A program made the position numbers and the translations under genes. Shown here piece after piece: positions 1 to 64,000 of a stretch of 64,000 nucleotides of DNA (position 1 is the stretch's first letter; each line of letters starts with the position of its first letter). Origin of the DNA: Phaeospirillum sp. (GTDB taxonomy: Bacteria > Pseudomonadota > Alphaproteobacteria > Rhodospirillales > Magnetospirillaceae); the NCBI GenBank assembly GCA_030651575.1, contig JAUSFB010000030.1:1-64000 (forward strand), in the 5' to 3' direction. The notes beneath the pieces were generated by a model. The model made no database searches, had not been told where the DNA came from, and saw nothing but the letters and a program-made list of their open reading frames with translations.

Positions 1-540
1 GACACGCTGACCGGACTGGCCAACCGCAAGACCTTCGATTTCGACCTGACGCGCCTGCTGACGGCGATTTCCAGCGAGCTGCAACGGCCGGCCAAACTGA
101 AAGACGCCGAGCGGCGCAATGGCGCCGTCGACGACAACTGGCTGGTGATCATCGACATCGACCACTTCAAGCGGGTCAACGACCGTCATGGCCACGACAT
201 GGGCGATGAGGTCTTGTGTCTGTTCGTTTCCGTGGTAACAAAGTGTCTGCGTCAGGTGGACGTCTTTGGCCGCATGGGCGGCGAGGAATTCGCGGTTCTG
301 ATGCCGGAAACGGCGCAAAAAGGTGCATTGATCGCCGCTGAACGCATCCGCGAAGCGGTGGAACAGGCCAAATTGGACCGGAATGGGCAAAGCTTGTCCG
401 TAACCGTCAGCGTCGGCGCCGTTGTCGGAACTCACACCGTCGATGAAGCTCTGAATTTGGCCGACGAGGCCCTGTACCGAGCCAAACACGATGGCCGCAA
501 CCGAGTGGTCCTGACAGAAGCCGAGGGAGACAGTATTTGA
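1..540 (+). CDS. Diguanylate cyclase, GGDEF domain (C-terminal part only)
   Basis: The reading frame is open from the first base, so the N-terminus lies outside the window. The visible 179 residues are almost exactly one GGDEF domain, which makes cyclic di-GMP from two GTP. It opens with the typical DTLTGLANRK entry motif, has the metal-binding stretch IDIDHFKRVND, and carries the signature as GGEEF at residues 93-97, a variant common in active enzymes. An RxxD motif (RQVD) sits five residues before the signature, as in the product-inhibition I-site. Any sensor domain is upstream and unseen. The TGA stop overlaps the TTG start of the next gene, so the two are probably co-translated. Confidence 0.93.
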   Translation, partial: DTLTGLANRKTFDFDLTRLLTAISSELQRPAKLKDAERRNGAVDDNWLVIIDIDHFKRVNDRHGHDMGDEVLCLFVSVVTKCLRQVDVFGRMGGEEFAVLMPETAQKGALIAAERIREAVEQAKLDRNGQSLSVTVSVGAVVGTHTVDEALNLADEALYRAKHDGRNRVVLTEAEGDSI

Positions 541-1850
541 CAGAGCACCTGCCCGATCTGACCGGCCATTGGGTCGGACTTGCCGCCGTGGCGGTGTTCG
601 TATTCGCCTATGCCCTGGTCATCACCGAGGAAACCACCCATCTGCGCAAATCCATTCCGGTGATGGCGGCGGCGGGCATCCTGTGGGTGATGATCGCCCT
701 GGTCTACAATGCGCAGGGTTTCCCACACGCCCTGGCCCCCCCCATCCGCCATGTCTTCCTGGAATATGCTGAGCTGATGCTGTTCCTGTTGGCGGCCATG
801 ACCTATGTGAATTCGCTGGAAGAGCGCCGGGTGTTCGATGCACTCAGGGCTTGGCTGGTCCGCTCCGGCTTCGGCTACCGTGCCTTGTTCTGGCTGACCG
901 GAATCCTGGCCTTCTTCATCTCGCCCGTGGCCGACAATCTGACCACCGCTCTGGTCATGTGCGCGGTGGTTCTGGCGGTGGGCAAGGATTCGCCCCGCTT
1001 TGTCGCCATGGGCTGCGTCAATATCGTGGTCGCCGCCAATGCCGGTGGCGCCTTCAGCCCGTTCGGCGACATCACCACCCTGATGGTCTGGCAAAAGGGC
1101 GTTGTTCAGTTCAACGACTTCTTTCTCCTGTTCCTGCCGTCGGTGGTCAACTTCGTGGTGCCTGCGGCCCTGATGCATCTGGCTCTGCCCGGCGGCAAGC
1201 CGGAGGCCAGCGACGATGTGGTGAAGCTGAAGCCCGGCGCCTGGGGTGTCCTGGCCTTGTTCGCGCTCACCATCGTCACCGCCATCTGTTTCCATAACTA
1301 TCTGCATCTGCCCCCCGTGATCGGCATGATGACCGGGCTGGGCTATCTCCTGCTGCTGGGCTACTACCTGCAAAAAGCCCATGGTCGCCGGGGAGCGTCC
1401 ACCGAGAACCCCTTCGATGTGTTCCGCAAGATCGCCCGCGTTGAATGGGACACGCTGCTGTTCTTCTACGGTGTGATGATGTGCGTCGGCGCCCTGGGTG
1501 TGCTGGGCTATCTGTCGGTGATGTCCAACCTGCTCTATGGCCAGTTGGGCGCCACCAGCGCCAATGTCATCATCGGCGTTCTGTCCGCCATCCTCGACAA
1601 TATCCCTCTGATGTTCGCGGTGCTGACCATGCAGCCCGACATGCCGCTGGGCCAGTGGCTGCTGATCACCCTGACCACCGGTGTCGGCGGCTCGCTGCTG
1701 TCCATCGGTTCCGCTGCTGGTGTAGCGCTAATGGGGCAGGCGCGCGGTGTCTATACCTTCGGCTCACACCTGAAATGGAGTTGGGCGGTGGCGGCGGGCT
1801 ATGTCGCCAGCATCGTCACCCATCGGCTGATCAATGCGGCGCTGTTCTAA
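537..1850 (+). CDS. nhaD: NhaD-type Na+/H+ antiporter
   Basis: This 437-residue inner-membrane protein has about a dozen hydrophobic segments and the length of the NhaD/ArsB ion-transporter family. Family-like stretches are SPVADNLTTALVM and ILDNIPLMFAVL, each with the conserved DN pair inside a membrane helix, and NAGGAFSPFGDITT between them. NhaD proteins exchange internal sodium or lithium for protons. The TTG start at 537 overlaps the stop of the diguanylate cyclase gene by three bases, which suggests translational coupling. I see no clear ribosome binding site of its own. Assignment to NhaD rather than another member of the superfamily rests on these motifs. Confidence 0.87.
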   Translation: MTEHLPDLTGHWVGLAAVAVFVFAYALVITEETTHLRKSIPVMAAAGILWVMIALVYNAQGFPHALAPPIRHVFLEYAELMLFLLAAMTYVNSLEERRVFDALRAWLVRSGFGYRALFWLTGILAFFISPVADNLTTALVMCAVVLAVGKDSPRFVAMGCVNIVVAANAGGAFSPFGDITTLMVWQKGVVQFNDFFLLFLPSVVNFVVPAALMHLALPGGKPEASDDVVKLKPGAWGVLALFALTIVTAICFHNYLHLPPVIGMMTGLGYLLLLGYYLQKAHGRRGASTENPFDVFRKIARVEWDTLLFFYGVMMCVGALGVLGYLSVMSNLLYGQLGATSANVIIGVLSAILDNIPLMFAVLTMQPDMPLGQWLLITLTTGVGGSLLSIGSAAGVALMGQARGVYTFGSHLKWSWAVAAGYVASIVTHRLINAALF

Positions 1851-1990
1851 GGCGAGTTGTGGTACATGGGGGCGGGGCACACCAGCCGTGACACGCCGTA
1901 GGCGATCACAGCCGCCGCCATCAGGGGCAAGGTCAGCGACTGGTTGTCGGTCATTTCCATGACAATGACCACGGCGGTGAGGGGAAAGAA
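1847..1990 (-). pseudogene. Relic of the C-terminus of a ClC chloride channel/transporter
   Basis: On the minus strand an open stretch of 47 codons ending in TAG reads FFPLTAVVIVMEMTDNQS, then LPLMAAAVIAYGVSRLVC, then PAPMYHNSP. This closely resembles the last helix and C-terminus of ClC-family chloride channels (typical: PLTA.VIVMEMT, LPLMAAALIA, VSRLVCP.PLYH). Family resemblance stops upstream of the first residues, there is no start codon, and a hydrophilic secreted-protein gene follows 30 bp away, so about 400 residues are missing. The relic overlaps the stop of nhaD by four bases. I infer that an ancestral clc gene was deleted by a rearrangement whose junction is near 1990. Confidence 0.75.
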
Positions 1991-2020
1991 TTTTATCTCC
2001 TCTCCCCCCCTGCCAAATGA

Positions 2021-2500
2021 TTACATCATGTTGGACATCTTGGAGGCGGCGGCCGCTTCCGACTTGCAGGCGTCGCTCATGTGCTTGGACCGCGCCTGCT
2101 TTGCGGCCTGGATATGCTGCCAGGCACCTGCAATGGCCTCCGGCTTGGCCTTGGACATCTTCAGGGCATGCTCGGCCGAATGGATTGCGCGGGTGCATGC
2201 GGAGACACGCGGCTTCTCCGTCTTGGCGGGCATGGCCGTCATGGGAGCCGGGGCAACGGCGGGGGCCGTCGCGACCGGCGCGGCGGCGACCGGCGCAGGA
2301 ACCACCGCCGGCGCCGGGGTCGGGGCAGCCGTGGCTGCAGGCGTCGAACTGGCGGCAGGAGGCATGGCTTGCGTAGTGGGAGCGGCTGCCGTGGCTGCGG
2401 CTGGCGCGGGAGACGCAGCAGGCGGAGCATCGGCGGCAAAGGCCGATCCGGCTGCGATCAAGGCGGCGACGGCAAAAGCGCAGATCATGGTGTGGTTCAT
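2021..2500 (-). CDS. Small secreted Ala/Pro-rich protein of unknown function
   Basis: The chosen ATG at 2500 is preceded by GGGGAG at good spacing and opens a signal peptide (MNHTMICAFAVAALIAAG, then SAFAADA with an AxA cleavage site). The predicted product is 159 residues. The mature protein begins with about 75 residues of low-complexity Ala-Pro-Thr sequence, probably an extended periplasmic linker. It ends in a compact region of about 55 residues with two cysteines (SACTR and SDACK) and helix-forming Lys/Ala-rich sequence. The frame stays open upstream to 2803, but without coding character. I do not recognise a family. Confidence 0.72.
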   Translation of the reverse strand: MNHTMICAFAVAALIAAGSAFAADAPPAASPAPAAATAAAPTTQAMPPAASSTPAATAAPTPAPAVVPAPVAAAPVATAPAVAPAPMTAMPAKTEKPRVSACTRAIHSAEHALKMSKAKPEAIAGAWQHIQAAKQARSKHMSDACKSEAAAASKMSNMM

Positions 2501-3052
2501 GGAATTCTCCCCGAGTGTTTGACGGGCCCCTATGGGCCTCGCCCTAAGAAAGAGCGAGCCTAACGCGACACCGTGGCAGGAATGAGGCAAGCCGCAAACC
2601 CTTTGGAATTGGAGAGTGATGCCAATCGGTGACCGAACATCCCTCGGCCGTTGACATGGCCCGAACCACACAGATTGAAACCGCCGATTGCCGACATAAT
2701 ATCCGATCTGCCTGATTAGCGCCTTGAAAGTTGCCATTCTGCTTCCGGCCCAAAGCGGAAGATGCTGTTGATACAGCGAACAAAATCCGTCGCCGGATTC
2801 CATCGGTCATCCACGAAAATCGGCAAACCACACGGCACTGCGATTCCTGGGGTATCTTGAGATTTCAGGTGCTTGCTGACCTGTTGATACAAAAGGGCGT
2901 GTCAGCAGGTTCAGAGAGAAACGGGCGCTGGAGAGAGAATTCCGGCACACTCACCGAGAAAGAGGTCAGCACCAATACCACGTAAATCCGCGCGGAACCT
3001 TGGGATATCCAAGGCCGCATCTTCGCGGTAGAGCCGGTTTGTCTTGTGAGAA
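2501..3052. other. Gene-free stretch, 552 bp
   Basis: No open frame here has convincing composition or a recognisable product. It holds the leader of the secreted-protein gene and a 7-bp inverted repeat (TGCTGAC at 2874-2880, GTCAGCA at 2901-2907). It is less GC-rich than its neighbours. I see no promoter or RNA gene I can name before the tRNA. Confidence 0.5.
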
Positions 3053-3128
3053 TGGCGTCCCCAGCGGGATTCGAACCCGCGTCGCCGCCGTGAAAGGGCG
3101 GTGTCCTAGGCCTCTAGACGATGGGGAC
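3053..3128 (-). tRNA. tRNA-Glu (anticodon UUC)
   Basis: The minus strand folds into a full cloverleaf. The seven-base acceptor stem GTCCCCA/TGGGGAC closes it, the T arm carries GGTTCGAATCC, and the anticodon loop CTTTCAC has TTC at its centre, which reads GAA and GAG. The discriminator base is G and the terminal CCA is encoded (3053-3055), giving 76 nt. It lies alone downstream of recJ's stop and is transcribed in the same direction as the recJ operon. Confidence 0.96.
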
Positions 3129-3198
3129 GGCTCGAGGCGAGGGCGACTAGATAGCTGCCTTGGCGGAGAAAATCAAGGCCGCTTTATGCGGATTCGAC

Positions 3199-4980
3199 TT
3201 AACGGGCGAAAGTGGCGTCGTCGACGATCAATTGGACGCTGGTGGCGCCTTGCCACGTGTCGACGCGCAGGCTTCCCGCCAGGTGGAAAGCGGCGCCTTG
3301 GCCCGACAGCAGGGCGTGGCCCATTTCGCTGTCGGCGGCGCGGAAGGCGATGGCTTTGAGGCGTTTGCCGCCGGCTCCGGTCAGGATCAGGCGGACATGG
3401 CCCGAGCCGACCACGTCGGCCTTGACGATGCGGGCGGCGGCGATGGCGAAGCGGGGTTCCGGATTGCCCGAGCCGAACGGTCCCACCTGGGCCAGGGTCT
3501 CCACCAGTTCCACCGAGACGGCGCCGGCGTCCATGGCCCCGTCCAGGTCCAACACCGGCGCCAGTTCGCCGTCCAGCTGCGCCTGGAGGCGGTCGGCGAC
3601 GAAAGCGTGGAACTCGGGCAACTTGTCGCGGGCCACGGTGAAGCCCGCCGCCATGGCATGTCCGCCACCGGCCAGAAGCAGGCCGTCCTGGCGCGCGGCG
3701 ATGATGGCGGCTCCCAGATCGAGGCCGGTGACCGAGCGGCCCGAGCCCTTGCCGACGCCGCCTTCCAGCGCCACCACGCAGGCGGCGCGGCCATAACGTT
3801 CCTTCAGCCGTCCGGCGACGATGCCGATCACGCCCTGGTGCCAGCCTTCGCCGGCGGCCAGCAGCAGGGGCAGCCCGTCATCGGGGCGGCCCTCCACCTG
3901 TTCGATCGCTTCCAGCAGCACCACCGCCTCGATTTCCTGCCGGTCCTTGTTGTAGCCGTCCAGTCGGCGGGCGATTTCGGCGGCTTCGGCCGCATCATCG
4001 GTGGACAGGAGTCGGGTGCCCAGTCCGGCCTCGCCGACCCGGCCGCCGGCATTGACCCTTGGCCCCAGCACATAGCCCAGGTGGTAGGCTCCCGGCGTTT
4101 CCTTGATCCCGGCGACGTCGCCGAGGGCGACGAGGCCGACGTTCTGGCGTCGCGCCATGACCTTCAGTCCCTGGGTCACCAACGCCCGGTTGACCCCCAG
4201 CAGCGGCACCACGTCGCAGACGGTGCCCAGTGCCACCAGATCAAGCCAGCGCAGCAGGTCGGGAGCGGCGCGGGTCTGGAACCACCCCGCCTGCTTCAAG
4301 CCGCGATTGAGCCCCACCACCAGCAGGAAGGCGACCCCCACCGCCGCCAGATGGCCATGGGGGCTGTCTTCGTCCAGCCGGTTGGGATTGATGACCGCCA
4401 GCGCCGCCGGCAGTGCGGCCTCGGCCACATGGTGATCGACCACGATCATGTCGAGGCCGGCCTTTGCCGCCGCGTCCAGGGCGTCGAAGGCGGTGGTGCC
4501 GCAGTCAACCGTCACCACCACTGCGGCCCCTTCGTCCTTCAGGCGCAGCAGGGCGGGGGCATTGGGGCCATAGCCCTCCGTCACCCGGTCGGGGATATAG
4601 ACCAGGACCTTGGCGCCGACCGCGTCGAGAAAGTTGCGCAGCAGGGCCGAAGAGGTGGCGCCGTCCACGTCGTAATCGCCGAAGATGCCGATGGTCTCGC
4701 CCTCGGCGACGGCGCGGACCAGCCGCGCCACCGCCTTGTCCATGTCCTTGAGATGGCTGGGGTCGGGCAGCAGGTCGCGCAGGGTGGGGTTGAGGAAGGA
4801 CGGAGCCTCGTCCAGGCCGACGCCGCGTGCCGCCAGGACCCGCCCGACCATCTCGGGCAGGGCCAGCCGTTGCGAGAGGGCCAGGGCCAGACGCTCGTCA
4901 CCGGCCCGCGACAGCCAGCGCCGCCCGGTCAGCGAACGCTCGACGCCGAGGAAAGCGGGAGGAGCTCCCGCGGGACTCAT
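3199..4980 (-). CDS. recJ: Single-stranded-DNA-specific exonuclease RecJ
   Basis: RecJ degrades single-stranded DNA 5' to 3' in recombination and mismatch repair. The 593-residue product has the DHH phosphoesterase motifs: FGDYDVDGATSSALL (motif I), VTVDCGTT, and VVDHHVAEAALP with the DHH triad, all in the first half. It also has the DHHA1 motif GGGHAMAAGF. The open frame extends upstream to 5271, but the real start is the ATG at 4980, which overlaps the glpX stop as ATGA. That agrees with family length and the conserved hom-glpX-recJ order. Confidence 0.96.
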   Translation of the reverse strand: MSPAGAPPAFLGVERSLTGRRWLSRAGDERLALALSQRLALPEMVGRVLAARGVGLDEAPSFLNPTLRDLLPDPSHLKDMDKAVARLVRAVAEGETIGIFGDYDVDGATSSALLRNFLDAVGAKVLVYIPDRVTEGYGPNAPALLRLKDEGAAVVVTVDCGTTAFDALDAAAKAGLDMIVVDHHVAEAALPAALAVINPNRLDEDSPHGHLAAVGVAFLLVVGLNRGLKQAGWFQTRAAPDLLRWLDLVALGTVCDVVPLLGVNRALVTQGLKVMARRQNVGLVALGDVAGIKETPGAYHLGYVLGPRVNAGGRVGEAGLGTRLLSTDDAAEAAEIARRLDGYNKDRQEIEAVVLLEAIEQVEGRPDDGLPLLLAAGEGWHQGVIGIVAGRLKERYGRAACVVALEGGVGKGSGRSVTGLDLGAAIIAARQDGLLLAGGGHAMAAGFTVARDKLPEFHAFVADRLQAQLDGELAPVLDLDGAMDAGAVSVELVETLAQVGPFGSGNPEPRFAIAAARIVKADVVGSGHVRLILTGAGGKRLKAIAFRAADSEMGHALLSGQGAAFHLAGSLRVDTWQGATSVQLIVDDATFAR

Positions 4981-5969
4981 GGCAGGACCGGGCTCCGGGT
5001 AAGGTCGTGATGGGCCGTCATGTAGCGGGTGGTGCCGGTCACCGAGCGCATCACCAGCGAGTGGCTGGTGGCGCGGTTGCCGGGCAGCAGACGCGCGCCT
5101 TTCAGCACATGGCCGTCGGTGATGCCGGTGGCGGCGAACATCACTTCGCCCTTGACCATTTCGTCGATGTCCCATTTGCGCTTGGGGTCGTCGATGCCGG
5201 CCAGACGTGCCGCCTGATGCTCCTGCTCGGAGCGAATCAGCAGGCGGCATTGCATGCGTCCGCCCAGGCATTTGAGGCCGGCGGCGGCCAGCACGCCCTG
5301 AGCGGCGCCGCCCGATCCCATATAGACGTCGACCCCGCTTTCGGGCAGGCCGGCGGCCAGCGCCCCGGAGACGTCGCCATCGTCGAACAGCATCACCCGC
5401 GCCCCGGCGGCGTAGAGGCGCTCGATCAGGTCGCCATGGCGGGGACGGTCGAGTACGCTGACGGTCAGCTCGGCGATGGAGCAGCCTTTGGCCGCGGCGA
5501 TCCGCGCCAGATTTTCCTCGGCCGAGGCGTCGAGATCGATGACCCCGGCGGGCACCTCGGCCCCGACCGCGATCTTTTCCATGTAGGAGTGCTGCGGCAC
5601 CTTGAGGAACGAGCCCTCCTCGGTCATCGCCACCACCGACAGGGCGTTGTGAGCCCCGCGCGCGCAGATGGAGCGTCCTTCCAGCGCGGTCAGCACGATA
5701 TCGACCTTTGGCCCGTTGCCATTGCCGACCTTCTCGCCGGTGTGCAGCGGTTGTTCGACGTCGTCGCCCTCGCCATTGACGATGACGCCGTCCATGGCGA
5801 GGCGGTTCAGCGCGCTGCGCATGGCGCCGCAGGCGGCCTCGTCGGCGCTTTTTTCGTCGCCGCGTCCCGCGTGCCGGGCCGAGGCCAGGGCGCTGGCCTC
5901 GGTGACCCGCACCACTTCAAGGGCCAGATTGCGGTCCAGAATCGCGGAAGACATGGTGTGATCGGACAT
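4977..5969 (-). CDS. glpX: GlpX-family (class II) fructose-1,6-bisphosphatase, altered active-site motifs
   Basis: The protein belongs to the GlpX family along its full length of about 330 residues. It has the N-terminal LDRNLALEVVRVTE, GRGD, the AELTVSVLDRPRHG region, DDGDVSGA and the MFAATGITDG block. GlpX enzymes hydrolyse fructose 1,6-bisphosphate in gluconeogenesis. Two active-site stretches depart from the usual pattern: the normal GEGE.DEAPML.IGE reads GEGDDVEQPLHTGE (residues 66-79), and DP(I/L)EGT reads TALEGR (94-99). The metal-binding Asp85 and the Thr90 of E. coli GlpX would thus be Thr and Arg. The frame is intact. The ATG at 5969 has AAGGG at proper spacing; an ATG at 5975 is also possible. 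It overlaps recJ by four bases. Confidence 0.88.
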   Translation of the reverse strand: MSDHTMSSAILDRNLALEVVRVTEASALASARHAGRGDEKSADEAACGAMRSALNRLAMDGVIVNGEGDDVEQPLHTGEKVGNGNGPKVDIVLTALEGRSICARGAHNALSVVAMTEEGSFLKVPQHSYMEKIAVGAEVPAGVIDLDASAEENLARIAAAKGCSIAELTVSVLDRPRHGDLIERLYAAGARVMLFDDGDVSGALAAGLPESGVDVYMGSGGAAQGVLAAAGLKCLGGRMQCRLLIRSEQEHQAARLAGIDDPKRKWDIDEMVKGEVMFAATGITDGHVLKGARLLPGNRATSHSLVMRSVTGTTRYMTAHHDLTRSPVLP

Positions 5970-5978
5970 TGCCATCCC

Positions 5979-7265
5979 TTAAAGATTCTCGATACGGATC
6001 AGTTGAAGGTCTTCCACGGCGGCCAGCGTCTTGATGCGGGCGACCGCCTTCAGCATGGAAGCCTCGTCGGTTTCGTGCATGGTCATCACCACCGGCACGG
6101 TCGATTCGGGCGAGCGGCCGCGCTGGATGATCTGCTCCATGGACACCTTTTCGTCGCGCAGCGCGGCGGCGATGTCGGCGAAGACGCCTGGCTGGTCCTT
6201 GACCATCAGGCGGATGTAATAGGCGCTGCGGTGGGCCTCGGCCGTGGCCGCCGGCCGCGGCGTCAGACGATCCACCGGCACGCCGAAGGTTGGCATCGTC
6301 CGGCCGGTCGCCAGATCCATCAGATCGGCCACCACTGCCGAAGCGGTGGGGCGCGCTCCGGCGCCTCGGCCTTCCAGCACCGTGCGGCCGACGAAATCGC
6401 CTTCGGTGACGATGGCGTTGAACGGGCCGCTCACATGGGCCAGCGGGAAGGACAGCGGCACCATGGCGGGATAGACGCGGGCCTCGACCTTGCCATCGAT
6501 CAGCGCGGCGACGCCCAGCAGCTTGATGCGATAGCCCAGCTCGTCGGCATAGCGGATGTCCAGCGCCGAGACATGGCGGATGCCCTCGCAGGCGACGCCG
6601 TCCAGGTTGATGGGCATGGCGAAGGCGAGGCTGGCCAGGATCGCCAGCTTGTGGGCGGTATCGATGCCGTCGATGTCGAAGGTGGGATCGGCCTCGGCAT
6701 AGCCCAGCGCCTGCGCCTCGGCCAGGACGTCGCCGAAGTCGCGGCCCTGGTCGCGCATGGTGGTCAAGATGTAGTTGCAGGTGCCGTTAAGGATGCCCAT
6801 CACCTTGGCGACGCGGTTGCCCGACAGGCCTTCCCGCAGGCTCTTGATGATGGGGATGCCGCCGCCGACCGAGGCCTCGAAGCCGATATTGCCGCCGTTC
6901 GTCTCGGCCAACCGCGCCAGTTCCATGCCGTGATGGGCGATCATCGCCTTGTTGGCGGTGACGACCGAGCGGCCGCGCCCCAGGGCGGTCTTGACCACGT
7001 CCAGCGCGATGCCGTCGGCCCCGCCGATCAGCTCGACCAGCACGTCGTAGTCGCAGTCCTTGGCCATGGCGCGGGCGTCGGTGAAGAACGGCACGCCGTC
7101 CAGCGGCAGATCCAGCGGCCGCGCCAGGGCGGCGACGCCCACCAGCGTCAGCGGACGCCCGGCGCGGGCGGCCAGCAGCTCGGCTTGCTCATGCAGCAGA
7201 TGGACGGTACCACCGCCAACAGTCCCCAGACCGGCGATGGCGATTTTCAAGGGAGTTTTGCTCAT
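5979..7265 (-). CDS. hom: Homoserine dehydrogenase
   Basis: This 428-residue enzyme reduces aspartate semialdehyde to homoserine for threonine and methionine synthesis. The N-terminus has the NAD(P)-binding motif GLGTVGGGTVHLL. The middle has the catalytic-domain signature around GILNGTCNYILTTM and AQALGYAEADPTFDIDG. The last 80 residues form an ACT domain (YIRLMVKDQPGVFADIA), the usual site of threonine feedback control. Its start overlaps the stop of the aminotransferase gene by four bases (ATGA), and glpX follows within ten bases, so this is one operon. Confidence 0.96.
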   Translation of the reverse strand: MSKTPLKIAIAGLGTVGGGTVHLLHEQAELLAARAGRPLTLVGVAALARPLDLPLDGVPFFTDARAMAKDCDYDVLVELIGGADGIALDVVKTALGRGRSVVTANKAMIAHHGMELARLAETNGGNIGFEASVGGGIPIIKSLREGLSGNRVAKVMGILNGTCNYILTTMRDQGRDFGDVLAEAQALGYAEADPTFDIDGIDTAHKLAILASLAFAMPINLDGVACEGIRHVSALDIRYADELGYRIKLLGVAALIDGKVEARVYPAMVPLSFPLAHVSGPFNAIVTEGDFVGRTVLEGRGAGARPTASAVVADLMDLATGRTMPTFGVPVDRLTPRPAATAEAHRSAYYIRLMVKDQPGVFADIAAALRDEKVSMEQIIQRGRSPESTVPVVMTMHETDEASMLKAVARIKTLAAVEDLQLIRIENL

Positions 7266-8494
7266 GGACCTGGACTCGTGCGCTGTTTCTCGGAAGCCTC
7301 AAGCACCTTGTCGTAGTTGCCGAGGAAGGTTTTGATGCTGCGGACCGCCTGACGGGTGCGGTGGCGGTTTTCCACCAACCCGATGCGGACATGGGAATCG
7401 CCGTATTCGCCAAAGCCGATACCGGGCGCGACCGCCACCTGGGCTTCGCGCATCAGCAGCTTGGAGAATTCCAGCGACCCCAGATGGGCGAAGGCCGGCG
7501 GAATCGGCGCCCAGGCGAACATGGTCGCCTGGGGGGTGGGAACGGCCCAGCCGGCGGCGTGCAGGCCCTCGATCAGGACGTCGCGGCGATCCTTGTACAG
7601 GGCGCGGATCTCGTCGACGCAGTCCTGGGGGCCGTTCAGCGCAAAGGCGGCGGCGACCTGGATGGGGGTGAAGGCGCCGTAATCGAGATAGCTCTTGATC
7701 CGCCCCAGCGCCGCGATCAGCGTCTTGTTGCCGGCGGCAAAGCCGATTCGCCAGCCCGGCATGTTGTAGGTCTTGCTCATGGAGGTGAACTCCACGGCGA
7801 TTTCCTTGGCGCCGGGAATCTCCAGGATCGACGGCGGCGGCGGCACGTCGAAATAGATCTCGGAATAGGCCAGATCAGACAGGATCCAGATACCGTGATG
7901 GCGGCAGAACTCCACCACCTGGCCGTAAAAGTCCAGATCGGCCAGCAGGGCGGTGGGGTTGCTGGGATAGTTCAGCACCAGGGCGATGGGCTTTGGCACC
8001 GAATGGCGCACGGCCCGGTCGAGCGCCCGCAGGAACTCGGCATCCGGGGTCACCGGCACGAAGCGACACGAGCCGCCGGCGATGATGAAGCCGTAGGGAT
8101 GGATGGGATAGCTGGGATTGGGCACCAGCACGATGTCGCCGGGACTGGTGATGGCATTGGCGAGATTGGCCAATCCCTCCTTGGAGCCCAGGGTGACGAT
8201 CGCCTCGGATTCCGGGTCGATTTCCACGTTGAAGCGGCGCTCGTAATAGGCCGACAGCGCCTTTCTGAGGCCGGGGATGCCGCGGCTCATGGAATAGCGA
8301 TGGGCGCGGGGATTGCGGGCCGCCTCCACCAGCTTCTCGACGATGTGTTCGGGGGTCGGCTGGTCGGGATTGCCCATGCCGAAATCGATGATGTCGTCGC
8401 CGGCGGCGCGGGCGCGGGCCTTCATGGCGTTCACTTCCGCGAACACATAAGGGGGCAGCCGTTTGATCCGGTGAAAGTCCTGGTCTGGGGTCAT
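7262..8494 (-). CDS. PLP-dependent aminotransferase, AlaC/DapL-like class I/II
   Basis: The 410-residue product is a fold-type I aminotransferase. It has FGMGNPDQPTPEHIVEKL near the N-terminus, the NYPSNPTA stretch, and the Schiff-base lysine in SMSKTYNMPGWRIGF. Close relatives are annotated as alanine transaminase AlaC or as LL-diaminopimelate aminotransferase, and the gene sits upstream of hom in many Rhodospirillales. Its exact substrate cannot be read from sequence. Alanine/glutamate or a methionine-family amino acid are both plausible given the coupling to hom. It is the first gene of the minus-strand operon, with an ATG about 130 bp from the lipoprotein gene's stop. Confidence 0.9.
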   Translation of the reverse strand: MTPDQDFHRIKRLPPYVFAEVNAMKARARAAGDDIIDFGMGNPDQPTPEHIVEKLVEAARNPRAHRYSMSRGIPGLRKALSAYYERRFNVEIDPESEAIVTLGSKEGLANLANAITSPGDIVLVPNPSYPIHPYGFIIAGGSCRFVPVTPDAEFLRALDRAVRHSVPKPIALVLNYPSNPTALLADLDFYGQVVEFCRHHGIWILSDLAYSEIYFDVPPPPSILEIPGAKEIAVEFTSMSKTYNMPGWRIGFAAGNKTLIAALGRIKSYLDYGAFTPIQVAAAFALNGPQDCVDEIRALYKDRRDVLIEGLHAAGWAVPTPQATMFAWAPIPPAFAHLGSLEFSKLLMREAQVAVAPGIGFGEYGDSHVRIGLVENRHRTRQAVRSIKTFLGNYDKVLEASEKQRTSPGP

Positions 8495-8587
8495 GTGTCC
8501 AGCCTATCGATGCGAAGAGTCCGGGCGAGGGGATTGAAGAACGACAATCATTAACGCGCCACCGGACAGGAATCGAAAGCTTTTTCG

Positions 8588-8614
8588 GACGGAGCCGGGA
8601 TTACCGGCTCCGTC
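8588..8614 (-). terminator. Perfect 11-bp stem-loop downstream of the lipoprotein gene
   Basis: GACGGAGCCGG (8588-8598) and CCGGCTCCGTC (8604-8614) form an uninterrupted 11-bp stem with a five-base loop, ten bases after the lipoprotein stop and upstream of the aminotransferase operon. There is no U-tract on the minus strand, so it may be a weak terminator or a 3'-end-stabilising hairpin. Confidence 0.5.
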
Positions 8615-8623
8615 TCGGGCAGA

Positions 8624-9733
8624 TCAGTACTCGATGGAGACCTTGGCGCCGCTGTCGTCGAACGCCACCCCACCCGAGGAGTCGGCGGCGACCAGCACCT
8701 TGCGGGCGGGCACGCCCATGCCGGTCAGGGCCTTGGCGACGGCATTGGCCCGCCGGGCGGCGATATCGGACTCGTCGCTTCCGATGAAGGAGATGGGGCC
8801 GGACGGCGCCAGTCCGACGATACGGATGACGCCGCCGGTCTGACGTTGCAGGGTGGCGACATCCTTGAGGGTTGCGCGGTCGGTGGCGGTCAGGCCGCCA
8901 TTGCCGCCGAACTGCATGCTGGCCACCTCGAAGGATGCGGCCGGCCCCGACGGAATGACGGCGCCCTTGGCTCCACGGGTTCCCTTGACGCCGCGTGGCG
9001 GCACCAGCTCGGGCGCGCCGGTGCCGTAGTCGGCGGCATAGGCGGCGCGGGCATAGCCGACCGGGGCGTTGGCCGGGACGGCATAGGTATGGACCGGCTG
9101 ATTATAGGAGGCTTCCGACCGGGCCGGCGGCACGGTGTCGAATGCGCCGGACTTGTTGGTGGCGGCGGCGGACTCGGCCAGACGGCGCTGATAATGCTCC
9201 CCCAGCACGGTGCGGCGGGTGGGAATGGCGTCCGGAACATCGGCGCGGGCGGGTGGGCCGCCGGGCGCGACCCGGGGCGGCGCCGAGGGGCCGTCGTCGC
9301 GGGCGGTCTGCATGCGGCGGTCAAGCGACGGCTGAGAGGTCCCCTTGCCGGTCTGCTCGGCGGCGACCTGAGTCTGGCCGGCCGGCGGAGTTTTCTTGAC
9401 CAGCTGTTTGGTGGGGTTCGGTTCGCGCCTTGCGGTTTCCGCGTACTTGGAATTGTCACGATCGCCCGCCAGCCCCTTCGAAGGCTGTTTACGGTCGGTC
9501 GATGGCGCCTGGGAAACGTTTGGAAAGCTTCCATCGGGGCGACGCGGCGACGCGATCTCGGGGACCTCATCGCTACTGATAGCGTTTGCGGCCCCCTTGT
9601 ACCACTCAATGGGGTTTACGGCGTCGGGAACCCACGAGCAGCCGGCGATCAACGCCACTGCCACGACACTTTTTCCGACAGTTAATGCGCGCCGCTCGTT
9701 ATGTTGGCGCCAAGCCTCGATGCAATCGAACAT
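8624..9733 (-). CDS. OmpA-like C-terminal domain lipoprotein
   Basis: The predicted product is up to 369 residues. Near the N-terminus a hydrophobic stretch ends in a lipobox (VALIAGCS), so it should be an outer-membrane or periplasmic lipoprotein. The middle 200 residues are low-complexity and rich in Pro, Ala, Arg and Thr. The last 110 resemble the OmpA/MotB peptidoglycan-binding fold (TLKDVATLQRQTGG, RRANAVAKALTGMGVPARKV), though the usual GHTD-type motif reads GLAPSG. The annotated ATG at 9733 leaves 17 polar residues before the hydrophobic segment. A GTG about 17 codons inside would give a more typical signal peptide. A role in anchoring the envelope is inferred. Confidence 0.75.
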   Translation of the reverse strand: MFDCIEAWRQHNERRALTVGKSVVAVALIAGCSWVPDAVNPIEWYKGAANAISSDEVPEIASPRRPDGSFPNVSQAPSTDRKQPSKGLAGDRDNSKYAETARREPNPTKQLVKKTPPAGQTQVAAEQTGKGTSQPSLDRRMQTARDDGPSAPPRVAPGGPPARADVPDAIPTRRTVLGEHYQRRLAESAAATNKSGAFDTVPPARSEASYNQPVHTYAVPANAPVGYARAAYAADYGTGAPELVPPRGVKGTRGAKGAVIPSGPAASFEVASMQFGGNGGLTATDRATLKDVATLQRQTGGVIRIVGLAPSGPISFIGSDESDIAARRANAVAKALTGMGVPARKVLVAADSSGGVAFDDSGAKVSIEY

Positions 9734-9858
9734 GGACGAACTGCAGCCCCCGGGATCGAGAATATGTTTTGATCGGACCGACTTTTACGGCAAGTTCACG
9801 TTTATCAGTCCATGGAACGAAAGTATATAGGTCTATGGCACGGGCAAGAAGGAGGGCT

Positions 9859-9916
9859 GGGGTGCACCCCTCTTCTAGCCGGGACCCCGGCGAAGCGGCG
9901 GACCGCCGGCCGGGGT
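9859..9916. promoter_or_regulatory. Palindrome and stem-loop in the phaC upstream region
   Basis: A perfect 12-bp palindrome GGGGTGCACCCC lies at 9859-9870. It is followed by a GC-rich hairpin with outer arms ACCCCGG (9884-9890) and CCGGGGT (9910-9916). TGCACCC recurs at 9928-9934, just before the phaC ribosome binding site. The paired TGCA-centred sites could bind a regulator of polymer synthesis, but I know of no exact match to a named consensus. Confidence 0.4.
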
Positions 9917-9949
9917 TGCACTCTGGATGCACCCTAATGAGGGGTACTT

Positions 9950-11749
9950 ATGGCCGAACAGACGGGCGCGGATCACAAGATGACTGATCCGGCGGAACTC
10001 TCGAAAGCGATGACCAGCATCGCCGAACGCAGCCAAAAAGTCGTCACCGACTTCCTGACGCGCCAAGCGTCGGACCCCAAGTTCGGGTCCGCCGATCCGC
10101 TCAATATCGGCAACGCCTTCATGGAAATGACGGCCAAGCTGATGAGCGATCCCGCCAAGATGGTCGAGGCGCACCTCAACCTGTGGCAGGACTACATGAC
10201 CCTGTGGCAGAACACCGCCCGGCGCATGATGGGCGAGGCCCCCGAGCCGGTGGCCAAGCCGGACGTCGCCGATCGTCGCTTCAAGGACGAGATGTGGGAA
10301 GAAAACGAAATTTTCGACTTCATCAAGCAGTCCTACCTGCTGTCGGCGCGCTGGATGCAGGGCGTGGTGAAGGATGTGGAGGGTCTCGACGATCACACCG
10401 CCAAGAAGGTGGACTTTTACACCCGCCAATTCGTTGACGCCATGGCGCCGTCGAACTTCGTCATGACCAATCCGGAGGTTCTGCGCGCCACCGTCGAGTC
10501 GCGTGGCGAGAACCTGCTGAAGGGCCTCAGCAACCTGTTGGACGATCTGGAGCGCGGCAAGGGCAATCTGTCGATCAAGATGACCGACTACGACGCCTTC
10601 AAGGTCGGCGAGAATATCGCCGTCACCCCCGGCAAGGTGGTCTTTCAGAACGATCTGATCCAGCTTTTGCAATACACCCCCACCACCGAGCAGGTGTTCG
10701 AGAAGCCGTTGCTGATCGTGCCGCCGTGGATCAACAAGTATTACATCCTCGATCTGCGCCCCAAGAACTCCTTCATCAAATGGGCGGTCGATCAGGGGCA
10801 CACCGTATTCGTGATCTCCTGGGTCAACCCCGACGAAAGTCTGGCCGCCAAGGACTTCGGCGACTACATGCGCGACGGCACTCTGGCCGCCATCGACGCT
10901 ATCGAGAAGGCCACCGGCCAGAAGCAGATCGACGCCATCGGCTACTGCCTGGGCGGCACCTTGCTGACCTGCACCCTGGCCTATCTGACGGCCAAGAAGC
11001 AGGAAGACCGGATCGCCTCGGCCACCTTCTTCACCACCATGACCGACTTCAAGGAGCCCGGTGAACTTGGCGTCTTCATCGACGAGGAGCAACTGGCCGC
11101 CCTGGAAGACAAGATGGCGCTGCACGGCTATCTCGATGGCCGCGACATGGCCACCACCTTCAACATGATGCGCGCCAACGACCTGATCTGGTCGTTCGTG
11201 GTCAACAACTACCTGCTGGGCAAGGACCCCTTCCCGTTCGACCTGCTGTACTGGAACTCGGACTCCACCCGCATGCCAGCCGCCATGCACAGCTTTTACC
11301 TCCGCAAGATGTATCAGGAGAACAAGCTGATCGAGGCCGGCGGCATCGAGCTTGGCGGCGTCAAGATCGACATCTCCACCATCAAGACGCCGATCTACAT
11401 GCTGTCCACCCGCGAGGATCATATCGCGCCGTGGCAGAGCACCTATGCCCTGACCCAGCATGTGGCCGGCCCGGTGAAGTTCGTGCTGTCCGCGTCCGGC
11501 CATATCGCCGGCGTCGTCAACCCGCCCGCCGCCAACAAGTACTGCTATTGGACCAACGCCAAGAAGCCGAAGAACCCGGAAGTGTGGATCGCCGGCGCCA
11601 CCGAGGAGGCCGGCTCCTGGTGGACCGACTGGCAGAAGTGGGTCGAGAAGTTCGCCGGCAAGCAGATCGCCGCCCGTCAGCCCGGTACGGGCAAGCTCAA
11701 GGCGATCGAGGACGCCCCCGGCGCCTATGTCAAGAACCGGTTGGCCTAG
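9950..11749 (+). CDS. phaC: Class I poly(3-hydroxyalkanoate) synthase
   Basis: PhaC polymerises (R)-3-hydroxyacyl-CoA into the storage polyester on granule surfaces. The product is 599 residues, the usual class I length. The lipase-like box GYCLGG places the catalytic cysteine at residue 333, and the Asp and His of the triad appear in STREDHIAPW and SASGHIAGVVNPP. The N-terminal domain of about 100 residues is typical of class I. The ATG at 9950 follows GAGGGG at nine bases. It is monocistronic: phaA and phaB are not nearby, and a strong terminator follows. Confidence 0.97.
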   Translation: MAEQTGADHKMTDPAELSKAMTSIAERSQKVVTDFLTRQASDPKFGSADPLNIGNAFMEMTAKLMSDPAKMVEAHLNLWQDYMTLWQNTARRMMGEAPEPVAKPDVADRRFKDEMWEENEIFDFIKQSYLLSARWMQGVVKDVEGLDDHTAKKVDFYTRQFVDAMAPSNFVMTNPEVLRATVESRGENLLKGLSNLLDDLERGKGNLSIKMTDYDAFKVGENIAVTPGKVVFQNDLIQLLQYTPTTEQVFEKPLLIVPPWINKYYILDLRPKNSFIKWAVDQGHTVFVISWVNPDESLAAKDFGDYMRDGTLAAIDAIEKATGQKQIDAIGYCLGGTLLTCTLAYLTAKKQEDRIASATFFTTMTDFKEPGELGVFIDEEQLAALEDKMALHGYLDGRDMATTFNMMRANDLIWSFVVNNYLLGKDPFPFDLLYWNSDSTRMPAAMHSFYLRKMYQENKLIEAGGIELGGVKIDISTIKTPIYMLSTREDHIAPWQSTYALTQHVAGPVKFVLSASGHIAGVVNPPAANKYCYWTNAKKPKNPEVWIAGATEEAGSWWTDWQKWVEKFAGKQIAARQPGTGKLKAIEDAPGAYVKNRLA

Positions 11750-11798
11750 CCGGTGACCGGGGGACCATAAGGCGGGTCACGTCGGTGTGAAAAGCAAG

Positions 11799-11833
11799 AA
11801 AGGCGGCGCCGGGATGCCCGGGGCCGCCTTTTT
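11799..11833 (+). terminator. Rho-independent terminator of phaC
   Basis: AAAGGCGGCGCCGGG and CCCGGGGCCGCCTTT form a 15-bp stem with one mismatch around an ATG loop, followed by TTTTT. It lies 50 bp after the phaC stop and separates phaC from the convergent GGDEF/EAL gene. Confidence 0.88.
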
Positions 11834-11863
11834 CATGCCCGCCCTTCACCCATCCGGGGCGTG

Positions 11864-13918
11864 TTACAGTGCGCTGACCGCCCGCGGCATGCCGACATGG
11901 TAGCCCTGGCACAGATCGATCCCCATCTCGCGCAGCAGCTCCAGCGTCGCTTCGTCCTCGACGAACTCGGCGATGGTCACCATGCCGAAGCTGTGCGCCA
12001 TGGAATGGATGTGTTCGACCATGATCCGGTCGCGCGAGTCGGTGACCACTTGGCGCACGAACGAGCCCTCGATCTTGACGTAATCGACGGTGATGTATTT
12101 GAGGTAGAGGAAGGACGAGAAGCCGCTGCCGAAATCGTCCAGCGCGAAGGCCAGGCCTTGGGCCCGCAATTCGTTGACCACCGTGATCACGTCGCCGAAA
12201 TGGGGCAGGGCCTCGCGCTCGGTGATTTCCAGCACGATCCGGCCGGGGGCGATGCCGGCGGCGGCCAGACGGCCGGGAATGGCCAGCATCCGTTCGCGAT
12301 TGGTCAGGCTTTTGGCCGACAGGTTGACGAAGACCTTGGCGTCGCCCAGCACGCCCGCCGCCATGGCCGCCAGGGCGCCGTCGAACACCGCGTCGTCGAT
12401 CTCGCCGGCCAGTCCCAGTTCCTCGGCCGATTCGATGAAGTCGTTGGCGCAGATCGCCTTGTCGCCGTCGATGACGCGGGCCAGGACTTCGTAGGCGGCG
12501 ACCGAGCCGTCGGCGACCCCGACGATGGGTTGGAAGAACGGGACCAGCCGCCCCTCGGCCAAGGCGCTGCGCACCATCTCGCCCTGGCTGAAGATGATCG
12601 AGGTGGTGTCGTCGGACTCGCCGATTACCGCCACTTGGTTCTTGCCCATGCGCTTGGCTTTGTAGATGGCCACGTCGGCGGCGATGGCCAGCCGTTGCAG
12701 ATCCTCGGCATTCTCGGGATAGCTGACCAGACCGATGCTGGCGGTGATTTTCACGCCGCCGATCGGCAGGCTCAACACCAGCTCCGCCACGGTCTGGCGT
12801 AGCTTTTCCGCTACCTTGGCGCCTTCCTCCGGGTCGGTCTCGGGCAGCAGGACGGCGAACTCGTCGGCCCCGACCCGAGCGATCAGGTCGGTGCGGCGGA
12901 TATCGCGTAAAAGGACGCTGGCCAGTTCCTTCAGCACCAGATCCCCGATGGGATGGCCAAAGGTGTCGTTGATGTTCTTGAAGTCGTCCAGGTCCATCTG
13001 AACGATGCAAAAGGAATGGCCGTGCCGCTTGGCGCGTTCGATCTCGTGGTCGAGGAATTCGTTGAACTTGCGCCGGTTGTACAGCCGGGTCAGCGGGTCG
13101 CGGATCGACAGATCCTCTAACTTGTTTTGATAATCCTCGACCGTATGCAACAGTTTATTGAAATACTCGCTGAGGTCGGCGACCTCGCTGATGATGCCAT
13201 CGCTTTCGACCCGGCGGGTCAGGTCGGTGTGCAAGATGATCTCTTGCATCAACGCCACCATCTTGGTGATGGGGCGCACGACGAACAGCTTCAACTTCCA
13301 GTACAGCGCCGCCGACAGCAGCAGCAGGATGCCGAAGAAATAGGCCAGCACGCTGTTCAAGACGTAATCCAGCGACACCTTCAGGGCGTGGATCGGATAG
13401 ATGATGTCGATGACGCCGTTGATGTCGCCCAGCTTGGCCGAGGTGTGGCACTCCAGGCATTCCTGCTTGGCCTTGACCGGGTAGAGGTAGCGGATGCCGG
13501 TCTGGCCCGGCACCAGCACTTCCTTGCCGGTGGCGAACACCTGTTGCAGCAGCGGGTCGGCCCGGATCACCGCCAGATCACTTCCCATCTCGCCGAACTG
13601 TTCGATCACCGCCGGTCCGCGGATGACGTCGACCGTCAGATCGGGCAGCGCGGTTTGCAGGCGGATGATGACGTCGGTGATCTCGGCCTTGCTCCAGCCC
13701 TTGCGCATGGCGGAGTAAAGGGTCTCGAACACCAGGGTCGATGTCTGGTGGGCTTCGTCGCGGGCAAGATCGCGGATCGACTTTTCCCGCACCTCGCCGG
13801 AGATCAGCACGACGACCCCGAACGCCAGCGCGGTCGCGGCCAGCGACAGCAAGAAAACCACCCGGGTGATGCTAATCCTCGTCGGCTTCAGCACTGGCGC
13901 TCTCCGTGGTTCAGGCAT
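11864..13918 (-). CDS. Membrane GGDEF/EAL protein with a periplasmic CxxCH haem motif
   Basis: The 684-residue protein starts with a transmembrane helix (about 18-40) and a periplasmic sensor of roughly 150 residues. The sensor contains CLECH at 154-158, a c-type haem-binding motif, in a setting that resembles Tll0287-like/DUF3365 sensors. A second helix (about 187-208) is followed by a HAMP-like linker and a GGDEF domain (DPLTRLYNRRKF) whose signature reads GADEF at 350-354. The C-terminal EAL phosphodiesterase domain looks intact: YEVLAR, NLSAKSL, LEITERE, DDFGSG and QGYHVG. Together these suggest a redox- or gas-sensing cyclic di-GMP hydrolase with a weak or regulatory cyclase domain. The gene stands alone, convergent with phaC. 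Confidence 0.9.
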   Translation of the reverse strand: MPEPRRAPVLKPTRISITRVVFLLSLAATALAFGVVVLISGEVREKSIRDLARDEAHQTSTLVFETLYSAMRKGWSKAEITDVIIRLQTALPDLTVDVIRGPAVIEQFGEMGSDLAVIRADPLLQQVFATGKEVLVPGQTGIRYLYPVKAKQECLECHTSAKLGDINGVIDIIYPIHALKVSLDYVLNSVLAYFFGILLLLSAALYWKLKLFVVRPITKMVALMQEIILHTDLTRRVESDGIISEVADLSEYFNKLLHTVEDYQNKLEDLSIRDPLTRLYNRRKFNEFLDHEIERAKRHGHSFCIVQMDLDDFKNINDTFGHPIGDLVLKELASVLLRDIRRTDLIARVGADEFAVLLPETDPEEGAKVAEKLRQTVAELVLSLPIGGVKITASIGLVSYPENAEDLQRLAIAADVAIYKAKRMGKNQVAVIGESDDTTSIIFSQGEMVRSALAEGRLVPFFQPIVGVADGSVAAYEVLARVIDGDKAICANDFIESAEELGLAGEIDDAVFDGALAAMAAGVLGDAKVFVNLSAKSLTNRERMLAIPGRLAAAGIAPGRIVLEITEREALPHFGDVITVVNELRAQGLAFALDDFGSGFSSFLYLKYITVDYVKIEGSFVRQVVTDSRDRIMVEHIHSMAHSFGMVTIAEFVEDEATLELLREMGIDLCQGYHVGMPRAVSAL

Positions 13919-14026
13919 CGGGTCGCGACCCGATGGGCAGTGATAGCCGCAAGCCCGCTCTGGTGTCCATGGAATTGGTCATGTTTGTGACAAAGCGTGT
14001 CGGAGGGTTGACGGATAATGACTTTT

Positions 14027-15919
14027 TTATCCATCGGGATGGAAAAAACCGTGGATTTTGCGGGCCATGGCGCTACTGATGCCCTCCACCGCCTCCAACT
14101 CCTCCGGGCTGGCGGCGGCGACCTCGCGGGCCGAGCCGAAATGGTGCAGCAGGGACTTCTTGCGCCGCGCGCCGATGCCGGGAATATCGTTCAACTGGGA
14201 CTGGACCAGTCCCTTGGAGCGTTTGGCCCGATGGGTTCCGATGACGAAGCGGTGAGCCTCGTCGCGCAGCCGTTGCAGGAAGTACAGCACGGGGTCGCGC
14301 GCCTCCAGGGACAGCGGCGGCTTGCCGGCCATGAAGAACCGCTCGCGCCCGGCATTGCGGTCCGGCCCCTTGGCGATGCCGACCAGGGCGACGTCCTCGA
14401 TGCCCAGTTCCGCCAGCACGCCCAGCGCGGCGTTCAGCTGGCCCTGGCCGCCGTCGATCAGCACCAGATCGGGCCACAGCCCCTTGTCCTGATCCGGGTC
14501 TTCCTTTTGGGCGCGGGCAAAGCGCCGGGTCAGCACCTCGCGCATCATGCCGAAATCGTCGCCCGGCGTGATCTGGGCCGATTTGATGGTGAATTTGCGA
14601 TAGGCGCTCTTCAGCAGGCCATCGGGGCCGGCGACGATCATGGCGCCCACCGCGTCGCTGCCCTGGATATGGCTGTTGTCGTAGACCTCGATCCGCTCGG
14701 GGGGGGAGTCGAGGCCAAAAGCGCCGGCGACGCCCTCCAGCAGCTTGCGTTGGGCGCCGCTTTCGGCCAGGCGGCGGCCCAGGGCCTCGCGGGCATTGTC
14801 GGCGGCGTGCTCGACCAGCTTGACCTTGTCGCCGCGCTGGGGGCGCAGCACCACCACCTTGCGCCCGGCCTTTTCCGACAGGGCGCGGGCGACGATGGCG
14901 GCCTCGGCCGGCTCCACATTGACCACGACCTCGGCCGGCGGGGCCTTGTCGGCATAGAACTGCCCCAGAAAGGCCGCCATGATTTCCGGCGGGTCGGCGT
15001 CCTGGGCATGGGCGGGGAAATAGGCCCGGTTACCGTAATTGCAGCCCGCGCGAAAGAAAAACACCTGGACGCAGACCGCGCCGCCGGCCTGATGGAGGGC
15101 GACCACGTCGGCTTCCTCCACCTCGGCGGCGTTGATGTCCTGATGGGCCTGGATGCGGGCCAGCGCCCGAAGGCGGTCGCGCAGCACCGCCGCCTGTTCA
15201 TACTCCATGGCCTCGCTGGCGGCCTCCATGGCGGCGGCGAGTTCGCGCTGGATGCGTTGGCTGCGGCCCGACAGGAAGGCCCGCGCCCCCTCCACCAGCG
15301 CGCGGTAATCGGCCTGGGAGATCCGGTCGACGCAGGGCGCGCTGCACCGCTTGATCTGGAACAGCAGGCAGGGCCGGGTTCGGCCGGCGAACATGGAATC
15401 CGAGCACGAGCGCAGCAGAAAGGCCCGCTGCAACGCCGCCAGGGTCTGGTTGACCGCGCCAGCCGAGGCGAAGGGGCCGAAATACTGCCCCTTGCGGGTC
15501 CGCGCGCCGCGATGCTTCATCACCTGCGGCCAGTCATGGTCGTCGGTGACCAGGATATGCGGAAAGGTCTTGTCATCCTTCAGCAGGATGTTGTAGCGCG
15601 GTCCCAGGGTCTTGATCAGGGTGCTTTCCAGCAGCAACGCCTCGACCTCGGTATGGGTGGTGACCACCTCCATGCTGGCGGTCTCGGCGATCATGCGCTG
15701 AAGCCGCAGCGGCAGCCTGTCCGGCCTTGTATAGGCGACCACCCGTTTTTTCAGGCTTTTGGCCTTGCCGATATACAGCGCGTCGCCCTTGGCGTTGATC
15801 ATCCGATAGACGCCGGGGGTGCCGGGGAGGGTGGCCAGGACGGCCTGAATCACCGTCACCCCCCGGGCCAGCGGGGAAGAGTTTTCGTCTTGCACGGGAA
15901 AATCCAGGGGAAGAGTCAT
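14027..15919 (-). CDS. uvrC: UvrABC excinuclease subunit C
   Basis: UvrC makes both incisions around bulky lesions in nucleotide excision repair. The 630-residue product begins with a GIY-YIG nuclease domain ([20 protein letters not shown]). It then has the Cys-rich region, a UVR motif ([18 protein letters not shown] in spirit), the endonuclease V-like C-terminal domain ([18 protein letters not shown] region, [11 protein letters not shown]) and a terminal helix-hairpin-helix ([14 protein letters not shown]). uvrB lies 2.2 kb away on the same strand but is not contiguous. Confidence 0.97.
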
Positions 15920-16340
15920 AGGCGAAACGTATCGGGCTGGAGTCGGGAGGGCATGTCACAAAAGTATATTTCTGGGTTCATCGGTGGTTTTCCCCTTGCG
16001 CTGCGGGATATCCACGATTCGTGTGGATAAGTCTGTTGGCAAGTTTGTCGGAGCGGGGGTTCACCCAAGAGTCCCCTAGGGGTTGACCATATTGCCTATT
16101 TTATATGCACAAAACCAAAATCATTATTTTTCAACGGTGTAGCTTCTGTCAAGCGTAAACAAAATGCAAATAGACGGATATTTCTATGGACAGGGCCTGT
16201 TGCCGCAGTGCAGCGCACCGCCAGCCTCCCCCTGTGCAAAACTTGGCTTGACTGGTTCGGAGCCAGGGATTCCGCGGAGTCTCCGGGATCGTTTCGGAGC
16301 CGATCTTAAGGCGCCCGCCCAAAGACGGGGGCTTCGTCCT
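15920..16340. other. Gene-free, partly AT-rich stretch with a DnaA-box pair
   Basis: This 421-bp gap between uvrC and the SDR gene is clearly richer in A and T at about 16080-16170 than the rest of the window. It contains a perfect DnaA box, TGTGGATAA at 16022-16030 (complement TTATCCACA), facing an imperfect one, ATATCCACG at 16008-16016. TTCGGAGCC is repeated near 16255 and 16293. I see no gene in it. It may hold the uvrC promoter. Confidence 0.5.
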
Positions 16341-17120
16341 TCATTCCTCCGGCGGCTGACCGCCAGTTGCCCAGGCCATATGCTGTCCGCCATCCAGGGC
16401 GATCATCTGTCCGGTGATGGACGGCGTCGCCAACAGGAAGCGAATGGTCCGGCAGACCTCTTCCGGCGAGGTGGCGCGGGCCAGCGGCAGGGCGGCGACC
16501 TGGGCGGCGAACTGCGCCCCGGTCTGGCGCGTGCTGGGCAGGGCGGGGCCGGGGCCGATGGCGACCACCCGGATGCGCGGCGCCAGGGCCAGGGCCAGGG
16601 TCTGGGTCAGGGTCCATAACCCCGCCTTGGACAGGGTATAGGAGGTGAAATGGGGCGTCAGGTTCCATACCCGCTGATCCAGCAGGTTGACCACCACGCC
16701 CTCGCAGCCTTCGGGCAATCGGCGGGCGAAGTCCTGGATCAGCACGAAGGGGGCGCGAAGATTGACCTCCATATGGAGATCCCACGAGGCCCGCGACGCC
16801 CCCAGGGCATCGTCGCGTTCAAAGCTTGACGCATTGTTGACCAGCACGCCCAGCGGCCCCAGCGCCTGGATGGCGCGCGTCACCAGGGTGGCGACCTCGT
16901 CCTCGCGGGTGAGGTCGGCTGGCAGGGCGACGGCCTTGCCGCCTCGCCCGGTGATTGCGGCGACGACCTCGGCGGCTTCGTCGGCCGAGCGGGAGTAATG
17001 AACCGCCACGGCAAAGCCGGCATCGGCCAGATCAAGCGCCACCGCCCGGCCGATGCGCTTGGCGGCGCCGGTGATCAGGGCTGCGCGCGGCAGGGTCGCG
17101 GACAGGGACAGCCCGCTCAC
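16341..17120 (-). CDS. SDR-family oxidoreductase, FolM/pteridine-reductase-like
   Basis: The 259-residue product is a classical short-chain dehydrogenase. The cofactor motif is TGAAKRIGRA, where the R after TGxx favours NADPH and is typical of FolM/PTR1 pteridine reductases. NNASSF follows, and the catalytic YTLSK comes later. FolM reduces dihydromonapterin or dihydrofolate. I choose the GTG at 17120 because it overlaps the kinase-like gene's TGA as GTGA and matches the domain boundary. The open frame continues upstream to 17528 only as a shadow of that gene. The overlap implies the two proteins are made together. Substrate assignment is an inference. Confidence 0.85.
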   Translation of the reverse strand: MSGLSLSATLPRAALITGAAKRIGRAVALDLADAGFAVAVHYSRSADEAAEVVAAITGRGGKAVALPADLTREDEVATLVTRAIQALGPLGVLVNNASSFERDDALGASRASWDLHMEVNLRAPFVLIQDFARRLPEGCEGVVVNLLDQRVWNLTPHFTSYTLSKAGLWTLTQTLALALAPRIRVVAIGPGPALPSTRQTGAQFAAQVAALPLARATSPEEVCRTIRFLLATPSITGQMIALDGGQHMAWATGGQPPEE

Positions 17121-18034
17121 ACCGGCTCGGATGTCGGGGTTGGAATGGAAACCTGCCGACGCTGGGGCGCCGTCTGGACCACCACCTTGCTGGGCACGAT
17201 ACGCGGCGGCGGCACCCGCTCCAGCCCGGCCAGCACCTCGCCGGCATGGGCGGGCCGCTGCTCGGGATCGGGGGCGGTGCAGGCCTGGACAAGCTTGACC
17301 AGCGCCGGCGGAAAGTCGCCGGGCAGATCGGCCGCGCCCGTGGTCGGGTCGGGCAGCCGCCCGGTCAGCATCCGGTAGGCGATGACACCCAGGGAATAGA
17401 CGTCGGCGCGCGGCGTGACGGCGGTGGCGTTCTCGCGCTGCTCCGGGGCGGTGTAATCGACGCCGCCCATCCAGTGATCCGGCATGGGCAGGTTGCGTTC
17501 CGGCAGCTTGACCATGCTGAGATCGCACAGTTTGACCGCGCCGTTCTGGGTGGCGGTCAACAAGATGTTGGACGGCTTGATGAAGCGGTGAACCAGATTG
17601 CGCCGATGCAGCGCCAGGACCGCCGAACTGAGTTGCTTCAGGGCCACCATGGCGCGCGGCGGCGTCAGGCGGCGGGGCTTGTCGCGATCCCCGGCGGCGG
17701 CGGCATCGGCGGGATTGGCGTAGTCCTTGCCGATCTCGTAGGGCAGGTGGGCGGCCATGAACGGCATGACGAAATAGGGCCGTCCATCGCTCAGCAGCTC
17801 CAGAACCTTGACGCCGACGATATAGGGATGATCGAAGCTGGCCAGGGTGCGGGCCTCGGTCAGGAAGCGGGTCATCTGCTGCGCCGGACTGAGCAGGCTG
17901 TCATCACCGGGACGCGGGTCGAACAGCTTGATGGCGACCGGAACCTGAAGGTCCGGGTCGTGACACAGAAAAATCCGGGCATAGCCAGAGGTTATGACGG
18001 CCTTATGGATGATGTATTTGCCGATGCGCTCCAT
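17117..18034 (-). CDS. Serine/threonine protein kinase homologue lacking the catalytic Asp (pseudokinase)
   Basis: The 305-residue soluble protein has a whole kinase fold. It has the VAIK lysine at 36, a candidate alpha-C Glu at 60, KPSN at 153-156, the magnesium-binding Asp at 171 (DLS rather than DFG), the APE motif at 196-198 and DVYSLGVIAYRMLTG. The HRD catalytic loop reads HRF: residue 151, normally the proton-accepting Asp, is Phe (TTC codon at 17582-17584). The glycine-rich loop is also degenerate (SGYARIF). The C-terminal 40 residues are Pro/Thr-rich and disordered. It has no membrane anchor. I infer a nucleotide-binding or scaffold protein, possibly regulating the overlapping SDR. 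Confidence 0.88.
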   Translation of the reverse strand: MERIGKYIIHKAVITSGYARIFLCHDPDLQVPVAIKLFDPRPGDDSLLSPAQQMTRFLTEARTLASFDHPYIVGVKVLELLSDGRPYFVMPFMAAHLPYEIGKDYANPADAAAAGDRDKPRRLTPPRAMVALKQLSSAVLALHRRNLVHRFIKPSNILLTATQNGAVKLCDLSMVKLPERNLPMPDHWMGGVDYTAPEQRENATAVTPRADVYSLGVIAYRMLTGRLPDPTTGAADLPGDFPPALVKLVQACTAPDPEQRPAHAGEVLAGLERVPPPRIVPSKVVVQTAPQRRQVSIPTPTSEPV

Positions 18035-18126
18035 GAGATTCTTCTATCCCCGCCCTGCCCTCAGTTGGAAGCACTCTAGCAGAGACAGCCGGTCCCGTCC
18101 CCCTGGTCAATGGGCAGGGGACGCGC

Positions 18127-20238
18127 TCAGCGCCGCTTCCCCTTGCCGCGCGGTTTGCCCGACGGCGCGGCGCGGCCCCTGGAGCCCAGATTGACGTCGA
18201 TGCCCAGTTCCACCGCTTCCAGCCGGCGCAGTTCATCGCGCAGGCGGGCGGCTTCCTCGAATTCCAGATCGGCGGCGGCGGCCTTCATGCGCTTTTCGAT
18301 GTCGGCCTTGACCTGGGCCAGGCTCTTGCCCACCGCATGGCCGAGGCCGGTGTCGTCGGTGGAAACGGTGATGTAGTCCTGCTCGTAGACGCTGTGCATC
18401 ACGTCGGTGATGGTCTTCTTGATGCTTTCCGGGGTGATGCCGTTGGCGATGTTGTAGGCCTGCTGCTTTTCGCGGCGGCGGTTAGTCTCGCCGATGGCGT
18501 AGTCCAGCGAGGCGGTCATCTTGTCGGCGTAGAGGATCACGCGACCCTCGATATTGCGCGCTGCCCGGCCGATGGTCTGGACCAACGAGGTCTTGGAGCG
18601 CAGGAAGCCTTCCTTGTCGGCATCCAGAATCGCCACCAGGGCGCATTCGGGAATGTCGAGACCCTCGCGCAGCAGGTTGATGCCGATCAGCACGTCGAAC
18701 GCCCCCAGGCGCAGATCGCGGATGATCTCGATGCGTTCCAGCGTGTCGATATCGGAATGCAGGTAGCGCACCCGGACGCCGTGGTCGTGCAGGTATTCGG
18801 TCAGATCCTCGGACATGCGTTTGGTCAGCGTGGTGACCAGGGTGCGGAAACCTTGGCGCGCCACCAGCTTGACCTCGGCCAGCAGGTCGTCCACCTGATG
18901 CTCCACCGGCCGCACGATGCAGACCGGGTCCACCAGCCCGGTGGGGCGGATGACCTGTTCGGTGAAGACGCCGCCAGTCCGTTCCATCTCCCACGGGCCG
19001 GGCGTGGCCGAGACGTGGACGGTCTGCGGCCGCATCAACTCCCACTCCTCGAACTTCAGCGGCCGGTTGTCGATGCAAGACGGCAGGCGAAAGCCGAATT
19101 GGGACAGCACGCTCTTGCGGTTGAAGTCGCCCCGGTACATGCCGCCGATCTGCGGCACGGTGACGTGGCTTTCATCGACGATCAGCAAGGCGTCCTCGGG
19201 CAGGTATTCGAACAGGGTCGGCGGTGGGTCGCCCGGCCGGCGGCCGGTCAGGTAGCGGGAGTAGTTCTCGATGCTTTTGCAGTGGCCGGTGGTCTCCAGC
19301 ATCTCCAGGTCGAAGGTGGTGCGCTCGTTCAGGCGCTGGTACTCCAGCAGCTTGCCCTCGGCCTCGAACCGCGCCAGGGTTTCCTTCAACTCGGCCTTGA
19401 TGCCCTTCATGGCCTGGGTGACGGTGGGGCGCGGCGTGACGTAATGGCTGGAGGGATAAACCACCACCTCGGACAGCGAGCAGGTTTTCTCGCCGGTCAG
19501 GGGGTCGAATTCATTGATGGATTCGATCTCGTCGCCGAACAGACTCAGCCGCCATGCGCGATCCTCGTAATGGACCGGAAAGATTTCTACCGCGTCGCCC
19601 TTGACCCGGAAGGCGCCGCGCTCGAACGCGGCCTCGTTCCTTGTATATTGCAACTCCACCAGCCGTTTCAGCAGGTCGGAGCGGTCGATGCTGTCGCCCA
19701 CCTTCAGCGACACGGTCATGCGGGCATAGGAATCCACCGAGCCGATGCCGTAGATGCACGATACCGACGCCACCAGGATTACGTCGCGGCGCTCCAGCAA
19801 GGCTCGCGTGGCGGCGTGGCGCATGCGGTCGATCTGCTCGTTGATCGCCGAATCCTTCTCGATATAGGTATCGGTGCGCGGGATATAGGCCTCGGGCTGG
19901 TAGTAGTCGTAGTAGGAGACGAAATACTCTACCGCGTTGTTGGGAAAGAAGCTCTTCATCTCGGCATAGAGCTGGGCCGCCAGGGTCTTGTTGGGCGCCA
20001 GCACCAGGGTCGGCCGCCGTGTCCGGGCGATCACATGGGCCATGGTGAAGGTCTTGCCCGAGCCGGTGACCCCCAGCAGAACCTGATCGCGCTCTCCGGC
20101 CAGCACGCCCGCGGTCAGTTGCTCGATCGCCTGGGGCTGATCGCCGGCCGGCTTGTAGTCGGACACGATCTCGAACACCGCCTCGCCCTGGGGCAGCGGC
20201 GGACGCTCCATGAAGTCGAAGGGTAGGGGATGGGTCAC
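18127..20238 (-). CDS. uvrB: UvrABC excinuclease subunit B
   Basis: UvrB verifies DNA damage and recruits UvrC. The product is about 703 residues, with Walker A ([10 protein letters not shown]), the beta-hairpin region ([20 protein letters not shown]), DESHVTVPQ, the helicase motif with [12 protein letters not shown], and IGRAARN. It ends in a UVR motif ([20 protein letters not shown]) that contacts UvrC. The GTG at 20238 overlaps the antitoxin stop as GTGA. An internal ATG at 20211 (MERPPLP) is the alternative, and neither has a strong ribosome binding site. The frame is open further upstream only as a shadow. Confidence 0.95.
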
Positions 20239-20588
20239 AGCACGAACCGGGCGTCGACCTCGGCATAGGGCGCGACCACGCGATCCGGCGTCCGGGTTAA
20301 CAGGCCCAACCGGGTCAAGGCCTCGACATCGGTATGGACGTTCTTGTAGTTGCGGTGCAACTCGGCAGCCAAGGCCTTGATGCTGGGAATCTGATGATGG
20401 CGAACATGGCGCAGTAGATGCAGCCGCTTGGGAGTTAGCGCCGCCAGCAGCGTTTCCAGATCGCGAAATGTCAGGTTGGTCTCGCTTACCGCCTCGTCGC
20501 ACTCGGCCCGCTTCCAGGCATCAATGAACCGCCGCCCCATATCCTCGGGGGTGCCGACATGGACTTGGATGTTGTCGTTGCCGCTCAT
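20235..20588 (-). CDS. Winged-helix protein, probable TumA-like antitoxin
   Basis: This 117-residue protein has a winged helix-turn-helix in its second half ([29 protein letters not shown]), the type found in HVO_A0114-like regulators and in antitoxins paired with TumE toxins. It follows the toxin-like gene with a four-base overlap and in turn overlaps uvrB by four bases. By analogy it should neutralise the toxin and repress the promoter upstream. Family assignment comes from motif and partner, not from a search. Confidence 0.78.
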
Positions 20589-20872
20589 CTTTCGCCTCGC
20601 ACTCTTCGCAGGTCGGCCAGAAAGTCGGCGATCAGCGCCTGGGGCGTGGTGAAGACGTAGGCCTCCTCACACCCATTCACATGGCGGTGATCGTCCTTGC
20701 CGTGCTCGTTGTCGTAGCCAATCAGCCGTTGGCCGGGATAGCCGTAGAACAGGCTATATTTCAATCGATGGACGCTTCCCGTCACCGACTCGGGAACAGC
20801 CCAGATCACCATCTCGATGATGGCGCCGTCCGGTATCTCCGTCCGATCATGGAAAATCCGCTCCACCTTCAT
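20585..20872 (-). CDS. TumE-family (DUF6516) toxin-like protein
   Basis: The 95-residue product carries the family-like core RLKYSLFYGYP, then RLIGYDNEHGKDDHRH, seen in DUF6516/TumE proteins of type II toxin-antitoxin systems. The cluster of His and Asp residues is a plausible nuclease-type active site, but the mechanism is not something the sequence shows. The start is the ATG at 20872, about 35 bp after the stop of the pseudouridine synthase gene. The gene order of toxin then HTH antitoxin matches known TumE/TumA pairs. Confidence 0.75.
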   Translation of the reverse strand: MKVERIFHDRTEIPDGAIIEMVIWAVPESVTGSVHRLKYSLFYGYPGQRLIGYDNEHGKDDHRHVNGCEEAYVFTTPQALIADFLADLRRVRGER

Positions 20873-20905
20873 ATGGTGTTTAATGCCATAGAGCGGGACG
20901 TGGTT

Positions 20906-21592
20906 TCAAGACTCTTCCCACCCACAGATCGCCAGCGCCTCCCTCATATGGACGGGTGGCGGGGCGGTGACGCGGATGGGGGGCTTGCTGGGAGCCATGG
21001 GTGGGAGGGAGACCGCGCGGGCCAGCAGGTGCAGCGGCGCCATGGTGTCGGGATCGGCGCCGTAATAGGCGTCGCCCAGCAGGGGGCAGCCGAGATGCTT
21101 GGCGTGGATGCGGATCTGGTGGGTGCGCCCCGTGCGCGGCCGCCACTCGATCCAGGTCAGGTCGTCGCAGCGGCCCTTTACCGACCAGTCGGTAATAGAA
21201 GGCTGGCCCAGGGGATCGACCTTGATCCGCCAGCCCTGACCGCGCGACGAGACCTTGAGGATGGGAACGTCGACGGTGCCGCGCTCGGCCGGCGGCGATC
21301 CGATACAGACCGACCAGTATAGTTTTTCGATCCGATGGGCGGCGAACAGCTTGCCCAGCCGCTTCACCGCCTTGTCATGGCGACCGAGGATCAGGCAGCC
21401 GGAGGTGTCACGGTCAAGCCGATGGGCCAGGCGCGGCGGCTCGGCCCAGCCGAATGTCAGCGCGTTGAAATACAGTTCGAGATGATCGGGCGAATTGGGA
21501 CCGGCATGCACCGCCAGCCCGGCAGGCTTGTCCAAGACGATGACGTCCTGGTCCTTATACAATACGCGCCCGAGAATCTCTGCCGGGGTCAT
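20906..21592 (-). CDS. RluA-family RNA pseudouridine synthase
   Basis: The 228-residue enzyme isomerises uridine to pseudouridine in rRNA or tRNA. It has the RluA motif HRLDRDTSGCLIL with the catalytic Asp, the KPAGLAVHAG stretch ahead of it and RTGRTHQIRIHAKHLG after it. There is no S4 domain, so it is the short RluA/RluC-like type. The exact target base cannot be assigned. It starts 12 bp after the stop of the D-lactate dehydrogenase gene, so it may be read through from the lactate operon. Confidence 0.92.
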   Translation of the reverse strand: MTPAEILGRVLYKDQDVIVLDKPAGLAVHAGPNSPDHLELYFNALTFGWAEPPRLAHRLDRDTSGCLILGRHDKAVKRLGKLFAAHRIEKLYWSVCIGSPPAERGTVDVPILKVSSRGQGWRIKVDPLGQPSITDWSVKGRCDDLTWIEWRPRTGRTHQIRIHAKHLGCPLLGDAYYGADPDTMAPLHLLARAVSLPPMAPSKPPIRVTAPPPVHMREALAICGWEES

Positions 21593-21604
21593 CTTATTTA
21601 TCCC

Positions 21605-24412
21605 TCAGCCCTCGGGGTGCCGCGTCACCCGGTCCAGCAGGGTGACGATAGAGCGGTACGGCAGATCGGCATGGTCGGCAAGTCCGATTTCGCAGGTGCG
21701 GTTGGAGGAGTAACCCGCCTCGCAGCCTTGTGGAACCTGGGGGGCCAGATTGCGCAGCGCGTGATCGTTGAGTTCTGGAGTGGTGAAGCCCTTATCGCCA
21801 GCAAAGCCGCAACAGCCGACTCCCTCCGGCACCACGATCGTGGTGGCGCAGGCCTTGGCCAGGGCCGCCATCTTGTCGTCGAGCCCCATCTTGCGGGCGC
21901 CGCAATTGACATGGACCAGCACCGGTTCGGCCTGTTGACGAAGGGTCAGGCGCGGCAGCACCGCGTCATGGAGGAACTCCACCGAATCCTGCACCGCCAA
22001 CCGCTCGCCCAGGAAGGTCTTCATGCGCCAAGTGCAGGCCGAGGCGTCCATGACGATGGGCCGGCGGCCATGGTCGCTGGCCTTGTCCAGAGCGGCTTCC
22101 AGTTCGGCGGCCTTGCGGTCGGCGGTGGCCTGGAGGCCCTTGCTTTCGAACGCCTGGCCGCAGCACAGCCCGTCGAGTCCCTCGGGCGTCACGATGCGGT
22201 AGCCGGCCCGCGCCAGCACCCGGCTCATGACGGTGGGCAGCGAGTCCCGTTCCGGGTCGCCGACCGCCGGCCCCATGCAGCGCGAGGCGCAGGTGGGAAA
22301 GTAGACCACCGCGTCGCCATCCGCCGTGCCGGGGGACAAGGTGTAGCTGGCGGCGGTGGGCAGGTGCGAACCGATCTGTGGAGTCCGCCCGCCGCTCAGT
22401 CTGCGGGCGGCCTGGGCCAGGCCGGCCATGGAATTGGGGCCGGCGACGCGGCTGACCAGGGCGGCCGCGCCGAGGCCGAGACGGGTGGCGGTCATGACGC
22501 CGCCATAGTGGCGGGCGGTCCAGTCGCCGACCGCCTGGGCGGCGGCGCTCCGGCGGCGGCCGCGCAGGGCCTTGGTCAGGCGTCCGGTCTCGATCCCCAC
22601 CGGGCAGGCGGTGGCGCACAAGCCGCAGGCGGCGCAGGTGTCGATGCCCTGATAGTCGTAGAGAGCGCGCAGTTCCACCGCCGGGTCGCCCACACTGGCG
22701 CGGCGCGAGATTTCGCGCCAGCTGGTAATGCGCTGACGGGGTGACAGGGTCAGGCCGTGCGAGGGGCACATGCGCTCGCAGAACCCGCATTCGATGCAGG
22801 TGTCGACCAGAGGATCGGCCGCCGGCAACGCCTTCAGATTCTCCAGATGCGCGTGGGGATTGCTGTTAAGTACAACACCGGGGTTGAGCAAAGTCCCGGG
22901 GTCGAGCAGCCGTTTGATCTCCCACATCAGGCCGAACGCCTCGGCCCCCCATTCCATTTCGACGAAGGGCGCCATGTTGCGGCCGGTGCCGTGCTCGGCC
23001 TTCAGGCTGCCGTCATACGTTCCGACCACCAGTTCGGCCACCTCGTCCATGAAGCGGGCGTAGCGTTCGACCTCCTCCTTGGAGCCGAAATCCTGGGTGA
23101 AGACGAAATGCAGGTTGCCGTCCAGGGCATGGCCGAAAATGATGGCCTCGTGATAGCCGTGGTGACGGCACAGATGCTCTAGATCGACGGTGGCCTCCGC
23201 CAGCGACTCCAGCGGAAAGGCGACGTCTTCGATGATGACGGTGGTGCCCACGGGGCGCACAGCGCCCACCGCCGGGAACAGGCCCTTGCGGATTTTCCAC
23301 AGCTTGCCGTATTCGGCGGGGTCGTCGGTGAACGTTGGGGCGAACAAGGTGGTGACGCCGGCCAGCACCTGACCGATGGCTTCCATATTGGTGGCCAGGG
23401 CGGCGGCGGTCTCGCCACGGGTCTCCACCAGCAGGGCGGTGACGCCCTCGGCCAATCCTCGGATTTGGGCCGGCATGCCGGGCTTGTTCTCGACCGAATG
23501 CAGGCTGGCGCGGTCCATCAGTTCCACCGCCGAGACCGGCGCCGATTTCAGCAGCGCGACAGTGCGGCAGGCTTCGGCGATATGGGGAAACAACAGCAGG
23601 GCGCTGGCCTTGTGGGCGTGCTCGGGCACGGTGCGGTAGGTGATCTCGGCGATGAAGCCCAGCGTGCCTTCCGAACCGATCATCAGATGGGTCAGGATGT
23701 CCAGCGGGTCTTCGAAATCCACCAGGGCGTTCAGGCTGTAGCCGGTGGTGTTTTTGATGGCGAATTTGCGCCGGATGCGCTGGTTCAGCGCCGCGTCGCC
23801 CCGCACCCGGCGGCCCATGGCGTCCAGCGCGGTCAGCAAATCGGCATGGGTGGCGCGGAAGGCCGCGACGCTGTCGGCATCGCCGGTATCGACCAGGGCG
23901 CCGTCGGCCAGTATCAGGCGCATGGCGGCCAGGGTCTGGTACGAATTGTCGGCGGTGCCACAGCACATGCCGCTGGCGTTGTTGGCGGCGATGCCGCCGA
24001 TCTTGCAGGAATCGATGGAAGCGGGATCGGGACCGATCTTGCGGGCGAAGGCGGCGAGGCGGCGGTTGGCCTCGGCGCCGATGACGCCGGGTTGGAGGCG
24101 GATGGCCTCGCCATCGTTCTCGACCACCACCTTGTTCCAGCCGTTACCCAGGATCATCAGTACCGAATCGCCGACCGCCTGACCGGACAGCGAGGTGCCG
24201 GCGGCGCGGAAGGTGACGGGGGCGCCGTGGCGGCGGCAAGCGGCCAGCACGGCCCTGACTTCGGCCTCGTCGGCGACCTCGACCACCACCTGGGGTGTCA
24301 GGCGGTAGAAGCTGGCATCGGTGCCATAGGCCAGCAGGCGCAGCGGATCGGTGATCAGCCGTTCGGGCGGCACCACGCCGGCGAGGTCCAGCAACAGAGT
24401 CCCGTCCTTCAT
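21605..24412 (-). CDS. dld: FAD/Fe-S D-lactate dehydrogenase, Dld-II type
   Basis: The 935-residue protein fuses three parts. The N-terminal half is a VAO-type FAD domain (TFRAAGTSLSGQAVGDSV, IGGIAANNASGMCCG) followed by a GlcD-like cap. Next come two 4Fe-4S motifs (CIECGFCERMCPS and CAACGLCATACPV). Last are two CCG domains (LCCGQAFESKG and GVGCCGFAGDKGF). This layout matches the respiratory Dld-II enzymes encoded beside lldEFG and a lactate permease in Shewanella, which oxidise D-lactate to pyruvate. The ATG at 24412 overlaps the lutC stop by one base; the frame stays open upstream only as a shadow. It probably works at the inner membrane with quinone as acceptor. Confidence 0.9.
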   Translation of the reverse strand: MKDGTLLLDLAGVVPPERLITDPLRLLAYGTDASFYRLTPQVVVEVADEAEVRAVLAACRRHGAPVTFRAAGTSLSGQAVGDSVLMILGNGWNKVVVENDGEAIRLQPGVIGAEANRRLAAFARKIGPDPASIDSCKIGGIAANNASGMCCGTADNSYQTLAAMRLILADGALVDTGDADSVAAFRATHADLLTALDAMGRRVRGDAALNQRIRRKFAIKNTTGYSLNALVDFEDPLDILTHLMIGSEGTLGFIAEITYRTVPEHAHKASALLLFPHIAEACRTVALLKSAPVSAVELMDRASLHSVENKPGMPAQIRGLAEGVTALLVETRGETAAALATNMEAIGQVLAGVTTLFAPTFTDDPAEYGKLWKIRKGLFPAVGAVRPVGTTVIIEDVAFPLESLAEATVDLEHLCRHHGYHEAIIFGHALDGNLHFVFTQDFGSKEEVERYARFMDEVAELVVGTYDGSLKAEHGTGRNMAPFVEMEWGAEAFGLMWEIKRLLDPGTLLNPGVVLNSNPHAHLENLKALPAADPLVDTCIECGFCERMCPSHGLTLSPRQRITSWREISRRASVGDPAVELRALYDYQGIDTCAACGLCATACPVGIETGRLTKALRGRRRSAAAQAVGDWTARHYGGVMTATRLGLGAAALVSRVAGPNSMAGLAQAARRLSGGRTPQIGSHLPTAASYTLSPGTADGDAVVYFPTCASRCMGPAVGDPERDSLPTVMSRVLARAGYRIVTPEGLDGLCCGQAFESKGLQATADRKAAELEAALDKASDHGRRPIVMDASACTWRMKTFLGERLAVQDSVEFLHDAVLPRLTLRQQAEPVLVHVNCGARKMGLDDKMAALAKACATTIVVPEGVGCCGFAGDKGFTTPELNDHALRNLAPQVPQGCEAGYSSNRTCEIGLADHADLPYRSIVTLLDRVTRHPEG

Positions 24413-25065
24413 CACGCAGCCTCCCCGATCACCAGCACGATCAGCTCTTTCGGACCATGGACGCCATAGGCCAGGGTCTGCTCGATATCGGCGGTCTTGG
24501 ATGGCCCCGAGACCAGCACCGCATTGGTCGGCATGCCGCCGGCCCAGGCCTCGGTCGCCATGGTGTCGGCCAGCGAATCGACGATGCGGGCCTTGTCCAC
24601 CAGCACCACATGGATCGGCGGCAGCAGACTCATCAGGCGGGGTTCGTCCGGGGTCGGCCACAGCACCAGCGATCCGGTCTGGGCGATGCCGCTCCGCGCC
24701 GTGGTGACGGCGGCCTGAACCTCGTGGACCAGCACCGGCTTCATCTCCTCGATGGGGCGGTCATACGGCACCAGCCGGGGGGCCTCGCCGGTGGCCCAGG
24801 CCTCGGCCAGTTTGCGGCCGGCGGCGGTGGCGGGGGCGAACAGCACCTGGTCCACCCCTTTCCCGGCCAGGATGGCGCGCAGCAGCTCGGGCCATTCGGC
24901 GGCGGAAACTTCGCGCACATCGGCATGGGCGGCTTCCAGCATGGCGCGGAACTGGGTCATGCGGCCCTCGCCATAGCGGGGCGCAGCCCAGTCCGGGCGC
25001 TCCGGCATGGTGCGCCGGGGGGCTGATTTCAGGCGGGAGAGGATGCGGTCCCTAGCGCTCGTCAT
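24412..25065 (-). CDS. lutC: L-lactate utilisation protein LutC/LldG
   Basis: The 217-residue protein is the third subunit of the LutABC (LldGFE) L-lactate oxidising complex and belongs to the LUD domain family. The C-terminal half carries the typical GIAQTGSLVLWPTPDEPRL and GPSKTADIEQTLAYGVHGPK stretches. It overlaps lutB by 14 bases at its start and dld by one base at its stop, so translation is coupled along the operon. Confidence 0.93.
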   Translation of the reverse strand: MTSARDRILSRLKSAPRRTMPERPDWAAPRYGEGRMTQFRAMLEAAHADVREVSAAEWPELLRAILAGKGVDQVLFAPATAAGRKLAEAWATGEAPRLVPYDRPIEEMKPVLVHEVQAAVTTARSGIAQTGSLVLWPTPDEPRLMSLLPPIHVVLVDKARIVDSLADTMATEAWAGGMPTNAVLVSGPSKTADIEQTLAYGVHGPKELIVLVIGEAA

Positions 25066-26491
25066 TGGAAAATCCCCTCTCGCGGGCCAGTTCGTGCAGG
25101 CTTTTGGCGGCGAATTTCGGCTTGGAACGGATGCGGGTCCACTCCCGCAGCATGGGCGTGCAAGCCGGCATCAGATTGCCGAACAGCCCCAGCAGCCGGG
25201 TCGAAATCCGATAGATCAGCGGCGAGGAATACAGCGCGGTCCAGCCGCCCCAGCCCAGCGACTCCGCCAGCGAGCGGCCGCTGCCGCCGCCCTTGACGGC
25301 GATGGAGGTCGGGTGGACCGCCTCGGTGCGCAGGCGGGCCAGCAGATCGGGAATGGGGATTTGCACCGGGCAGACCTCGGCGCAGGCGCCGCACAGGGTC
25401 GAGGCGTGCGGCTGGTCGCCGGCGCAGTCGAGCCCCTCGATCTGCGGCGTCAGGATCTTGCCGATGGGACCGGGATAGGTGAAGGAATAGGTGTGGCCGC
25501 CGACCCTGGTATAGACCGGACAGTGGTTCATGCAGGCGGCGCAGCGGATGCAGCGGAGGGTGTCGGCCAGTTCGGTGTCGCAAAAAACCCGCGAGCGGCC
25601 ATTGTCCAGCAGGACCAGATGGACCTCCTTGGGGCCGTCCTTTTCGCCCGGCTTGCGCGGGCCGCTGATCATGTTGACATAGGTGGTGACCACTTGGCCG
25701 GTGGCGGAGCGCGGCAGCAGCGACAGCAGCGGAGCCACGTCGTCCAGCTTCTCCAGCACCTTCTCGATGCCGGTCACCGCGATATGGAGCGGCGGCAGGG
25801 TGGTGGACAGGCGGCCATTGCCCTCGTTTTCGATCAGCACCAGGGTGCCGGTCTCGGCCACCGCGAAATTCACCCCGGAAATGCCGGCATCGGCGTCGGC
25901 GAAGCGGTCGCGCAGCGCCTTGCGGGCGGCGGCGGTCAGTTCGTCCACGTTCTCGGTATAGGGCTGGCCCTCGATCCTGGCGGCGAACAGTTCGGCGATC
26001 TCGACCTTGTTCATATGGATGCAGGGCATGACGATATGCGACGGGGCCTGGCCCGCCAGTTGGATGATGTACTCGCCCAGATCGGATTCCACCGCCCGGA
26101 TGCCGTTGGCTTCGAGATGGGCGTTGAGGTGCATTTCCTCGGTAACCATGGACTTGCCCTTGATCACCCGTCTGGCTCCGGCCTTCTGAAGAATCTCCAA
26201 CACCACGGCGTTGGCCTCGGCGGTGGTCTCGGCCCAGTGGACGGTGACGCCGTTGGCGGTCAGCTTGGCCTCCAGCTGTTCCAGCAATTCCGGCAGCCGC
26301 GCCAGGGCGCGGGCGCGAACGGCGGCGCCCCGCGCGCGGAGGGCGGTCCATTCCTCCTTGTCGGAGAACTGGGCGGCGCGTTTGGACATCAAGCCATCCA
26401 TGGCGCGGCGGAAATTGGCGCGCAGCTTGGGGTCGTTCAGCGCGACCCGGGCCTTACCGCCGAAATCGGATGTGCGGGCTTCAACGGCCAT
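25052..26491 (-). CDS. lutB: Iron-sulfur L-lactate utilisation protein LutB/LldF
   Basis: The 479-residue subunit combines a LUD domain (residues 60-300, with FAVAETGTLVLIENEGNGR) with two 4Fe-4S cluster motifs, CIRCAACMNHCPVY and CGACAEVCPVQIPI. The C-terminal tail is short. It carries electrons in the LutABC complex that turns L-lactate into pyruvate. It overlaps lutA upstream by 11 bases and lutC downstream by 14. Confidence 0.94.
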   Translation of the reverse strand: MAVEARTSDFGGKARVALNDPKLRANFRRAMDGLMSKRAAQFSDKEEWTALRARGAAVRARALARLPELLEQLEAKLTANGVTVHWAETTAEANAVVLEILQKAGARRVIKGKSMVTEEMHLNAHLEANGIRAVESDLGEYIIQLAGQAPSHIVMPCIHMNKVEIAELFAARIEGQPYTENVDELTAAARKALRDRFADADAGISGVNFAVAETGTLVLIENEGNGRLSTTLPPLHIAVTGIEKVLEKLDDVAPLLSLLPRSATGQVVTTYVNMISGPRKPGEKDGPKEVHLVLLDNGRSRVFCDTELADTLRCIRCAACMNHCPVYTRVGGHTYSFTYPGPIGKILTPQIEGLDCAGDQPHASTLCGACAEVCPVQIPIPDLLARLRTEAVHPTSIAVKGGGSGRSLAESLGWGGWTALYSSPLIYRISTRLLGLFGNLMPACTPMLREWTRIRSKPKFAAKSLHELARERGFSNDER

Positions 26492-27230
26492 GGCAACGCT
26501 CCAGCAGGAATTCGGCGATGTGCTGGCCGGTGAAGGCCTTGCGGCTTTTCTCGGCGGCGCCGGTGATGTTCATCAGACAGCCGCAATCGCCGGAAATGAC
26601 CTGGGCGGCCCCGGTCTGCTCGATGGAAGCGACCTTGTCGGTGACCATGGCCGCGGAAATGTCGGCCTGACGCACAGCGAAGGTCCCGCCAAAGCCGCAG
26701 CACTCCGCCTCGCGCGGGTTTTCGACCAGGGTGACGTTGGCCAACTGACGCAACAGGGTCTTGGGCTGGTCCACCACCCCCATCTCGCGCTGGGCGTGGC
26801 ATGACGGATGCCAGGTGATGGTCAGCGGCTGGCCCTTGTCGGTCAGCTTGGCGTCGAGCACCTCGACCAGGAACTGGGTCAGTTCAAAGACGCGGGCCGA
26901 GAAGGCGACGGCGCGGGCATGATCGGGATCGCCCTCGAACAGCTGGGGATAGTGCACCTTCATCATGCCGGCGCACGAGCCCGAGGGCACCACGATCGGC
27001 CAGTCGCCGGGAAAGGCGTCCAGTTGCAACCGGGCGACGGCGCGGGCCTCGTCGGGATGGCCGTTGTTGCGGGCTGGCTGGCCGCAGCAGGTTTGCTTTT
27101 GCGGAAAGACGACCCTGAGCCCTTCGCGTTGCAGCAGCTCCATCCCGGCCAGACCGGCTTCGGGGTAGAACAGGTCAACCAGACAGGTTCCAAAGAAATA
27201 GGCGGTGTGCGGCCGGCCGGACTTGGACAT
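26481..27230 (-). CDS. lutA: L-lactate utilisation protein LutA/LldE
   Basis: The product of about 249 residues has two CCG cysteine-rich domains (TCCGQPARNNG and ECCGFGGTFAV), which bind non-cubane Fe-S clusters in heterodisulfide-reductase-like proteins. It is the first gene of lutABC. The ATG at 27230 has GGAGC six bases ahead, so I prefer it to the upstream in-frame start at 27257. A hairpin (GCCGGCA 27250-27256, TGCCGGC 27262-27268) lies in the leader. Confidence 0.93.
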   Translation of the reverse strand: MSKSGRPHTAYFFGTCLVDLFYPEAGLAGMELLQREGLRVVFPQKQTCCGQPARNNGHPDEARAVARLQLDAFPGDWPIVVPSGSCAGMMKVHYPQLFEGDPDHARAVAFSARVFELTQFLVEVLDAKLTDKGQPLTITWHPSCHAQREMGVVDQPKTLLRQLANVTLVENPREAECCGFGGTFAVRQADISAAMVTDKVASIEQTGAAQVISGDCGCLMNITGAAEKSRKAFTGQHIAEFLLERCHGR

Positions 27231-27285
27231 GGGCGCTCCATCAGGCAGAGCCGGCACGCTTTGCCGGCGGCAAATGGGTATGCTA

Positions 27286-27312
27286 TTTTACCTGCTAAGT
27301 AAAGTGGTAAAA
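27286..27312. promoter_or_regulatory. Candidate operator upstream of lutA
   Basis: TTTTACC (27286-27292) and GGTAAAA (27306-27312) form an exact inverted repeat with a 13-base spacer in an AT-rich leader. The same half-sites occur before the lactate permease gene, so this looks like a shared binding site for the locus regulator. Confidence 0.5.
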
Positions 27313-27337
27313 AATATTGTCCACAGCCCTGCTCGGG

Positions 27338-27919
27338 CTAGCTTGCGGGGCGGGCGCGCCCGGTGAGGTCGGAGCCAGAGCGGCGGCGCAGGGCCACATC
27401 GCGGCGGGAATTGGCGTATTGGGCCTCGCGCAGGGCTTCTTCGGTCGAGCTGATATGGGCCTCGGCGGTGCTGCGCGCCGCTTCGGGATTGCCGGCGGCG
27501 ATGGCGTGCCAGATGGCAAGGTGTTGACGCAGGAAACCGTCCCGGACGCCGCGCCGCCGATAGAGGTCGATGCGGTCATAGAACACGCCGATCTTCAGCA
27601 TATCGAACACCCGATGCATCACTTGGCTCATCACCAGATTATGGGCGGCCTGATAGATGGCGAGGTGGAAATCGGCGTCCGCCGTCGCCTCCTGCTCGGG
27701 ATCGTCGAGGGCGTGGGCCGTCTCCATGGCCTCGACGCAGGCGCGCAGCCGGGTCAGATCGGCCTCGTCCGCGCGCTCGGCCGCCAGGGCGGCGGCGTTG
27801 CCGGCCATGACGCGGCGAAACTCGAAATAATCGAAGACGGTCTCCGGATGGGCCTGAAGCAGGCGGGCCAGAGGGTCGGGGGCCGGTTCGGCCGGGGGGG
27901 CGGATTTCGATTTGGTCAT
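27338..27919 (-). CDS. FCD ligand-binding domain protein of the LldR/FadR group, no helix-turn-helix
   Basis: From about residue 20 the product is a complete FCD effector domain (DYFEFRRVMAGNAAALA, DADFHLAIYQAAHN, HLAIWHAIAAGNPEAA), including the D/H residues that hold metal and ligand. LldR/PdhR-type regulators are about 250 residues with an N-terminal winged helix. Here that helix is missing: only a short Lys/Ala/Pro-rich leader precedes FCD, and just 180 bp separates it from the permease start. I use the ATG at 27919; a TTG at 27955 also opens the frame. It is either a truncated regulator or a ligand sensor that acts on another protein. Confidence 0.82.
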   Translation of the reverse strand: MTKSKSAPPAEPAPDPLARLLQAHPETVFDYFEFRRVMAGNAAALAAERADEADLTRLRACVEAMETAHALDDPEQEATADADFHLAIYQAAHNLVMSQVMHRVFDMLKIGVFYDRIDLYRRRGVRDGFLRQHLAIWHAIAAGNPEAARSTAEAHISSTEEALREAQYANSRRDVALRRRSGSDLTGRARPAS

Positions 27920-27971
27920 GTCCTTGAAGATAAGGCCATGACGCCCGGCTTCCAACCCCGGAAAGATGGGT

Positions 27972-28047
27972 TTGGTAAATTTCCCAATTGCAGGCGCGGA
28001 TAAAATCAGTTATCCAGCGATGCATCATGGTATAAAGATTTTACCAA
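27972..28047. promoter_or_regulatory. Candidate operator half-sites upstream of lctP
   Basis: TTGGTAAAT (27972-27980) and ATTTTACCAA (28038-28047) face each other about 57 bp apart, flanking the likely promoter of the lactate permease gene. They match the GGTAAA/TTTACC half-sites found ahead of lutA. Confidence 0.45.
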
Positions 28048-28099
28048 CATCAGACGCCAGCATCCCAGCGATGCGCCGTCCAGACCTTCAGGAGGGAAC

Positions 28100-29743
28100 A
28101 TGCAGCCTTGGATGCAGGTATACGATCCAGCCGGGAATCTCTGGCTATCGTCATTGATCGCCGCCATTCCGATCATTTTCTTTTTCGCGGCCCTGGCCAT
28201 TTTCCGGATGAAGGGCCACGTTGCCGGCACCATCACCGTGTTGCTGTCCATCGCCGTGGCCATCATGTTCTACAAGATGCCCATGGCGGCGGCGTTGATG
28301 GCCGGCATCCAGGGCTTCCTGTTCGGATTGTGGCCCATCGCCTGGATCATTATCGGCGCGGTGTTCCTCTATAAGGTCACGGTCAAGACCGGGCAGTTCG
28401 AGATCGTCCGCTCGTCGGTGGTCGCGATCACCGCCGATCAGCGCCTCCAGATGCTGATGATCGGTTTTTCGTTCGGCGCCTTCCTTGAAGGTGCGGCGGG
28501 CTTTGGCGCCCCGGTGGCGATCACCGCCGCCCTGCTGGTGGGGCTGGGCTTCAATCCGCTTTACGCCGCCGGCCTGTGCCTGATCGCCAATACCGCTCCG
28601 GTGGCCTTTGGCGCCATGGGCATTCCGATCATCGTCGCCGGTCAGGTGTCGGGTCTCGACCCGTTCAAGATCGGCGCCATGGCCGGTCGTCAGCTGCCGC
28701 TGCTGGCCGTGTTCGTGCCGTTTTGGATCATCTTCATCATGGACGGCTGGAAGGGCGTCAAGGAGACCTGGCCGGCGATCATCGTCGCGGGCGGCAGCTT
28801 TGCCTTCGGCGTCTGGTTCACCTCCAACTATATCGGGCCGGAGCTGCCCGACATCACCTCGGCGCTGATCAGCCTCGTCTGCATCACTGTTTTCCTGAAA
28901 TTCTGGCAGCCCAAGACCATCTTCCGCTTCAAGGCCGAGGGCGAGGAGGAAAAGCACTCCCACGACTACACCGCCGGTCAGGTCGCCAAGGCCTGGGCAC
29001 CCTTCCTGATCCTGACCGCCGTGGTCACGGTGTGGAGCCTGAAGTCCTTCAAGGCCATGTTCGCCAAGGGCGGCGACCTGCTGTTCACCAATGTGACCTG
29101 GGAGGTTCCCTTCCTCCACAATCTGGTGGCCAAGGTTCCCCCCATCGTCGCCGCCGCCAAGGCCGTGCCCGCCGTCTATACCTTGAACCTGCTTTCGGCC
29201 ACCGGCACCGCCATCCTGATCGCCACCATCATCACCATCGTGATGCTGAACATGAAGGTCAGCGAGGGCCTCAAGACCTTCGGCGAGACCCTGAACGAGT
29301 TGAAGCGCCCGATCTACACCATCGGCACCGTGCTGGCCTTCGCCTATGTCTCGAACGCCTCGGGCCTGTCCACCACCTTGGCCCTGCTGCTGACTGGCGC
29401 CGGCGACTTCTACCCCTTCTTCGCGCCGGTGCTGGGTTGGCTGGGTGTGTTCCTGACCGGGTCGGACACCTCGTCCAACGCCCTGTTCGGCGCCTTGCAG
29501 GCCACCACCGCCCATCAGCTGGGAATCAGCGACATCTTGATGGTCGCCGCCAATACCACCGGCGGCGTCACCGGCAAGATGATCTCGCCCCAGTCCATCG
29601 CGGTGGCCTGCGCCGCCGTCGGTCTGGTCGGCCACGAGTCCAACCTGTTCCGCTTTACCCTGAAGCACAGCATCTTCTTCGTGGTGATCATCGGCGTGAT
29701 CACCACCCTGCAAGCCTATGTGTTTCAGTGGATGATCCCGTAA
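28100..29743 (+). CDS. lctP: L-lactate permease, LctP/LldP family
   Basis: This 547-residue inner-membrane protein has about 12-14 hydrophobic segments. It shows the family landmarks [24 protein letters not shown] (an intramembrane stretch), [32 protein letters not shown], and a C-terminal block with [20 protein letters not shown]. It imports lactate, and possibly glycolate, with protons. An AGGAGGG ribosome binding site lies three bases before the ATG. It diverges from the FCD-lutABC-dld genes, making a complete uptake and oxidation locus for both lactate isomers. Confidence 0.95.
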
Positions 29744-29775
29744 CCCTCCCGCGTCTCCGGATGCAGGACAAACTG

Positions 29776-29804
29776 ACCCGGACGGGAAACCGTCCGGGTT
29801 TTTT
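29776..29804 (+). terminator. Rho-independent terminator of lctP
   Basis: ACCCGGACGG (29776-29785) and CCGTCCGGGT (29790-29799) form a 10-bp stem with a GAAA tetraloop, followed by six T residues. It lies about 30 bp after the lctP stop and before the convergent leuB. Confidence 0.9.
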
Positions 29805-29855
29805 GTGTTTTCAATGCATGAAGGTTACAGGGTGATTCCGCCTTGGGCCGCGCGA

Positions 29856-30965
29856 TCAGGCGTTCATCTTGTCCAGTTCGCGGACCACGGCCTCGCCCAT
29901 GACGGTGGTCGAGACCTTGGCCTTGCCGGCCTGCATGATGTCGGCGGTGCGCAGGCCGCCCTTCAGGACGTTCTTGACCGCGGTTTCGATCATCTCGGCC
30001 TCGGCCACCATGTCGAACGAATAGCGCAGGCACATGGCGAAGGACAAGATGGTGGCCAGCGGATTGGCCATGTCCTTGCCGGCGATGTCGGGGGCCGAGC
30101 CGTGCACCGGCTCGTACAGCGCCTTGCGCTTGCCGTCGGCGTCGGCGGCACCCAGCGAGGCGGAGGGCAGCATGCCCAGCGAGCCGGTCAGCATGGCGGC
30201 ACAATCGGACAAGATGTCGCCGAACATGTTCTCGGTCACCATGACGTCGAACTGCTTGGGATTGCGCACCAGCTGCATGGCGGCGTTGTCCACATACATG
30301 TGGGAGAGTTCCACGTCGGGGAACTCCTCCTTTTGCAGCTTGATCATCTCTTCGCGCCACAACACGGTGCATTCCAGCACATTGGCCTTGTCCACCGAAC
30401 ACAGGCGCTTGCCGCGCTTGCGGGCCAGTTCAAAGGCGACGCGGCCGATGCGCACGATCTCCGGGGTGGTGTAGACCAGGGTGTTGAAGCCCTTGCGGCT
30501 GCCGTCGGCCAGGGTCTCGATGCCGCGCGGCTCGCCGAAATACAGGCCGCCGGTCAGTTCGCGCAGGATCATGATGTCGAGGCCGGCGACCACGTCGTGC
30601 TTGAGGGTCGAGGCGTCGGCCAGGGCGTCGAGCACGGTGGCCGGACGCAGATTGGCGAACAGGCCCATTTCCTTGCGGATGCCCAGCAGACCGCGTTCCG
30701 GCTTCTTGTCGAACGGCAGATCGTCCCACTTGGGGCCGCCGACCGCGCCCAGCAGCACGGCGTCGGCCTGCATGGCGGCGGCCAGGGTCTCGGCCGGGAA
30801 CGGGGTGCCATGGACATCATAGGCGGCGCCGCCGATCAGCCCTTCGGACACGTCGAACTCGATCTTCCGCTTTTTCGCCATCCAGTCGATGATGCGGCGC
30901 ACCTGCGCCATCACTTCGACGCCGATGCCGTCACCCGGAAGGATCAGGAGTTTCCTGGCGGCCAT
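29856..30965 (-). CDS. leuB: 3-isopropylmalate dehydrogenase
   Basis: LeuB oxidatively decarboxylates 3-isopropylmalate in leucine synthesis. The 369-residue product has [12 protein letters not shown] at the N-terminus, the substrate Arg region [22 protein letters not shown], and [14 protein letters not shown] near the C-terminus. I place the start at 30965 because GGGAGAG lies four bases ahead; an in-frame ATG at 30980 lacks this. It ends the leuC-leuD-leuB group. Confidence 0.97.
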
Positions 30966-31029
30966 GGTACTCTCCCACATATATCGAATGGTTGTTCGTC
31001 AGCCATCATTTGCCAATGGATTCCGAGGA

Positions 31030-31635
31030 TTACATCCAGGGGCTGGATACCCGGCGCCGTTCTTCAAACGCCGAGATCTTTTCCTCGCGCTGCAAGGTCA
31101 GGCCGATATCGTCGAGGCCGTTCAGCAGGCAATGCTTGCGGAAGGAATCGACCTCGAAATGGATGCAGCCGCCATCGGGGCCGGTGATGGTCTGCTTGTC
31201 CAGATCCACCGTGACCACGGCGTTGGCGCCACGATTGGCGTCGTCCAACAGCTTGTCCACCTGCTCTTGCGGCAAGATGATGGGCAGGATGCCGTTTTTG
31301 AAGCAGTTGTTATAGAAGATGTCGGCGAAGCTGGCGGCGATGACGCAGCGGATCCCGAAATCGGCGATGGCCCAGGGTGCATGTTCCCGCGACGAGCCGC
31401 AGCCGAAATTGGCGCCCGAGACCAAAATCCTGGCCGAGCGATAGGCCTGCTTGTTCAGCACGAAGTCGGCGACTTCCTCGCCGTCGGGGGTATAGCGCAT
31501 CTCATCGAACAGATTCTTGCCCAAACCGGTCCGCTTGATGGTCTTCAGGAACTGTTTGGGGATGATCATGTCGGTATCGACGTTGATCATGGGCAGCGGC
31601 GCCGCGACGCCGGTGAGGGTGGTGAACTTTTCCAT
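31030..31635 (-). CDS. leuD: 3-isopropylmalate dehydratase small subunit
   Basis: The 201-residue small subunit shows [32 protein letters not shown] and [13 protein letters not shown], which are hallmarks of LeuD. It joins LeuC to isomerise 2-isopropylmalate to 3-isopropylmalate. The ATG at 31635 lies 11 bp after the leuC stop with a purine-rich site ahead. The frame continues upstream through leuC only as a shadow. Confidence 0.97.
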
Positions 31636-31646
31636 GTCCGTTTCCC

Positions 31647-33050
31647 TTACAGCGAGCGAACGTCGGTGAGCTTGCCGGTGATGGCGGCGGCGGCGGCCAT
31701 GGCGGGGCTGACCAGGTGGGTGCGGCCGCCCCGGCCCTGACGACCCTCGAAATTCCGGTTCGAGGTCGAGGCCGAACGCTGGCCGGGCTTCAACTGGTCG
31801 GCGTTCATGGCCAGGCACATGGAGCAACCGGGCTCGCGCCATTCGGCGCCGGCTTCGATGAACACCTGGTCGAGACCCTCGGCCTCGGCCTGTTCCTTGA
31901 CCAGACCGGAACCGGGCACGATCAGCGCCTGGACGCCGGCCGCGACCTTGCGGCCCTTGAACACCTCGGCGGCGGCGCGGAAGTCCTCGATACGGCCATT
32001 GGTGCAAGACCCGATGAACACCACGTCGATGGCGATGTCGGTGGCCTTCTGGCCGGCGGTCAGGCCCATATAGTCCAGCGACCGCTGCACCGCCTTGCGC
32101 TTGCCCTCGTCGGCGATGCCGGCCGGGTCGGGCACCGTGCCGGTGATGGCGATCACGTCTTCCGGGCTGGTGCCCCAGGTGATCTGCGGCACCAGGGCGG
32201 CGGCGTCGAGCACGATCTCGGAATCGAAATGGGCGCCCTCGTCGGTGTGCAGCGTCTTCCAATAGGAGACGGCGGCCTCGAAGGCGGCAGCCTTGGGCGC
32301 GCGCGGCTTGCCGGCGATATAGGCGAAGGTCTTGTCGTCGGGCGCGATCAGGCCGGCGCGGGCGCCCGCCTCGATGGTCATGTTGCAGACCGTCATGCGA
32401 CCTTCCACGGACAGGTCGCGGATGGCTTCGCCGGCGTATTCCACCACATAACCGGTGCCGCCGGCGGTGCCGATCTTGCCGACGATGGCCAGCACGATGT
32501 CCTTGGCGGTGACGCCGGCCGGGGCCTTGCCGTTGACGGTGATCCGCATGTTCTTGGCCGGCTTTTGCACCAGGGTCTGGGTGGCGAGCACGTGCTCGAC
32601 CTCCGAGGTGCCGATGCCGAAGGCCAGCGCGCCGAACGCGCCATGGGTCGAGGTATGGGAATCGCCGCAGACGATGGTGGCGCCGGGCAGGGTAAAGCCT
32701 TGCTCGGGACCGATGATGTGCACAACGCCCTGGCGGATGTCGTCCATGCCGAAATATTCGACGCCGAATTTCCTGGTATTGGCCTCCAGGGTCTCGACCT
32801 GCACCCGGCTTTCCAGGTTCTCGATGCCCTTGGAGCGGTCGGTGGTCGGAACGTTATGGTCGGCCACCGCCAGGGTCAGCTCGGGATGGCGCACCTTGCG
32901 GCCGCTCAGTTCAAGCCCCTCGAAGGCCTGGGGGCTGGTGACCTCGTGGATCAGATGCCGATCGATATAGATCAGGCAGGTGCCATCATTCTGGACGTCC
33001 ACCAGATGGGCGTCCCAGATCTTGTCGAACAACGTGCGGGGCTTGGCCAT
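31647..33050 (-). CDS. leuC: 3-isopropylmalate dehydratase large subunit
   Basis: The 467-residue large subunit of isopropylmalate isomerase has the aconitase-type 4Fe-4S ligands in [10 protein letters not shown] and in [11 protein letters not shown], plus the [23 protein letters not shown] block. It lies about 150 bp downstream of rplS. A hairpin with TTCCGCC/GGCGGAA (33151-33157, 33162-33168) lies in the gap, so leuC may have its own promoter or be attenuated there. Confidence 0.97.
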
Positions 33051-33202
33051 GTCGAATCCCTAAATGCGACGCAATCAGCCTCGGATCTCGGGACGCGAAC
33101 ACCCCTCGACAAGAGGCCGCAACAACCCTTCGGACTCCCCGCGACTCCGATTCCGCCAAAGGGCGGAACCGGATGCGGAGGGTCGTCTCGGACGAAGGAG
33201 AG

Positions 33203-33634
33203 TTATTCCTTCGCCTTCGCCTTGGCGGCGGCGGCGTCGGCACGCTCGGCGGCGGAGACCTTGCCGGAATGACCGGTGGTCTGCTCGGCGATGCGGGCCG
33301 ACTTGCCGCGACGGTCGCGCAGGTAGTACAGCTTGGCGCGACGCACATCGCCACGACGGACCACGTCGATGGACGCGATGTTGGGCGAGTACAGCGGGAA
33401 GATACGCTCGACGCCTTCGCCGTACGAAATCTTGCGGACGATGAACGACGAATTCAGTCCGTCGTTCTTGCGGGCGATGCAAACGCCCTCATAGGCCTGG
33501 ACGCGCTCGCGATTACCTTCGATGACCTTCACGTTCACCTTTACGGTATCGCCCGGAGCAAAGCTGGGGACGCCACGAACGGCGGTCAGCTTCTCGATCT
33601 GCTCCTTTTCGAGCTGCTCAATGATATTCACCAT
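33203..33634 (-). CDS. rplS: 50S ribosomal protein L19
   Basis: The 143-residue product has the L19 core ([26 protein letters not shown] in family terms, [39 protein letters not shown]) and an Ala/Lys-rich C-terminal tail of about 25 residues, common in alphaproteobacteria. It starts three bases after the trmD stop in the conserved rpsP-rimM-trmD-rplS operon. Confidence 0.98.
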
Positions 33635-33637
33635 GGC

Positions 33638-34372
33638 TCAACCCTCGCTCACTTTAGAGGCCGCGACGTACCGATCCCACAGATCGGGCCGGCGCAGCCG
33701 GGTTATGTCTTCCGCCTGACGTTTCCGCCAGGTGCTGATCTTCTCGTGGTGACCGGACAGTAAGACGTCCGGCACCGATCGCCCATCCCAGACCTGGGGA
33801 CGGGTATAATGGGGATATTCAAGCAATCCCCGTTCGAAGCTCTCTTCCGCCAGCGACTCCTGCTTGCCGACCACGCCGGGAAGCAGCCGCACGATGGCGT
33901 CCAACATCAAAAGCGCCGCCGGCTCGCCCCCCGACAGGATGAAATCGCCGGCACTCACTTCAAGCGCCCGATGGGCCTCCAGCACCCGCTGGTCGACACC
34001 TTCGAAACGCCCGCACAAAACCTTTACGCCCGGCCCCGCCGCCAGCTCGCGGACCAGGGACTGGTCCAGCAGCCGACCGCGCGGCGTCATATACACCAAT
34101 GGCCCCGGCCCCTCGGTGCCCCGAATGGCGGCGTCCAGCACGTCCGGACGCAACACCATCCCGGCCCCGCCGCCAAAGGGCGAGTCATCCACGTTGCGAT
34201 GCTTGTCCGTGGCAAAGCCCCGGATATCCACCGCATTGATGGACCAGATCCCGTCCTCCAGCGCCCGGCCTGCCAATGACAGGCCCAGCGGCCCCGGAAA
34301 CATCTCGGGGAAGATGGTCAGCATGGTCGCCCGCCAGGGCTGCCTAGCCTTCTCTTCCACCGGATTCACCAT
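33638..34372 (-). CDS. trmD: tRNA (guanine-N1)-methyltransferase
   Basis: TrmD methylates G37 of tRNAs that read CNN codons, preventing frameshifts. The 244-residue product carries [13 protein letters not shown] at the N-terminus and the trefoil-knot SAM site ([25 protein letters not shown]), then [22 protein letters not shown]. It overlaps rimM by 29 bases. Confidence 0.97.
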
Positions 34373-34883
34373 CCTCTTTCTCGTCGGGAGCGTAGACCGG
34401 CGGGATCACCACCAGCTTGCGCCCCGAAACATCAACTTCCGGCACCGAGTCCTTGCTGAAGGGGACCATCAGGCTTCCCTTCGGCACGAGCGCGATATCC
34501 AGCACGTCGCCGGCCCCGAAATCGTGCACCGCCGTGACGGTGCCCAGTATCTGGCCGCCCAGCCCCACCGCCGTCATGCCGATCAGGTCGGAGTAGAGGA
34601 ATTCGTCCTCTCCCGTCCTCGGCAGACGCTCACGGGACACCCAGAACTTGGTGCCCTTCAGCGCCTCGGCGGCTTCCCGGCTGGTAACCCCGTCCAGCGT
34701 GACGATGACCTGGCCCTTGACCTCGCCCGTCACCTTCAACCGGATTTTCGTGGCTCCCGCCTCGTCCTCCACCGGGGAGTAGTAGCCGATATCGGCCGCC
34801 ACCTCGGTAAAGCTCTTGACGCGAACCGCGCCACGAATCCCGTGCACGCCAACAACGACGCCGACACACACACGATCCGTCAC
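34344..34883 (-). CDS. rimM: 16S rRNA processing protein RimM
   Basis: The 179-residue maturation factor for the 30S head binds S19. It begins with [21 protein letters not shown] in outline, has FWVSRERLP in the middle, and a PRC-barrel-like C-terminal half ([36 protein letters not shown]). It sits between rpsP and trmD as usual. Confidence 0.95.
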
Positions 34884-34889
34884 GGGGAT

Positions 34890-35273
34890 TTACTCGGCGC
34901 TGGCGGCTGCGGATTCGGCGGCGGCAGCGGCGGCGGCGGCGCGGTCGGCGACGTCCTTGGCACGCTGCAACGACTTGGCCTTGGGCTGACCCTGCTTGGT
35001 CTGCTCGGGCTTGGCGACCTTGGCCACCAGACCGCGATCGGCGAAGTAGCGAACCAGACGATCGGTGGGCTGAGCGCCGACCGACAGCCAATGCTTCACC
35101 CGCTCTTCATCCAGGGTCCAGCGCATGCCGGACTCGACGGTCACCATCGGGTTGTAGGTTCCCACCTTCTCGATGAAGCGGCCGTCACGCGGGCAGCGCG
35201 CATCGGCAACGACGATCTTGTAGAAGGGGCGCTTCTTGGCGCCACCGCGGGAGAGACGAATCTTAAGAGCCAT
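34890..35273 (-). CDS. rpsP: 30S ribosomal protein S16
   Basis: The 127-residue product begins [20 protein letters not shown], diagnostic of S16, and has an Ala-rich C-terminal extension of about 40 residues. The start at 35273 has GAGAGGAAG seven bases ahead and is preferred over an upstream in-frame start at 35297. It follows ffh by about 127 bp. Confidence 0.98.
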
Positions 35274-35354
35274 TCTTTGGTCTTCCTCTCGTTCCAAACC
35301 AAATATTCATACCGGCTGGCCCAAACGGGACAGCCTCAAGTTCCAGAACTCCTC

Positions 35355-35376
35355 GCCGATGAAGATTGTCATCGGC
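35355..35376 (-). other. Stem-loop between ffh and rpsP
   Basis: GCCGATGA (35355-35362) and TCATCGGC (35369-35376) form a perfect 8-bp stem with a six-base loop 25 bp after the ffh stop. No U-tract follows on the minus strand, so a processing or pausing element is as likely as a terminator. Confidence 0.4.
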
Positions 35377-35400
35377 TCGTCGATCCCATCTGGGCGCGAA

Positions 35401-36765
35401 TCAGCGCCCGAATCTTGATCCGGGCGGCAAAAGTCCGCCGATGCCGTGACGCATCAACCCCTTCTGGCCCATCTTGCCGACCTTCTTCATCATGTCGGCC
35501 ATCTGCTGGTACTGCTTGAGCAGCTTGTTGACGTCCTGAACGCTCATGCCCGCCCCGGCGGCGATGCGCTTCTTGCGCGACGCCTTGATCAGGTCGGGAT
35601 TCTTGCGCTCGGACGGCGTCATGGACAAGATGATGGCCTCCTGACGGCCCACCATCTTGGCGTCGATATTGGCGTCTTTCAGCTGATTGGCCATCTTGCC
35701 CATGCCGGGCAACATGCCGATGATGCCCTTGAGATCACCCATTTTCTTTACCTGGGCGAATTGCTTGCGCATATCGTCCAGATCGAATTTGCCCTTCTCG
35801 ATGCGCTTGGCGAGCCGTTCGGCCTCCTCCTGATCGAGGGTCTCCATGGCCTTCTCGACCAGGCCGACCACGTCGCCCATGCCGAGGATGCGTCCGGCGA
35901 TCCGATCCGGGTGAAAGACCTCCAGCGCATCCAGCTTTTCGCCGGCGCCGAGGAATTTGATGGGACGCCCAGTGACCGCGCGCATGGACAACGCCGCGCC
36001 GCCGCGCGCGTCGCCGTCGATACGGGTCAGCACGATGCCGGTGACCCCGACCTTTTCGTTGAATTCGCGCGCCAGGGTGACGGCGTCCTGACCGGTCATG
36101 GCGTCGGTGACCAGCAGGGTCTCGGTCGGCTTGGCGACGTCGCGCACATTGGCGACCTCGGCCATCAGCTCCTGATCGATATGCAGGCGGCCGGCGGTGT
36201 CGAGGATGACGACGTCATAGCCTTCCTTGCGGCCCATATCCAGGGCGCGCTTGGTAATGGCCACCGGCATCTCGCCCATGACGATGGGCAGGCTGCCGAC
36301 CTCGGCCTGACCGGCCAGAATCTGCAACTGCTGCTGGGCGGCGGGGCGGTAGACGTCGAGCGAGGCCAGCAGGACCTTCTTGCGCTCTTTCTTGAGCTTG
36401 AAGGCGATCTTGGCCGAAGTGGTGGTCTTGCCCGACCCTTGCAGGCCGACCATCAGGATCACCACCGGCGGCACGGCGCTGAGGTTCAGTTCAACGCCCT
36501 TGGCGCCCAGGGTGGCGATCAGCTCGTCATGGACGATCTTGACCACCATCTGACCGGGGGTGACCGACTTGATCACTTCCTGGCCGATGGCGCGGACCTT
36601 GACCCGGCCGATGAAGTCCTTGACCACGGGCAGGGCGACGTCGGCCTCCAGCAAGGCGACGCGGACTTCGCGCAGGGCTTCGGTCACGTCGGCCTCGGAC
36701 AGCGCGCCGCGCCCCGTCAGCCTCTCGAATACCGCCCCAAGTTTAGAGCTTAAGCCCTCGAACAT
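35401..36765 (-). CDS. ffh: Signal recognition particle protein Ffh
   Basis: Ffh binds 4.5S RNA and signal sequences to target membrane proteins. The 454-residue product has an N domain (residues 1-90) and a G domain with GLQGSGKTTTSAKIA, DTAGRLHID, TRIDGDARGGAALS and GAGEKLDALEVF. It ends in a Met-rich M domain with the RNA-binding SKKRIAAGAGMSVQDVNKLL region. The ATG at 36765 fits the family N-terminus MFEGLSSKLGAVFE. Confidence 0.97.
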   Translation of the reverse strand: MFEGLSSKLGAVFERLTGRGALSEADVTEALREVRVALLEADVALPVVKDFIGRVKVRAIGQEVIKSVTPGQMVVKIVHDELIATLGAKGVELNLSAVPPVVILMVGLQGSGKTTTSAKIAFKLKKERKKVLLASLDVYRPAAQQQLQILAGQAEVGSLPIVMGEMPVAITKRALDMGRKEGYDVVILDTAGRLHIDQELMAEVANVRDVAKPTETLLVTDAMTGQDAVTLAREFNEKVGVTGIVLTRIDGDARGGAALSMRAVTGRPIKFLGAGEKLDALEVFHPDRIAGRILGMGDVVGLVEKAMETLDQEEAERLAKRIEKGKFDLDDMRKQFAQVKKMGDLKGIIGMLPGMGKMANQLKDANIDAKMVGRQEAIILSMTPSERKNPDLIKASRKKRIAAGAGMSVQDVNKLLKQYQQMADMMKKVGKMGQKGLMRHGIGGLLPPGSRFGR

Positions 36766-36924
36766 GCGATCCCTGACCCAAAAACAATTTCGCGCCGGTG
36801 CGCGACTATCGCGGACCGGCGGGCCACCGTGGTGGCAAAGGTCTCCAGCGGACTGAAGAGGATGGGGTTGTAGCCCCACCCGCCTTCAAAAGTCAAGCGC
36901 GTTGGAGAAATCGGAAACTTGGTC

Positions 36925-37344
36925 TTATGCCGCCTTGTCGATCAGATCGTAAAATCCGTCTTCCTCGCGCTTCACGCGGGCCTTGAGCAGGGTCAGCATG
37001 GCGCGGGTGGCGGCGACGAAGGCGGCCGGGTCGCGCCCGATGGCCAGCGGGCCGGCGAAATCGTGCTTATAGGCGTCGAACTGCTTGGACAGGTTGCCCA
37101 TCTCGGCCTGGAAGCTGAGGGCGACCTGACGCAGGCGGGCATCGGTGTGAATCGCGTATTTCGGGTAGAGCGTGCTGTCCTCGATGGCGAGGTGAACCGA
37201 GAACTTGCCGAACAGATCGCGCACCACCGCCGACACCGCAGCCGGATCGGCGGTGATGCGGGCCACGTCCAGCATGGGCTCCAGCCGCCCGACGATAACG
37301 CGCAGATCGTCGTGATGCTTACGGTAATTGTCAGTCTTTCGCAT
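36925..37344 (-). CDS. Hemerythrin-like HHE domain protein
   Basis: The 139-residue protein is mostly four helices with the spaced ligands of HHE/hemerythrin domains: HHDDL near the N-terminus, HLAIEDSTLYPKY in the middle, and KHDFAGPL plus EEDGFYDLI later. It should bind a di-iron centre and oxygen or nitric oxide. AAGGA lies eight bases before the ATG at 37344. It is followed by ffh but stands about 160 bp away, and it lies downstream of the chemoreceptor gene on the same strand. Function is inferred from the fold. Confidence 0.82.
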   Translation of the reverse strand: MRKTDNYRKHHDDLRVIVGRLEPMLDVARITADPAAVSAVVRDLFGKFSVHLAIEDSTLYPKYAIHTDARLRQVALSFQAEMGNLSKQFDAYKHDFAGPLAIGRDPAAFVAATRAMLTLLKARVKREEDGFYDLIDKAA

Positions 37345-37472
37345 GGCTGTAATCCTTGTGTTTGGTGCGACAGGCTGACAATACCCAAGCCGATTAGTGC
37401 GGTAATTGACGGCGGTCAAGCCCATCCCAGGACCAGGGCGGAACCGTGTCCTTGTATCTGAAACCGTTCGAC

Positions 37473-40436
37473 TTACAGCCTGACCCCGCTGCGAACCGCG
37501 CCCCAATGGCGCCCGCCGACCATGATTGGGCAGTCGATTTCCTTCAGCAGCATGAACTCCCCGCCGCCCATGTCGCGGACATAGGTCTGGGCCAGATAGG
37601 GCTTGGTGTTGCGGGCGGCCATGATGCCGGACCGGTCGTCGAAGATCCTGCGGTTGCGGCAGTGGGCGGCGTTCCACACCGGGTCGTTCGGGCGCTGCGG
37701 CTCGGAATAGACCTTGTTATGGGTGGCGATGTAGCCGTTGCGGTCGCTGACGCAACAAAAGACGCCGCGCGGGTTGGACGCCAGGGCCGGCTCCAGGATC
37801 GCCGGCAGGATGGCGTCCGTCAGGGTGGTGTGCTTGGCCATGACCTGCAACGGATCGGTATCGGCGATCAGGGCGTAGTCGCTGTCGAGCAGATCGGCCA
37901 GCGAGATCTTGCCCTCGCGGATGGCACGTTCGAACGCCTCGGAAACATCGGCGGCGACCTTCTGGCAGGCTTGAATCATGGGCGTGTCCAGGGTCTGGGC
38001 GCGTTCGATGGCCTCGGCCAGCACCTTGCGCTCGGCCTTGCTCGGCTTGATGAACTGGCATTGAATGCCAAGCTTGCTGGCCAGAATGGCCTTGGCGTTG
38101 AAGGTTCCGACGCCGTCGAAGGTGACGGTTCCGGTCTCGCCCTCCAACTGGGGGGAATTGCCCACCACCAGCAGCGACCCCATGGTGGACAGATCGCCGG
38201 TATGGCCGTTGAAGGTCTGGCCGGCGAAGGTGGCGGAGAATTGGACCGAGACCGGGATCCGGTCGACGGCGCGGCGATTGCCGCCATAGGAGGTGCGCAA
38301 GATGACGTGGAGCCGCCGCTGCAAGGCGCCGATATCGTGGCTGACCAGCGATGACAGCTCGCTGACCTTGCGGGCGGTCGAGCCGGTCAATTCGGCGCCC
38401 AGCAGCACCGATGCGGCGTTTTCGGCCACTTCGCGCGTGTGGTCGGCGGCCTGAACCGCACTGGACATGATTTCGGCGGTGGCGGCGCGCTGCTCGTCGG
38501 CCGACGCCGCCACCTGGGAGGCGACGGCGTCGATGTCGCGGATGGAGGCGGCGACCGCTTCGACGGTGGCGACCGCGTCCCGGGTGGTGCGCCCGATTTC
38601 CTGCGCCTGGGCGTTGACCTGGCCGATGGCGTCCTCGGTCTGGCCGGCAAGGCCCTTGACCTCGCCGGCCACCACGGCGAAGCCCTTGCCGCTTTCACCG
38701 GCCCGCGCCGCCTCGATGGTGGCGTTCAGGGCCAGCATGCGGGTTTGGCCGGCGATGGCCTGGATCAGGGACACCACGTCGGCGATGCGCGAGGTCGCCT
38801 CGGTCAGGCTGCCGACGCTGGCGCTGGCGGCGTCGACCTTGCGCCGCGCCTCCTCGCTATGTTCGGAGCTGCGCTGGATGCGGGCGGTGATTTCCCGCGA
38901 TGAGGCTTCCAGCTCCTCGGTGGCGCCGGCCACGGTCTGGACATTGCCGCTGGTGGTCTCGATGGAGCTGGCCACCGACTGGGCCTGGGTCCGCAGGGAC
39001 TCGGCGGTCTCCAGCAGCTTGCCGGCCCCTTCCTTCAGCCGCTCGGCCTGGGTGGAGATTTCGGAAACGGTGGTGTCGACCTCGCCTTCCAGCAGCTCGG
39101 TCAGGGTCAGCATCTCGCGCTTCAGGTTTTGCTGCGCCCGGAGATTGGTTTCCACCTGTTCTTGCGCCGAATAGCCCAGCTTGGCCTTCATGGCGCGCAA
39201 TTGGGCGTTCGAGCGTTGGAACTCGCGCACGCTCTCGCTGGGAATCTCGTAGCTGAAATCACCACCCGCGATGGCGTCGAAATGACGCTCCTGCCGGATC
39301 AGGGGCTGCCGCAGATAACGGATCAGCAGCATCGCCATTAAGGCGCTGAAGCCGCCGCCCAGCACCAGAATGATCAGGGACAACCGCATATGGTGGCCGT
39401 AATCGGAATGGGCCTCGGTGAACTGCTCGCTGGCGAGGCGGAGTTGCAACACCAGCAGATCCTTTTCCACCTCGTGGGCGTCCGCGAACAGCGACGGAAG
39501 CACCGTGGCGCCATGGCGGCGCAGAGCCTCCAGGTCCCCCTTCTCGGCCATGGCGATGGCGGCTTCCAGGCCGTTGACAACGAACGCCTTGCGCTTGGCC
39601 TGGAAGTCGTCGGCCAGTTCGGTCTCTTCGCTCCCCCGCACTCCGGCCCGATAAGAGGTCCAGACCGTCGAAATATGGTCCCGATTGGCGTGAAGGCGCA
39701 TGACCCGCCTCGCGACCGCCGCGGCGTCGCCGCCGGGGCTCAGATCGATCTGCATCTGCTGCGTCAGCAATAGATTCTCGCGCATGCGGTCGATGATGTC
39801 GGCCATCTGACCGGCGGGAACCGTCCGTTCCTCATAGACGCCGCGCAACGCCTCGTTGGAATCGGCCATGCCGTCCAGGGTGATCCAGGCCACCGTCAGG
39901 GCCAGCCCCAGCAGCAGGACGACGATGGCGGCCAGGCGTCCGGTGATGCTGTGGGTGGCGCGGCCCAGGCGGGCGCCGAGCGAGGTGCCGATGACGCGGC
40001 CTTCAGAAATCCTGATATTGGCGGCGGTGCCGTTGCGGACCTGTTCGTAAAGACTCTCGGCGGCTTCGATCTGGGCGCGGGTCGGCGCGGTGCGGATGGA
40101 GATATAGCCGGTGATCTGGCCGTTCTCCAGCTCGGGCGTGGCGTTGGCGCGGACCCAGTAATGGTCGCCGGACTTGGCGCGGTTCTTGACGATGCCTTCC
40201 CACGGCCGGCCGGCCTGGATGGTGGCCCACAGGTCGGCGAAGGCCACCGGGGGCATATGGGGGTGACGCACGATGTTGTGTGGCGCGCCGATCAGCTCGT
40301 CCTCGGTATAGCCGCTGATATCCAGGAAAGCCTGATTGACGAAAGTGATCCGCCCACCCAGGTCGGTCTTGGAAACCAGGACCATACCTTCCAGCAGATC
40401 GAGTTCGTGGCCGGTAATCGGTTCGTTGACGCGCAT
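37473..40436 (-). CDS. Methyl-accepting chemotaxis protein with PAS, PilZ and C-terminal sensor domains
   Basis: This 987-residue receptor has, in order, an Aer-type PAS domain (1-115), TM1 (168-188), a four-helix-bundle sensor (190-345), TM2 (351-373), HAMP (about 374-430) and a kinase-control domain. The hairpin tip [18 protein letters not shown] lies at 564-581. A PilZ-like domain at 720-798 has both cyclic di-GMP signatures, RxxxR (722-726) and DLSTMG (748-753). About 190 further residues resemble the C-terminal sensory extension of some MCPs ([28 protein letters not shown]). The layout suggests cyclic di-GMP acts directly on chemotactic signalling. The start at 40436 fits the PAS boundary; its ribosome binding site is weak. 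Confidence 0.9.
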
Positions 40437-40626
40437 GACTCTGTTAATCCCGCTTTTTGACAACAACGCCCCAATACTGAAGGTGTATGCCGGATTTGCG
40501 CGGACCCTGTCCACTCCCGCATTAGGGTAAGAACGTATGATAATCGCTTTGTGCCCCCGTGCTCGGGCATTTCGCTTTGGCTGGCGACGCTATATGGTGA
40601 AACCTCACTCTCCCATCGAGAAGCCC

Positions 40627-41364
40627 ATGGCCGTCCTGAATCCCATCATCGTCATTCCCGCCCGCATGCACGCCACCCGTCTGCCGGGCAAGCCGCTGGC
40701 CGACATTCATGGCGAGCCCATGATCGTGCATGTCTGGCGCCGCGCCATGCAGGCCGGCATCGGACCGGTGGTGGTCGCCTGTTCCGAGGCCGAGGTGTTT
40801 GACGCCGTTCAGGCCCATGGCGGCGATGCGGTGATGACCGATCCCGATCATCCATCCGGCTCGGACCGGGTGTGGGAAGCCGTGCGCAAGATTGATCCCG
40901 GCGGCGATTTCGACGCCATCGTCAATATCCAGGGCGACTTGCCGACTCTGGACCCGGATGTCATCCGCGCCGTGTTTGCGCCGCTGGAGACTCCCGAGGT
41001 CGATATCGCCACCCTGATCACCGAAATCCGGGTCGAGGAGGAACGCGCCAACCCCAACGTGGTCAAGGCGGTGGTCTCGTTGGCTCCGGGCGCCGGCGTC
41101 GGCCGGGCGCTGTATTTCAGCCGGGCCACCGTGCCGGCCAACGAGGGGCCACACTACCACCATATCGGCCTTTACGCCTATACGCGCGCCGCCTTGGCCC
41201 GCTTCGTCTCCCTGCCGATGGGCGTGCTGGAGCGCCGCGAAAAGCTGGAACAGCTGCGCGCCCTGGAGAACGGCATGCGCATCGACGCCGCTCTGGTTGA
41301 CACGGTTCCGCTCGGTGTCGATACTCCCGCCGACCTTGAACGGGCGCGCACCCTGCTGCGCTGA
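40627..41364 (+). CDS. kdsB: 3-deoxy-manno-octulosonate cytidylyltransferase
   Basis: KdsB activates Kdo with CTP for lipid A core synthesis. The 245-residue product has [50 protein letters not shown] and [13 protein letters not shown], all typical. The ATG at 40627 matches the family N-terminus; an in-frame ATG at 40594 is possible. A second homologue lies at 53648-54409. pheA follows 17 bp later. Confidence 0.95.
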
Positions 41365-41380
41365 ACGGTGATTTTCCGCC

Positions 41381-42268
41381 ATGACCAATATCCTCGATTC
41401 CGGCACAGCCCCGGACCCCGTGCGGGCCATCGCCTTTCAGGGCGAGCCCGGCGCTTATTCCCACTTGGCCTGCCGCAACGCCTATCCGGCCATGGTCCCG
41501 CTGCCCTGCGCCACCTTCGAGGACACCTTCGCCGCCGTGCGCGAGGGCCGCGCCCGCTACGCCATGATCCCCATCGACAATTCGGTGGCGGGACGGGTGG
41601 CCGATGTCCATCACCTGATGCCCTATGCCGGCCTGCACATCATCGGCGAGCATTTCGAGCGCATCAGCCATCACCTGCTGGCGGTGCCGGGCGCATCGCT
41701 CTCCTCCATCACATCGGTCAAGAGCCATGTCCACGCCCTGGGCCAGTGCCGCAACCTGATCCGTGAACTCGGCCTGAAGGTGATCGTCGGCGCCGACACC
41801 GCCGGAGCCGCCGCCGAGATCGCCGAGCGCAAGGACCCCACCATCGCCGCCATCGCTTCCGAATTGGCGGCCGAGGCCTATGGTCTGGTTTCGCTGAAGG
41901 CCAATATCGAGGATGCCGAGCACAACACCACCCGCTTCGTGGTGATGGCGCGCGAAGCGGTCGAGCCCAACCCCAACCAGCCCTGCATCACCACCTTCGT
42001 GTTCCGGGTGCGTAACGTGGCGGCGGCGTTGTACAAGGCGCTGGGCGGGTTCGCCACCAACGGCGTCAACATGACCCGGCTGGAAAGCTACATGGTCGGC
42101 GGCGAGTTCGCCGCCACCCAGTTCTTCGCCGACGTGGAAGGCCACCCCGCCAGCCGCAATCTGCGCCAGGCGTTGGAGGAACTGGACTTTTTCAGCCACG
42201 AAGTCCGCATCCTGGGAGTTTACCCGCTCCACCCATTCCGCCTGAGGCAGCGCCCGCCGGCGGAGTAG
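41381..42268 (+). CDS. pheA: Prephenate dehydratase
   Basis: The 295-residue enzyme turns prephenate into phenylpyruvate for phenylalanine synthesis. The catalytic domain has AFQGEPGAYSH, the IPIDNSVAGRV stretch and the NTTRFVV (TRF) motif. The C-terminal 90 residues are an ACT domain (TTFVFRVRNVAAALYKALGG, TRLESYMVGG), the phenylalanine feedback site. It has no chorismate mutase domain. It is probably co-transcribed with kdsB. Confidence 0.96.
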   Translation: MTNILDSGTAPDPVRAIAFQGEPGAYSHLACRNAYPAMVPLPCATFEDTFAAVREGRARYAMIPIDNSVAGRVADVHHLMPYAGLHIIGEHFERISHHLLAVPGASLSSITSVKSHVHALGQCRNLIRELGLKVIVGADTAGAAAEIAERKDPTIAAIASELAAEAYGLVSLKANIEDAEHNTTRFVVMAREAVEPNPNQPCITTFVFRVRNVAAALYKALGGFATNGVNMTRLESYMVGGEFAATQFFADVEGHPASRNLRQALEELDFFSHEVRILGVYPLHPFRLRQRPPAE

Positions 42269-42577
42269 GGAAAGGGGTTGTTTGAGTTTCTTGATGGGGT
42301 TCGTAACCCCCTTCTTTCGCGGCTCCCCATTCTGCGCGATCAGGTAGCGGGCATATCGCGTTAGGCGAACTCACGTTCAGCCCCTTTTCCAATTCCGATC
42401 ATATCGGTGACGCCAACGAAATGATCCGAAAGCTTCTGGCACGCTGTTCGTGCAGGCGCTTTTTGCCTTTTCAAGGGTATTTGAAAAATTCCTGTAATCT
42501 GAATACGTTAGCAACAGAGCAAGGTCACGAGCAGTCCAGAATTCGGTTCCATTCTCGTCTGCCCGATCAACATTCAG
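42269..42577. other. Gene-free stretch, 309 bp
   Basis: Between the convergent pheA and TetR genes I see only a small hairpin (GGGGTT/AACCCC near 42296-42310) that could help end pheA transcription. A less GC-rich segment lies around 42430-42550. No coding or RNA gene is supported. Confidence 0.45.
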
Positions 42578-43186
42578 CTACCTTCCGAACGCCCGGACCA
42601 TGGTCTCGACCGCCGCCTCGACCGCCGCCTCGATGGTGCGGCCTTCGGGCTGGGGCAGGCCCAGCATGGTTCGCATGAACAGGTCGGTGCGCAGCATGCC
42701 GACAAAGAGATCGGCGGCTTGCCAGGGCTCGACCCCCGCCAGCTCTCCCCGCTGGATCAGTTCGGCGATGACCGCGGCGATCTGGGCCTTGCCCGCCCCC
42801 GGCCCCGACTCGTAGAACGCCCTGGCCAGATCGGGCTGGCGCGCCGATTCGGCCACCACCACCCGGTACATGGCCAGGGTGTCGGGCTGGAGCAGCAGAT
42901 CCAGCAGGCGGCGGCCGACCAGACGCAAGGTGGAACGGGCGTCGGCCTTGTCCGCCAGCGGGGCAAAGGCGTCGCTGCGGTCGCACCGGCGGCGGATCAC
43001 CGCCGCGAACAGCAGATCCTTGCTTTCGAAATGGGCGTAGATGGTGGCCTTGGACACCGTGGCGCGGGCGGCGACGCCATCCATGCTGGTCGCGGCGTAT
43101 CCCACCTCCAGGAAGGCCGTCTGGGCGGCGTCCAGGATGGTCTCGCGCTTGGCCGATGGCTTTGGAGTTGGGTGGGATCTGGACAT
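42578..43186 (-). CDS. TetR/AcrR-family transcriptional regulator
   Basis: The 202-residue protein has a typical TetR N-terminal helix-turn-helix (ETILDAAQTAFLEVGYAATSMDGVAARATVSKATIYAHFESKD in outline) and a helical C-terminal ligand domain resembling AefR-like members (GRRLLDLLLQPDTLAMYRVV). Such proteins usually repress an efflux or lipid-metabolism gene, but no obvious target lies beside it, since the flanking genes are pheA and kdsD. It may act at a distance. Confidence 0.92.
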   Translation of the reverse strand: MSRSHPTPKPSAKRETILDAAQTAFLEVGYAATSMDGVAARATVSKATIYAHFESKDLLFAAVIRRRCDRSDAFAPLADKADARSTLRLVGRRLLDLLLQPDTLAMYRVVVAESARQPDLARAFYESGPGAGKAQIAAVIAELIQRGELAGVEPWQAADLFVGMLRTDLFMRTMLGLPQPEGRTIEAAVEAAVETMVRAFGR

Positions 43187-43374
43187 GGTTCCTCCGCTTG
43201 ACCCGGAAAACTAAACCCCGCAGTTCAGTTTCGGAAGGCGGGAATTCACTTTCCCGCTATTTATGCAGGAAACGGACCACAAGGTGTCCTTTTGCCTTTC
43301 CGTCCAATCCAGGTTTCGTATAGTTAGGAACCCCGCCGCTTGGGCGGGGTCAAGGATCAAGCACCGGACCGCCC

Positions 43375-44340
43375 ATGACCTCAGCCGCCGACGATATCGC
43401 CACCGCCCGCCGGGTGCTTGCCACCGAGGCCGAGGGGCTGGAAGCGCTTGCCGCGAGCCTGGGGGCCGAGTTCCTTGCGGCGATCAGGCTGCTGGAGACC
43501 GCCAAGGGGCGCGTCGTCGTCACCGGCATGGGCAAAAGCGGCCATGTGGCCCGCAAGATCGCCGCCACCATGGCGTCGACCGGCCGCACCGCCTTTTACA
43601 TCCATCCGGCCGAGGCCAGCCATGGCGATCTCGGCATGGTGACCGCCGATGACGCGGTGGTGGCGCTGTCCAATTCGGGCGAGACCCCGGAATTGGGCGA
43701 TATCCTGGCCTATACGCGCCGCTTCGACATTCCGCTGATCGGCATCACGGCGCGGGCCGGCAGCACGCTGGCCACCACCGCCGACGTGGCGCTGGTGCTG
43801 CCGCCCATTCCCGAGGCCTGTCCCATGGGGCTGGCGCCGACCACCTCGACCACCATGATGCTGGCCCTGGGCGACGCCCTGGCGGTGACCCTGCTGGAGC
43901 GCAAGGGCTTTACCGCCGCCGATTTCAAGGTGTTTCACCCCGGCGGCAAGCTGGGCCAGCGCCTGCTCAAGGTGGCCGACATCATGCATGGCGCCGATCA
44001 ACTGCCGCTGGTGGCCCTGGACGCCTCCATGGCCGAGGTTCTGCTGGTGATGACCGCCCGCAGCCTGGGTTGCGCCGGCGTCGTCGCAGCCGACGGCACC
44101 CTGGCCGGCATCGTCACCGATGGCGACCTGCGCCGCCACATGCGTCCCGACCTGCTGACCCTGTCGGCCGCCGACGCCATGACGCGGGGGCCAAAGACGA
44201 TTCCCCCCAATCTGCTGGCGGCCGAGGCGCTCCGGATCATGAACACCAAGGCGATCACCAGCCTGTTCGTGGTCGGAAGCGATGGCCGCCCGGTGGGGGC
44301 GCTGCACGTCCATGATTGTCTGCGGGCGGGAGTGGCCTGA
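43375..44340 (+). CDS. kdsD: Arabinose-5-phosphate isomerase
   Basis: KdsD/KpsF converts ribulose 5-phosphate to arabinose 5-phosphate, the first step of Kdo synthesis. The 321-residue product has a SIS domain (VVTGMGKSGHVARKIAATMA, NSGETPELGDI, GLAPTTSTTMMLALGDALA) and two CBS domains (IMHGADQLPLV onward, AADAMTRGPKTIPP onward). It heads the lptC-lptA-lptB-rpoN-ptsN run. A GC-rich hairpin (ACCCCGCC 43330-43337, GGCGGGGT 43343-43350) lies 25 bp before its start. Confidence 0.96.
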   Translation: MTSAADDIATARRVLATEAEGLEALAASLGAEFLAAIRLLETAKGRVVVTGMGKSGHVARKIAATMASTGRTAFYIHPAEASHGDLGMVTADDAVVALSNSGETPELGDILAYTRRFDIPLIGITARAGSTLATTADVALVLPPIPEACPMGLAPTTSTTMMLALGDALAVTLLERKGFTAADFKVFHPGGKLGQRLLKVADIMHGADQLPLVALDASMAEVLLVMTARSLGCAGVVAADGTLAGIVTDGDLRRHMRPDLLTLSAADAMTRGPKTIPPNLLAAEALRIMNTKAITSLFVVGSDGRPVGALHVHDCLRAGVA

Positions 44341-44344
44341 GATC

Positions 44345-45034
44345 ATGACGCTGCGGGCCGAAGCGGACGGGGTCGCGCCGACCAAGCGGCGGCTGCATGC
44401 GCCGTTGACCGGGCCGTTCGCGCGCTATTCCCGCTTCGTCGGCGTCATGAAGGTGCTGTTGCCCAGTTTGGCGGCGCTGTTGCTGGGACTGGTGGTGATC
44501 TGGCCTAAACTGTCGCTGGAAGACAAGCGGTTCCAGATCAGCTTCGCCAAATTGCCGTCCAAGGAGGTCGAGTCGCTGGCCATGCAGAACGCGCGCTATT
44601 TCGGCCTGGACGAATCCAACCGGCCGTTCGCGGTGACCTCGGATCAGGCGATTCAAATTCCGGGGAACCGCGACCTGATTCACCTTCAGGCCCCCAAGGC
44701 CGATTTCACGTCCACCTCGGGCGCCAATATCGTGGTTGACGCCGCCGCCGGCATCTATCACCAGACAAGCAAGACCCTCGACCTGTCGGGCGGAGTCAAT
44801 CTGTTCCACGACGCGGGCTACGAGATCCACACCCCCACCGCCACCATCGACCTGAGCCGCAATTCCGCCCGTGGCGTCGAGCCGGTCGAGGGCCATGGTC
44901 CGCAAGGACGCATCGAAGCCGCCGGCTTCGAGCTGTCGGGCAAGGGGCACGACATCACCTTCACCGGCAAGGCTCACCTGACATTGCGGGGAGCATCGCC
45001 CAAGGGCCAGGGCCAGGGAGCCAAACGCCGATGA
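44345..45034 (+). CDS. lptC: LPS export protein LptC
   Basis: The 229-residue product has one N-terminal membrane helix (about 33-52) and a periplasmic beta-jellyroll region, matching the bitopic LptC that links LptBFG to LptA. Sequence identity in this family is low, so position between kdsD and lptA carries much of the evidence. The ATG at 44345 is four bases after the kdsD stop, and the stop overlaps lptA as ATGA. Confidence 0.9.
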   Translation: MTLRAEADGVAPTKRRLHAPLTGPFARYSRFVGVMKVLLPSLAALLLGLVVIWPKLSLEDKRFQISFAKLPSKEVESLAMQNARYFGLDESNRPFAVTSDQAIQIPGNRDLIHLQAPKADFTSTSGANIVVDAAAGIYHQTSKTLDLSGGVNLFHDAGYEIHTPTATIDLSRNSARGVEPVEGHGPQGRIEAAGFELSGKGHDITFTGKAHLTLRGASPKGQGQGAKRR

Positions 45035-45990
45035 AGCCGATCACACTGCCGGGCCTGCTTTTCACGCTGCTGGGACTGCTGGGATCGGCCGGCAGCGCCG
45101 CCGCCCAGGGCTTCGAGATGAGCCAGTCGGGAGACCAGCAGATCCAGGTCTATTCCGACAACGGCATCGAATGGCATTCCGAGGAGTTGCGGGTGATCGC
45201 GCGCGGCAATGCCCATGCCGTTCGTGGCACCATGACCATCGACGCCGATGTGCTGACCGCTCATTACCGCAAGGGCGCCAAGGGTGACGAGATCTGGCGG
45301 CTGGACGCCGATGGCAATGTGGTGATCCGCTCGCCCAACGATACCGCCACCGGCGCCAAGGCGATCTATGACCTGGACAAGGCGGTGTTCGTACTGAAGG
45401 GAGCCCCCGCCAAGCTGGTGACTCCCACCGACAGCTTCCAGGCCACCGAATCGCTGGAATACTGGGAACTCAAGCGCATGGCGGTGCTGCGTGGCGACGC
45501 CGTCGCCACGCAGGAGACCAAGACCCTGAAGGGCGACGTCCTGACCGCTCATTTCAAGGACAAGACCGCCCCCCAGGCCAAGGGGGCCAAGCCGGCTCCC
45601 GCCAAATCCCCGGCCAAGACCGGCGGCGATGGCGGCCTGGAGTTGCAGCGGGCCGACGCCTACGGTCATGTGGTGCTGACCACCGCCACCGAGAAGCTCA
45701 CCGGCGACCGCGGCGACTACAACGTTGAAACCGGTATCGCCACCGTCTCGGGTTCGGTTAAGATCGTCCGCGACGGCGTCAACCAGCTTGACGGCGGCTG
45801 GGCTCACGTCAATCTGAACACCGGGGTCAGCAAACTCTTCGCCAACGCTCCCGGCGGCGAGGACACCGGCAAACGGGTGCAGGGTCTCTTCATTCCCCAG
45901 AAAAAGGGCGAGAAGAGCGATCCCGGTGAAAAAGGCCGGGCCAGCTTTACGGGCAATGTGCCCGGCGCCAAGACGGATAGGGAAAGATGA
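45031..45990 (+). CDS. lptA: LPS transport periplasmic protein LptA (OstA-like)
   Basis: The 319-residue product has a signal peptide ([19 protein letters not shown]) and OstA-type repeats ([40 protein letters not shown]). It carries LPS across the periplasm between LptC and LptD. It is longer than E. coli LptA, with a Lys/Ala/Pro-rich insertion near residue 185-205 and a charged C-terminal tail. It overlaps lptC and lptB by four bases each. Confidence 0.92.
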
Positions 45991-46781
45991 AGCCTGTGAC
46001 CCTCGCACCATCGCCGGCCGCCGATCCCGCTCGGCCCACGCCGCGTCTGGTCGCCGACAATCCCGGCCTTGTCGCCCGCAATATCGGCAAGCGCTTCAAG
46101 AAGCGCCCGGTGCTGCGCGGCGTTTCCATCTCGGTGCAGCGGGGCGAGGCGGTGGGGCTGCTTGGTCCCAACGGCGCCGGCAAGACCACCTGTTTTTACT
46201 GCATCACCGGCCTGATCAATCCCGATGACGGCGAAATCCTGCTGGACGGCAACGAGATCACTGCCCTGCCCATGTATCGCCGCGCCCGCCTTGGCATCGG
46301 CTACCTGCCCCAGGAAGCATCGATCTTTCGCGGCCTGTCGGTCGAGGGTAACATCATGGCGGTGCTGGAAGTGGTCGAGCCCGACCGCGAGCGCCGCGAG
46401 CACGATCTGGAAAGCCTGTTGGCCGAGTTTTCCATCAGCCATCTGCGCCGCGCTCCGGCCATGGCGCTGTCGGGCGGCGAGCGCCGGCGGGTCGAGATCG
46501 CCCGCGCCCTGGCCTCGCGCCCCCATTTCATCTTGCTGGACGAGCCGCTGGCCGGCATCGATCCCATCGCGGTATCCGACATCCGCGATCTGGTGGCGCA
46601 TCTGAAGGATCGCGGCATCGGCGTCCTGATCACCGACCACAATGTTCGCGAGACCCTGGAGATCATCGACCGCGCCTATATCTTGCACGACGGCGCCGTC
46701 CTGATGGAGGGCCGCCCGGCCGAGATCGTCGCCCATGAAGGGGTGCGGCGGGTGTATCTCGGCGAACGGTTCAGCCTGTAA
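45987..46781 (+). CDS. lptB: LPS export ABC transporter ATP-binding protein LptB
   Basis: The 264-residue ATPase powers LPS extraction with LptFG. It shows Walker [10 protein letters not shown], the family-specific [19 protein letters not shown], signature [15 protein letters not shown] and Walker [14 protein letters not shown], then [11 protein letters not shown]. About 25 extra residues precede the usual N-terminus. It overlaps lptA by four bases. Confidence 0.97.
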
Positions 46782-46792
46782 AAGTATCCGCC

Positions 46793-48304
46793 ATGGCAAT
46801 CGGTCCCCGGCTGGATATTCGCCAGACCCAATCCCTGGTCATGACGCCGCAGCTTCAGCAGGCGATCAAGCTGTTGCAGCTGTCCAACTTCGAGCTGGCC
46901 ACCTTTATCGACCAGGAGCTGGAACGCAATCCGCTGCTGGAGCGCGAAGAGGCCGATCGCGCCGTCGAACGGACCGAGCCCAAGGCCGACGCCACCGACC
47001 TGCCGGTGCTGGACTCCGCCCCGCCCGAGACGCCCATGCTGGACGGCATGACCGCCGGGTCGGCCGAGGACGGCCTTGACGTCGATTACGACAACACCTT
47101 CAACAACGACAGCGCCGCCGACGGCATTGATGGCGAGGCATTCGGCCAATGGTCGAGCAAAAGCGGCGGCAGCCATAATTTTGAGGATGGGGAATCCAGC
47201 CTGGAGCAGATGGCGGCCGACGACATCTCGTTGCGCGATCATCTGGTCGCCCAGCTGAATGTCGATGTGACCGATCCCGCCGACCGCCTGATCGCCTTGC
47301 ACCTGATCGAGATGCTGGACGAATCCGGCTATCTGATCGGCGACCTCGCCGAACTGGCCGAGCGGCTGGCCTGCCCGGTCGAGCGGGTCGAGCGAGTGCT
47401 GAAGAAAGTCCAGAGCTTTGACCCGGTGGGCGTGTTCGCTCGCACGCTCCGCGAATGCCTGGGGCTGCAACTGGCCGAGCGCAACCGGCTTGACCCCGCC
47501 ATGCAGGCCATGCTGGATCATCTGGAGATGCTGGCCAAGCGCGACCTGCCCGGCCTGATGCGGGTCTGTGGCGTCGATGCCGAGGATCTTGCCGACATGA
47601 TCGGTGAAATCAAGGCGCTGGACCCGAAGCCGGCGCTGCGCTTTGACCATGTGATCGCCCAGCCCATCACCCCCGATGTGCTGATGCGCCGCGCCCAGGA
47701 CGGCAGCTGGCTGGTGGAGCTGAATTCCGACACTCTGCCGCGTGTCCTGGTCAATGCCCGCTATTATTCCAAGGTCGCCGCCGGAGCGCGCAGCAAGGAC
47801 GACAAGACCTATATCAGCGAGCGGTTCCAGTCGGCCAATTGGCTGGTCAAGTCGCTGCACCAGCGCGCCACCACCATCTTGAAGGTGGCAACCGAGCTGG
47901 TCCGCCAGCAAGACGCCTTCTTTCGCCTGGGGGTGCAGCATCTGCGGCCGCTGGTGCTGCGCGACATCGCCACCGTCATTTCCATGCATGAAAGCACGGT
48001 CAGCCGGGTCACCTCGAACAAGTACATCGCCACGCCGCGCGGGATCTACGAGTTGAAGTATTTCTTCACCCAATCCATCAATTCGGCCGATGGCGGCGAC
48101 GCCCATTCCGCCGAATCGGTGCGTCATCGCATCAAGGCCATGATCGATGCCGAGGGCAAAGCCGTGCTGTCCGACGATCAGATCGTGGTGGCGCTCAAAG
48201 CCGATGGCATCGACATCGCACGGCGAACGGTGGCAAAGTATAGGGAAGCCATGAACATCGCGTCGTCGGTTCAAAGGCGACGGGAAAAGTCGCTGGGGAT
48301 GTAA
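46793..48304 (+). CDS. rpoN: RNA polymerase sigma-54 factor
   Basis: The 503-residue sigma factor directs transcription of nitrogen, motility and other activator-dependent genes. Region I is Gln/Leu-rich (QSLVMTPQLQQAIKLLQLSN) and is followed by an acidic linker. The core-binding domain contains RVLKKVQSFDPVGVFARTL. The C-terminus has the HTH (LRDIATVISMHESTVSRVTSNKY in outline) and the RpoN box ARRTVAKYRE. It follows lptB by 11 bp. Confidence 0.97.
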   Translation: MAIGPRLDIRQTQSLVMTPQLQQAIKLLQLSNFELATFIDQELERNPLLEREEADRAVERTEPKADATDLPVLDSAPPETPMLDGMTAGSAEDGLDVDYDNTFNNDSAADGIDGEAFGQWSSKSGGSHNFEDGESSLEQMAADDISLRDHLVAQLNVDVTDPADRLIALHLIEMLDESGYLIGDLAELAERLACPVERVERVLKKVQSFDPVGVFARTLRECLGLQLAERNRLDPAMQAMLDHLEMLAKRDLPGLMRVCGVDAEDLADMIGEIKALDPKPALRFDHVIAQPITPDVLMRRAQDGSWLVELNSDTLPRVLVNARYYSKVAAGARSKDDKTYISERFQSANWLVKSLHQRATTILKVATELVRQQDAFFRLGVQHLRPLVLRDIATVISMHESTVSRVTSNKYIATPRGIYELKYFFTQSINSADGGDAHSAESVRHRIKAMIDAEGKAVLSDDQIVVALKADGIDIARRTVAKYREAMNIASSVQRRREKSLGM

Positions 48305-48495
48305 GCCGGCGAGGTCCGGCGATTGAGGGACACGATAACAACCGCGACTCTCGTCAAGCTTGACTTGGGAGCGGGGTGGACCTATTTTCCGGCCCTTCCC
48401 CGACACCGGCGGGGATGACGGAACAACGTCGTCTTGCCCCGGATAAGGTAAGGGAACCCGCGGACCCTAACGTGTCCGCAAGCTATGGTGGATTG

Positions 48496-48960
48496 ATGGA
48501 AATCACCGACCTGATTAGCCCCGCGGCCGTCATTCCGAATCTGCGCGCCACCTCGAAGAAGCAGGCGTTGCAGGACCTGGCGCGACGCGCGGCCGAGATC
48601 ACTGGCCTGCACGAGCGGGCCATTTTCGATGTACTGCTGGAGCGCGAGCGCCTGGGCACCACCGGCGTCGGTAACGGCATCGCCATTCCCCACGGCAAGC
48701 TGGCCAGCCTGGACCGCCTCTACGGCCTGTTTGCCCGGTTGGAGCGCCCGATCCACTTCGAGTCCATCGACGAGCAGCCGGTCGACCTGATCTTCCTGCT
48801 GCTGGCCCCTGAATCGGCCGGCGCCGACCATCTGAAGGCCTTGGCCCGCGTCTCCCGCCTGCTGCGCGATAAAAGCGTCTGCGAAAAGCTGCGCGGCACC
48901 GATAATTCGGAAGCCCTTTACGCCCTGCTGACCGAATCCCCCGCCAGCCGCGCGGCGTAA
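48496..48960 (+). CDS. ptsN: Nitrogen-regulatory phosphotransferase protein EIIA-Ntr
   Basis: The 154-residue EIIA domain has the phosphorylatable histidine at 66 (GIAIPHGKL) and the family stretches LLERERLGTTGVGNG and DLIFLLLAPESAGADHLKAL. It is the last acceptor of the PTS-Ntr chain and regulates potassium uptake and other processes. The ATG at 48496 has GGTGGA ahead; the frame is open from 48376 but without homology. About 190 bp separate it from rpoN, and no hpf gene is present between them. Confidence 0.95.
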   Translation: MEITDLISPAAVIPNLRATSKKQALQDLARRAAEITGLHERAIFDVLLERERLGTTGVGNGIAIPHGKLASLDRLYGLFARLERPIHFESIDEQPVDLIFLLLAPESAGADHLKALARVSRLLRDKSVCEKLRGTDNSEALYALLTESPASRAA

Positions 48961-49015
48961 CCCTTCTCCCACCCGTAGGCGGGAGGGAAGGGAAGCCGCG
49001 GTTGGCCTGCAAGCC

Positions 49016-49252
49016 TCAGTGAACGCTCAACGGCTCCAGGTCGTGCTGTCGTACGGCGGCGAAGGCGGTGGCGCGGTCGGGGGCTTCGCCGATCTGGGTG
49101 CCGTCGGCGGCGTGAATGGCCCAACTGCCTTCGCCCGTCGCACCCTTGTGCCGGACATAGGCGACGATGGGAACGCCCCAGGTCGCCAGATCGGATACGC
49201 TCATGATCCCTTCGGGGATGGTGGCGATGGTCTTGTCGTCTGTGCTTTTCAT
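49016..49252 (-). CDS. DUF1150-family small protein
   Basis: The 78-residue product resembles the DUF1150 proteins that accompany small heat-shock genes in alphaproteobacteria (SVSDLATWGVPIVAYVRHK, WAIHAADGTQIG). The ATG at 49252 has GGGAGG at seven bases and lies one base after the Hsp20 stop, so the pair is one transcript. Its function is unknown; co-expression with Hsp20 suggests a role in heat stress. Confidence 0.85.
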   Translation of the reverse strand: MKSTDDKTIATIPEGIMSVSDLATWGVPIVAYVRHKGATGEGSWAIHAADGTQIGEAPDRATAFAAVRQHDLEPLSVH

Positions 49253-49253
49253 A

Positions 49254-49766
49254 TCAGACCTCCCTTTTCTGGCCGGTTCTGGCCCGGGACTGTGCGGAAC
49301 CATCGGCGTCGTCGGCTGCGACCGTGATGGTCTGGGCCGGAGTATGGGGACGTGCGCTGCCTTGAATGGGAATGCTGCGGATTCGGGGCTCGGGCAGTTC
49401 GCGGATCAGGTCCACATGCAGCAAGCCGTTGTCGAGCGCCGCACCTTTGACCTCGATCCCCTCGGCCAGCACGAAAGCGCGCTGGAACTGCCGCGCGGCG
49501 ATGCCGCGATGGATGAAGACGCGGCCGGCCTCGTCCTCGTTCTGGCGACCGCGGATGACCAGCTGGTTGTCTTCCAGCGCCACCGTCAGGTCGTCCATGG
49601 AGAACCCGGCCACCGCCAGGGTGATCCGCAACCCGCTTTCTCCGGTCTGCTCGATATTGTAGGGGGGATAGCCCTCGGCCGAGGTCTTCGAGATGCGGTC
49701 GAGCACCCGTTCGAAGTGATCGAAGCCCAGCAGCAACGGACTGTTGAAAGCGGATAAGCGGGACAT
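49254..49766 (-). CDS. Small heat-shock protein, Hsp20/IbpA family
   Basis: The 170-residue chaperone has the alpha-crystallin domain (PPYNIEQTGESGLRITLAVAGF in outline, LTVALEDNQLVIRGRQ, FIHRGIAARQFQRAFVLA, GLLHVDLIRELP) and an IPI motif in the C-terminal region (RSIPIQG), as in IbpA-type proteins. It holds unfolded proteins during heat stress. A strong GAGGAGG site precedes the ATG at 49766. Confidence 0.94.
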   Translation of the reverse strand: MSRLSAFNSPLLLGFDHFERVLDRISKTSAEGYPPYNIEQTGESGLRITLAVAGFSMDDLTVALEDNQLVIRGRQNEDEAGRVFIHRGIAARQFQRAFVLAEGIEVKGAALDNGLLHVDLIRELPEPRIRSIPIQGSARPHTPAQTITVAADDADGSAQSRARTGQKREV

Positions 49767-49802
49767 AACCGACGTCCTCCTCGGATGAGCGAGTACGGTG
49801 TC

Positions 49803-49866
49803 GAAGGGTCCGACCATCGGCACCCTTCCAGTATTATATCTTGGGCGTGATTAAGGGATCGTCAAG
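49803..49866 (-). promoter_or_regulatory. Heat-shock-type promoter and 5' UTR hairpin of the hsp20 gene
   Basis: On the minus strand CTTGAC (49866-49861), with CCCAAGAT and an overlapping TATAAT (49838-49833) downstream, resembles an RpoH or housekeeping promoter, though spacing is imperfect. The leader then contains a hairpin at 49828-49803 (GAAGGGT/ACCCTTC with CCGA/TCGG inside). This position is typical of ROSE-type RNA thermometers, but the Shine-Dalgarno region is not visibly paired. Confidence 0.45.
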
Positions 49867-49874
49867 CGCGACCG

Positions 49875-51665
49875 CTATTTCCGGGCGTCCCCGGCCGGCG
49901 TCAGCATGGACTTTTCGACCATGGCGCGAAAAAGCGGCACCCGCAACTCCAGCTCGGCGAAGGTGCCGCTGTCGGCGACCGCGCCATCGGCCAGAAACAG
50001 CAGGCGGTCGCAATGGCGCACCGTACTGAGCCGGTGGGCGATGATCACCAGCGTCTTGGAGCCGCGTAGGGAATCGATGGCGCCGACCACCGCCTGTTCG
50101 GTCTCGCTGTCCAGGGCCGAGGTCGCCTCATCGAGAATGAGGATGGCCGGGTCGCCGTACAGGGCGCGGGCGATGCCGATGCGCTGACGCTGGCCGCCCG
50201 ACAGCCGCGCACCGCGCTCGCCCAGGCGGGAGTCGAGGCCATCGGGCATGGCCCGCACCACCTCTTCCAACTGGGCCTGGCCCAAGGCCCGCCACACCGC
50301 CGGCTCGTCGATGACATGGTCATCGAGGCCGAAGGCGACGTTGCGGCGAATGGAATCGTCCAGCACCGCCACATGCTGGGGAACATAGCCGACGCCCAGG
50401 GCCATGGCGGGATGGCGGGCCGGCTGCCCGTTGACCAGGACGCGGCCGGCGGTGGCGGTCAGCAGGCCCAGGATGACGTCGACCAGGGTCGATTTGCCCG
50501 CGCCCGAGGATCCCACCAGCCCCACCGCCTGACCATGGGCGATGCTCACCGAAATACCCGTCAGGGTGTCGGCACTGCTGCCGGGATAGCGGTAGTGCAC
50601 GTCATCCAGGCAGATGGCGGCCTCTGCCCCGTCGGCGGCGGCGGCGGGCGGGGCGGGGTCTGCCTGAACCGGACGGTGCAGCTCCGCATGCAGCTTCTCG
50701 ATGACGGTGGTGCGCCGCCGCAGTTCCGCCAGGGAGGACAAGATGCGGCTGGCCGACGGCATCAGCCGCATGGCAGCGATTCCGAACATGCTGACGATGG
50801 AGGCGGTCTCGACGGTCGGCTGGCCGGTCTCGCGCGCCCAGATCACCAAGCCGCCGATGCCGACCACCATCAGGGTCTCGACAAAGAGGCGGGCGGTACT
50901 GAGATTGAGGCTGGCGAGGCTTTGCAGCCGGCCGCGGGCGTGAACCTCGGCGCGGAAACGGTGGACGAAATGATCCTGTGATCCGCTGACCAGCACCTCC
51001 TTGATGGCGGCGAGGCTTTCCTTGGCCACCGTCAGGGCTTCCAACTCGTGGCCATAGCCCTGGGCGCCCCAGCGCCGGAAGATCGGGCTGCTGACCTTGT
51101 GGAAGATCAGCCCGACCGTCAGCAGACTGACGGCGCTGATCACGGTCAGTCCGGGCTTGACCGACAGCAGCAGGCCCAGGGTGACCACCGACAGCAAGAC
51201 CTCCATGACGAGTTCCAGCATCAGGCGGATGGAATCGAAGGCGATGGGGGCGCTGGTGGACAGGTGATTGATCATCTCGGCGGAATTCCGGCCGAGATGC
51301 GCCACATAAGGCTGGCCGAGATAGCGAGCGTACAAGGAGGACAGAAACTCGGACAGACCATCATTGGCGACCCGGCTGGTCAGATAGCCGATGGCCAGCA
51401 GGGCCATGTTCTTGATGGCGAAGAACATTACGATGGCGATGGCGAAGGTCCAGGCGTTCATGGCCTGCAACAGGCCCGAGGCCCAGCCGGTCGCGCCGCC
51501 CGCGACGGGAGCCGCGCCCAGCAGGCTGTTGAGCAAGGTGACCAGCAGGCCAAAGCCGGCCAGTTCCAGGACGCTGGCGACCAGCATGGCCGGCAGCAGC
51601 GCCGCCATTCTCAGCTTGACGCCGCCGGAAGGCAGGGCGAGTAACTTGGCGAGCAGGCTTATCAT
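49875..51665 (-). CDS. ABC exporter, fused permease and ATPase
   Basis: The 596-residue half-transporter has six membrane helices in the first 320 residues and a C-terminal ATPase with GSSGAGKSTLVDVILG, LSGGQRQRIGIARAL and ILILDEATSALDSE. The ABC_membrane-type domain and exporter layout resemble MsbA/PglK-type flippases for lipid-linked sugars. Being next to a glycosyltransferase and a CMP-sugar synthetase homologue, it may export a glycan or glycolipid, though peptide or lipid export is equally possible from sequence alone. It should work as a homodimer. It is last in the minus-strand cluster starting at 54409. Confidence 0.9.
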   Translation of the reverse strand: MISLLAKLLALPSGGVKLRMAALLPAMLVASVLELAGFGLLVTLLNSLLGAAPVAGGATGWASGLLQAMNAWTFAIAIVMFFAIKNMALLAIGYLTSRVANDGLSEFLSSLYARYLGQPYVAHLGRNSAEMINHLSTSAPIAFDSIRLMLELVMEVLLSVVTLGLLLSVKPGLTVISAVSLLTVGLIFHKVSSPIFRRWGAQGYGHELEALTVAKESLAAIKEVLVSGSQDHFVHRFRAEVHARGRLQSLASLNLSTARLFVETLMVVGIGGLVIWARETGQPTVETASIVSMFGIAAMRLMPSASRILSSLAELRRRTTVIEKLHAELHRPVQADPAPPAAAADGAEAAICLDDVHYRYPGSSADTLTGISVSIAHGQAVGLVGSSGAGKSTLVDVILGLLTATAGRVLVNGQPARHPAMALGVGYVPQHVAVLDDSIRRNVAFGLDDHVIDEPAVWRALGQAQLEEVVRAMPDGLDSRLGERGARLSGGQRQRIGIARALYGDPAILILDEATSALDSETEQAVVGAIDSLRGSKTLVIIAHRLSTVRHCDRLLFLADGAVADSGTFAELELRVPLFRAMVEKSMLTPAGDARK

Positions 51666-51696
51666 GTCTTCCTTTTTCGGCCGGGCGCGGCCGGAA

Positions 51697-53634
51697 TCAG
51701 GACGCTTCCACGTCCAGCACCACTTTCAGCACCGTTCCGCTCTTTGCCGTGTCCCAGGCCTGACGGAATTGGGCCAGGGGCATGGCGCATTGGAAATAGG
51801 GGGTAAGGTCGAGGTTCCCCATCAGCTTCAGCGCCGCCTCGAAATCATCCTTGGTGCTGCCGACCGAGCCGATGATAAACTTATCATAGGCGGCCACCGC
51901 CTCGAACGAGAAGGCGCGTTGACCATAGGGCAGGCCCAGCAGCAGCAAGGCGGCATTGGCCGGCGAGCCGTGCAGGGCCCGATCCAGCACTTCCGGGTCG
52001 CCGGTGGCCTCGACCACCACGTTATGCTCGGCCAGGGCGGCGCTCAGATCGTCGGTGGCGGTGATGGCGGTGCCGTCGAACAGGACGCGGCGTTTGGAAT
52101 TGCGGTCGAACACCGTGACCGTATGCCCCTGATGGGCCAGGACCTTGGCGACCATGTGGCCGATGGGACCGGCGCCGATGACCAGGCATCGCTGATCGGT
52201 GCGGCCGTTGGCCCGCATCACCGGGGCCAGCCGGCGCAGGCCCTTCAGCACCACGGCCAGCGGCTCGGCCAGAACCGCCCGGCGCAGGGCCACGTCCTTG
52301 GGGATGGCGTGGACGAAGCGGGCGGGGGCCACCATGAACTCGGCATAGGCGCCGTTGCGCCGCAACACTCCAAGCTCGGTGCGTTCGGCGCAGCCGATGG
52401 CGTTGTCGGCCAGACATTCCTTGCAGAGTCCGCAGCCCTGGATGCACTCGACCACCACCGGATCACCCTCGGCGACGGTGGTGACGTTCTGGCCGATGGC
52501 GACGATCTCGCCGGAGAATTCGTGGCCCGGCACGATGGGATAGCTGCCCAGCCCGTTGTGGAAATAGCCGAGGGTGCCGTTCAGGATTTCCAGATCGGTG
52601 GCGCAGACCGCCACATGGGCGACCCGGATCAGCACGTCGCCGGGTTTGACCTCGGGCAGGTCGATGGCTTCCAGCGCCGCCTTGCCGGGGCCGTGGATGA
52701 CCACCGCCTGGGTCGGGCGGTCGAAATAGGCGTGCTGTCGCTCGGCTCGGGTTTCCATGGCGTGAGTCTCCAGCAGGCCCCTGACGGCGCCGACATTGCG
52801 GTGAAAGCGGTAATAGAGGATTTCGCGCAGACGCTGGCCCAGGCCGAGCCGCCGCGCCACCGGGCTGTGGGTCGGGCGGATGGCACGGCCGAGATCGACC
52901 GCCATATGGGCCAGTTCGCGCGCCAGCTCGGCGGGGACCGATCGCGGCCCCTTGATGTTCATGTGCCGCCATGCCACCGCCTCGCGGTAATAGCGGCGGC
53001 GGATCTGGGGCCAGGTTTCCTCGTGGATATGAACCAGCATCGCCTTCGGTTCGTACAGGACCGCGTGGCCATGCTCCATCCAATGGCGCGCCCATTCGAT
53101 GTCTTCCAGGCCGGGCAGTTCCTCGTCGAAGGGATGCTGCTCCCACAGATCCTTGCGAATGGCGGAATTGGCGTTATTGACGCGCCAATGGGCGGGATCC
53201 TCGCGGCGCGGCGCCGGCCCGAAGATGCGTTCGAAATCCTCGGCCTCGGCGAATTTGGAGCTGGCCGCCCCGATCTGGCGGCCATAGGTCATGGCGACCG
53301 CGTCGTCGCGCAGCGGTTCCACCAGGGCTCCCAGCCAGTGGGGATCCACCGGGATGGTATGGGCCGAGGCGATGGCCATGAAACGGCCGCGCCCGGCCCG
53401 GATGCCGGTGTTGAGCGAGTAACCGAAGGTGAAATCCTGCTTGGCGATCTGAATCAGGCGGTCGGCGCGGTCGCGGGCGATATCGCGCGAGCGGTCGTAG
53501 GAGCCCGAATCGATGACGATGACCTCGAAATCCCGATAGGTCTGGCGATCCAGGGCGTCGAACAGGGCGGGCAGATGCTTCTGCTCGTTAAAGCAACGGA
53601 TGATGACCGAGGTCTCGACCGAGGATTCCTGCAT
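51697..53634 (-). CDS. Fusion of family 2 glycosyltransferase and zinc-dependent alcohol dehydrogenase
   Basis: One uninterrupted 645-codon frame encodes two enzymes. Residues 7 to about 290 are a GT-A/GT2 glycosyltransferase: SVIIRCFNEQKHLPALFDAL, VIDSGSYDRS, GRGRFMAIASAH, and GLEDIEW with the ED motif at 177-178. Residues 309-642 are a medium-chain dehydrogenase. They have the catalytic zinc ligands in CATDLE (344) and GHEFSGE (371-372), a structural zinc Cys cluster in GCGLCKECLADNAIGC, and the NAD motif GAGPIG (487-492). Neither half looks degraded. It may link transfer and oxidation of a sugar, or two steps in one glycan. The gene lies 13 bp after the CMP-sugar synthetase homologue. Confidence 0.9.
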   Translation of the reverse strand: MQESSVETSVIIRCFNEQKHLPALFDALDRQTYRDFEVIVIDSGSYDRSRDIARDRADRLIQIAKQDFTFGYSLNTGIRAGRGRFMAIASAHTIPVDPHWLGALVEPLRDDAVAMTYGRQIGAASSKFAEAEDFERIFGPAPRREDPAHWRVNNANSAIRKDLWEQHPFDEELPGLEDIEWARHWMEHGHAVLYEPKAMLVHIHEETWPQIRRRYYREAVAWRHMNIKGPRSVPAELARELAHMAVDLGRAIRPTHSPVARRLGLGQRLREILYYRFHRNVGAVRGLLETHAMETRAERQHAYFDRPTQAVVIHGPGKAALEAIDLPEVKPGDVLIRVAHVAVCATDLEILNGTLGYFHNGLGSYPIVPGHEFSGEIVAIGQNVTTVAEGDPVVVECIQGCGLCKECLADNAIGCAERTELGVLRRNGAYAEFMVAPARFVHAIPKDVALRRAVLAEPLAVVLKGLRRLAPVMRANGRTDQRCLVIGAGPIGHMVAKVLAHQGHTVTVFDRNSKRRVLFDGTAITATDDLSAALAEHNVVVEATGDPEVLDRALHGSPANAALLLLGLPYGQRAFSFEAVAAYDKFIIGSVGSTKDDFEAALKLMGNLDLTPYFQCAMPLAQFRQAWDTAKSGTVLKVVLDVEAS

Positions 53635-53647
53635 GTCGCCGGCGGTC

Positions 53648-54409
53648 TCAGGTCTTCGGGCCGGACAACGACGCCAGCGGATCGTCGGCCATCAGGCGCG
53701 CCACCCGTTCCAGATCCTCGGGGGTATCCACTGCCTGGCTGGCATGGCGGGTCGGGACCATGCGCACCTTCACGCCGTGTTCGAGGAAGCGGTTCATGTC
53801 GATGGACTCCGTGATCTCCAGCGGCGTCGGCGACAGTCGGGTGAACAGGGTCAGCGCCTCGCGCCGGAACGGCATGATGCACACCTGCTTGAACACCGGC
53901 ATGCGGGCGAAGTCGTTCTTGAAGCGGGTGGGAATGGGCTCCCGCGACATATAGAGCGCGTCGCCGTTAAGGTCCATCACCACCTTGATCGAGTTGGGGC
54001 TGAGGAACTCTTCCTCGGTCTCGATGGGCGCCGTCAGGTTGACGCAGCGGATGGACGGATCGGCCAGCATGGGGGCCACCGCCTCGTCGATCATGTCGGG
54101 ATGGACCATGGGCTCGTCGCCCTGGACCATGACGACGATATCGGCCTCGACCTGGGCCATGGCCTCGGCGATGCGGTCGGAGGCGCGTTCATGCCGGTCG
54201 GAGGTCATGATGGCGGTCCCGCCGAATCCCGCCACCGCGTCGGCGATCTCCTGATCGCAGGTGGCGACGTAGACGCCGCACAGGGACTTGCTCATGGCGG
54301 TTCGCCGGGTGACGTGCTCGATCATCGACCGGCCCAGGATGGGGGCCAGCGGCTTGCCGGGGAAACGCGACGAGCCCATGCGGGCGGGAATCATGGCGAC
54401 GATTTTCAT
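53648..54409 (-). CDS. CMP-Kdo synthetase homologue (second copy)
   Basis: The 253-residue product is a cytidylyltransferase of the KdsB family: IPARMGSSRFPGKPLAPILG, VATCDQEIADAV, ASDRIAEAM, VMVQGDEPMV, and HASQAVDTPEDLERV near the end. It differs from the window's housekeeping kdsB (SDR motif context RASDR versus GSDR, low overall similarity by eye), so it may activate a different 3-deoxy-ulosonic acid. It heads the minus-strand cluster and lies 60 bp from a divergent sugar isomerase gene. The ATG at 54409 is chosen from the family N-terminus; its ribosome binding site is weak. Confidence 0.88.
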   Translation of the reverse strand: MKIVAMIPARMGSSRFPGKPLAPILGRSMIEHVTRRTAMSKSLCGVYVATCDQEIADAVAGFGGTAIMTSDRHERASDRIAEAMAQVEADIVVMVQGDEPMVHPDMIDEAVAPMLADPSIRCVNLTAPIETEEEFLSPNSIKVVMDLNGDALYMSREPIPTRFKNDFARMPVFKQVCIMPFRREALTLFTRLSPTPLEITESIDMNRFLEHGVKVRMVPTRHASQAVDTPEDLERVARLMADDPLASLSGPKT

Positions 54410-54469
54410 GATGTCTTTCTGTCTGAAAGCGCGCGGCGGGTCAATGGGGGTCTTTAGGGGGAAATATGT

Positions 54470-55333
54470 GTGACAGCCGCCGCTTCGCTCCCTACCATGC
54501 CGAACCGACATCCCGCCATCAGAGGCCTGCCCGTGCCATTCGCCATTTCCAACATCGCCCTGCCCGCCTTCGACCACCAGCGCGAGCTGGCCGCCCTGCC
54601 CGACCTCGGCTTCACCGGCCTTGAAGTGGCCCCCAGCCGGGTCTGGCGGGATGGTTGGAATTCAGGGCGGGTCGAAGCCTATCGCCGGACCGTCGAAGCG
54701 GCGGGCCTGACGGTGGTGGGCCTGCATTCGCTGTTCTTCGACTGTCCGGAACTGGGCCTGTTCAAGACGCCGGAGCTGCGTGCCCGGACCCTCGATTTCA
54801 TGGTGGAGCTGTCGGCGCTGTGCCGCGATCTGGGTGGGCGCACCTTGATCTATGGCGGCGGCCGCAGGCGGGGTGATCTGCCGGCGGACGAAGCGCGCGC
54901 CGAGACGCGGCGGTTTTTGTCCGAGCTGTTGCCGCGCGTGGAAGGCCACGGCACCAGGCTGTGCTTCGAGCCGCTGGGTCCGAGGGACAGCGATTTCCTC
55001 AACACCGCCGCCGAGTGTCTGGCCCTGACGGAGGAGGTGAACCATCCCGGCCTGGGCCTGCAACTGGACGCCAAGGCGTTGATGGAAAACGGCGAGACCG
55101 GACCGGACAGCTTTGCCGCGGTCAAGGGGCGTCTCGACCATTTCCACGCCAACGATCCCGGTCTGGTGCCGCCGGGCAGCACCGGCACGGTGGATCATGC
55201 TCTGTTGGGACGCCGGCTGCGGGCGATCGGGTATGACGGCTGGGTCTCGTCCGAGCAGCGCCTGCTGTCCGAGGCCGATCCCCTGGCCGACGTGGCGCGC
55301 GGCGCCGCCCTTCTCAAGGAGTGCTATGCATGA
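54470..55333 (+). CDS. TIM-barrel sugar phosphate isomerase/epimerase
   Basis: The 287-residue product belongs to the xylose-isomerase-like/AP-endonuclease-2 superfamily: GFTGLEVAPSRVW, GLTVVGLHSLFF, LIYGGGRRRGD, LCFEPLGPRDSDFLN, LGLQLDAKALME, HFHANDP and GWVSSEQ. Its metal-binding Glu, Asp and His residues are in place. It probably isomerises or epimerises a sugar for the adjacent glycan genes. The start is GTG at 54470, with AGGGG about nine bases ahead; a later GTG near 54533 is an alternative. The stop overlaps the SDR gene as ATGA. Confidence 0.8.
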   Translation: MTAAASLPTMPNRHPAIRGLPVPFAISNIALPAFDHQRELAALPDLGFTGLEVAPSRVWRDGWNSGRVEAYRRTVEAAGLTVVGLHSLFFDCPELGLFKTPELRARTLDFMVELSALCRDLGGRTLIYGGGRRRGDLPADEARAETRRFLSELLPRVEGHGTRLCFEPLGPRDSDFLNTAAECLALTEEVNHPGLGLQLDAKALMENGETGPDSFAAVKGRLDHFHANDPGLVPPGSTGTVDHALLGRRLRAIGYDGWVSSEQRLLSEADPLADVARGAALLKECYA

Positions 55334-56100
55334 ACAGTCCATTCCTCCGCCCCGATTGGGTGCCGGCGGTACCCGCCGGCATGCGCGTCCTGATCACCGG
55401 CGCCACGGGGGGGCTGGGCCGTGCCCTGGTCGCCATGCTGGCCGAGGGCAGCGACTGCGTCATCGGCGCCCATGGCTCCAGCCAATCGTTGGAGCCGGCC
55501 CCCAACCTGATTCCGTTGCAAAGGACCTTTGCCGGAGAGTCCGATTGCCGCGCCGTGGTGGACGAGTTCGCCCACAAGGCCGGCGGCATCGACGCCCTGG
55601 TGGTGCTGTCGGGCTGCATCCTTCATACCGGCCATTGGAAGGACATCACCGAGGCGCAGTGGCGGCGCGAGCAGGAGATCAATCTGGATCAGCCGTTTTT
55701 CCTGGCGCGCGCCGCCATGGAGCGGATGAAGGCCCAAGGCTCGGGCGGCCGCGTGCTGCTGACCGGCACCGAATCGGCCATTCACGGCGGCTCGGCCACC
55801 TCGTTCCCCTACGCCGTCGCCAAGCGTGGCACCGAATGCATGGTCCAGGGCATGGCCCGCGAAGGGGCCGCCCATTCCATCCTGGTCAACGGCCTGCGCT
55901 TTGGTTTCATCGAATCGGGCTTTCACCAGCGCTGGCACAATCGCACGCCCGAGCAGATGGACGAACGCGCGGCCCTGGTGCCGCTGAAGCGCGGCGGCCA
56001 TGTGGACGAAGCCGCCGCCCTGATGATCTGGCTGCTGTCGGGCTGGTCCAGTTTCATGACCGGCCAGATGATCCCGCTGACCGGCGGCGACTGGCTGTAA
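55330..56100 (+). CDS. Short-chain dehydrogenase/reductase
   Basis: The 256-residue enzyme has the Rossmann motif TGATGGLGRA, VVLSGC in place of NNAG, a catalytic-loop region LLTGTES and YAVAK with the catalytic Tyr and Lys. It ends with SGWSSFMTGQMIPLTGGDWL, standard for SDRs. The substrate is unknown; being coupled by an ATGA overlap to the sugar isomerase, a nucleotide-free sugar or ulosonate precursor is plausible. The ATG at 55330 is preferred over the in-frame GTG at 55321 because of that overlap. Confidence 0.88.
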   Translation: MNSPFLRPDWVPAVPAGMRVLITGATGGLGRALVAMLAEGSDCVIGAHGSSQSLEPAPNLIPLQRTFAGESDCRAVVDEFAHKAGGIDALVVLSGCILHTGHWKDITEAQWRREQEINLDQPFFLARAAMERMKAQGSGGRVLLTGTESAIHGGSATSFPYAVAKRGTECMVQGMAREGAAHSILVNGLRFGFIESGFHQRWHNRTPEQMDERAALVPLKRGGHVDEAAALMIWLLSGWSSFMTGQMIPLTGGDWL

Positions 56101-56126
56101 CTACCGCCAGCCGGTCAACGCGGGGT

Positions 56127-56542
56127 GAGATGGATTTCAGCCACTGACGCGGTACCTTCGTATCCCCGCTCTCACCCTGATCGGTATCTACCAGCCTTAG
56201 ATAGCGGGACAACTCACTGGCTTCTCCCGTATCCGTCATTGCTCAACCCCCAAGGTTGGTCCTGGAGTAGACTACAGCTTCACCTCATCCGCCTCGTTGC
56301 TGACCATGAAGATGTTTTCAGGCTGAGTGGTCGTCAGGGCCTGTGGGCGGTGGGTCGAGACGATGAACTGGATCTTAGGGAAAGTCCGTAGCAGATCAGA
56401 TGGTATCCTTTGCCGCCACGAGGGATGCCAGTGCAAGTCGATCAGGACGATGGCCTCAGACTCCAGTGGATTCTTCATATGGGGGTTCGCTTGGCCCATG
56501 CGCCGGGCGAGATCGACAATGACGGCATCCGCCCACTGCTAA
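56127..56542 (-). pseudogene. Relic of an AAA ATPase gene (COG3950-like)
   Basis: On the minus strand a decayed frame reads VDLARRMGQANPHMKNPL, then IVLIDLHWHPSWRQRIPSD, then LLRTFPKIQFIVSTHRPQAL. This matches the Walker B and D-loop end of predicted ATP-binding proteins of the AAA_21/COG3950 group, which read IVLIDEIDLHLHPSWQ.R. Three residues after LID are deleted, in-frame stops lie at both ends (about 56272 and near 56543), and a further frame-shifted piece (SELSRYLRLVDTDQGES) at about 56160-56220 looks like the family's C-terminus. The whole N-terminal two-thirds is gone. It fills most of the gap between the SDR and cbiO genes. Confidence 0.75.
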
Positions 56543-56586
56543 ACCCGTCCTTCCCCTTCGGCCCATGGCCGCCGAGGCCCCATGGT

Positions 56587-57378
56587 TCATGCGTGTGGCT
56601 GTCGGTTATGTCCGGCCAGTGCCTCTTCCCGCGTGCGGAATCCCAGTTCCAGCAGCAGCGGCGGTTCCAGTCCGGACGTCGCCAGGGCGGCGCGGTCGGC
56701 CAGCACTTCGGCGGCGGGGCCGTGCCGCGCCACCCGGCCGCCGTTGAACAGCGCCACCTCGTCGGCGAAGGCCCAGGCCAGATCCACGTCGTGGGTGGTG
56801 AAGACCAGGGTGGTTCCGGCCTTGGACAGCTGCCCCAGGGCTTCCAGCAGCCGCTTGGCTCCCTGGTGGTCGAGGCCGGCGACCGGTTCGTCCAGCAGCA
56901 GCACTTCGGGCCGCATGGCCAGGGCTCCGGCGATGGCGACGCGTTTTTTCTGGCCGAAGGACAGCATATGGGTGGCGCGCTCGGCCAGTTCGGCGATGCC
57001 CAGGGCCGCCAGCGCCTCGGCCACCCGTATCCGGGTCTCGGCCTGATCGAGGCCCAGATTGAGCGGCCCGAACGAGACATCCTCCGCCACCGTGGCGGCG
57101 AACAGCTGGTCGTCGGGTTCTTGCAGCACCAGCCCGACCCGGCGACGCCACCCGGCCAGTCCGGCGCTGGAATAGGCTGCGGCGACGCCGTCCAGCAGCA
57201 CCTGTCCGTCCTGGGGCTTCAGGGTGCCGTTGAGGTGCAGCAGCAAGGTACTCTTGCCGGCGCCGTTGGGGCCGAGCACCGCCAGCCGCCGTCCGCGCCC
57301 GACGGTCAGGCAAAGCCCATCCAGCGCCATGACGCCGCCGGGATAGGCGTAGGACAGGGCGCGGGCTTCTAGAACCAC
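56587..57378 (-). CDS. cbiO: Cobalt ECF transporter ATPase CbiO
   Basis: The 263-residue ATPase has Walker A GPNGAGKSTLLLHLNG, the Q-loop VLQEPDDQLFAATVAEDV characteristic of ECF ATPases, a signature reading LSFGQKKRVAIAGAL, and Walker B VLLLDEPVAGLD. It energises the CbiMNQ cobalt importer. Its start overlaps cbiQ by ten bases. Confidence 0.94.
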   Translation of the reverse strand: MVLEARALSYAYPGGVMALDGLCLTVGRGRRLAVLGPNGAGKSTLLLHLNGTLKPQDGQVLLDGVAAAYSSAGLAGWRRRVGLVLQEPDDQLFAATVAEDVSFGPLNLGLDQAETRIRVAEALAALGIAELAERATHMLSFGQKKRVAIAGALAMRPEVLLLDEPVAGLDHQGAKRLLEALGQLSKAGTTLVFTTHDVDLAWAFADEVALFNGGRVARHGPAAEVLADRAALATSGLEPPLLLELGFRTREEALAGHNRQPHA

Positions 57379-58100
57379 AGGCAGACCCCGGCTAGGCCGG
57401 CCTCGGCGGTCAGCACCAGCGTCAGCGCCGGCGCCGAGACCGGCCGGGCCGGCGACAACATGGGCAGCGAGCCGTTAAAGCCACGGGCCGCCAGTCCGAT
57501 CTCCAGCCGACGGGCGCGGTCCATGGCGCGCGGCAGCAGCATGGCGATCAGCAGGCCCAGCGAGCGGATGGCGCGTCGTCCGTTGCTCCAGCCCAGCCGC
57601 GACTCCTGGGCGATGCGAATGGCGGCGGCGGCGTCCAGCAGCAGGAACAGGAACCGCCAGGTCAGCAGCGCCACCTCGGCGATTTCGGCCGGCAGGCCCA
57701 GCCGGCGCAATCCCCGGATCATGTCGGGGGTGGGGGTGGTGACCGCCAGCAGCAGCAGGCAGGCCGCCGCCGCCGAGGCCCGCAGCACCACCGATGCGGC
57801 CCTGGCTCCGTGATCGGCGGCAAGGCCGAATCCGTCCGGTCCCAGCTCCACCAGCAGGGTCGCGGAGCCGGTCAGCACGAAGCCCAGCGGGGCGGCGTTC
57901 AGCCGCAGCCAGTCGGCCAGCCCGATCCGGGCGCCGATCAGGGCCGCGCCCCAGGCGGCGACCAGCACCAGCGCCGCCCCCGGCCAGGGCGGCAGCGCCA
58001 GCGCCAGAATCAGAAGGCCCAGGGCGAGCGCCGCTTTTTCGATCAGCGCCCGATTCCGCCAGGGGCTCGCCTGGGCGAGGCGGTCGATGGTCAGGCTCAT
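57369..58100 (-). CDS. cbiQ: Cobalt ECF transporter transmembrane protein CbiQ
   Basis: The 243-residue membrane protein has about five helices and the ECF T-component motif with Ala-Arg-Gly (GLAARGFNGSL, usual AxRG). It couples CbiO to the substrate-binding CbiM. The ATG at 58100 overlaps the cbiN stop as ATGA. The upstream open frame is a shadow. Confidence 0.9.
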   Translation of the reverse strand: MSLTIDRLAQASPWRNRALIEKAALALGLLILALALPPWPGAALVLVAAWGAALIGARIGLADWLRLNAAPLGFVLTGSATLLVELGPDGFGLAADHGARAASVVLRASAAAACLLLLAVTTPTPDMIRGLRRLGLPAEIAEVALLTWRFLFLLLDAAAAIRIAQESRLGWSNGRRAIRSLGLLIAMLLPRAMDRARRLEIGLAARGFNGSLPMLSPARPVSAPALTLVLTAEAGLAGVCLWF

Positions 58101-58372
58101 TGATCCGGGCGGCCTCGGCTGCGGCCGATGACATAGCCCAAAATCCCGGCCCCGAAGGCGGCCTGCAAGGCGAACAGGGTGCCCTCCAGCTCCTTGCCGG
58201 GCGGCTGCCACAGGGGGCCGGTCCATTTCCGGTAGTCGGGGTTGGAGGCGGTCACCACTTCGCTGGCGGCGTCGTCGGTGCCGCCGAACGGGGCCGTGGG
58301 GTTGAGAACCAGCGGTACCGCCAGGATCAGCGCCGCCAGTCCCAGCAGCAGGGCGTTCACGCGCGCGGTCAT
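58097..58372 (-). CDS. cbiN: Cobalt transport auxiliary protein CbiN
   Basis: The 91-residue protein has two membrane helices flanking a short periplasmic loop with the family-like FGGTDDAA and NPDYRKW stretches, and [20 protein letters not shown] near the end. CbiN helps load Co2+ into CbiM. It overlaps cbiM and cbiQ by four bases each. Confidence 0.92.
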
Positions 58373-59022
58373 GTCTTGGCCCCCACGATGCGAAGCTGGC
58401 CACGGGCGGCCAGGGCGTTGACCACCACGATGGTGACCAGACCCTCGGCCACCGCCAGCGGCGCCTGGGTCACGGCGAAGATACCGGCGAACTTGACGAA
58501 GGCGCCGCCGAAGCCGGACGCCGCGTCGGGAAAGGCCAGGGCCAGCTGCGCCGAGGTCACCACATAGGTGGCGAGGTCGCCCAGCAGCGCCGAGGCGAAG
58601 ATGCCGACCGCCATGGGCAGTCCCAGCCTTTCCGCCACCCGCCACACCGCCCAGGCCACCCAGGGGCCGGCGATGGCCATGGAGAATATGTTGGCCCCCA
58701 GGGTGGTCAGCCCGCCATGGGCCAGCAGCAACGCCTGGAACAGCAGCACCATGGCACCCATCACCGCCATGACCGGCGGGCCGAACATCATGGCTCCCAG
58801 ACTGGTGCCGGTGGGGTGCGAGCACGACCCGGTGACGCTGGGCAGCTTTAGGGCCGACAGCACGAAGGTGAAGCCGCCGGCGGCGGCCAGTTGCAGGCGG
58901 GCCTCGGGCCGTTCGGCGACGATGCGCCGGAGGCGTCTGGCCCCCGCCACCACGAAGGGGGCGGAGACGACTGTCCAGGCCAGGGCGTGCCCGGCCGGGA
59001 GGAATCCTTCCATGATATGCAT
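58369..59022 (-). CDS. cbiM: Cobalt ECF transporter substrate-binding protein CbiM
   Basis: The 217-residue membrane protein starts [16 protein letters not shown], where the N-terminal Met-His are the Co2+ ligands in this family. It also has [18 protein letters not shown] and [18 protein letters not shown]. It is the first gene of cbiMNQO and lies below a cobalamin riboswitch, so cobalt uptake should fall when B12 is plentiful. Confidence 0.96.
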
Positions 59023-59044
59023 TGGGTCGATAGACTCCGCTTGT

Positions 59045-59122
59045 CGAGAGACGCGTCGTTGCGAAACGGAAATCCAAAACCCACCAGCACACCCCGGCCG
59101 AACAGGCTCGCAACGACTCTCG
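59045..59122 (-). promoter_or_regulatory. Long stem-loop in the riboswitch expression platform
   Basis: CGAGAG (59045-59050) plus TCGTTGCGA (59056-59064) pair with TCGCAACGACTCTCG (59108-59122): 15 base pairs with one five-base bulge, between the B12 aptamer and the cbiM start. No U-tract follows, so it is more likely part of a translational switch or anti-structure than a terminator. Confidence 0.6.
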
Positions 59123-59312
59123 TGATGGCAGGTCTCCTGACTCGCGGGTCATGAGGTTCGGCATAGCCTTCCCAGTCGATCTTCCGACCAGTGGCGTCTC
59201 GAAGGCCGAACCCTCTCCGCTTACAGTTGCGGGGGCAGCCGCGGAATCGGCCCCTTTTCGGGCGCCTCACCACGTTCCCTTTTCACCCAAGGCCGTTGAA
59301 AGCCCCAGGAAC
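59122..59312 (-). promoter_or_regulatory. Cobalamin (B12) riboswitch
   Basis: Read on the minus strand, the leader holds the conserved aptamer pieces in order. They are AAAAGGGAAC with GGTGAGG, the CTGCCCCCGCAACTGTAAGC block, GCCACTGG and GGGAAGGC. The B12-box region GTCAGGAGACCTGCC comes last (ending near 59127). These match the cobalamin riboswitch class, which turns expression down when adenosylcobalamin binds. It lies about 100 nt upstream of cbiM. Exact outer boundaries are approximate. Confidence 0.95.
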
Positions 59313-59322
59313 CATCGCGGCC

Positions 59323-59351
59323 ACTATAATTTCGCCACGATTGAGATGCAA
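59323..59351 (-). promoter_or_regulatory. Promoter of the cbiMNQO operon
   Basis: On the minus strand TTGCAT (59351-59346) and TATAGT (59328-59323) are separated by exactly 17 bases and end about 15-20 bp before the first conserved riboswitch bases. This is a good sigma-70-type match. Confidence 0.65.
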
Positions 59352-59545
59352 ACCATTCGCGAGGTGTTATACCGACGAGCCGATGAAATCGTTCATTGTC
59401 TCGGAGTTGCGGGCAAGGCCCGGCGCGCCACATGGCGCGAAAGCCAAGCGAACGGCGTTCGCGCGGACCGAGGGACAATGAAGCGAGTCAATTTATTGGC
59501 TCGCCGATGTTAGGTTAGGTTTCGCATCTCGACGGAGGTTTTTAC

Positions 59546-60244
59546 GTGACCCACACCATCGCGCTGGTCGATGACGACCGCAATATCCTGACTTCGGTGT
59601 CGATGGCGCTGGAGGCCGAGGGCTTCAAGGTCCGCACCTATACCGACGGAGCCGAGGCGCTGCGCGGCCTGACCAGCCAGCCCGCCGATATCGCCGTGCT
59701 CGACATCAAGATGCCGCGCATGGATGGGATGGAGCTGTTGCAACGCCTGCGCAAGACCTCGGCCATTCCGGTGATCTTCCTGACCTCCAAGGATGACGAG
59801 ATCGACGAATTGCTCGGCCTGCGCATGGGGGCCGACGACTACATCAAGAAGCCGTTTTCGCAAAAGCTGCTGATCGAGCGCATCCGCGCCCTGATCCGCC
59901 GGTTGGAGATCAATGCCGGCGGCGGCGGCGGCGAGGGCGGCGACGTCATGGTGCGCGGTCAGCTGGTGCTGGATCCGGGCCGGCATGTCTGCACCTGGAA
60001 AGCCGCCAAGGTCGACCTTACCGTCACCGAGTTCCTGTTGCTGAAGGCGCTGGTCCTGCGTCCCGGCCATGTGAAGAACCGCGATCAGCTGATCGATGCC
60101 GCCTATGGCGAGTCCATCTATGTGGACGACCGCACCATCGACAGCCACATCAAGCGCCTGCGCAAGAAATTCCGCGATGTGGACGAGGGCTTCAGCAACA
60201 TCGAAACCCTGTACGGGGTCGGGTATCGCTATAGTGACGAATGA
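59546..60244 (+). CDS. chvI: OmpR-family response regulator ChvI
   Basis: The 232-residue regulator has a receiver domain ([12 protein letters not shown], phosphoacceptor Asp in VLDIKMP, Lys in IKKPFS) and a winged-helix output domain ([39 protein letters not shown]). It matches ChvI, which controls envelope and acid-stress genes in alphaproteobacteria. A Gly-rich linker of about 12 residues joins the domains. The start is GTG with GGAGG ahead. The ChvG gene overlaps its end. Confidence 0.93.
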
Positions 60245-61853
60245 CGTGGCGAAGCGGAAATTGCCGCGCTGGCGGCCGCTGGCCTCGCCGCTGACCCGGC
60301 GGATCCTGGCGGTCAATCTGCTGGCGCCGGTGGTGCTGGTGGTGGGGTTGCTCTATCTCGACCACTACAAGCAGGGACTGATCCGTACCGAGCTGGAGGG
60401 GCTGGGAACCCAGGCCCAGATGATGGCGGCGGCCATCGGCGAAAGCGCGGTGATCGAGGAAGAGCGCGGCCAGCTCGAAATCAATCACGATACGGCGCAG
60501 CAGATGATCCGGCGGTTGGCCGAGCCCGCCAAGCTGCGCGCCCGGCTGTTTGGTCCGGTGGGGGAACTGGCCGCCGATTCGCGCGTCCGCCAGGGTTCCA
60601 ACGGCATGGTCCATATCGAGGAATTGCCGGCGCCGCGCATTCCCCATTGGACCGATCGGCTGCGGCTGGTGTGGGAGCGTTTGACCCGCTGGATTCCCGC
60701 CGACGAATCGCTGCCGCTTTACGTGGATCGCTCCCACCCCCGCGCCAACGACTATGCCGAGGTGATGAGCGCCATGGGCGGCCGGCTGGGCTGGGCGGTG
60801 CGGGTCCGCAAAAGCGGCGCGCTGGTCTTGTCGGTGGCGGTGCCGGTGCAGCATTACAAGCAGGTGGTGGGGGCGCTGCTGATCACCGCCGATGGCGCCA
60901 ATATCGCCCGCTCGCTGTTCCAGGTCCGGGTCGCCATCCTGGAAGCCTTCGCCCTGTCGCTGGCCATCACCTTTGGCCTGTCGCTTTACATGGCCGGCAC
61001 CATCGCCCGGCCGATTCGCCGGTTGGCTCTGGCGGCCGAGCGGGTCCGTCACGGCCATGGCCGGACCCACTCCATCCCCGACCTGTCGGCGCGCAAGGAC
61101 GAGATCGGCGAGCTGTCGCTGGCGCTGAAAGACATGACCGAGTCCATGTGGCGGCGCATGGACGCCATCGAGGCTTTTGCCGCCGACGTCTCGCACGAGA
61201 TCAAAAATCCGCTGACATCCTTGCGCTCGGCGGTGGAGACGGCGGTCCATATCGACAATCCCGACCAGCAACGCAAGCTGATGGCGATCATCCTTGACGA
61301 TGTGGGGCGGCTGAACCGGCTGATCAGCGACATTTCGGACGCGTCGCGCGTCGATGCCGAGATGTCGCGCGTTGAAACCGCCCCGGTGGCCCTGGCCGCC
61401 ATCTTGGAGACTCTGGTCGAGGTCTATCGCGCCACCACCACCACCGGGCAGGACGTGACCTTTACCCTGGAGCGGCCGGGGGGCGACCCGCTGGTGGTGC
61501 AGGGCCTGGAATCGCGGCTGGTCCAGGTGCTGCGCAATCTGATCGCCAACGCCATCTCGTTCAGTCCTCCCGGCGGCGCTATTGTCTTGCGGGCGGGCCG
61601 GGCCGAGGATGGCGCGATCCATGTGGTGGTCCAAGACGACGGCCCCGGCATTCCCGCCAACAAGCTGGAGGCCATCTTCGAGCGTTTTTACTCCGAACGG
61701 CCGGAGGGCGAGAAGTTCGGCACCCATTCCGGCCTGGGCCTGTCCATCTCGAAACAGATCATCGACGCCCATGGCGGCATCCTGCGGGCCGAGAATCGGG
61801 CCGAGGGCGGCGCCCGTTTTATCGTTGAATTACCCGCCCGAATTTCGCCGTAA
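60234..61853 (+). CDS. chvG: Sensor histidine kinase ChvG
   Basis: The product is about 539 residues with two membrane helices (near 23-43 and 235-260) around a periplasmic sensor, then HAMP, HisKA ([20 protein letters not shown]) and an HATPase domain ([31 protein letters not shown]). It phosphorylates ChvI. The first usable start is GTG at 60234, inside chvI; GTG at 60246, just after the chvI stop, is equally possible. In many relatives hprK follows, but here it does not. Confidence 0.92.
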
Positions 61854-61899
61854 TGGGATGGTGTGATACTCATCGTCGAATCCTTGGGGAGTGCCCGTC

Positions 61900-62223
61900 A
61901 TGAAAAAGATCATCATTGCCGCCCTGCTTGCCGCCCTGCCGGTTTTCCTGACGGCGCCGGCCTCGGCGCAGGAGCGGGGCGAAATGCGCCGCGACCGCCA
62001 GGAGATCCGCAAGGATCAGCGCGACATCGGTCAGGACCGCCGCGAGGCCATGCAGGACCGCAACCAACTGCGCAAGGACATGAAGTCCGGCGACAAGGAC
62101 GCGATCGCCAAGGACCGCAAGGACCTGCGCGAGGACAAGCGCGAGATGCGCGAAGACAAGCGCGAGATGCGTGAGGACAGGCGTGAGATGCGCGAGGACA
62201 GGCGCGACCGCAAGGATCGCTAA
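61900..62223 (+). CDS. Secreted, highly charged repeat protein of unknown function
   Basis: The 107-residue precursor has a signal peptide (KKIIIAALLAALPVFLTAPA, then SAQ). The mature part has no hydrophobic core and consists almost entirely of Arg, Lys, Asp, Glu, Met and Gln, arranged in seven-residue steps such as REDKREM. It probably forms a single long charged helix. The ATG at 61900 has GGGGAG eight bases ahead; an in-frame GTG lies at 61891. It begins 46 bp after chvG and may be controlled by it. No family is recognised with confidence. Confidence 0.75.
   Translation: MKKIIIAALLAALPVFLTAPASAQERGEMRRDRQEIRKDQRDIGQDRREAMQDRNQLRKDMKSGDKDAIAKDRKDLREDKREMREDKREMREDRREMREDRRDRKDR
62128..62211 (+). 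repeat. 21-bp tandem repeats inside the charged-protein gene
   Basis: Four copies of a 21-base unit, the last one partial, run from 62128 (units at 62128, 62149, 62170 and 62191), each encoding REDKREM or REDRREM. They differ by a few third-position and A/G changes, indicating recent duplication with some divergence. Confidence 0.85.
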
Positions 62224-62409
62224 GTTGTATCGGCTATTCAGGGAATTCGGCTGATTTCGGTCCAGACCGTCTTTCAGACAGAGATTTCAGTCACAGGTGA
62301 ACACAGACGAATTGATAATATTTCCATCTGTGTCCCGCGCAGCGGGAATCTGTGGCCCATTTCCCGTCCTGTCCACTTGAATGTCGATTGACCCTGGAAC
62401 CTCACTTAT

Positions 62410-62438
62410 GCCAACGGCCGAAAGTTTCGACCGTTGGC
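62410..62438 (-). terminator. Inverted repeat just after gshA
   Basis: GCCAACGG (62410-62417) and CCGTTGGC (62431-62438), with CGAAA/TTTCG nested inside, form a near-continuous hairpin two bases beyond the gshA stop. A U-tract is lacking, so it may end or protect the 3' end of gshA mRNA. Confidence 0.5.
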
Positions 62439-62439
62439 G

Positions 62440-63807
62440 TCAGTACGCGTATTCACGGAAGATCGGATCGACGCTGCCTTGCCAGCGGCCGTTGAATGCG
62501 TCGAGCATGTCGTGGGCCGGGGTGCGGCCGGACTTGGCGATGGCCTCCAGCGTGTCGAGATAGATGCTCTCGTCACGGCCGGAATCGTTCAGGCGGTTGC
62601 GCCGTTTCAGGCCGCCGGAGGCCAGTTCCAGCACTTCGACCGCCAGATCGCGCACCGAACGGCCGCGGATGGTGGCCGACAGCGCCTGGGCCGGGACGTC
62701 CCGGCGCAGGGTCTCGCGCTCCTCGGCGGTCCAGTCCTTGACCAGCTGCCAGGCTCCGTCCAGGGCGATGTCGTCGTAAAGCAGGCCGGTCCATAGCGCC
62801 GGCAGGGCGCAGAGCCGCCGCCAGGGGCCGCCATCGGCGCCGCGCATCTCCAGGAACTTCTTCAGCCGGACCTCGGGGAAGGCGGTGGTCAGGTGATCGG
62901 CCCAGTCGCCCTCGGTGGGCAGTTCGCCGGGCAGGGCCGGCAGCTTGCCCACCAGGAAGTCGCGGAAGCTTTGGCCGGCGGCGTCGATATACTTGCCGTC
63001 GCGGTAGACGAAGTACATGGGCACGTCCAGCATCCAGTCGACGTAACGCTCGAACCCCATGCCGTCCTCGAAGGCGAAAGGCAAGGTGCCGGTGCGGTAC
63101 GGATCAGTGTCGGTCCAGACGGCGGCGCGGGCCGACAGCAGGCCCGACGGCTTGCCGTCGATAAAGGGCGAACTGGCGAACAGGGCGGTGGCGACGGGCT
63201 GCAACGCCAGCGACACCCGCAGCTTTTTCACCATGTCGGCTTCGGAGGCGAAGTCCAGATTCACCTGCACGGTGCAGGTGCGCAGCATCATGTCGAGGCC
63301 CTTGCCGCCCACCAGCGGCATATGGCGGCGCATGATGTCGTAGCGACCCTTGGGCATCCAGGGTGTGTCGTCGCGGCCCCATTTGGGCTGGAAGCCGACT
63401 CCCAGGAAGGCGATTCCCAGCTTGCCGGCCACCTGCTTGACCTGATCCAGGTGATGGGTGACCTCGCCGGCGGTCTGATGGATGGTCTCCATCAATCCGC
63501 CGGACAGCTCCAACTGGCCGCCGGGCTCCAGGCTGATGGCGGCGCCCTGGCGGTCATGCAGGGCGATGACGTTGCCGCCCTCCATGATCTGTTCCCAGCC
63601 AAGCGCGGCCAGCCCGTCCAGCATGGCCTTGACGCCGCACTCGCCCGGATAGGGCAGCGGGCGCAGATCGTCCAAGGTATAGCCGAATTTCTCGTGCTCG
63701 GTGCCTATGCGCCATGCGTCGCGCGGCTTGCAGCCGGATTCCAGGGACTCGACCAGCTGGCGCTTGCCGGTGATGGGCGCGTCGCTCGGCTTGGCGGGTG
63801 CGGACAT
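62440..63807 (-). CDS. gshA: Glutamate-cysteine ligase, plant/alphaproteobacterial type
   Basis: The 455-residue enzyme makes gamma-glutamylcysteine, the first step of glutathione synthesis. It belongs to the GCS2 group found in plants and alphaproteobacteria: [13 protein letters not shown] near residue 35, [42 protein letters not shown] and [12 protein letters not shown]. The ATG at 63807 begins about 190 bp before the window edge; nothing else is seen in that remainder. Confidence 0.95.
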
Positions 63808-64000
63808 GGGACAGGTTCCTGCTCTATGGCGAAACGGGGGCTAGGGTCGTGGACCACGCTAGAGAACGACAGTGGCGACGAGGGCGTCAAGCGCCGAATC
63901 CGTCGACGGCTTCCCATATTCGTTCGCCCTGGACGCAATTAAGGTGTTGCGGAAAGCCCTGCTCTGCGTTTAGGTCACTGCCGATCCTTACCTGTTTGTT

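Follow-up and report, generated by a model that had tools for sequence, protein, structure and literature searches.

We report that a GT2-type glycosyltransferase and a zinc-dependent medium-chain dehydrogenase (MDR) are joined in one polypeptide of 645 amino acids, encoded at 51697-53634 on the minus strand of the window, by which we mean the whole stretch of DNA analysed here, 64,000 nucleotides from Phaeospirillum sp. The fusion is real, as its open reading frame and Pfam matches show, and it occurs at full length in 14 of 317 genomes of the order, the window's own included, which between them represent six families and eight genera. Its domains belong to known families and are combined in a new order; the first-pass annotation had stated that no described enzyme of this order was known, and the open-licence full-text literature yielded none among the matches listed, nor any paper on a GT2-MDR fusion or on the oxidative route proposed below. 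What is presented here is a two-domain enzyme that has been conserved together with a definite group of partner genes. As to its function, we tentatively suggest, from the sequence and its gene neighbourhood, that it may be a CMP-ulosonate transferase joined to a dehydrogenase of the route by which its donor is made, within a module for surface or flagellin glycans.

Frame and distribution of the fusion

The single frame of 645 codons had been recognised in the first-pass annotation, which left its strand unnamed; it opens with an ATG at 53634, ends with a stop codon at 51697-51699 and holds no internal stop. Above their respective cut-offs it matches the Pfam families Glycos_transf_2 (PF00535) at residues 9-123 (67.3 bits against 23.3), ADH_N at 330-446 (93 against 23.5), Glu_dehyd_C, the 'glucose dehydrogenase C-terminus', at 453-641 (55.9 against 34.9) and ADH_zinc_N at 490-605 (32.8 against 31.8). 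Pfam and the alignments place the GT2-type half at residues ~1-297 (52744-53634, nucleotide coordinates derived from the residue numbers) and the MDR half at residues ~306-645 (51700-52719), both on the minus strand. Since the near unfused orthologues at two loci, L075 and L076, align with the fusion to about residue 306, and standalone MDR models start to match it near residue 308, each half is complete and next to no linker separates the two. A separate internal start for the MDR half was considered and rejected, there being no start codon common to the family: a GTG lies within the first MDR strand in most rows, with none in L036 or L078, and an ATG is found only in L079 and L081. The plus strand carries an 807-codon antisense open frame that spans the gene (51391-53814), such frames being expected in G+C-rich DNA, and nothing marks it as a gene. 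A single-sequence structure model of the fusion reached a pLDDT of 34 and a pTM of 0.23, so that no domain contact can be read from it.

A stop or frameshift, or relatives that are always two separate genes, had earlier been named as signs of an artefact. All 14 fusion frames are without a stop and no standalone copy of the fusion's MDR was found; that sequencing or assembly joined two genes is ruled out by the occurrence in 14 genomes of six families, by open frames in 14/14 and by a junction that can be aligned and, with no point found in its favour, we give the idea practically no credence.

Full-length matches were found in nine of 40 relatives (own genome included). Across the order, 18/317 genomes match a nine-row profile at E 1e-50, namely the 14 fusions and four with GT2 only: G795 and G796 carry true GT2-only orthologues with a 2-hydroxyacid dehydrogenase directly after, G914 gives a weak match, and in G806 the contig ends within the GT2 half, so that it is not assessable as unfused. 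Matches in the class sample (4/385, the window's own fusion and three GT2-only) and in the phylum sample (8/398, the own fusion and seven GT2-only) include no fusion from any other genome, the best three candidates per genome being scored in these searches as in the order-wide one. Within the window's own genus the fusion is patchy, being present in 7/17 genomes. Phage records (53) and plasmid records (2458) gave half matches only, none of them covering >80% of the query, and a scan of the own genome's contigs found one MDR, which is unrelated. Our alignments took in nine of the 14 fusions (A1), 11 of the 14 for the MDR half (A3) and, for the GT2 half (A2), 13 of the 14 fusions with two of three near and six of 12 farther unfused relatives.

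The glycosyltransferase and dehydrogenase halves

The earlier description of an intact GT2 half holds in part. The DSGS (residues 42-45) and the xED catalytic-base motif (E177-D178) are there, with D42, G44, S45, E177 and D178 invariant in 14/14 fusions, but the metal-binding DxD is absent and S90-A91-H92 (53359-53367, minus strand) takes its place in every one of the 14. S90 and H92 are invariant in 21/21 aligned GT2 halves, farther unfused ones included, position 91 being A or G, and the DCD of the chondroitin synthase K4CP (2z87) aligns with the SAH; a plain DxD-bearing GT2 is ruled out by these rows together with the K4CP alignment. The DxD is usual in fold A and is not required of every glycosyltransferase family. 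In a survey of fold-A enzymes (PMC7185993), GT14 and bacterial GT6 are described as having lost the DxD and as being metal independent. K4CP, itself a GT2 enzyme, resembles the fusion in its Pfam match, in DSGS and xED and in a fold-A profile match, and the fusion differs from it in the S-A/G-H that stands for DxD and in the attached MDR. The GT2-only relatives within the order score 480-511 bits with the GT2 half, and any solved protein at most ~75 bits.

The MDR half bears out what had been claimed for it, each of the named residues being present. ADH_N and a cofactor domain exceed their cut-offs, both zinc sites and GxGxxG are found and, to judge from these residues, the dehydrogenase site is intact. 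The catalytic-zinc ligands C344, H371 and E372 (52519-52605, minus strand), which align with those of 2dq4 and 1e3j, and the structural-zinc cysteines C401-x2-C404-x2-C407-x7-C415 (52390-52434, minus strand) are invariant in 14/14, as are D510 and E457, the latter aligning with a Glu of the threonine dehydrogenase profile match. In the Rossmann box GAGPIG (487-492; 52107-52176, minus strand, together with D510 after the second strand) only G487, G489 and G492 are invariant in the 14. D510 aligns with Asp in threonine dehydrogenase and with Ala in the NADP-dependent ketose reductase, from which we infer that the MDR half probably prefers NAD(H).

No model specific for aldose 1-dehydrogenases exceeds its cut-off among the NCBIfam matches listed (25 of 57), and the Glu_dehyd_C match is general. 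Dehydrogenases of threonine, ketoses and polyols, for which the group oxidised is a secondary alcohol, give the MDR half scores equal to or above those of aldose dehydrogenases. Threonine dehydrogenase 2dq4, ketose reductase 1e3j and galactitol-1-phosphate 5-dehydrogenase 4a2c match it over the whole length, with both zinc sites and the Rossmann box alike. From such polyol- and threonine-type MDRs it differs in sitting C-terminal to a glycosyltransferase and in its C-G-x-D-x-H motif, in which the His of threonine and ketose dehydrogenases is replaced by E349, conserved in 13/14 with Asp in the remaining fusion. Identity to the standalone MDRs found is ~30-36% at best and none of them is a near relative, the best others in 289 class genomes reaching 138-142 bits against 619 for the fusion's own.

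The conserved E349 may alter the proton relay, and could speak for an MDR half that has no turnover and serves as a scaffold or an NAD sensor. We think this quite improbable: the zinc ligands and Rossmann glycines are invariant in 14/14, and in four of the five pairs compared the MDR half has a Nei-Gojobori dN/dS (uncorrected for codon bias) of 0.20-0.27, the exception being the window against L030 at 0.70, with a dS that looks low. For the GT2 half the range is 0.17-0.35.

Partner genes of fused and unfused relatives

The fusion is the second gene of a close minus-strand run. The first is a KdsB-like cytidylyltransferase paralogue (53648-54409, the start ATG being our choice), whose stop codon is separated from the ATG of the fusion by 13 bp, and the third an ABC exporter (49875-51665), which starts 31 bp past the fusion's stop and has MsbA as its best NCBIfam model, at 276 bits far under the cut-off of 602. 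Divergent from the run, on the plus strand, are a xylose-isomerase-like TIM barrel (54470-55333, by Pfam), a homologue of which stands beside an ABC exporter homologue in L075, and a short-chain dehydrogenase (SDR; 55321-56100) with a 63% homologue in the same locus.

The KdsB homologue noted earlier does adjoin the fusion, but it is a paralogue and not the housekeeping enzyme. It matches the subfamily model PRK13368 (319.4 bits over 255) and fails both KdsB equivalogs, TIGR00466 (152.8 under 155.2) and NF003948 (188.4 under 281); the housekeeping KdsB, encoded outside the module at 40537-41364 on the plus strand (NF003948, 388.6 bits over 281), is ruled out as the neighbour. Where the housekeeping enzyme has EKLEQ the paralogue has ESIDM; ESI/VDM is found in 8/8 module-type rows and LEQ in two KdsB rows (window 40537 and L028), and two other paralogues carry GIDY and SCDS. 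The window thus holds two kdsB-like genes within 14 kb (40537-54409), the housekeeping one near kdsD and near genes that, from their order and sequence, we take to be lptC/A/B-like and rpoN.

Co-occurrence of the KdsB homologue with the fusion, put forward earlier as a check, proved general: a cytidylyltransferase is near in 12/12 assessable fusion loci, L065 and L078 of the 14 not being assessable. It is KdsB-like and upstream in L035, L036, L037, L079, L080 and L081 (58-69% identity to the window's) and KdsB-like and downstream in L030-L034 (39-40%). The most constant partner had been missed, however: a D-2-hydroxyacid dehydrogenase lies directly upstream of the fusion in 13/14 loci (in L078 just its 50-residue end at a contig edge), the exception being the window. 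In the window's own genome the module is split, with the KdsB-like gene and the fusion in the window and the remainder on contig C2, since the order on C2 (PseF-like, CBS-nucleotidyltransferase, GalE-like (56%), PF04199 hydrolase (54%), 2-hydroxyacid dehydrogenase (68%; C2 194873-195802)) is that of L032 and L033, where the fusion comes next. The PF04199 protein, which scores best as an arylformamidase (136 bits, cut-off 223), is present in 8/12 judged modules (own C2, L031-L035, L037 and L080) and absent from L030, L036, L079 and L081. SDR genes lie close by as well in three fusion loci, those of the window, L036 and L078, and in the unfused L075, and no aminotransferase was found beside the fusion among the neighbour proteins scanned.

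The 2-hydroxyacid dehydrogenase profile finds its best match in phosphoglycerate dehydrogenases, and the nearest solved relatives make D-glycerate. This would suit a GT2 half with an ordinary NDP-sugar donor, the 2-hydroxyacid dehydrogenase and the MDR making a small acid or polyol (D-glycerate, D-lactate) as acceptor or decoration, as would the weak resemblance, at profile level, between the GT2 half and glucosyl-3-phosphoglycerate synthases (E ~1e-4 to 2e-5). With the DxD missing from all 21 rows and a cytidylyltransferase near in every judged locus, we regard such an arrangement as unlikely.

Contig C2 also carries a second, paralogous run (L090 376-6808) of a KdsB-like gene (42%), a HAD phosphatase, a 2-hydroxyacid dehydrogenase, an acyltransferase, a GalE-like gene and a 570-aa protein. 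A family of ~560-600 aa recurs beside the modules (L035 6589-8331, L033 12364-14091, L075 5091-6785, L090 5084-6808 and others); it has 23 invariant columns in 10 aligned rows and no clear Pfam or solved relative, one weak Epimerase_2 match (L033) apart, and is possibly an undescribed glycosyltransferase. Elsewhere in the own genome (L089 15330-16880) a methyltransferase-like stretch, below cut-off, stands N-terminal to a GT2 domain.

The nearer unfused loci L074-L076 have a cytidylyltransferase and a 2-hydroxyacid dehydrogenase in 3/3; L075 and L076 have neither MDR nor lactonase, and L076 is also without an SDR. In a midpoint-rooted GT2 tree of 26 of 29 sequences (L055, L056 and L077 dropped), the MDR-less L075 and L076 nest among the fusions, while L037 and L080 branch outside them at a fork with support 91/98, a position which suggests, though not firmly, that the MDR was lost in the L075/L076 family and not gained in the others. 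A short tail in both resembles the MDR start; this is no more than a hint, and a tblastn search for traces of the MDR at the two loci was negative.

Among ten distant unfused loci with a whole GT2 (L027, L028, L029, L049-L054 and L111), a cytidylyltransferase is present in 10/10 and a 2-hydroxyacid dehydrogenase in 9/10 (missing in L053). A classical SDR and a lactonase-like protein occur together in five (L028, L050, L051, L054 and L111), whereas tblastn of the retrieved sequence, with a small set of queries and an E limit of 1e-4, detected neither of them in the remaining five; the Pfam scan of these loci took in part of the neighbours. The lactonase-like protein is PF08450 in L028, L050, L051 and L111. 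In L054 (8525-10192, genome G746) a UlaG-like metallo-beta-lactamase-fold domain is fused to the GT2 N-terminus, its best solved match being L-ascorbate-6-phosphate lactonase UlaG (E 2.9e-11), with the same name from NCBIfam below cut-off; by its domains, then, L054 is a second fusion of the same GT2 family in the same kind of module. The best models for the SDRs, all below cut-off, are PRK07231 'glucose 1-dehydrogenase' (L050, L051, L054) and D-xylose 1-dehydrogenase (L028, L111). Some 4-6 kb separates the GT2 from the SDR and lactonase genes of L028 and L111, the SDR of L111 being on the opposite strand. The three most distant unfused loci, outside the count of ten, hold a weak 2-hydroxyacid dehydrogenase match and NeuB (L055) and weak cytidylyltransferase matches, one in L056 and two in L077, and tblastn gave no SDR or lactonase match in any of them. 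The loci from Gemmobacter (L027), Thalassovita (L028) and Sulfitobacter (L111) share the GT2 subfamily and the partners of the fusion loci but differ in that the GT2 is unfused, the MDR absent and the cytidylyltransferase NeuA/PseF-like rather than KdsB-like. Several loci hold MptE-like proteins, of the Maf type, which point to flagellin or other surface glycosylation.

A possible oxidative route to CMP-ulosonates

A CMP donor is suggested by two features taken together, namely that a cytidylyltransferase of an ulosonate-activating, CTP-using family (PF02348) is always near where this could be judged and that the DxD is gone. A CMP sugar has one phosphate and the DxD metal serves diphosphate donors, so a metal would be dispensable, and the GT2 half could act as a metal-free transferase of the CMP-ulosonate type. 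For the MDR half we favour a part in donor synthesis, which we infer from gene context only.

Kdo and sialic-type acids are made by aldol condensation. It is conceivable, if rather doubtful, that the CMP-ulosonates considered here arise by an oxidative route instead, and that they are transferred by a GT2 family which lacks the DxD and in two cases, with the MDR and with the UlaG-like lactonase, is joined to an enzyme of the route. Oxidation of an aldose at C1 would give a lactone, which would be opened to an aldonic acid; this acid would be oxidised at C2 by the 2-hydroxyacid dehydrogenase to a 2-keto acid, which a KdsB/NeuA-like enzyme would activate and the GT2 transfer. Where the GT2 is not fused to an MDR, the aldose-1-dehydrogenase-like SDR and the gluconolactonase- or UlaG-like protein would carry out the first two of these steps; where it is, the SDR would give way to the NAD-linked zinc MDR half and the lactonase to the PF04199 hydrolase. 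The idea of an oxidative origin comes from aldose dehydrogenase-like, lactonase-like and 2-hydroxyacid dehydrogenase genes that travel together, and is supported by the UlaG-like fusion in L054, by the sugar 1-dehydrogenase-like SDRs and by the Glu_dehyd_C match; L111, examined after the hypothesis was set, has both SDR and lactonase and fits.

Several observations weaken it. The exchange of SDR for MDR is not clean, given the SDRs near the window's fusion and in L036, L075 and L078; the proposed substitute for the lactonase is arylformamidase-like and lacking in 4/12 modules; 5/10 distant loci are without SDR and lactonase, L053 is without the 2-hydroxyacid dehydrogenase, and L075 and L076 are without MDR and lactonase. 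The distance of 4-6 kb in L028 and L111, and the preference of the 2-hydroxyacid dehydrogenase for phosphoglycerate dehydrogenase profiles, tell in the same direction. Moreover, the MDR half resembles secondary-alcohol dehydrogenases at least as much as aldose ones, and one would more naturally expect neighbouring enzymes of a route to be joined than the first and the last.

The main alternative is a tailoring role at the transfer step, a possibility we take seriously without leaning towards it. The MDR half would then oxidise or reduce a hydroxyl, in the ring or the side chain, either of the CMP-ulosonate or of the residue just transferred. Two active sites in one protein suggest adjacent steps, and the closest solved MDR relatives catalyse the oxidation of a secondary alcohol in a polyol or an amino acid. 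The unfused orthologues L075 and L076, with the same partners, suggest that the dehydrogenase is an added step, inessential for transfer, and the ESI/VDM of all eight module-type rows, against LEQ in KdsB, suggests that the substrate may be a modified Kdo. There is precedent in KdnB, which acts on Kdo before amination and belongs to another dehydrogenase superfamily. Tailoring would nevertheless give no reason for the company of a 2-hydroxyacid dehydrogenase, an SDR and a lactonase, and the aminotransferase that amination calls to mind was not seen among the neighbour proteins scanned.

Known systems resemble the module in parts. In wall teichoic acid synthesis the MDR reductase TarJ and the cytidylyltransferase TarI make a CDP-polyol donor, so that an MDR again works beside a cytidylyltransferase; TarJ, however, is a separate protein and TarI is of an IspD-like type, whereas that of the fusion module is PF02348/KdsB-like. 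Shewanella KdnA and KdnB, with KdsB, make 8-amino-Kdo, and here too a dehydrogenase modifies an ulosonate near KdsB, but KdnB is an iron-type alcohol dehydrogenase, and next to the fusion no aminotransferase was seen among the proteins scanned. The CMP-Kdo transferases WbbB (GT99), KpsC and WaaA use CMP-ulosonate donors, as proposed for the GT2 half, and belong to other glycosyltransferase families and folds.

The oxidative route would be new, if real, and the retention of the fusion beside acidic-sugar genes in some relatives is a hint that these sugars may be made in a manner so far undescribed. Were this true, a DxD-less GT2 subfamily would gain a donor class, the CMP-ulosonates, and genes whose present annotation goes no further than 'phosphoglycerate dehydrogenase', 'acylneuraminate cytidylyltransferase', 'gluconolactonase' and 'glycosyltransferase' would become one testable pathway, yielding unusual acidic sugars of flagella, capsules or lipopolysaccharide.
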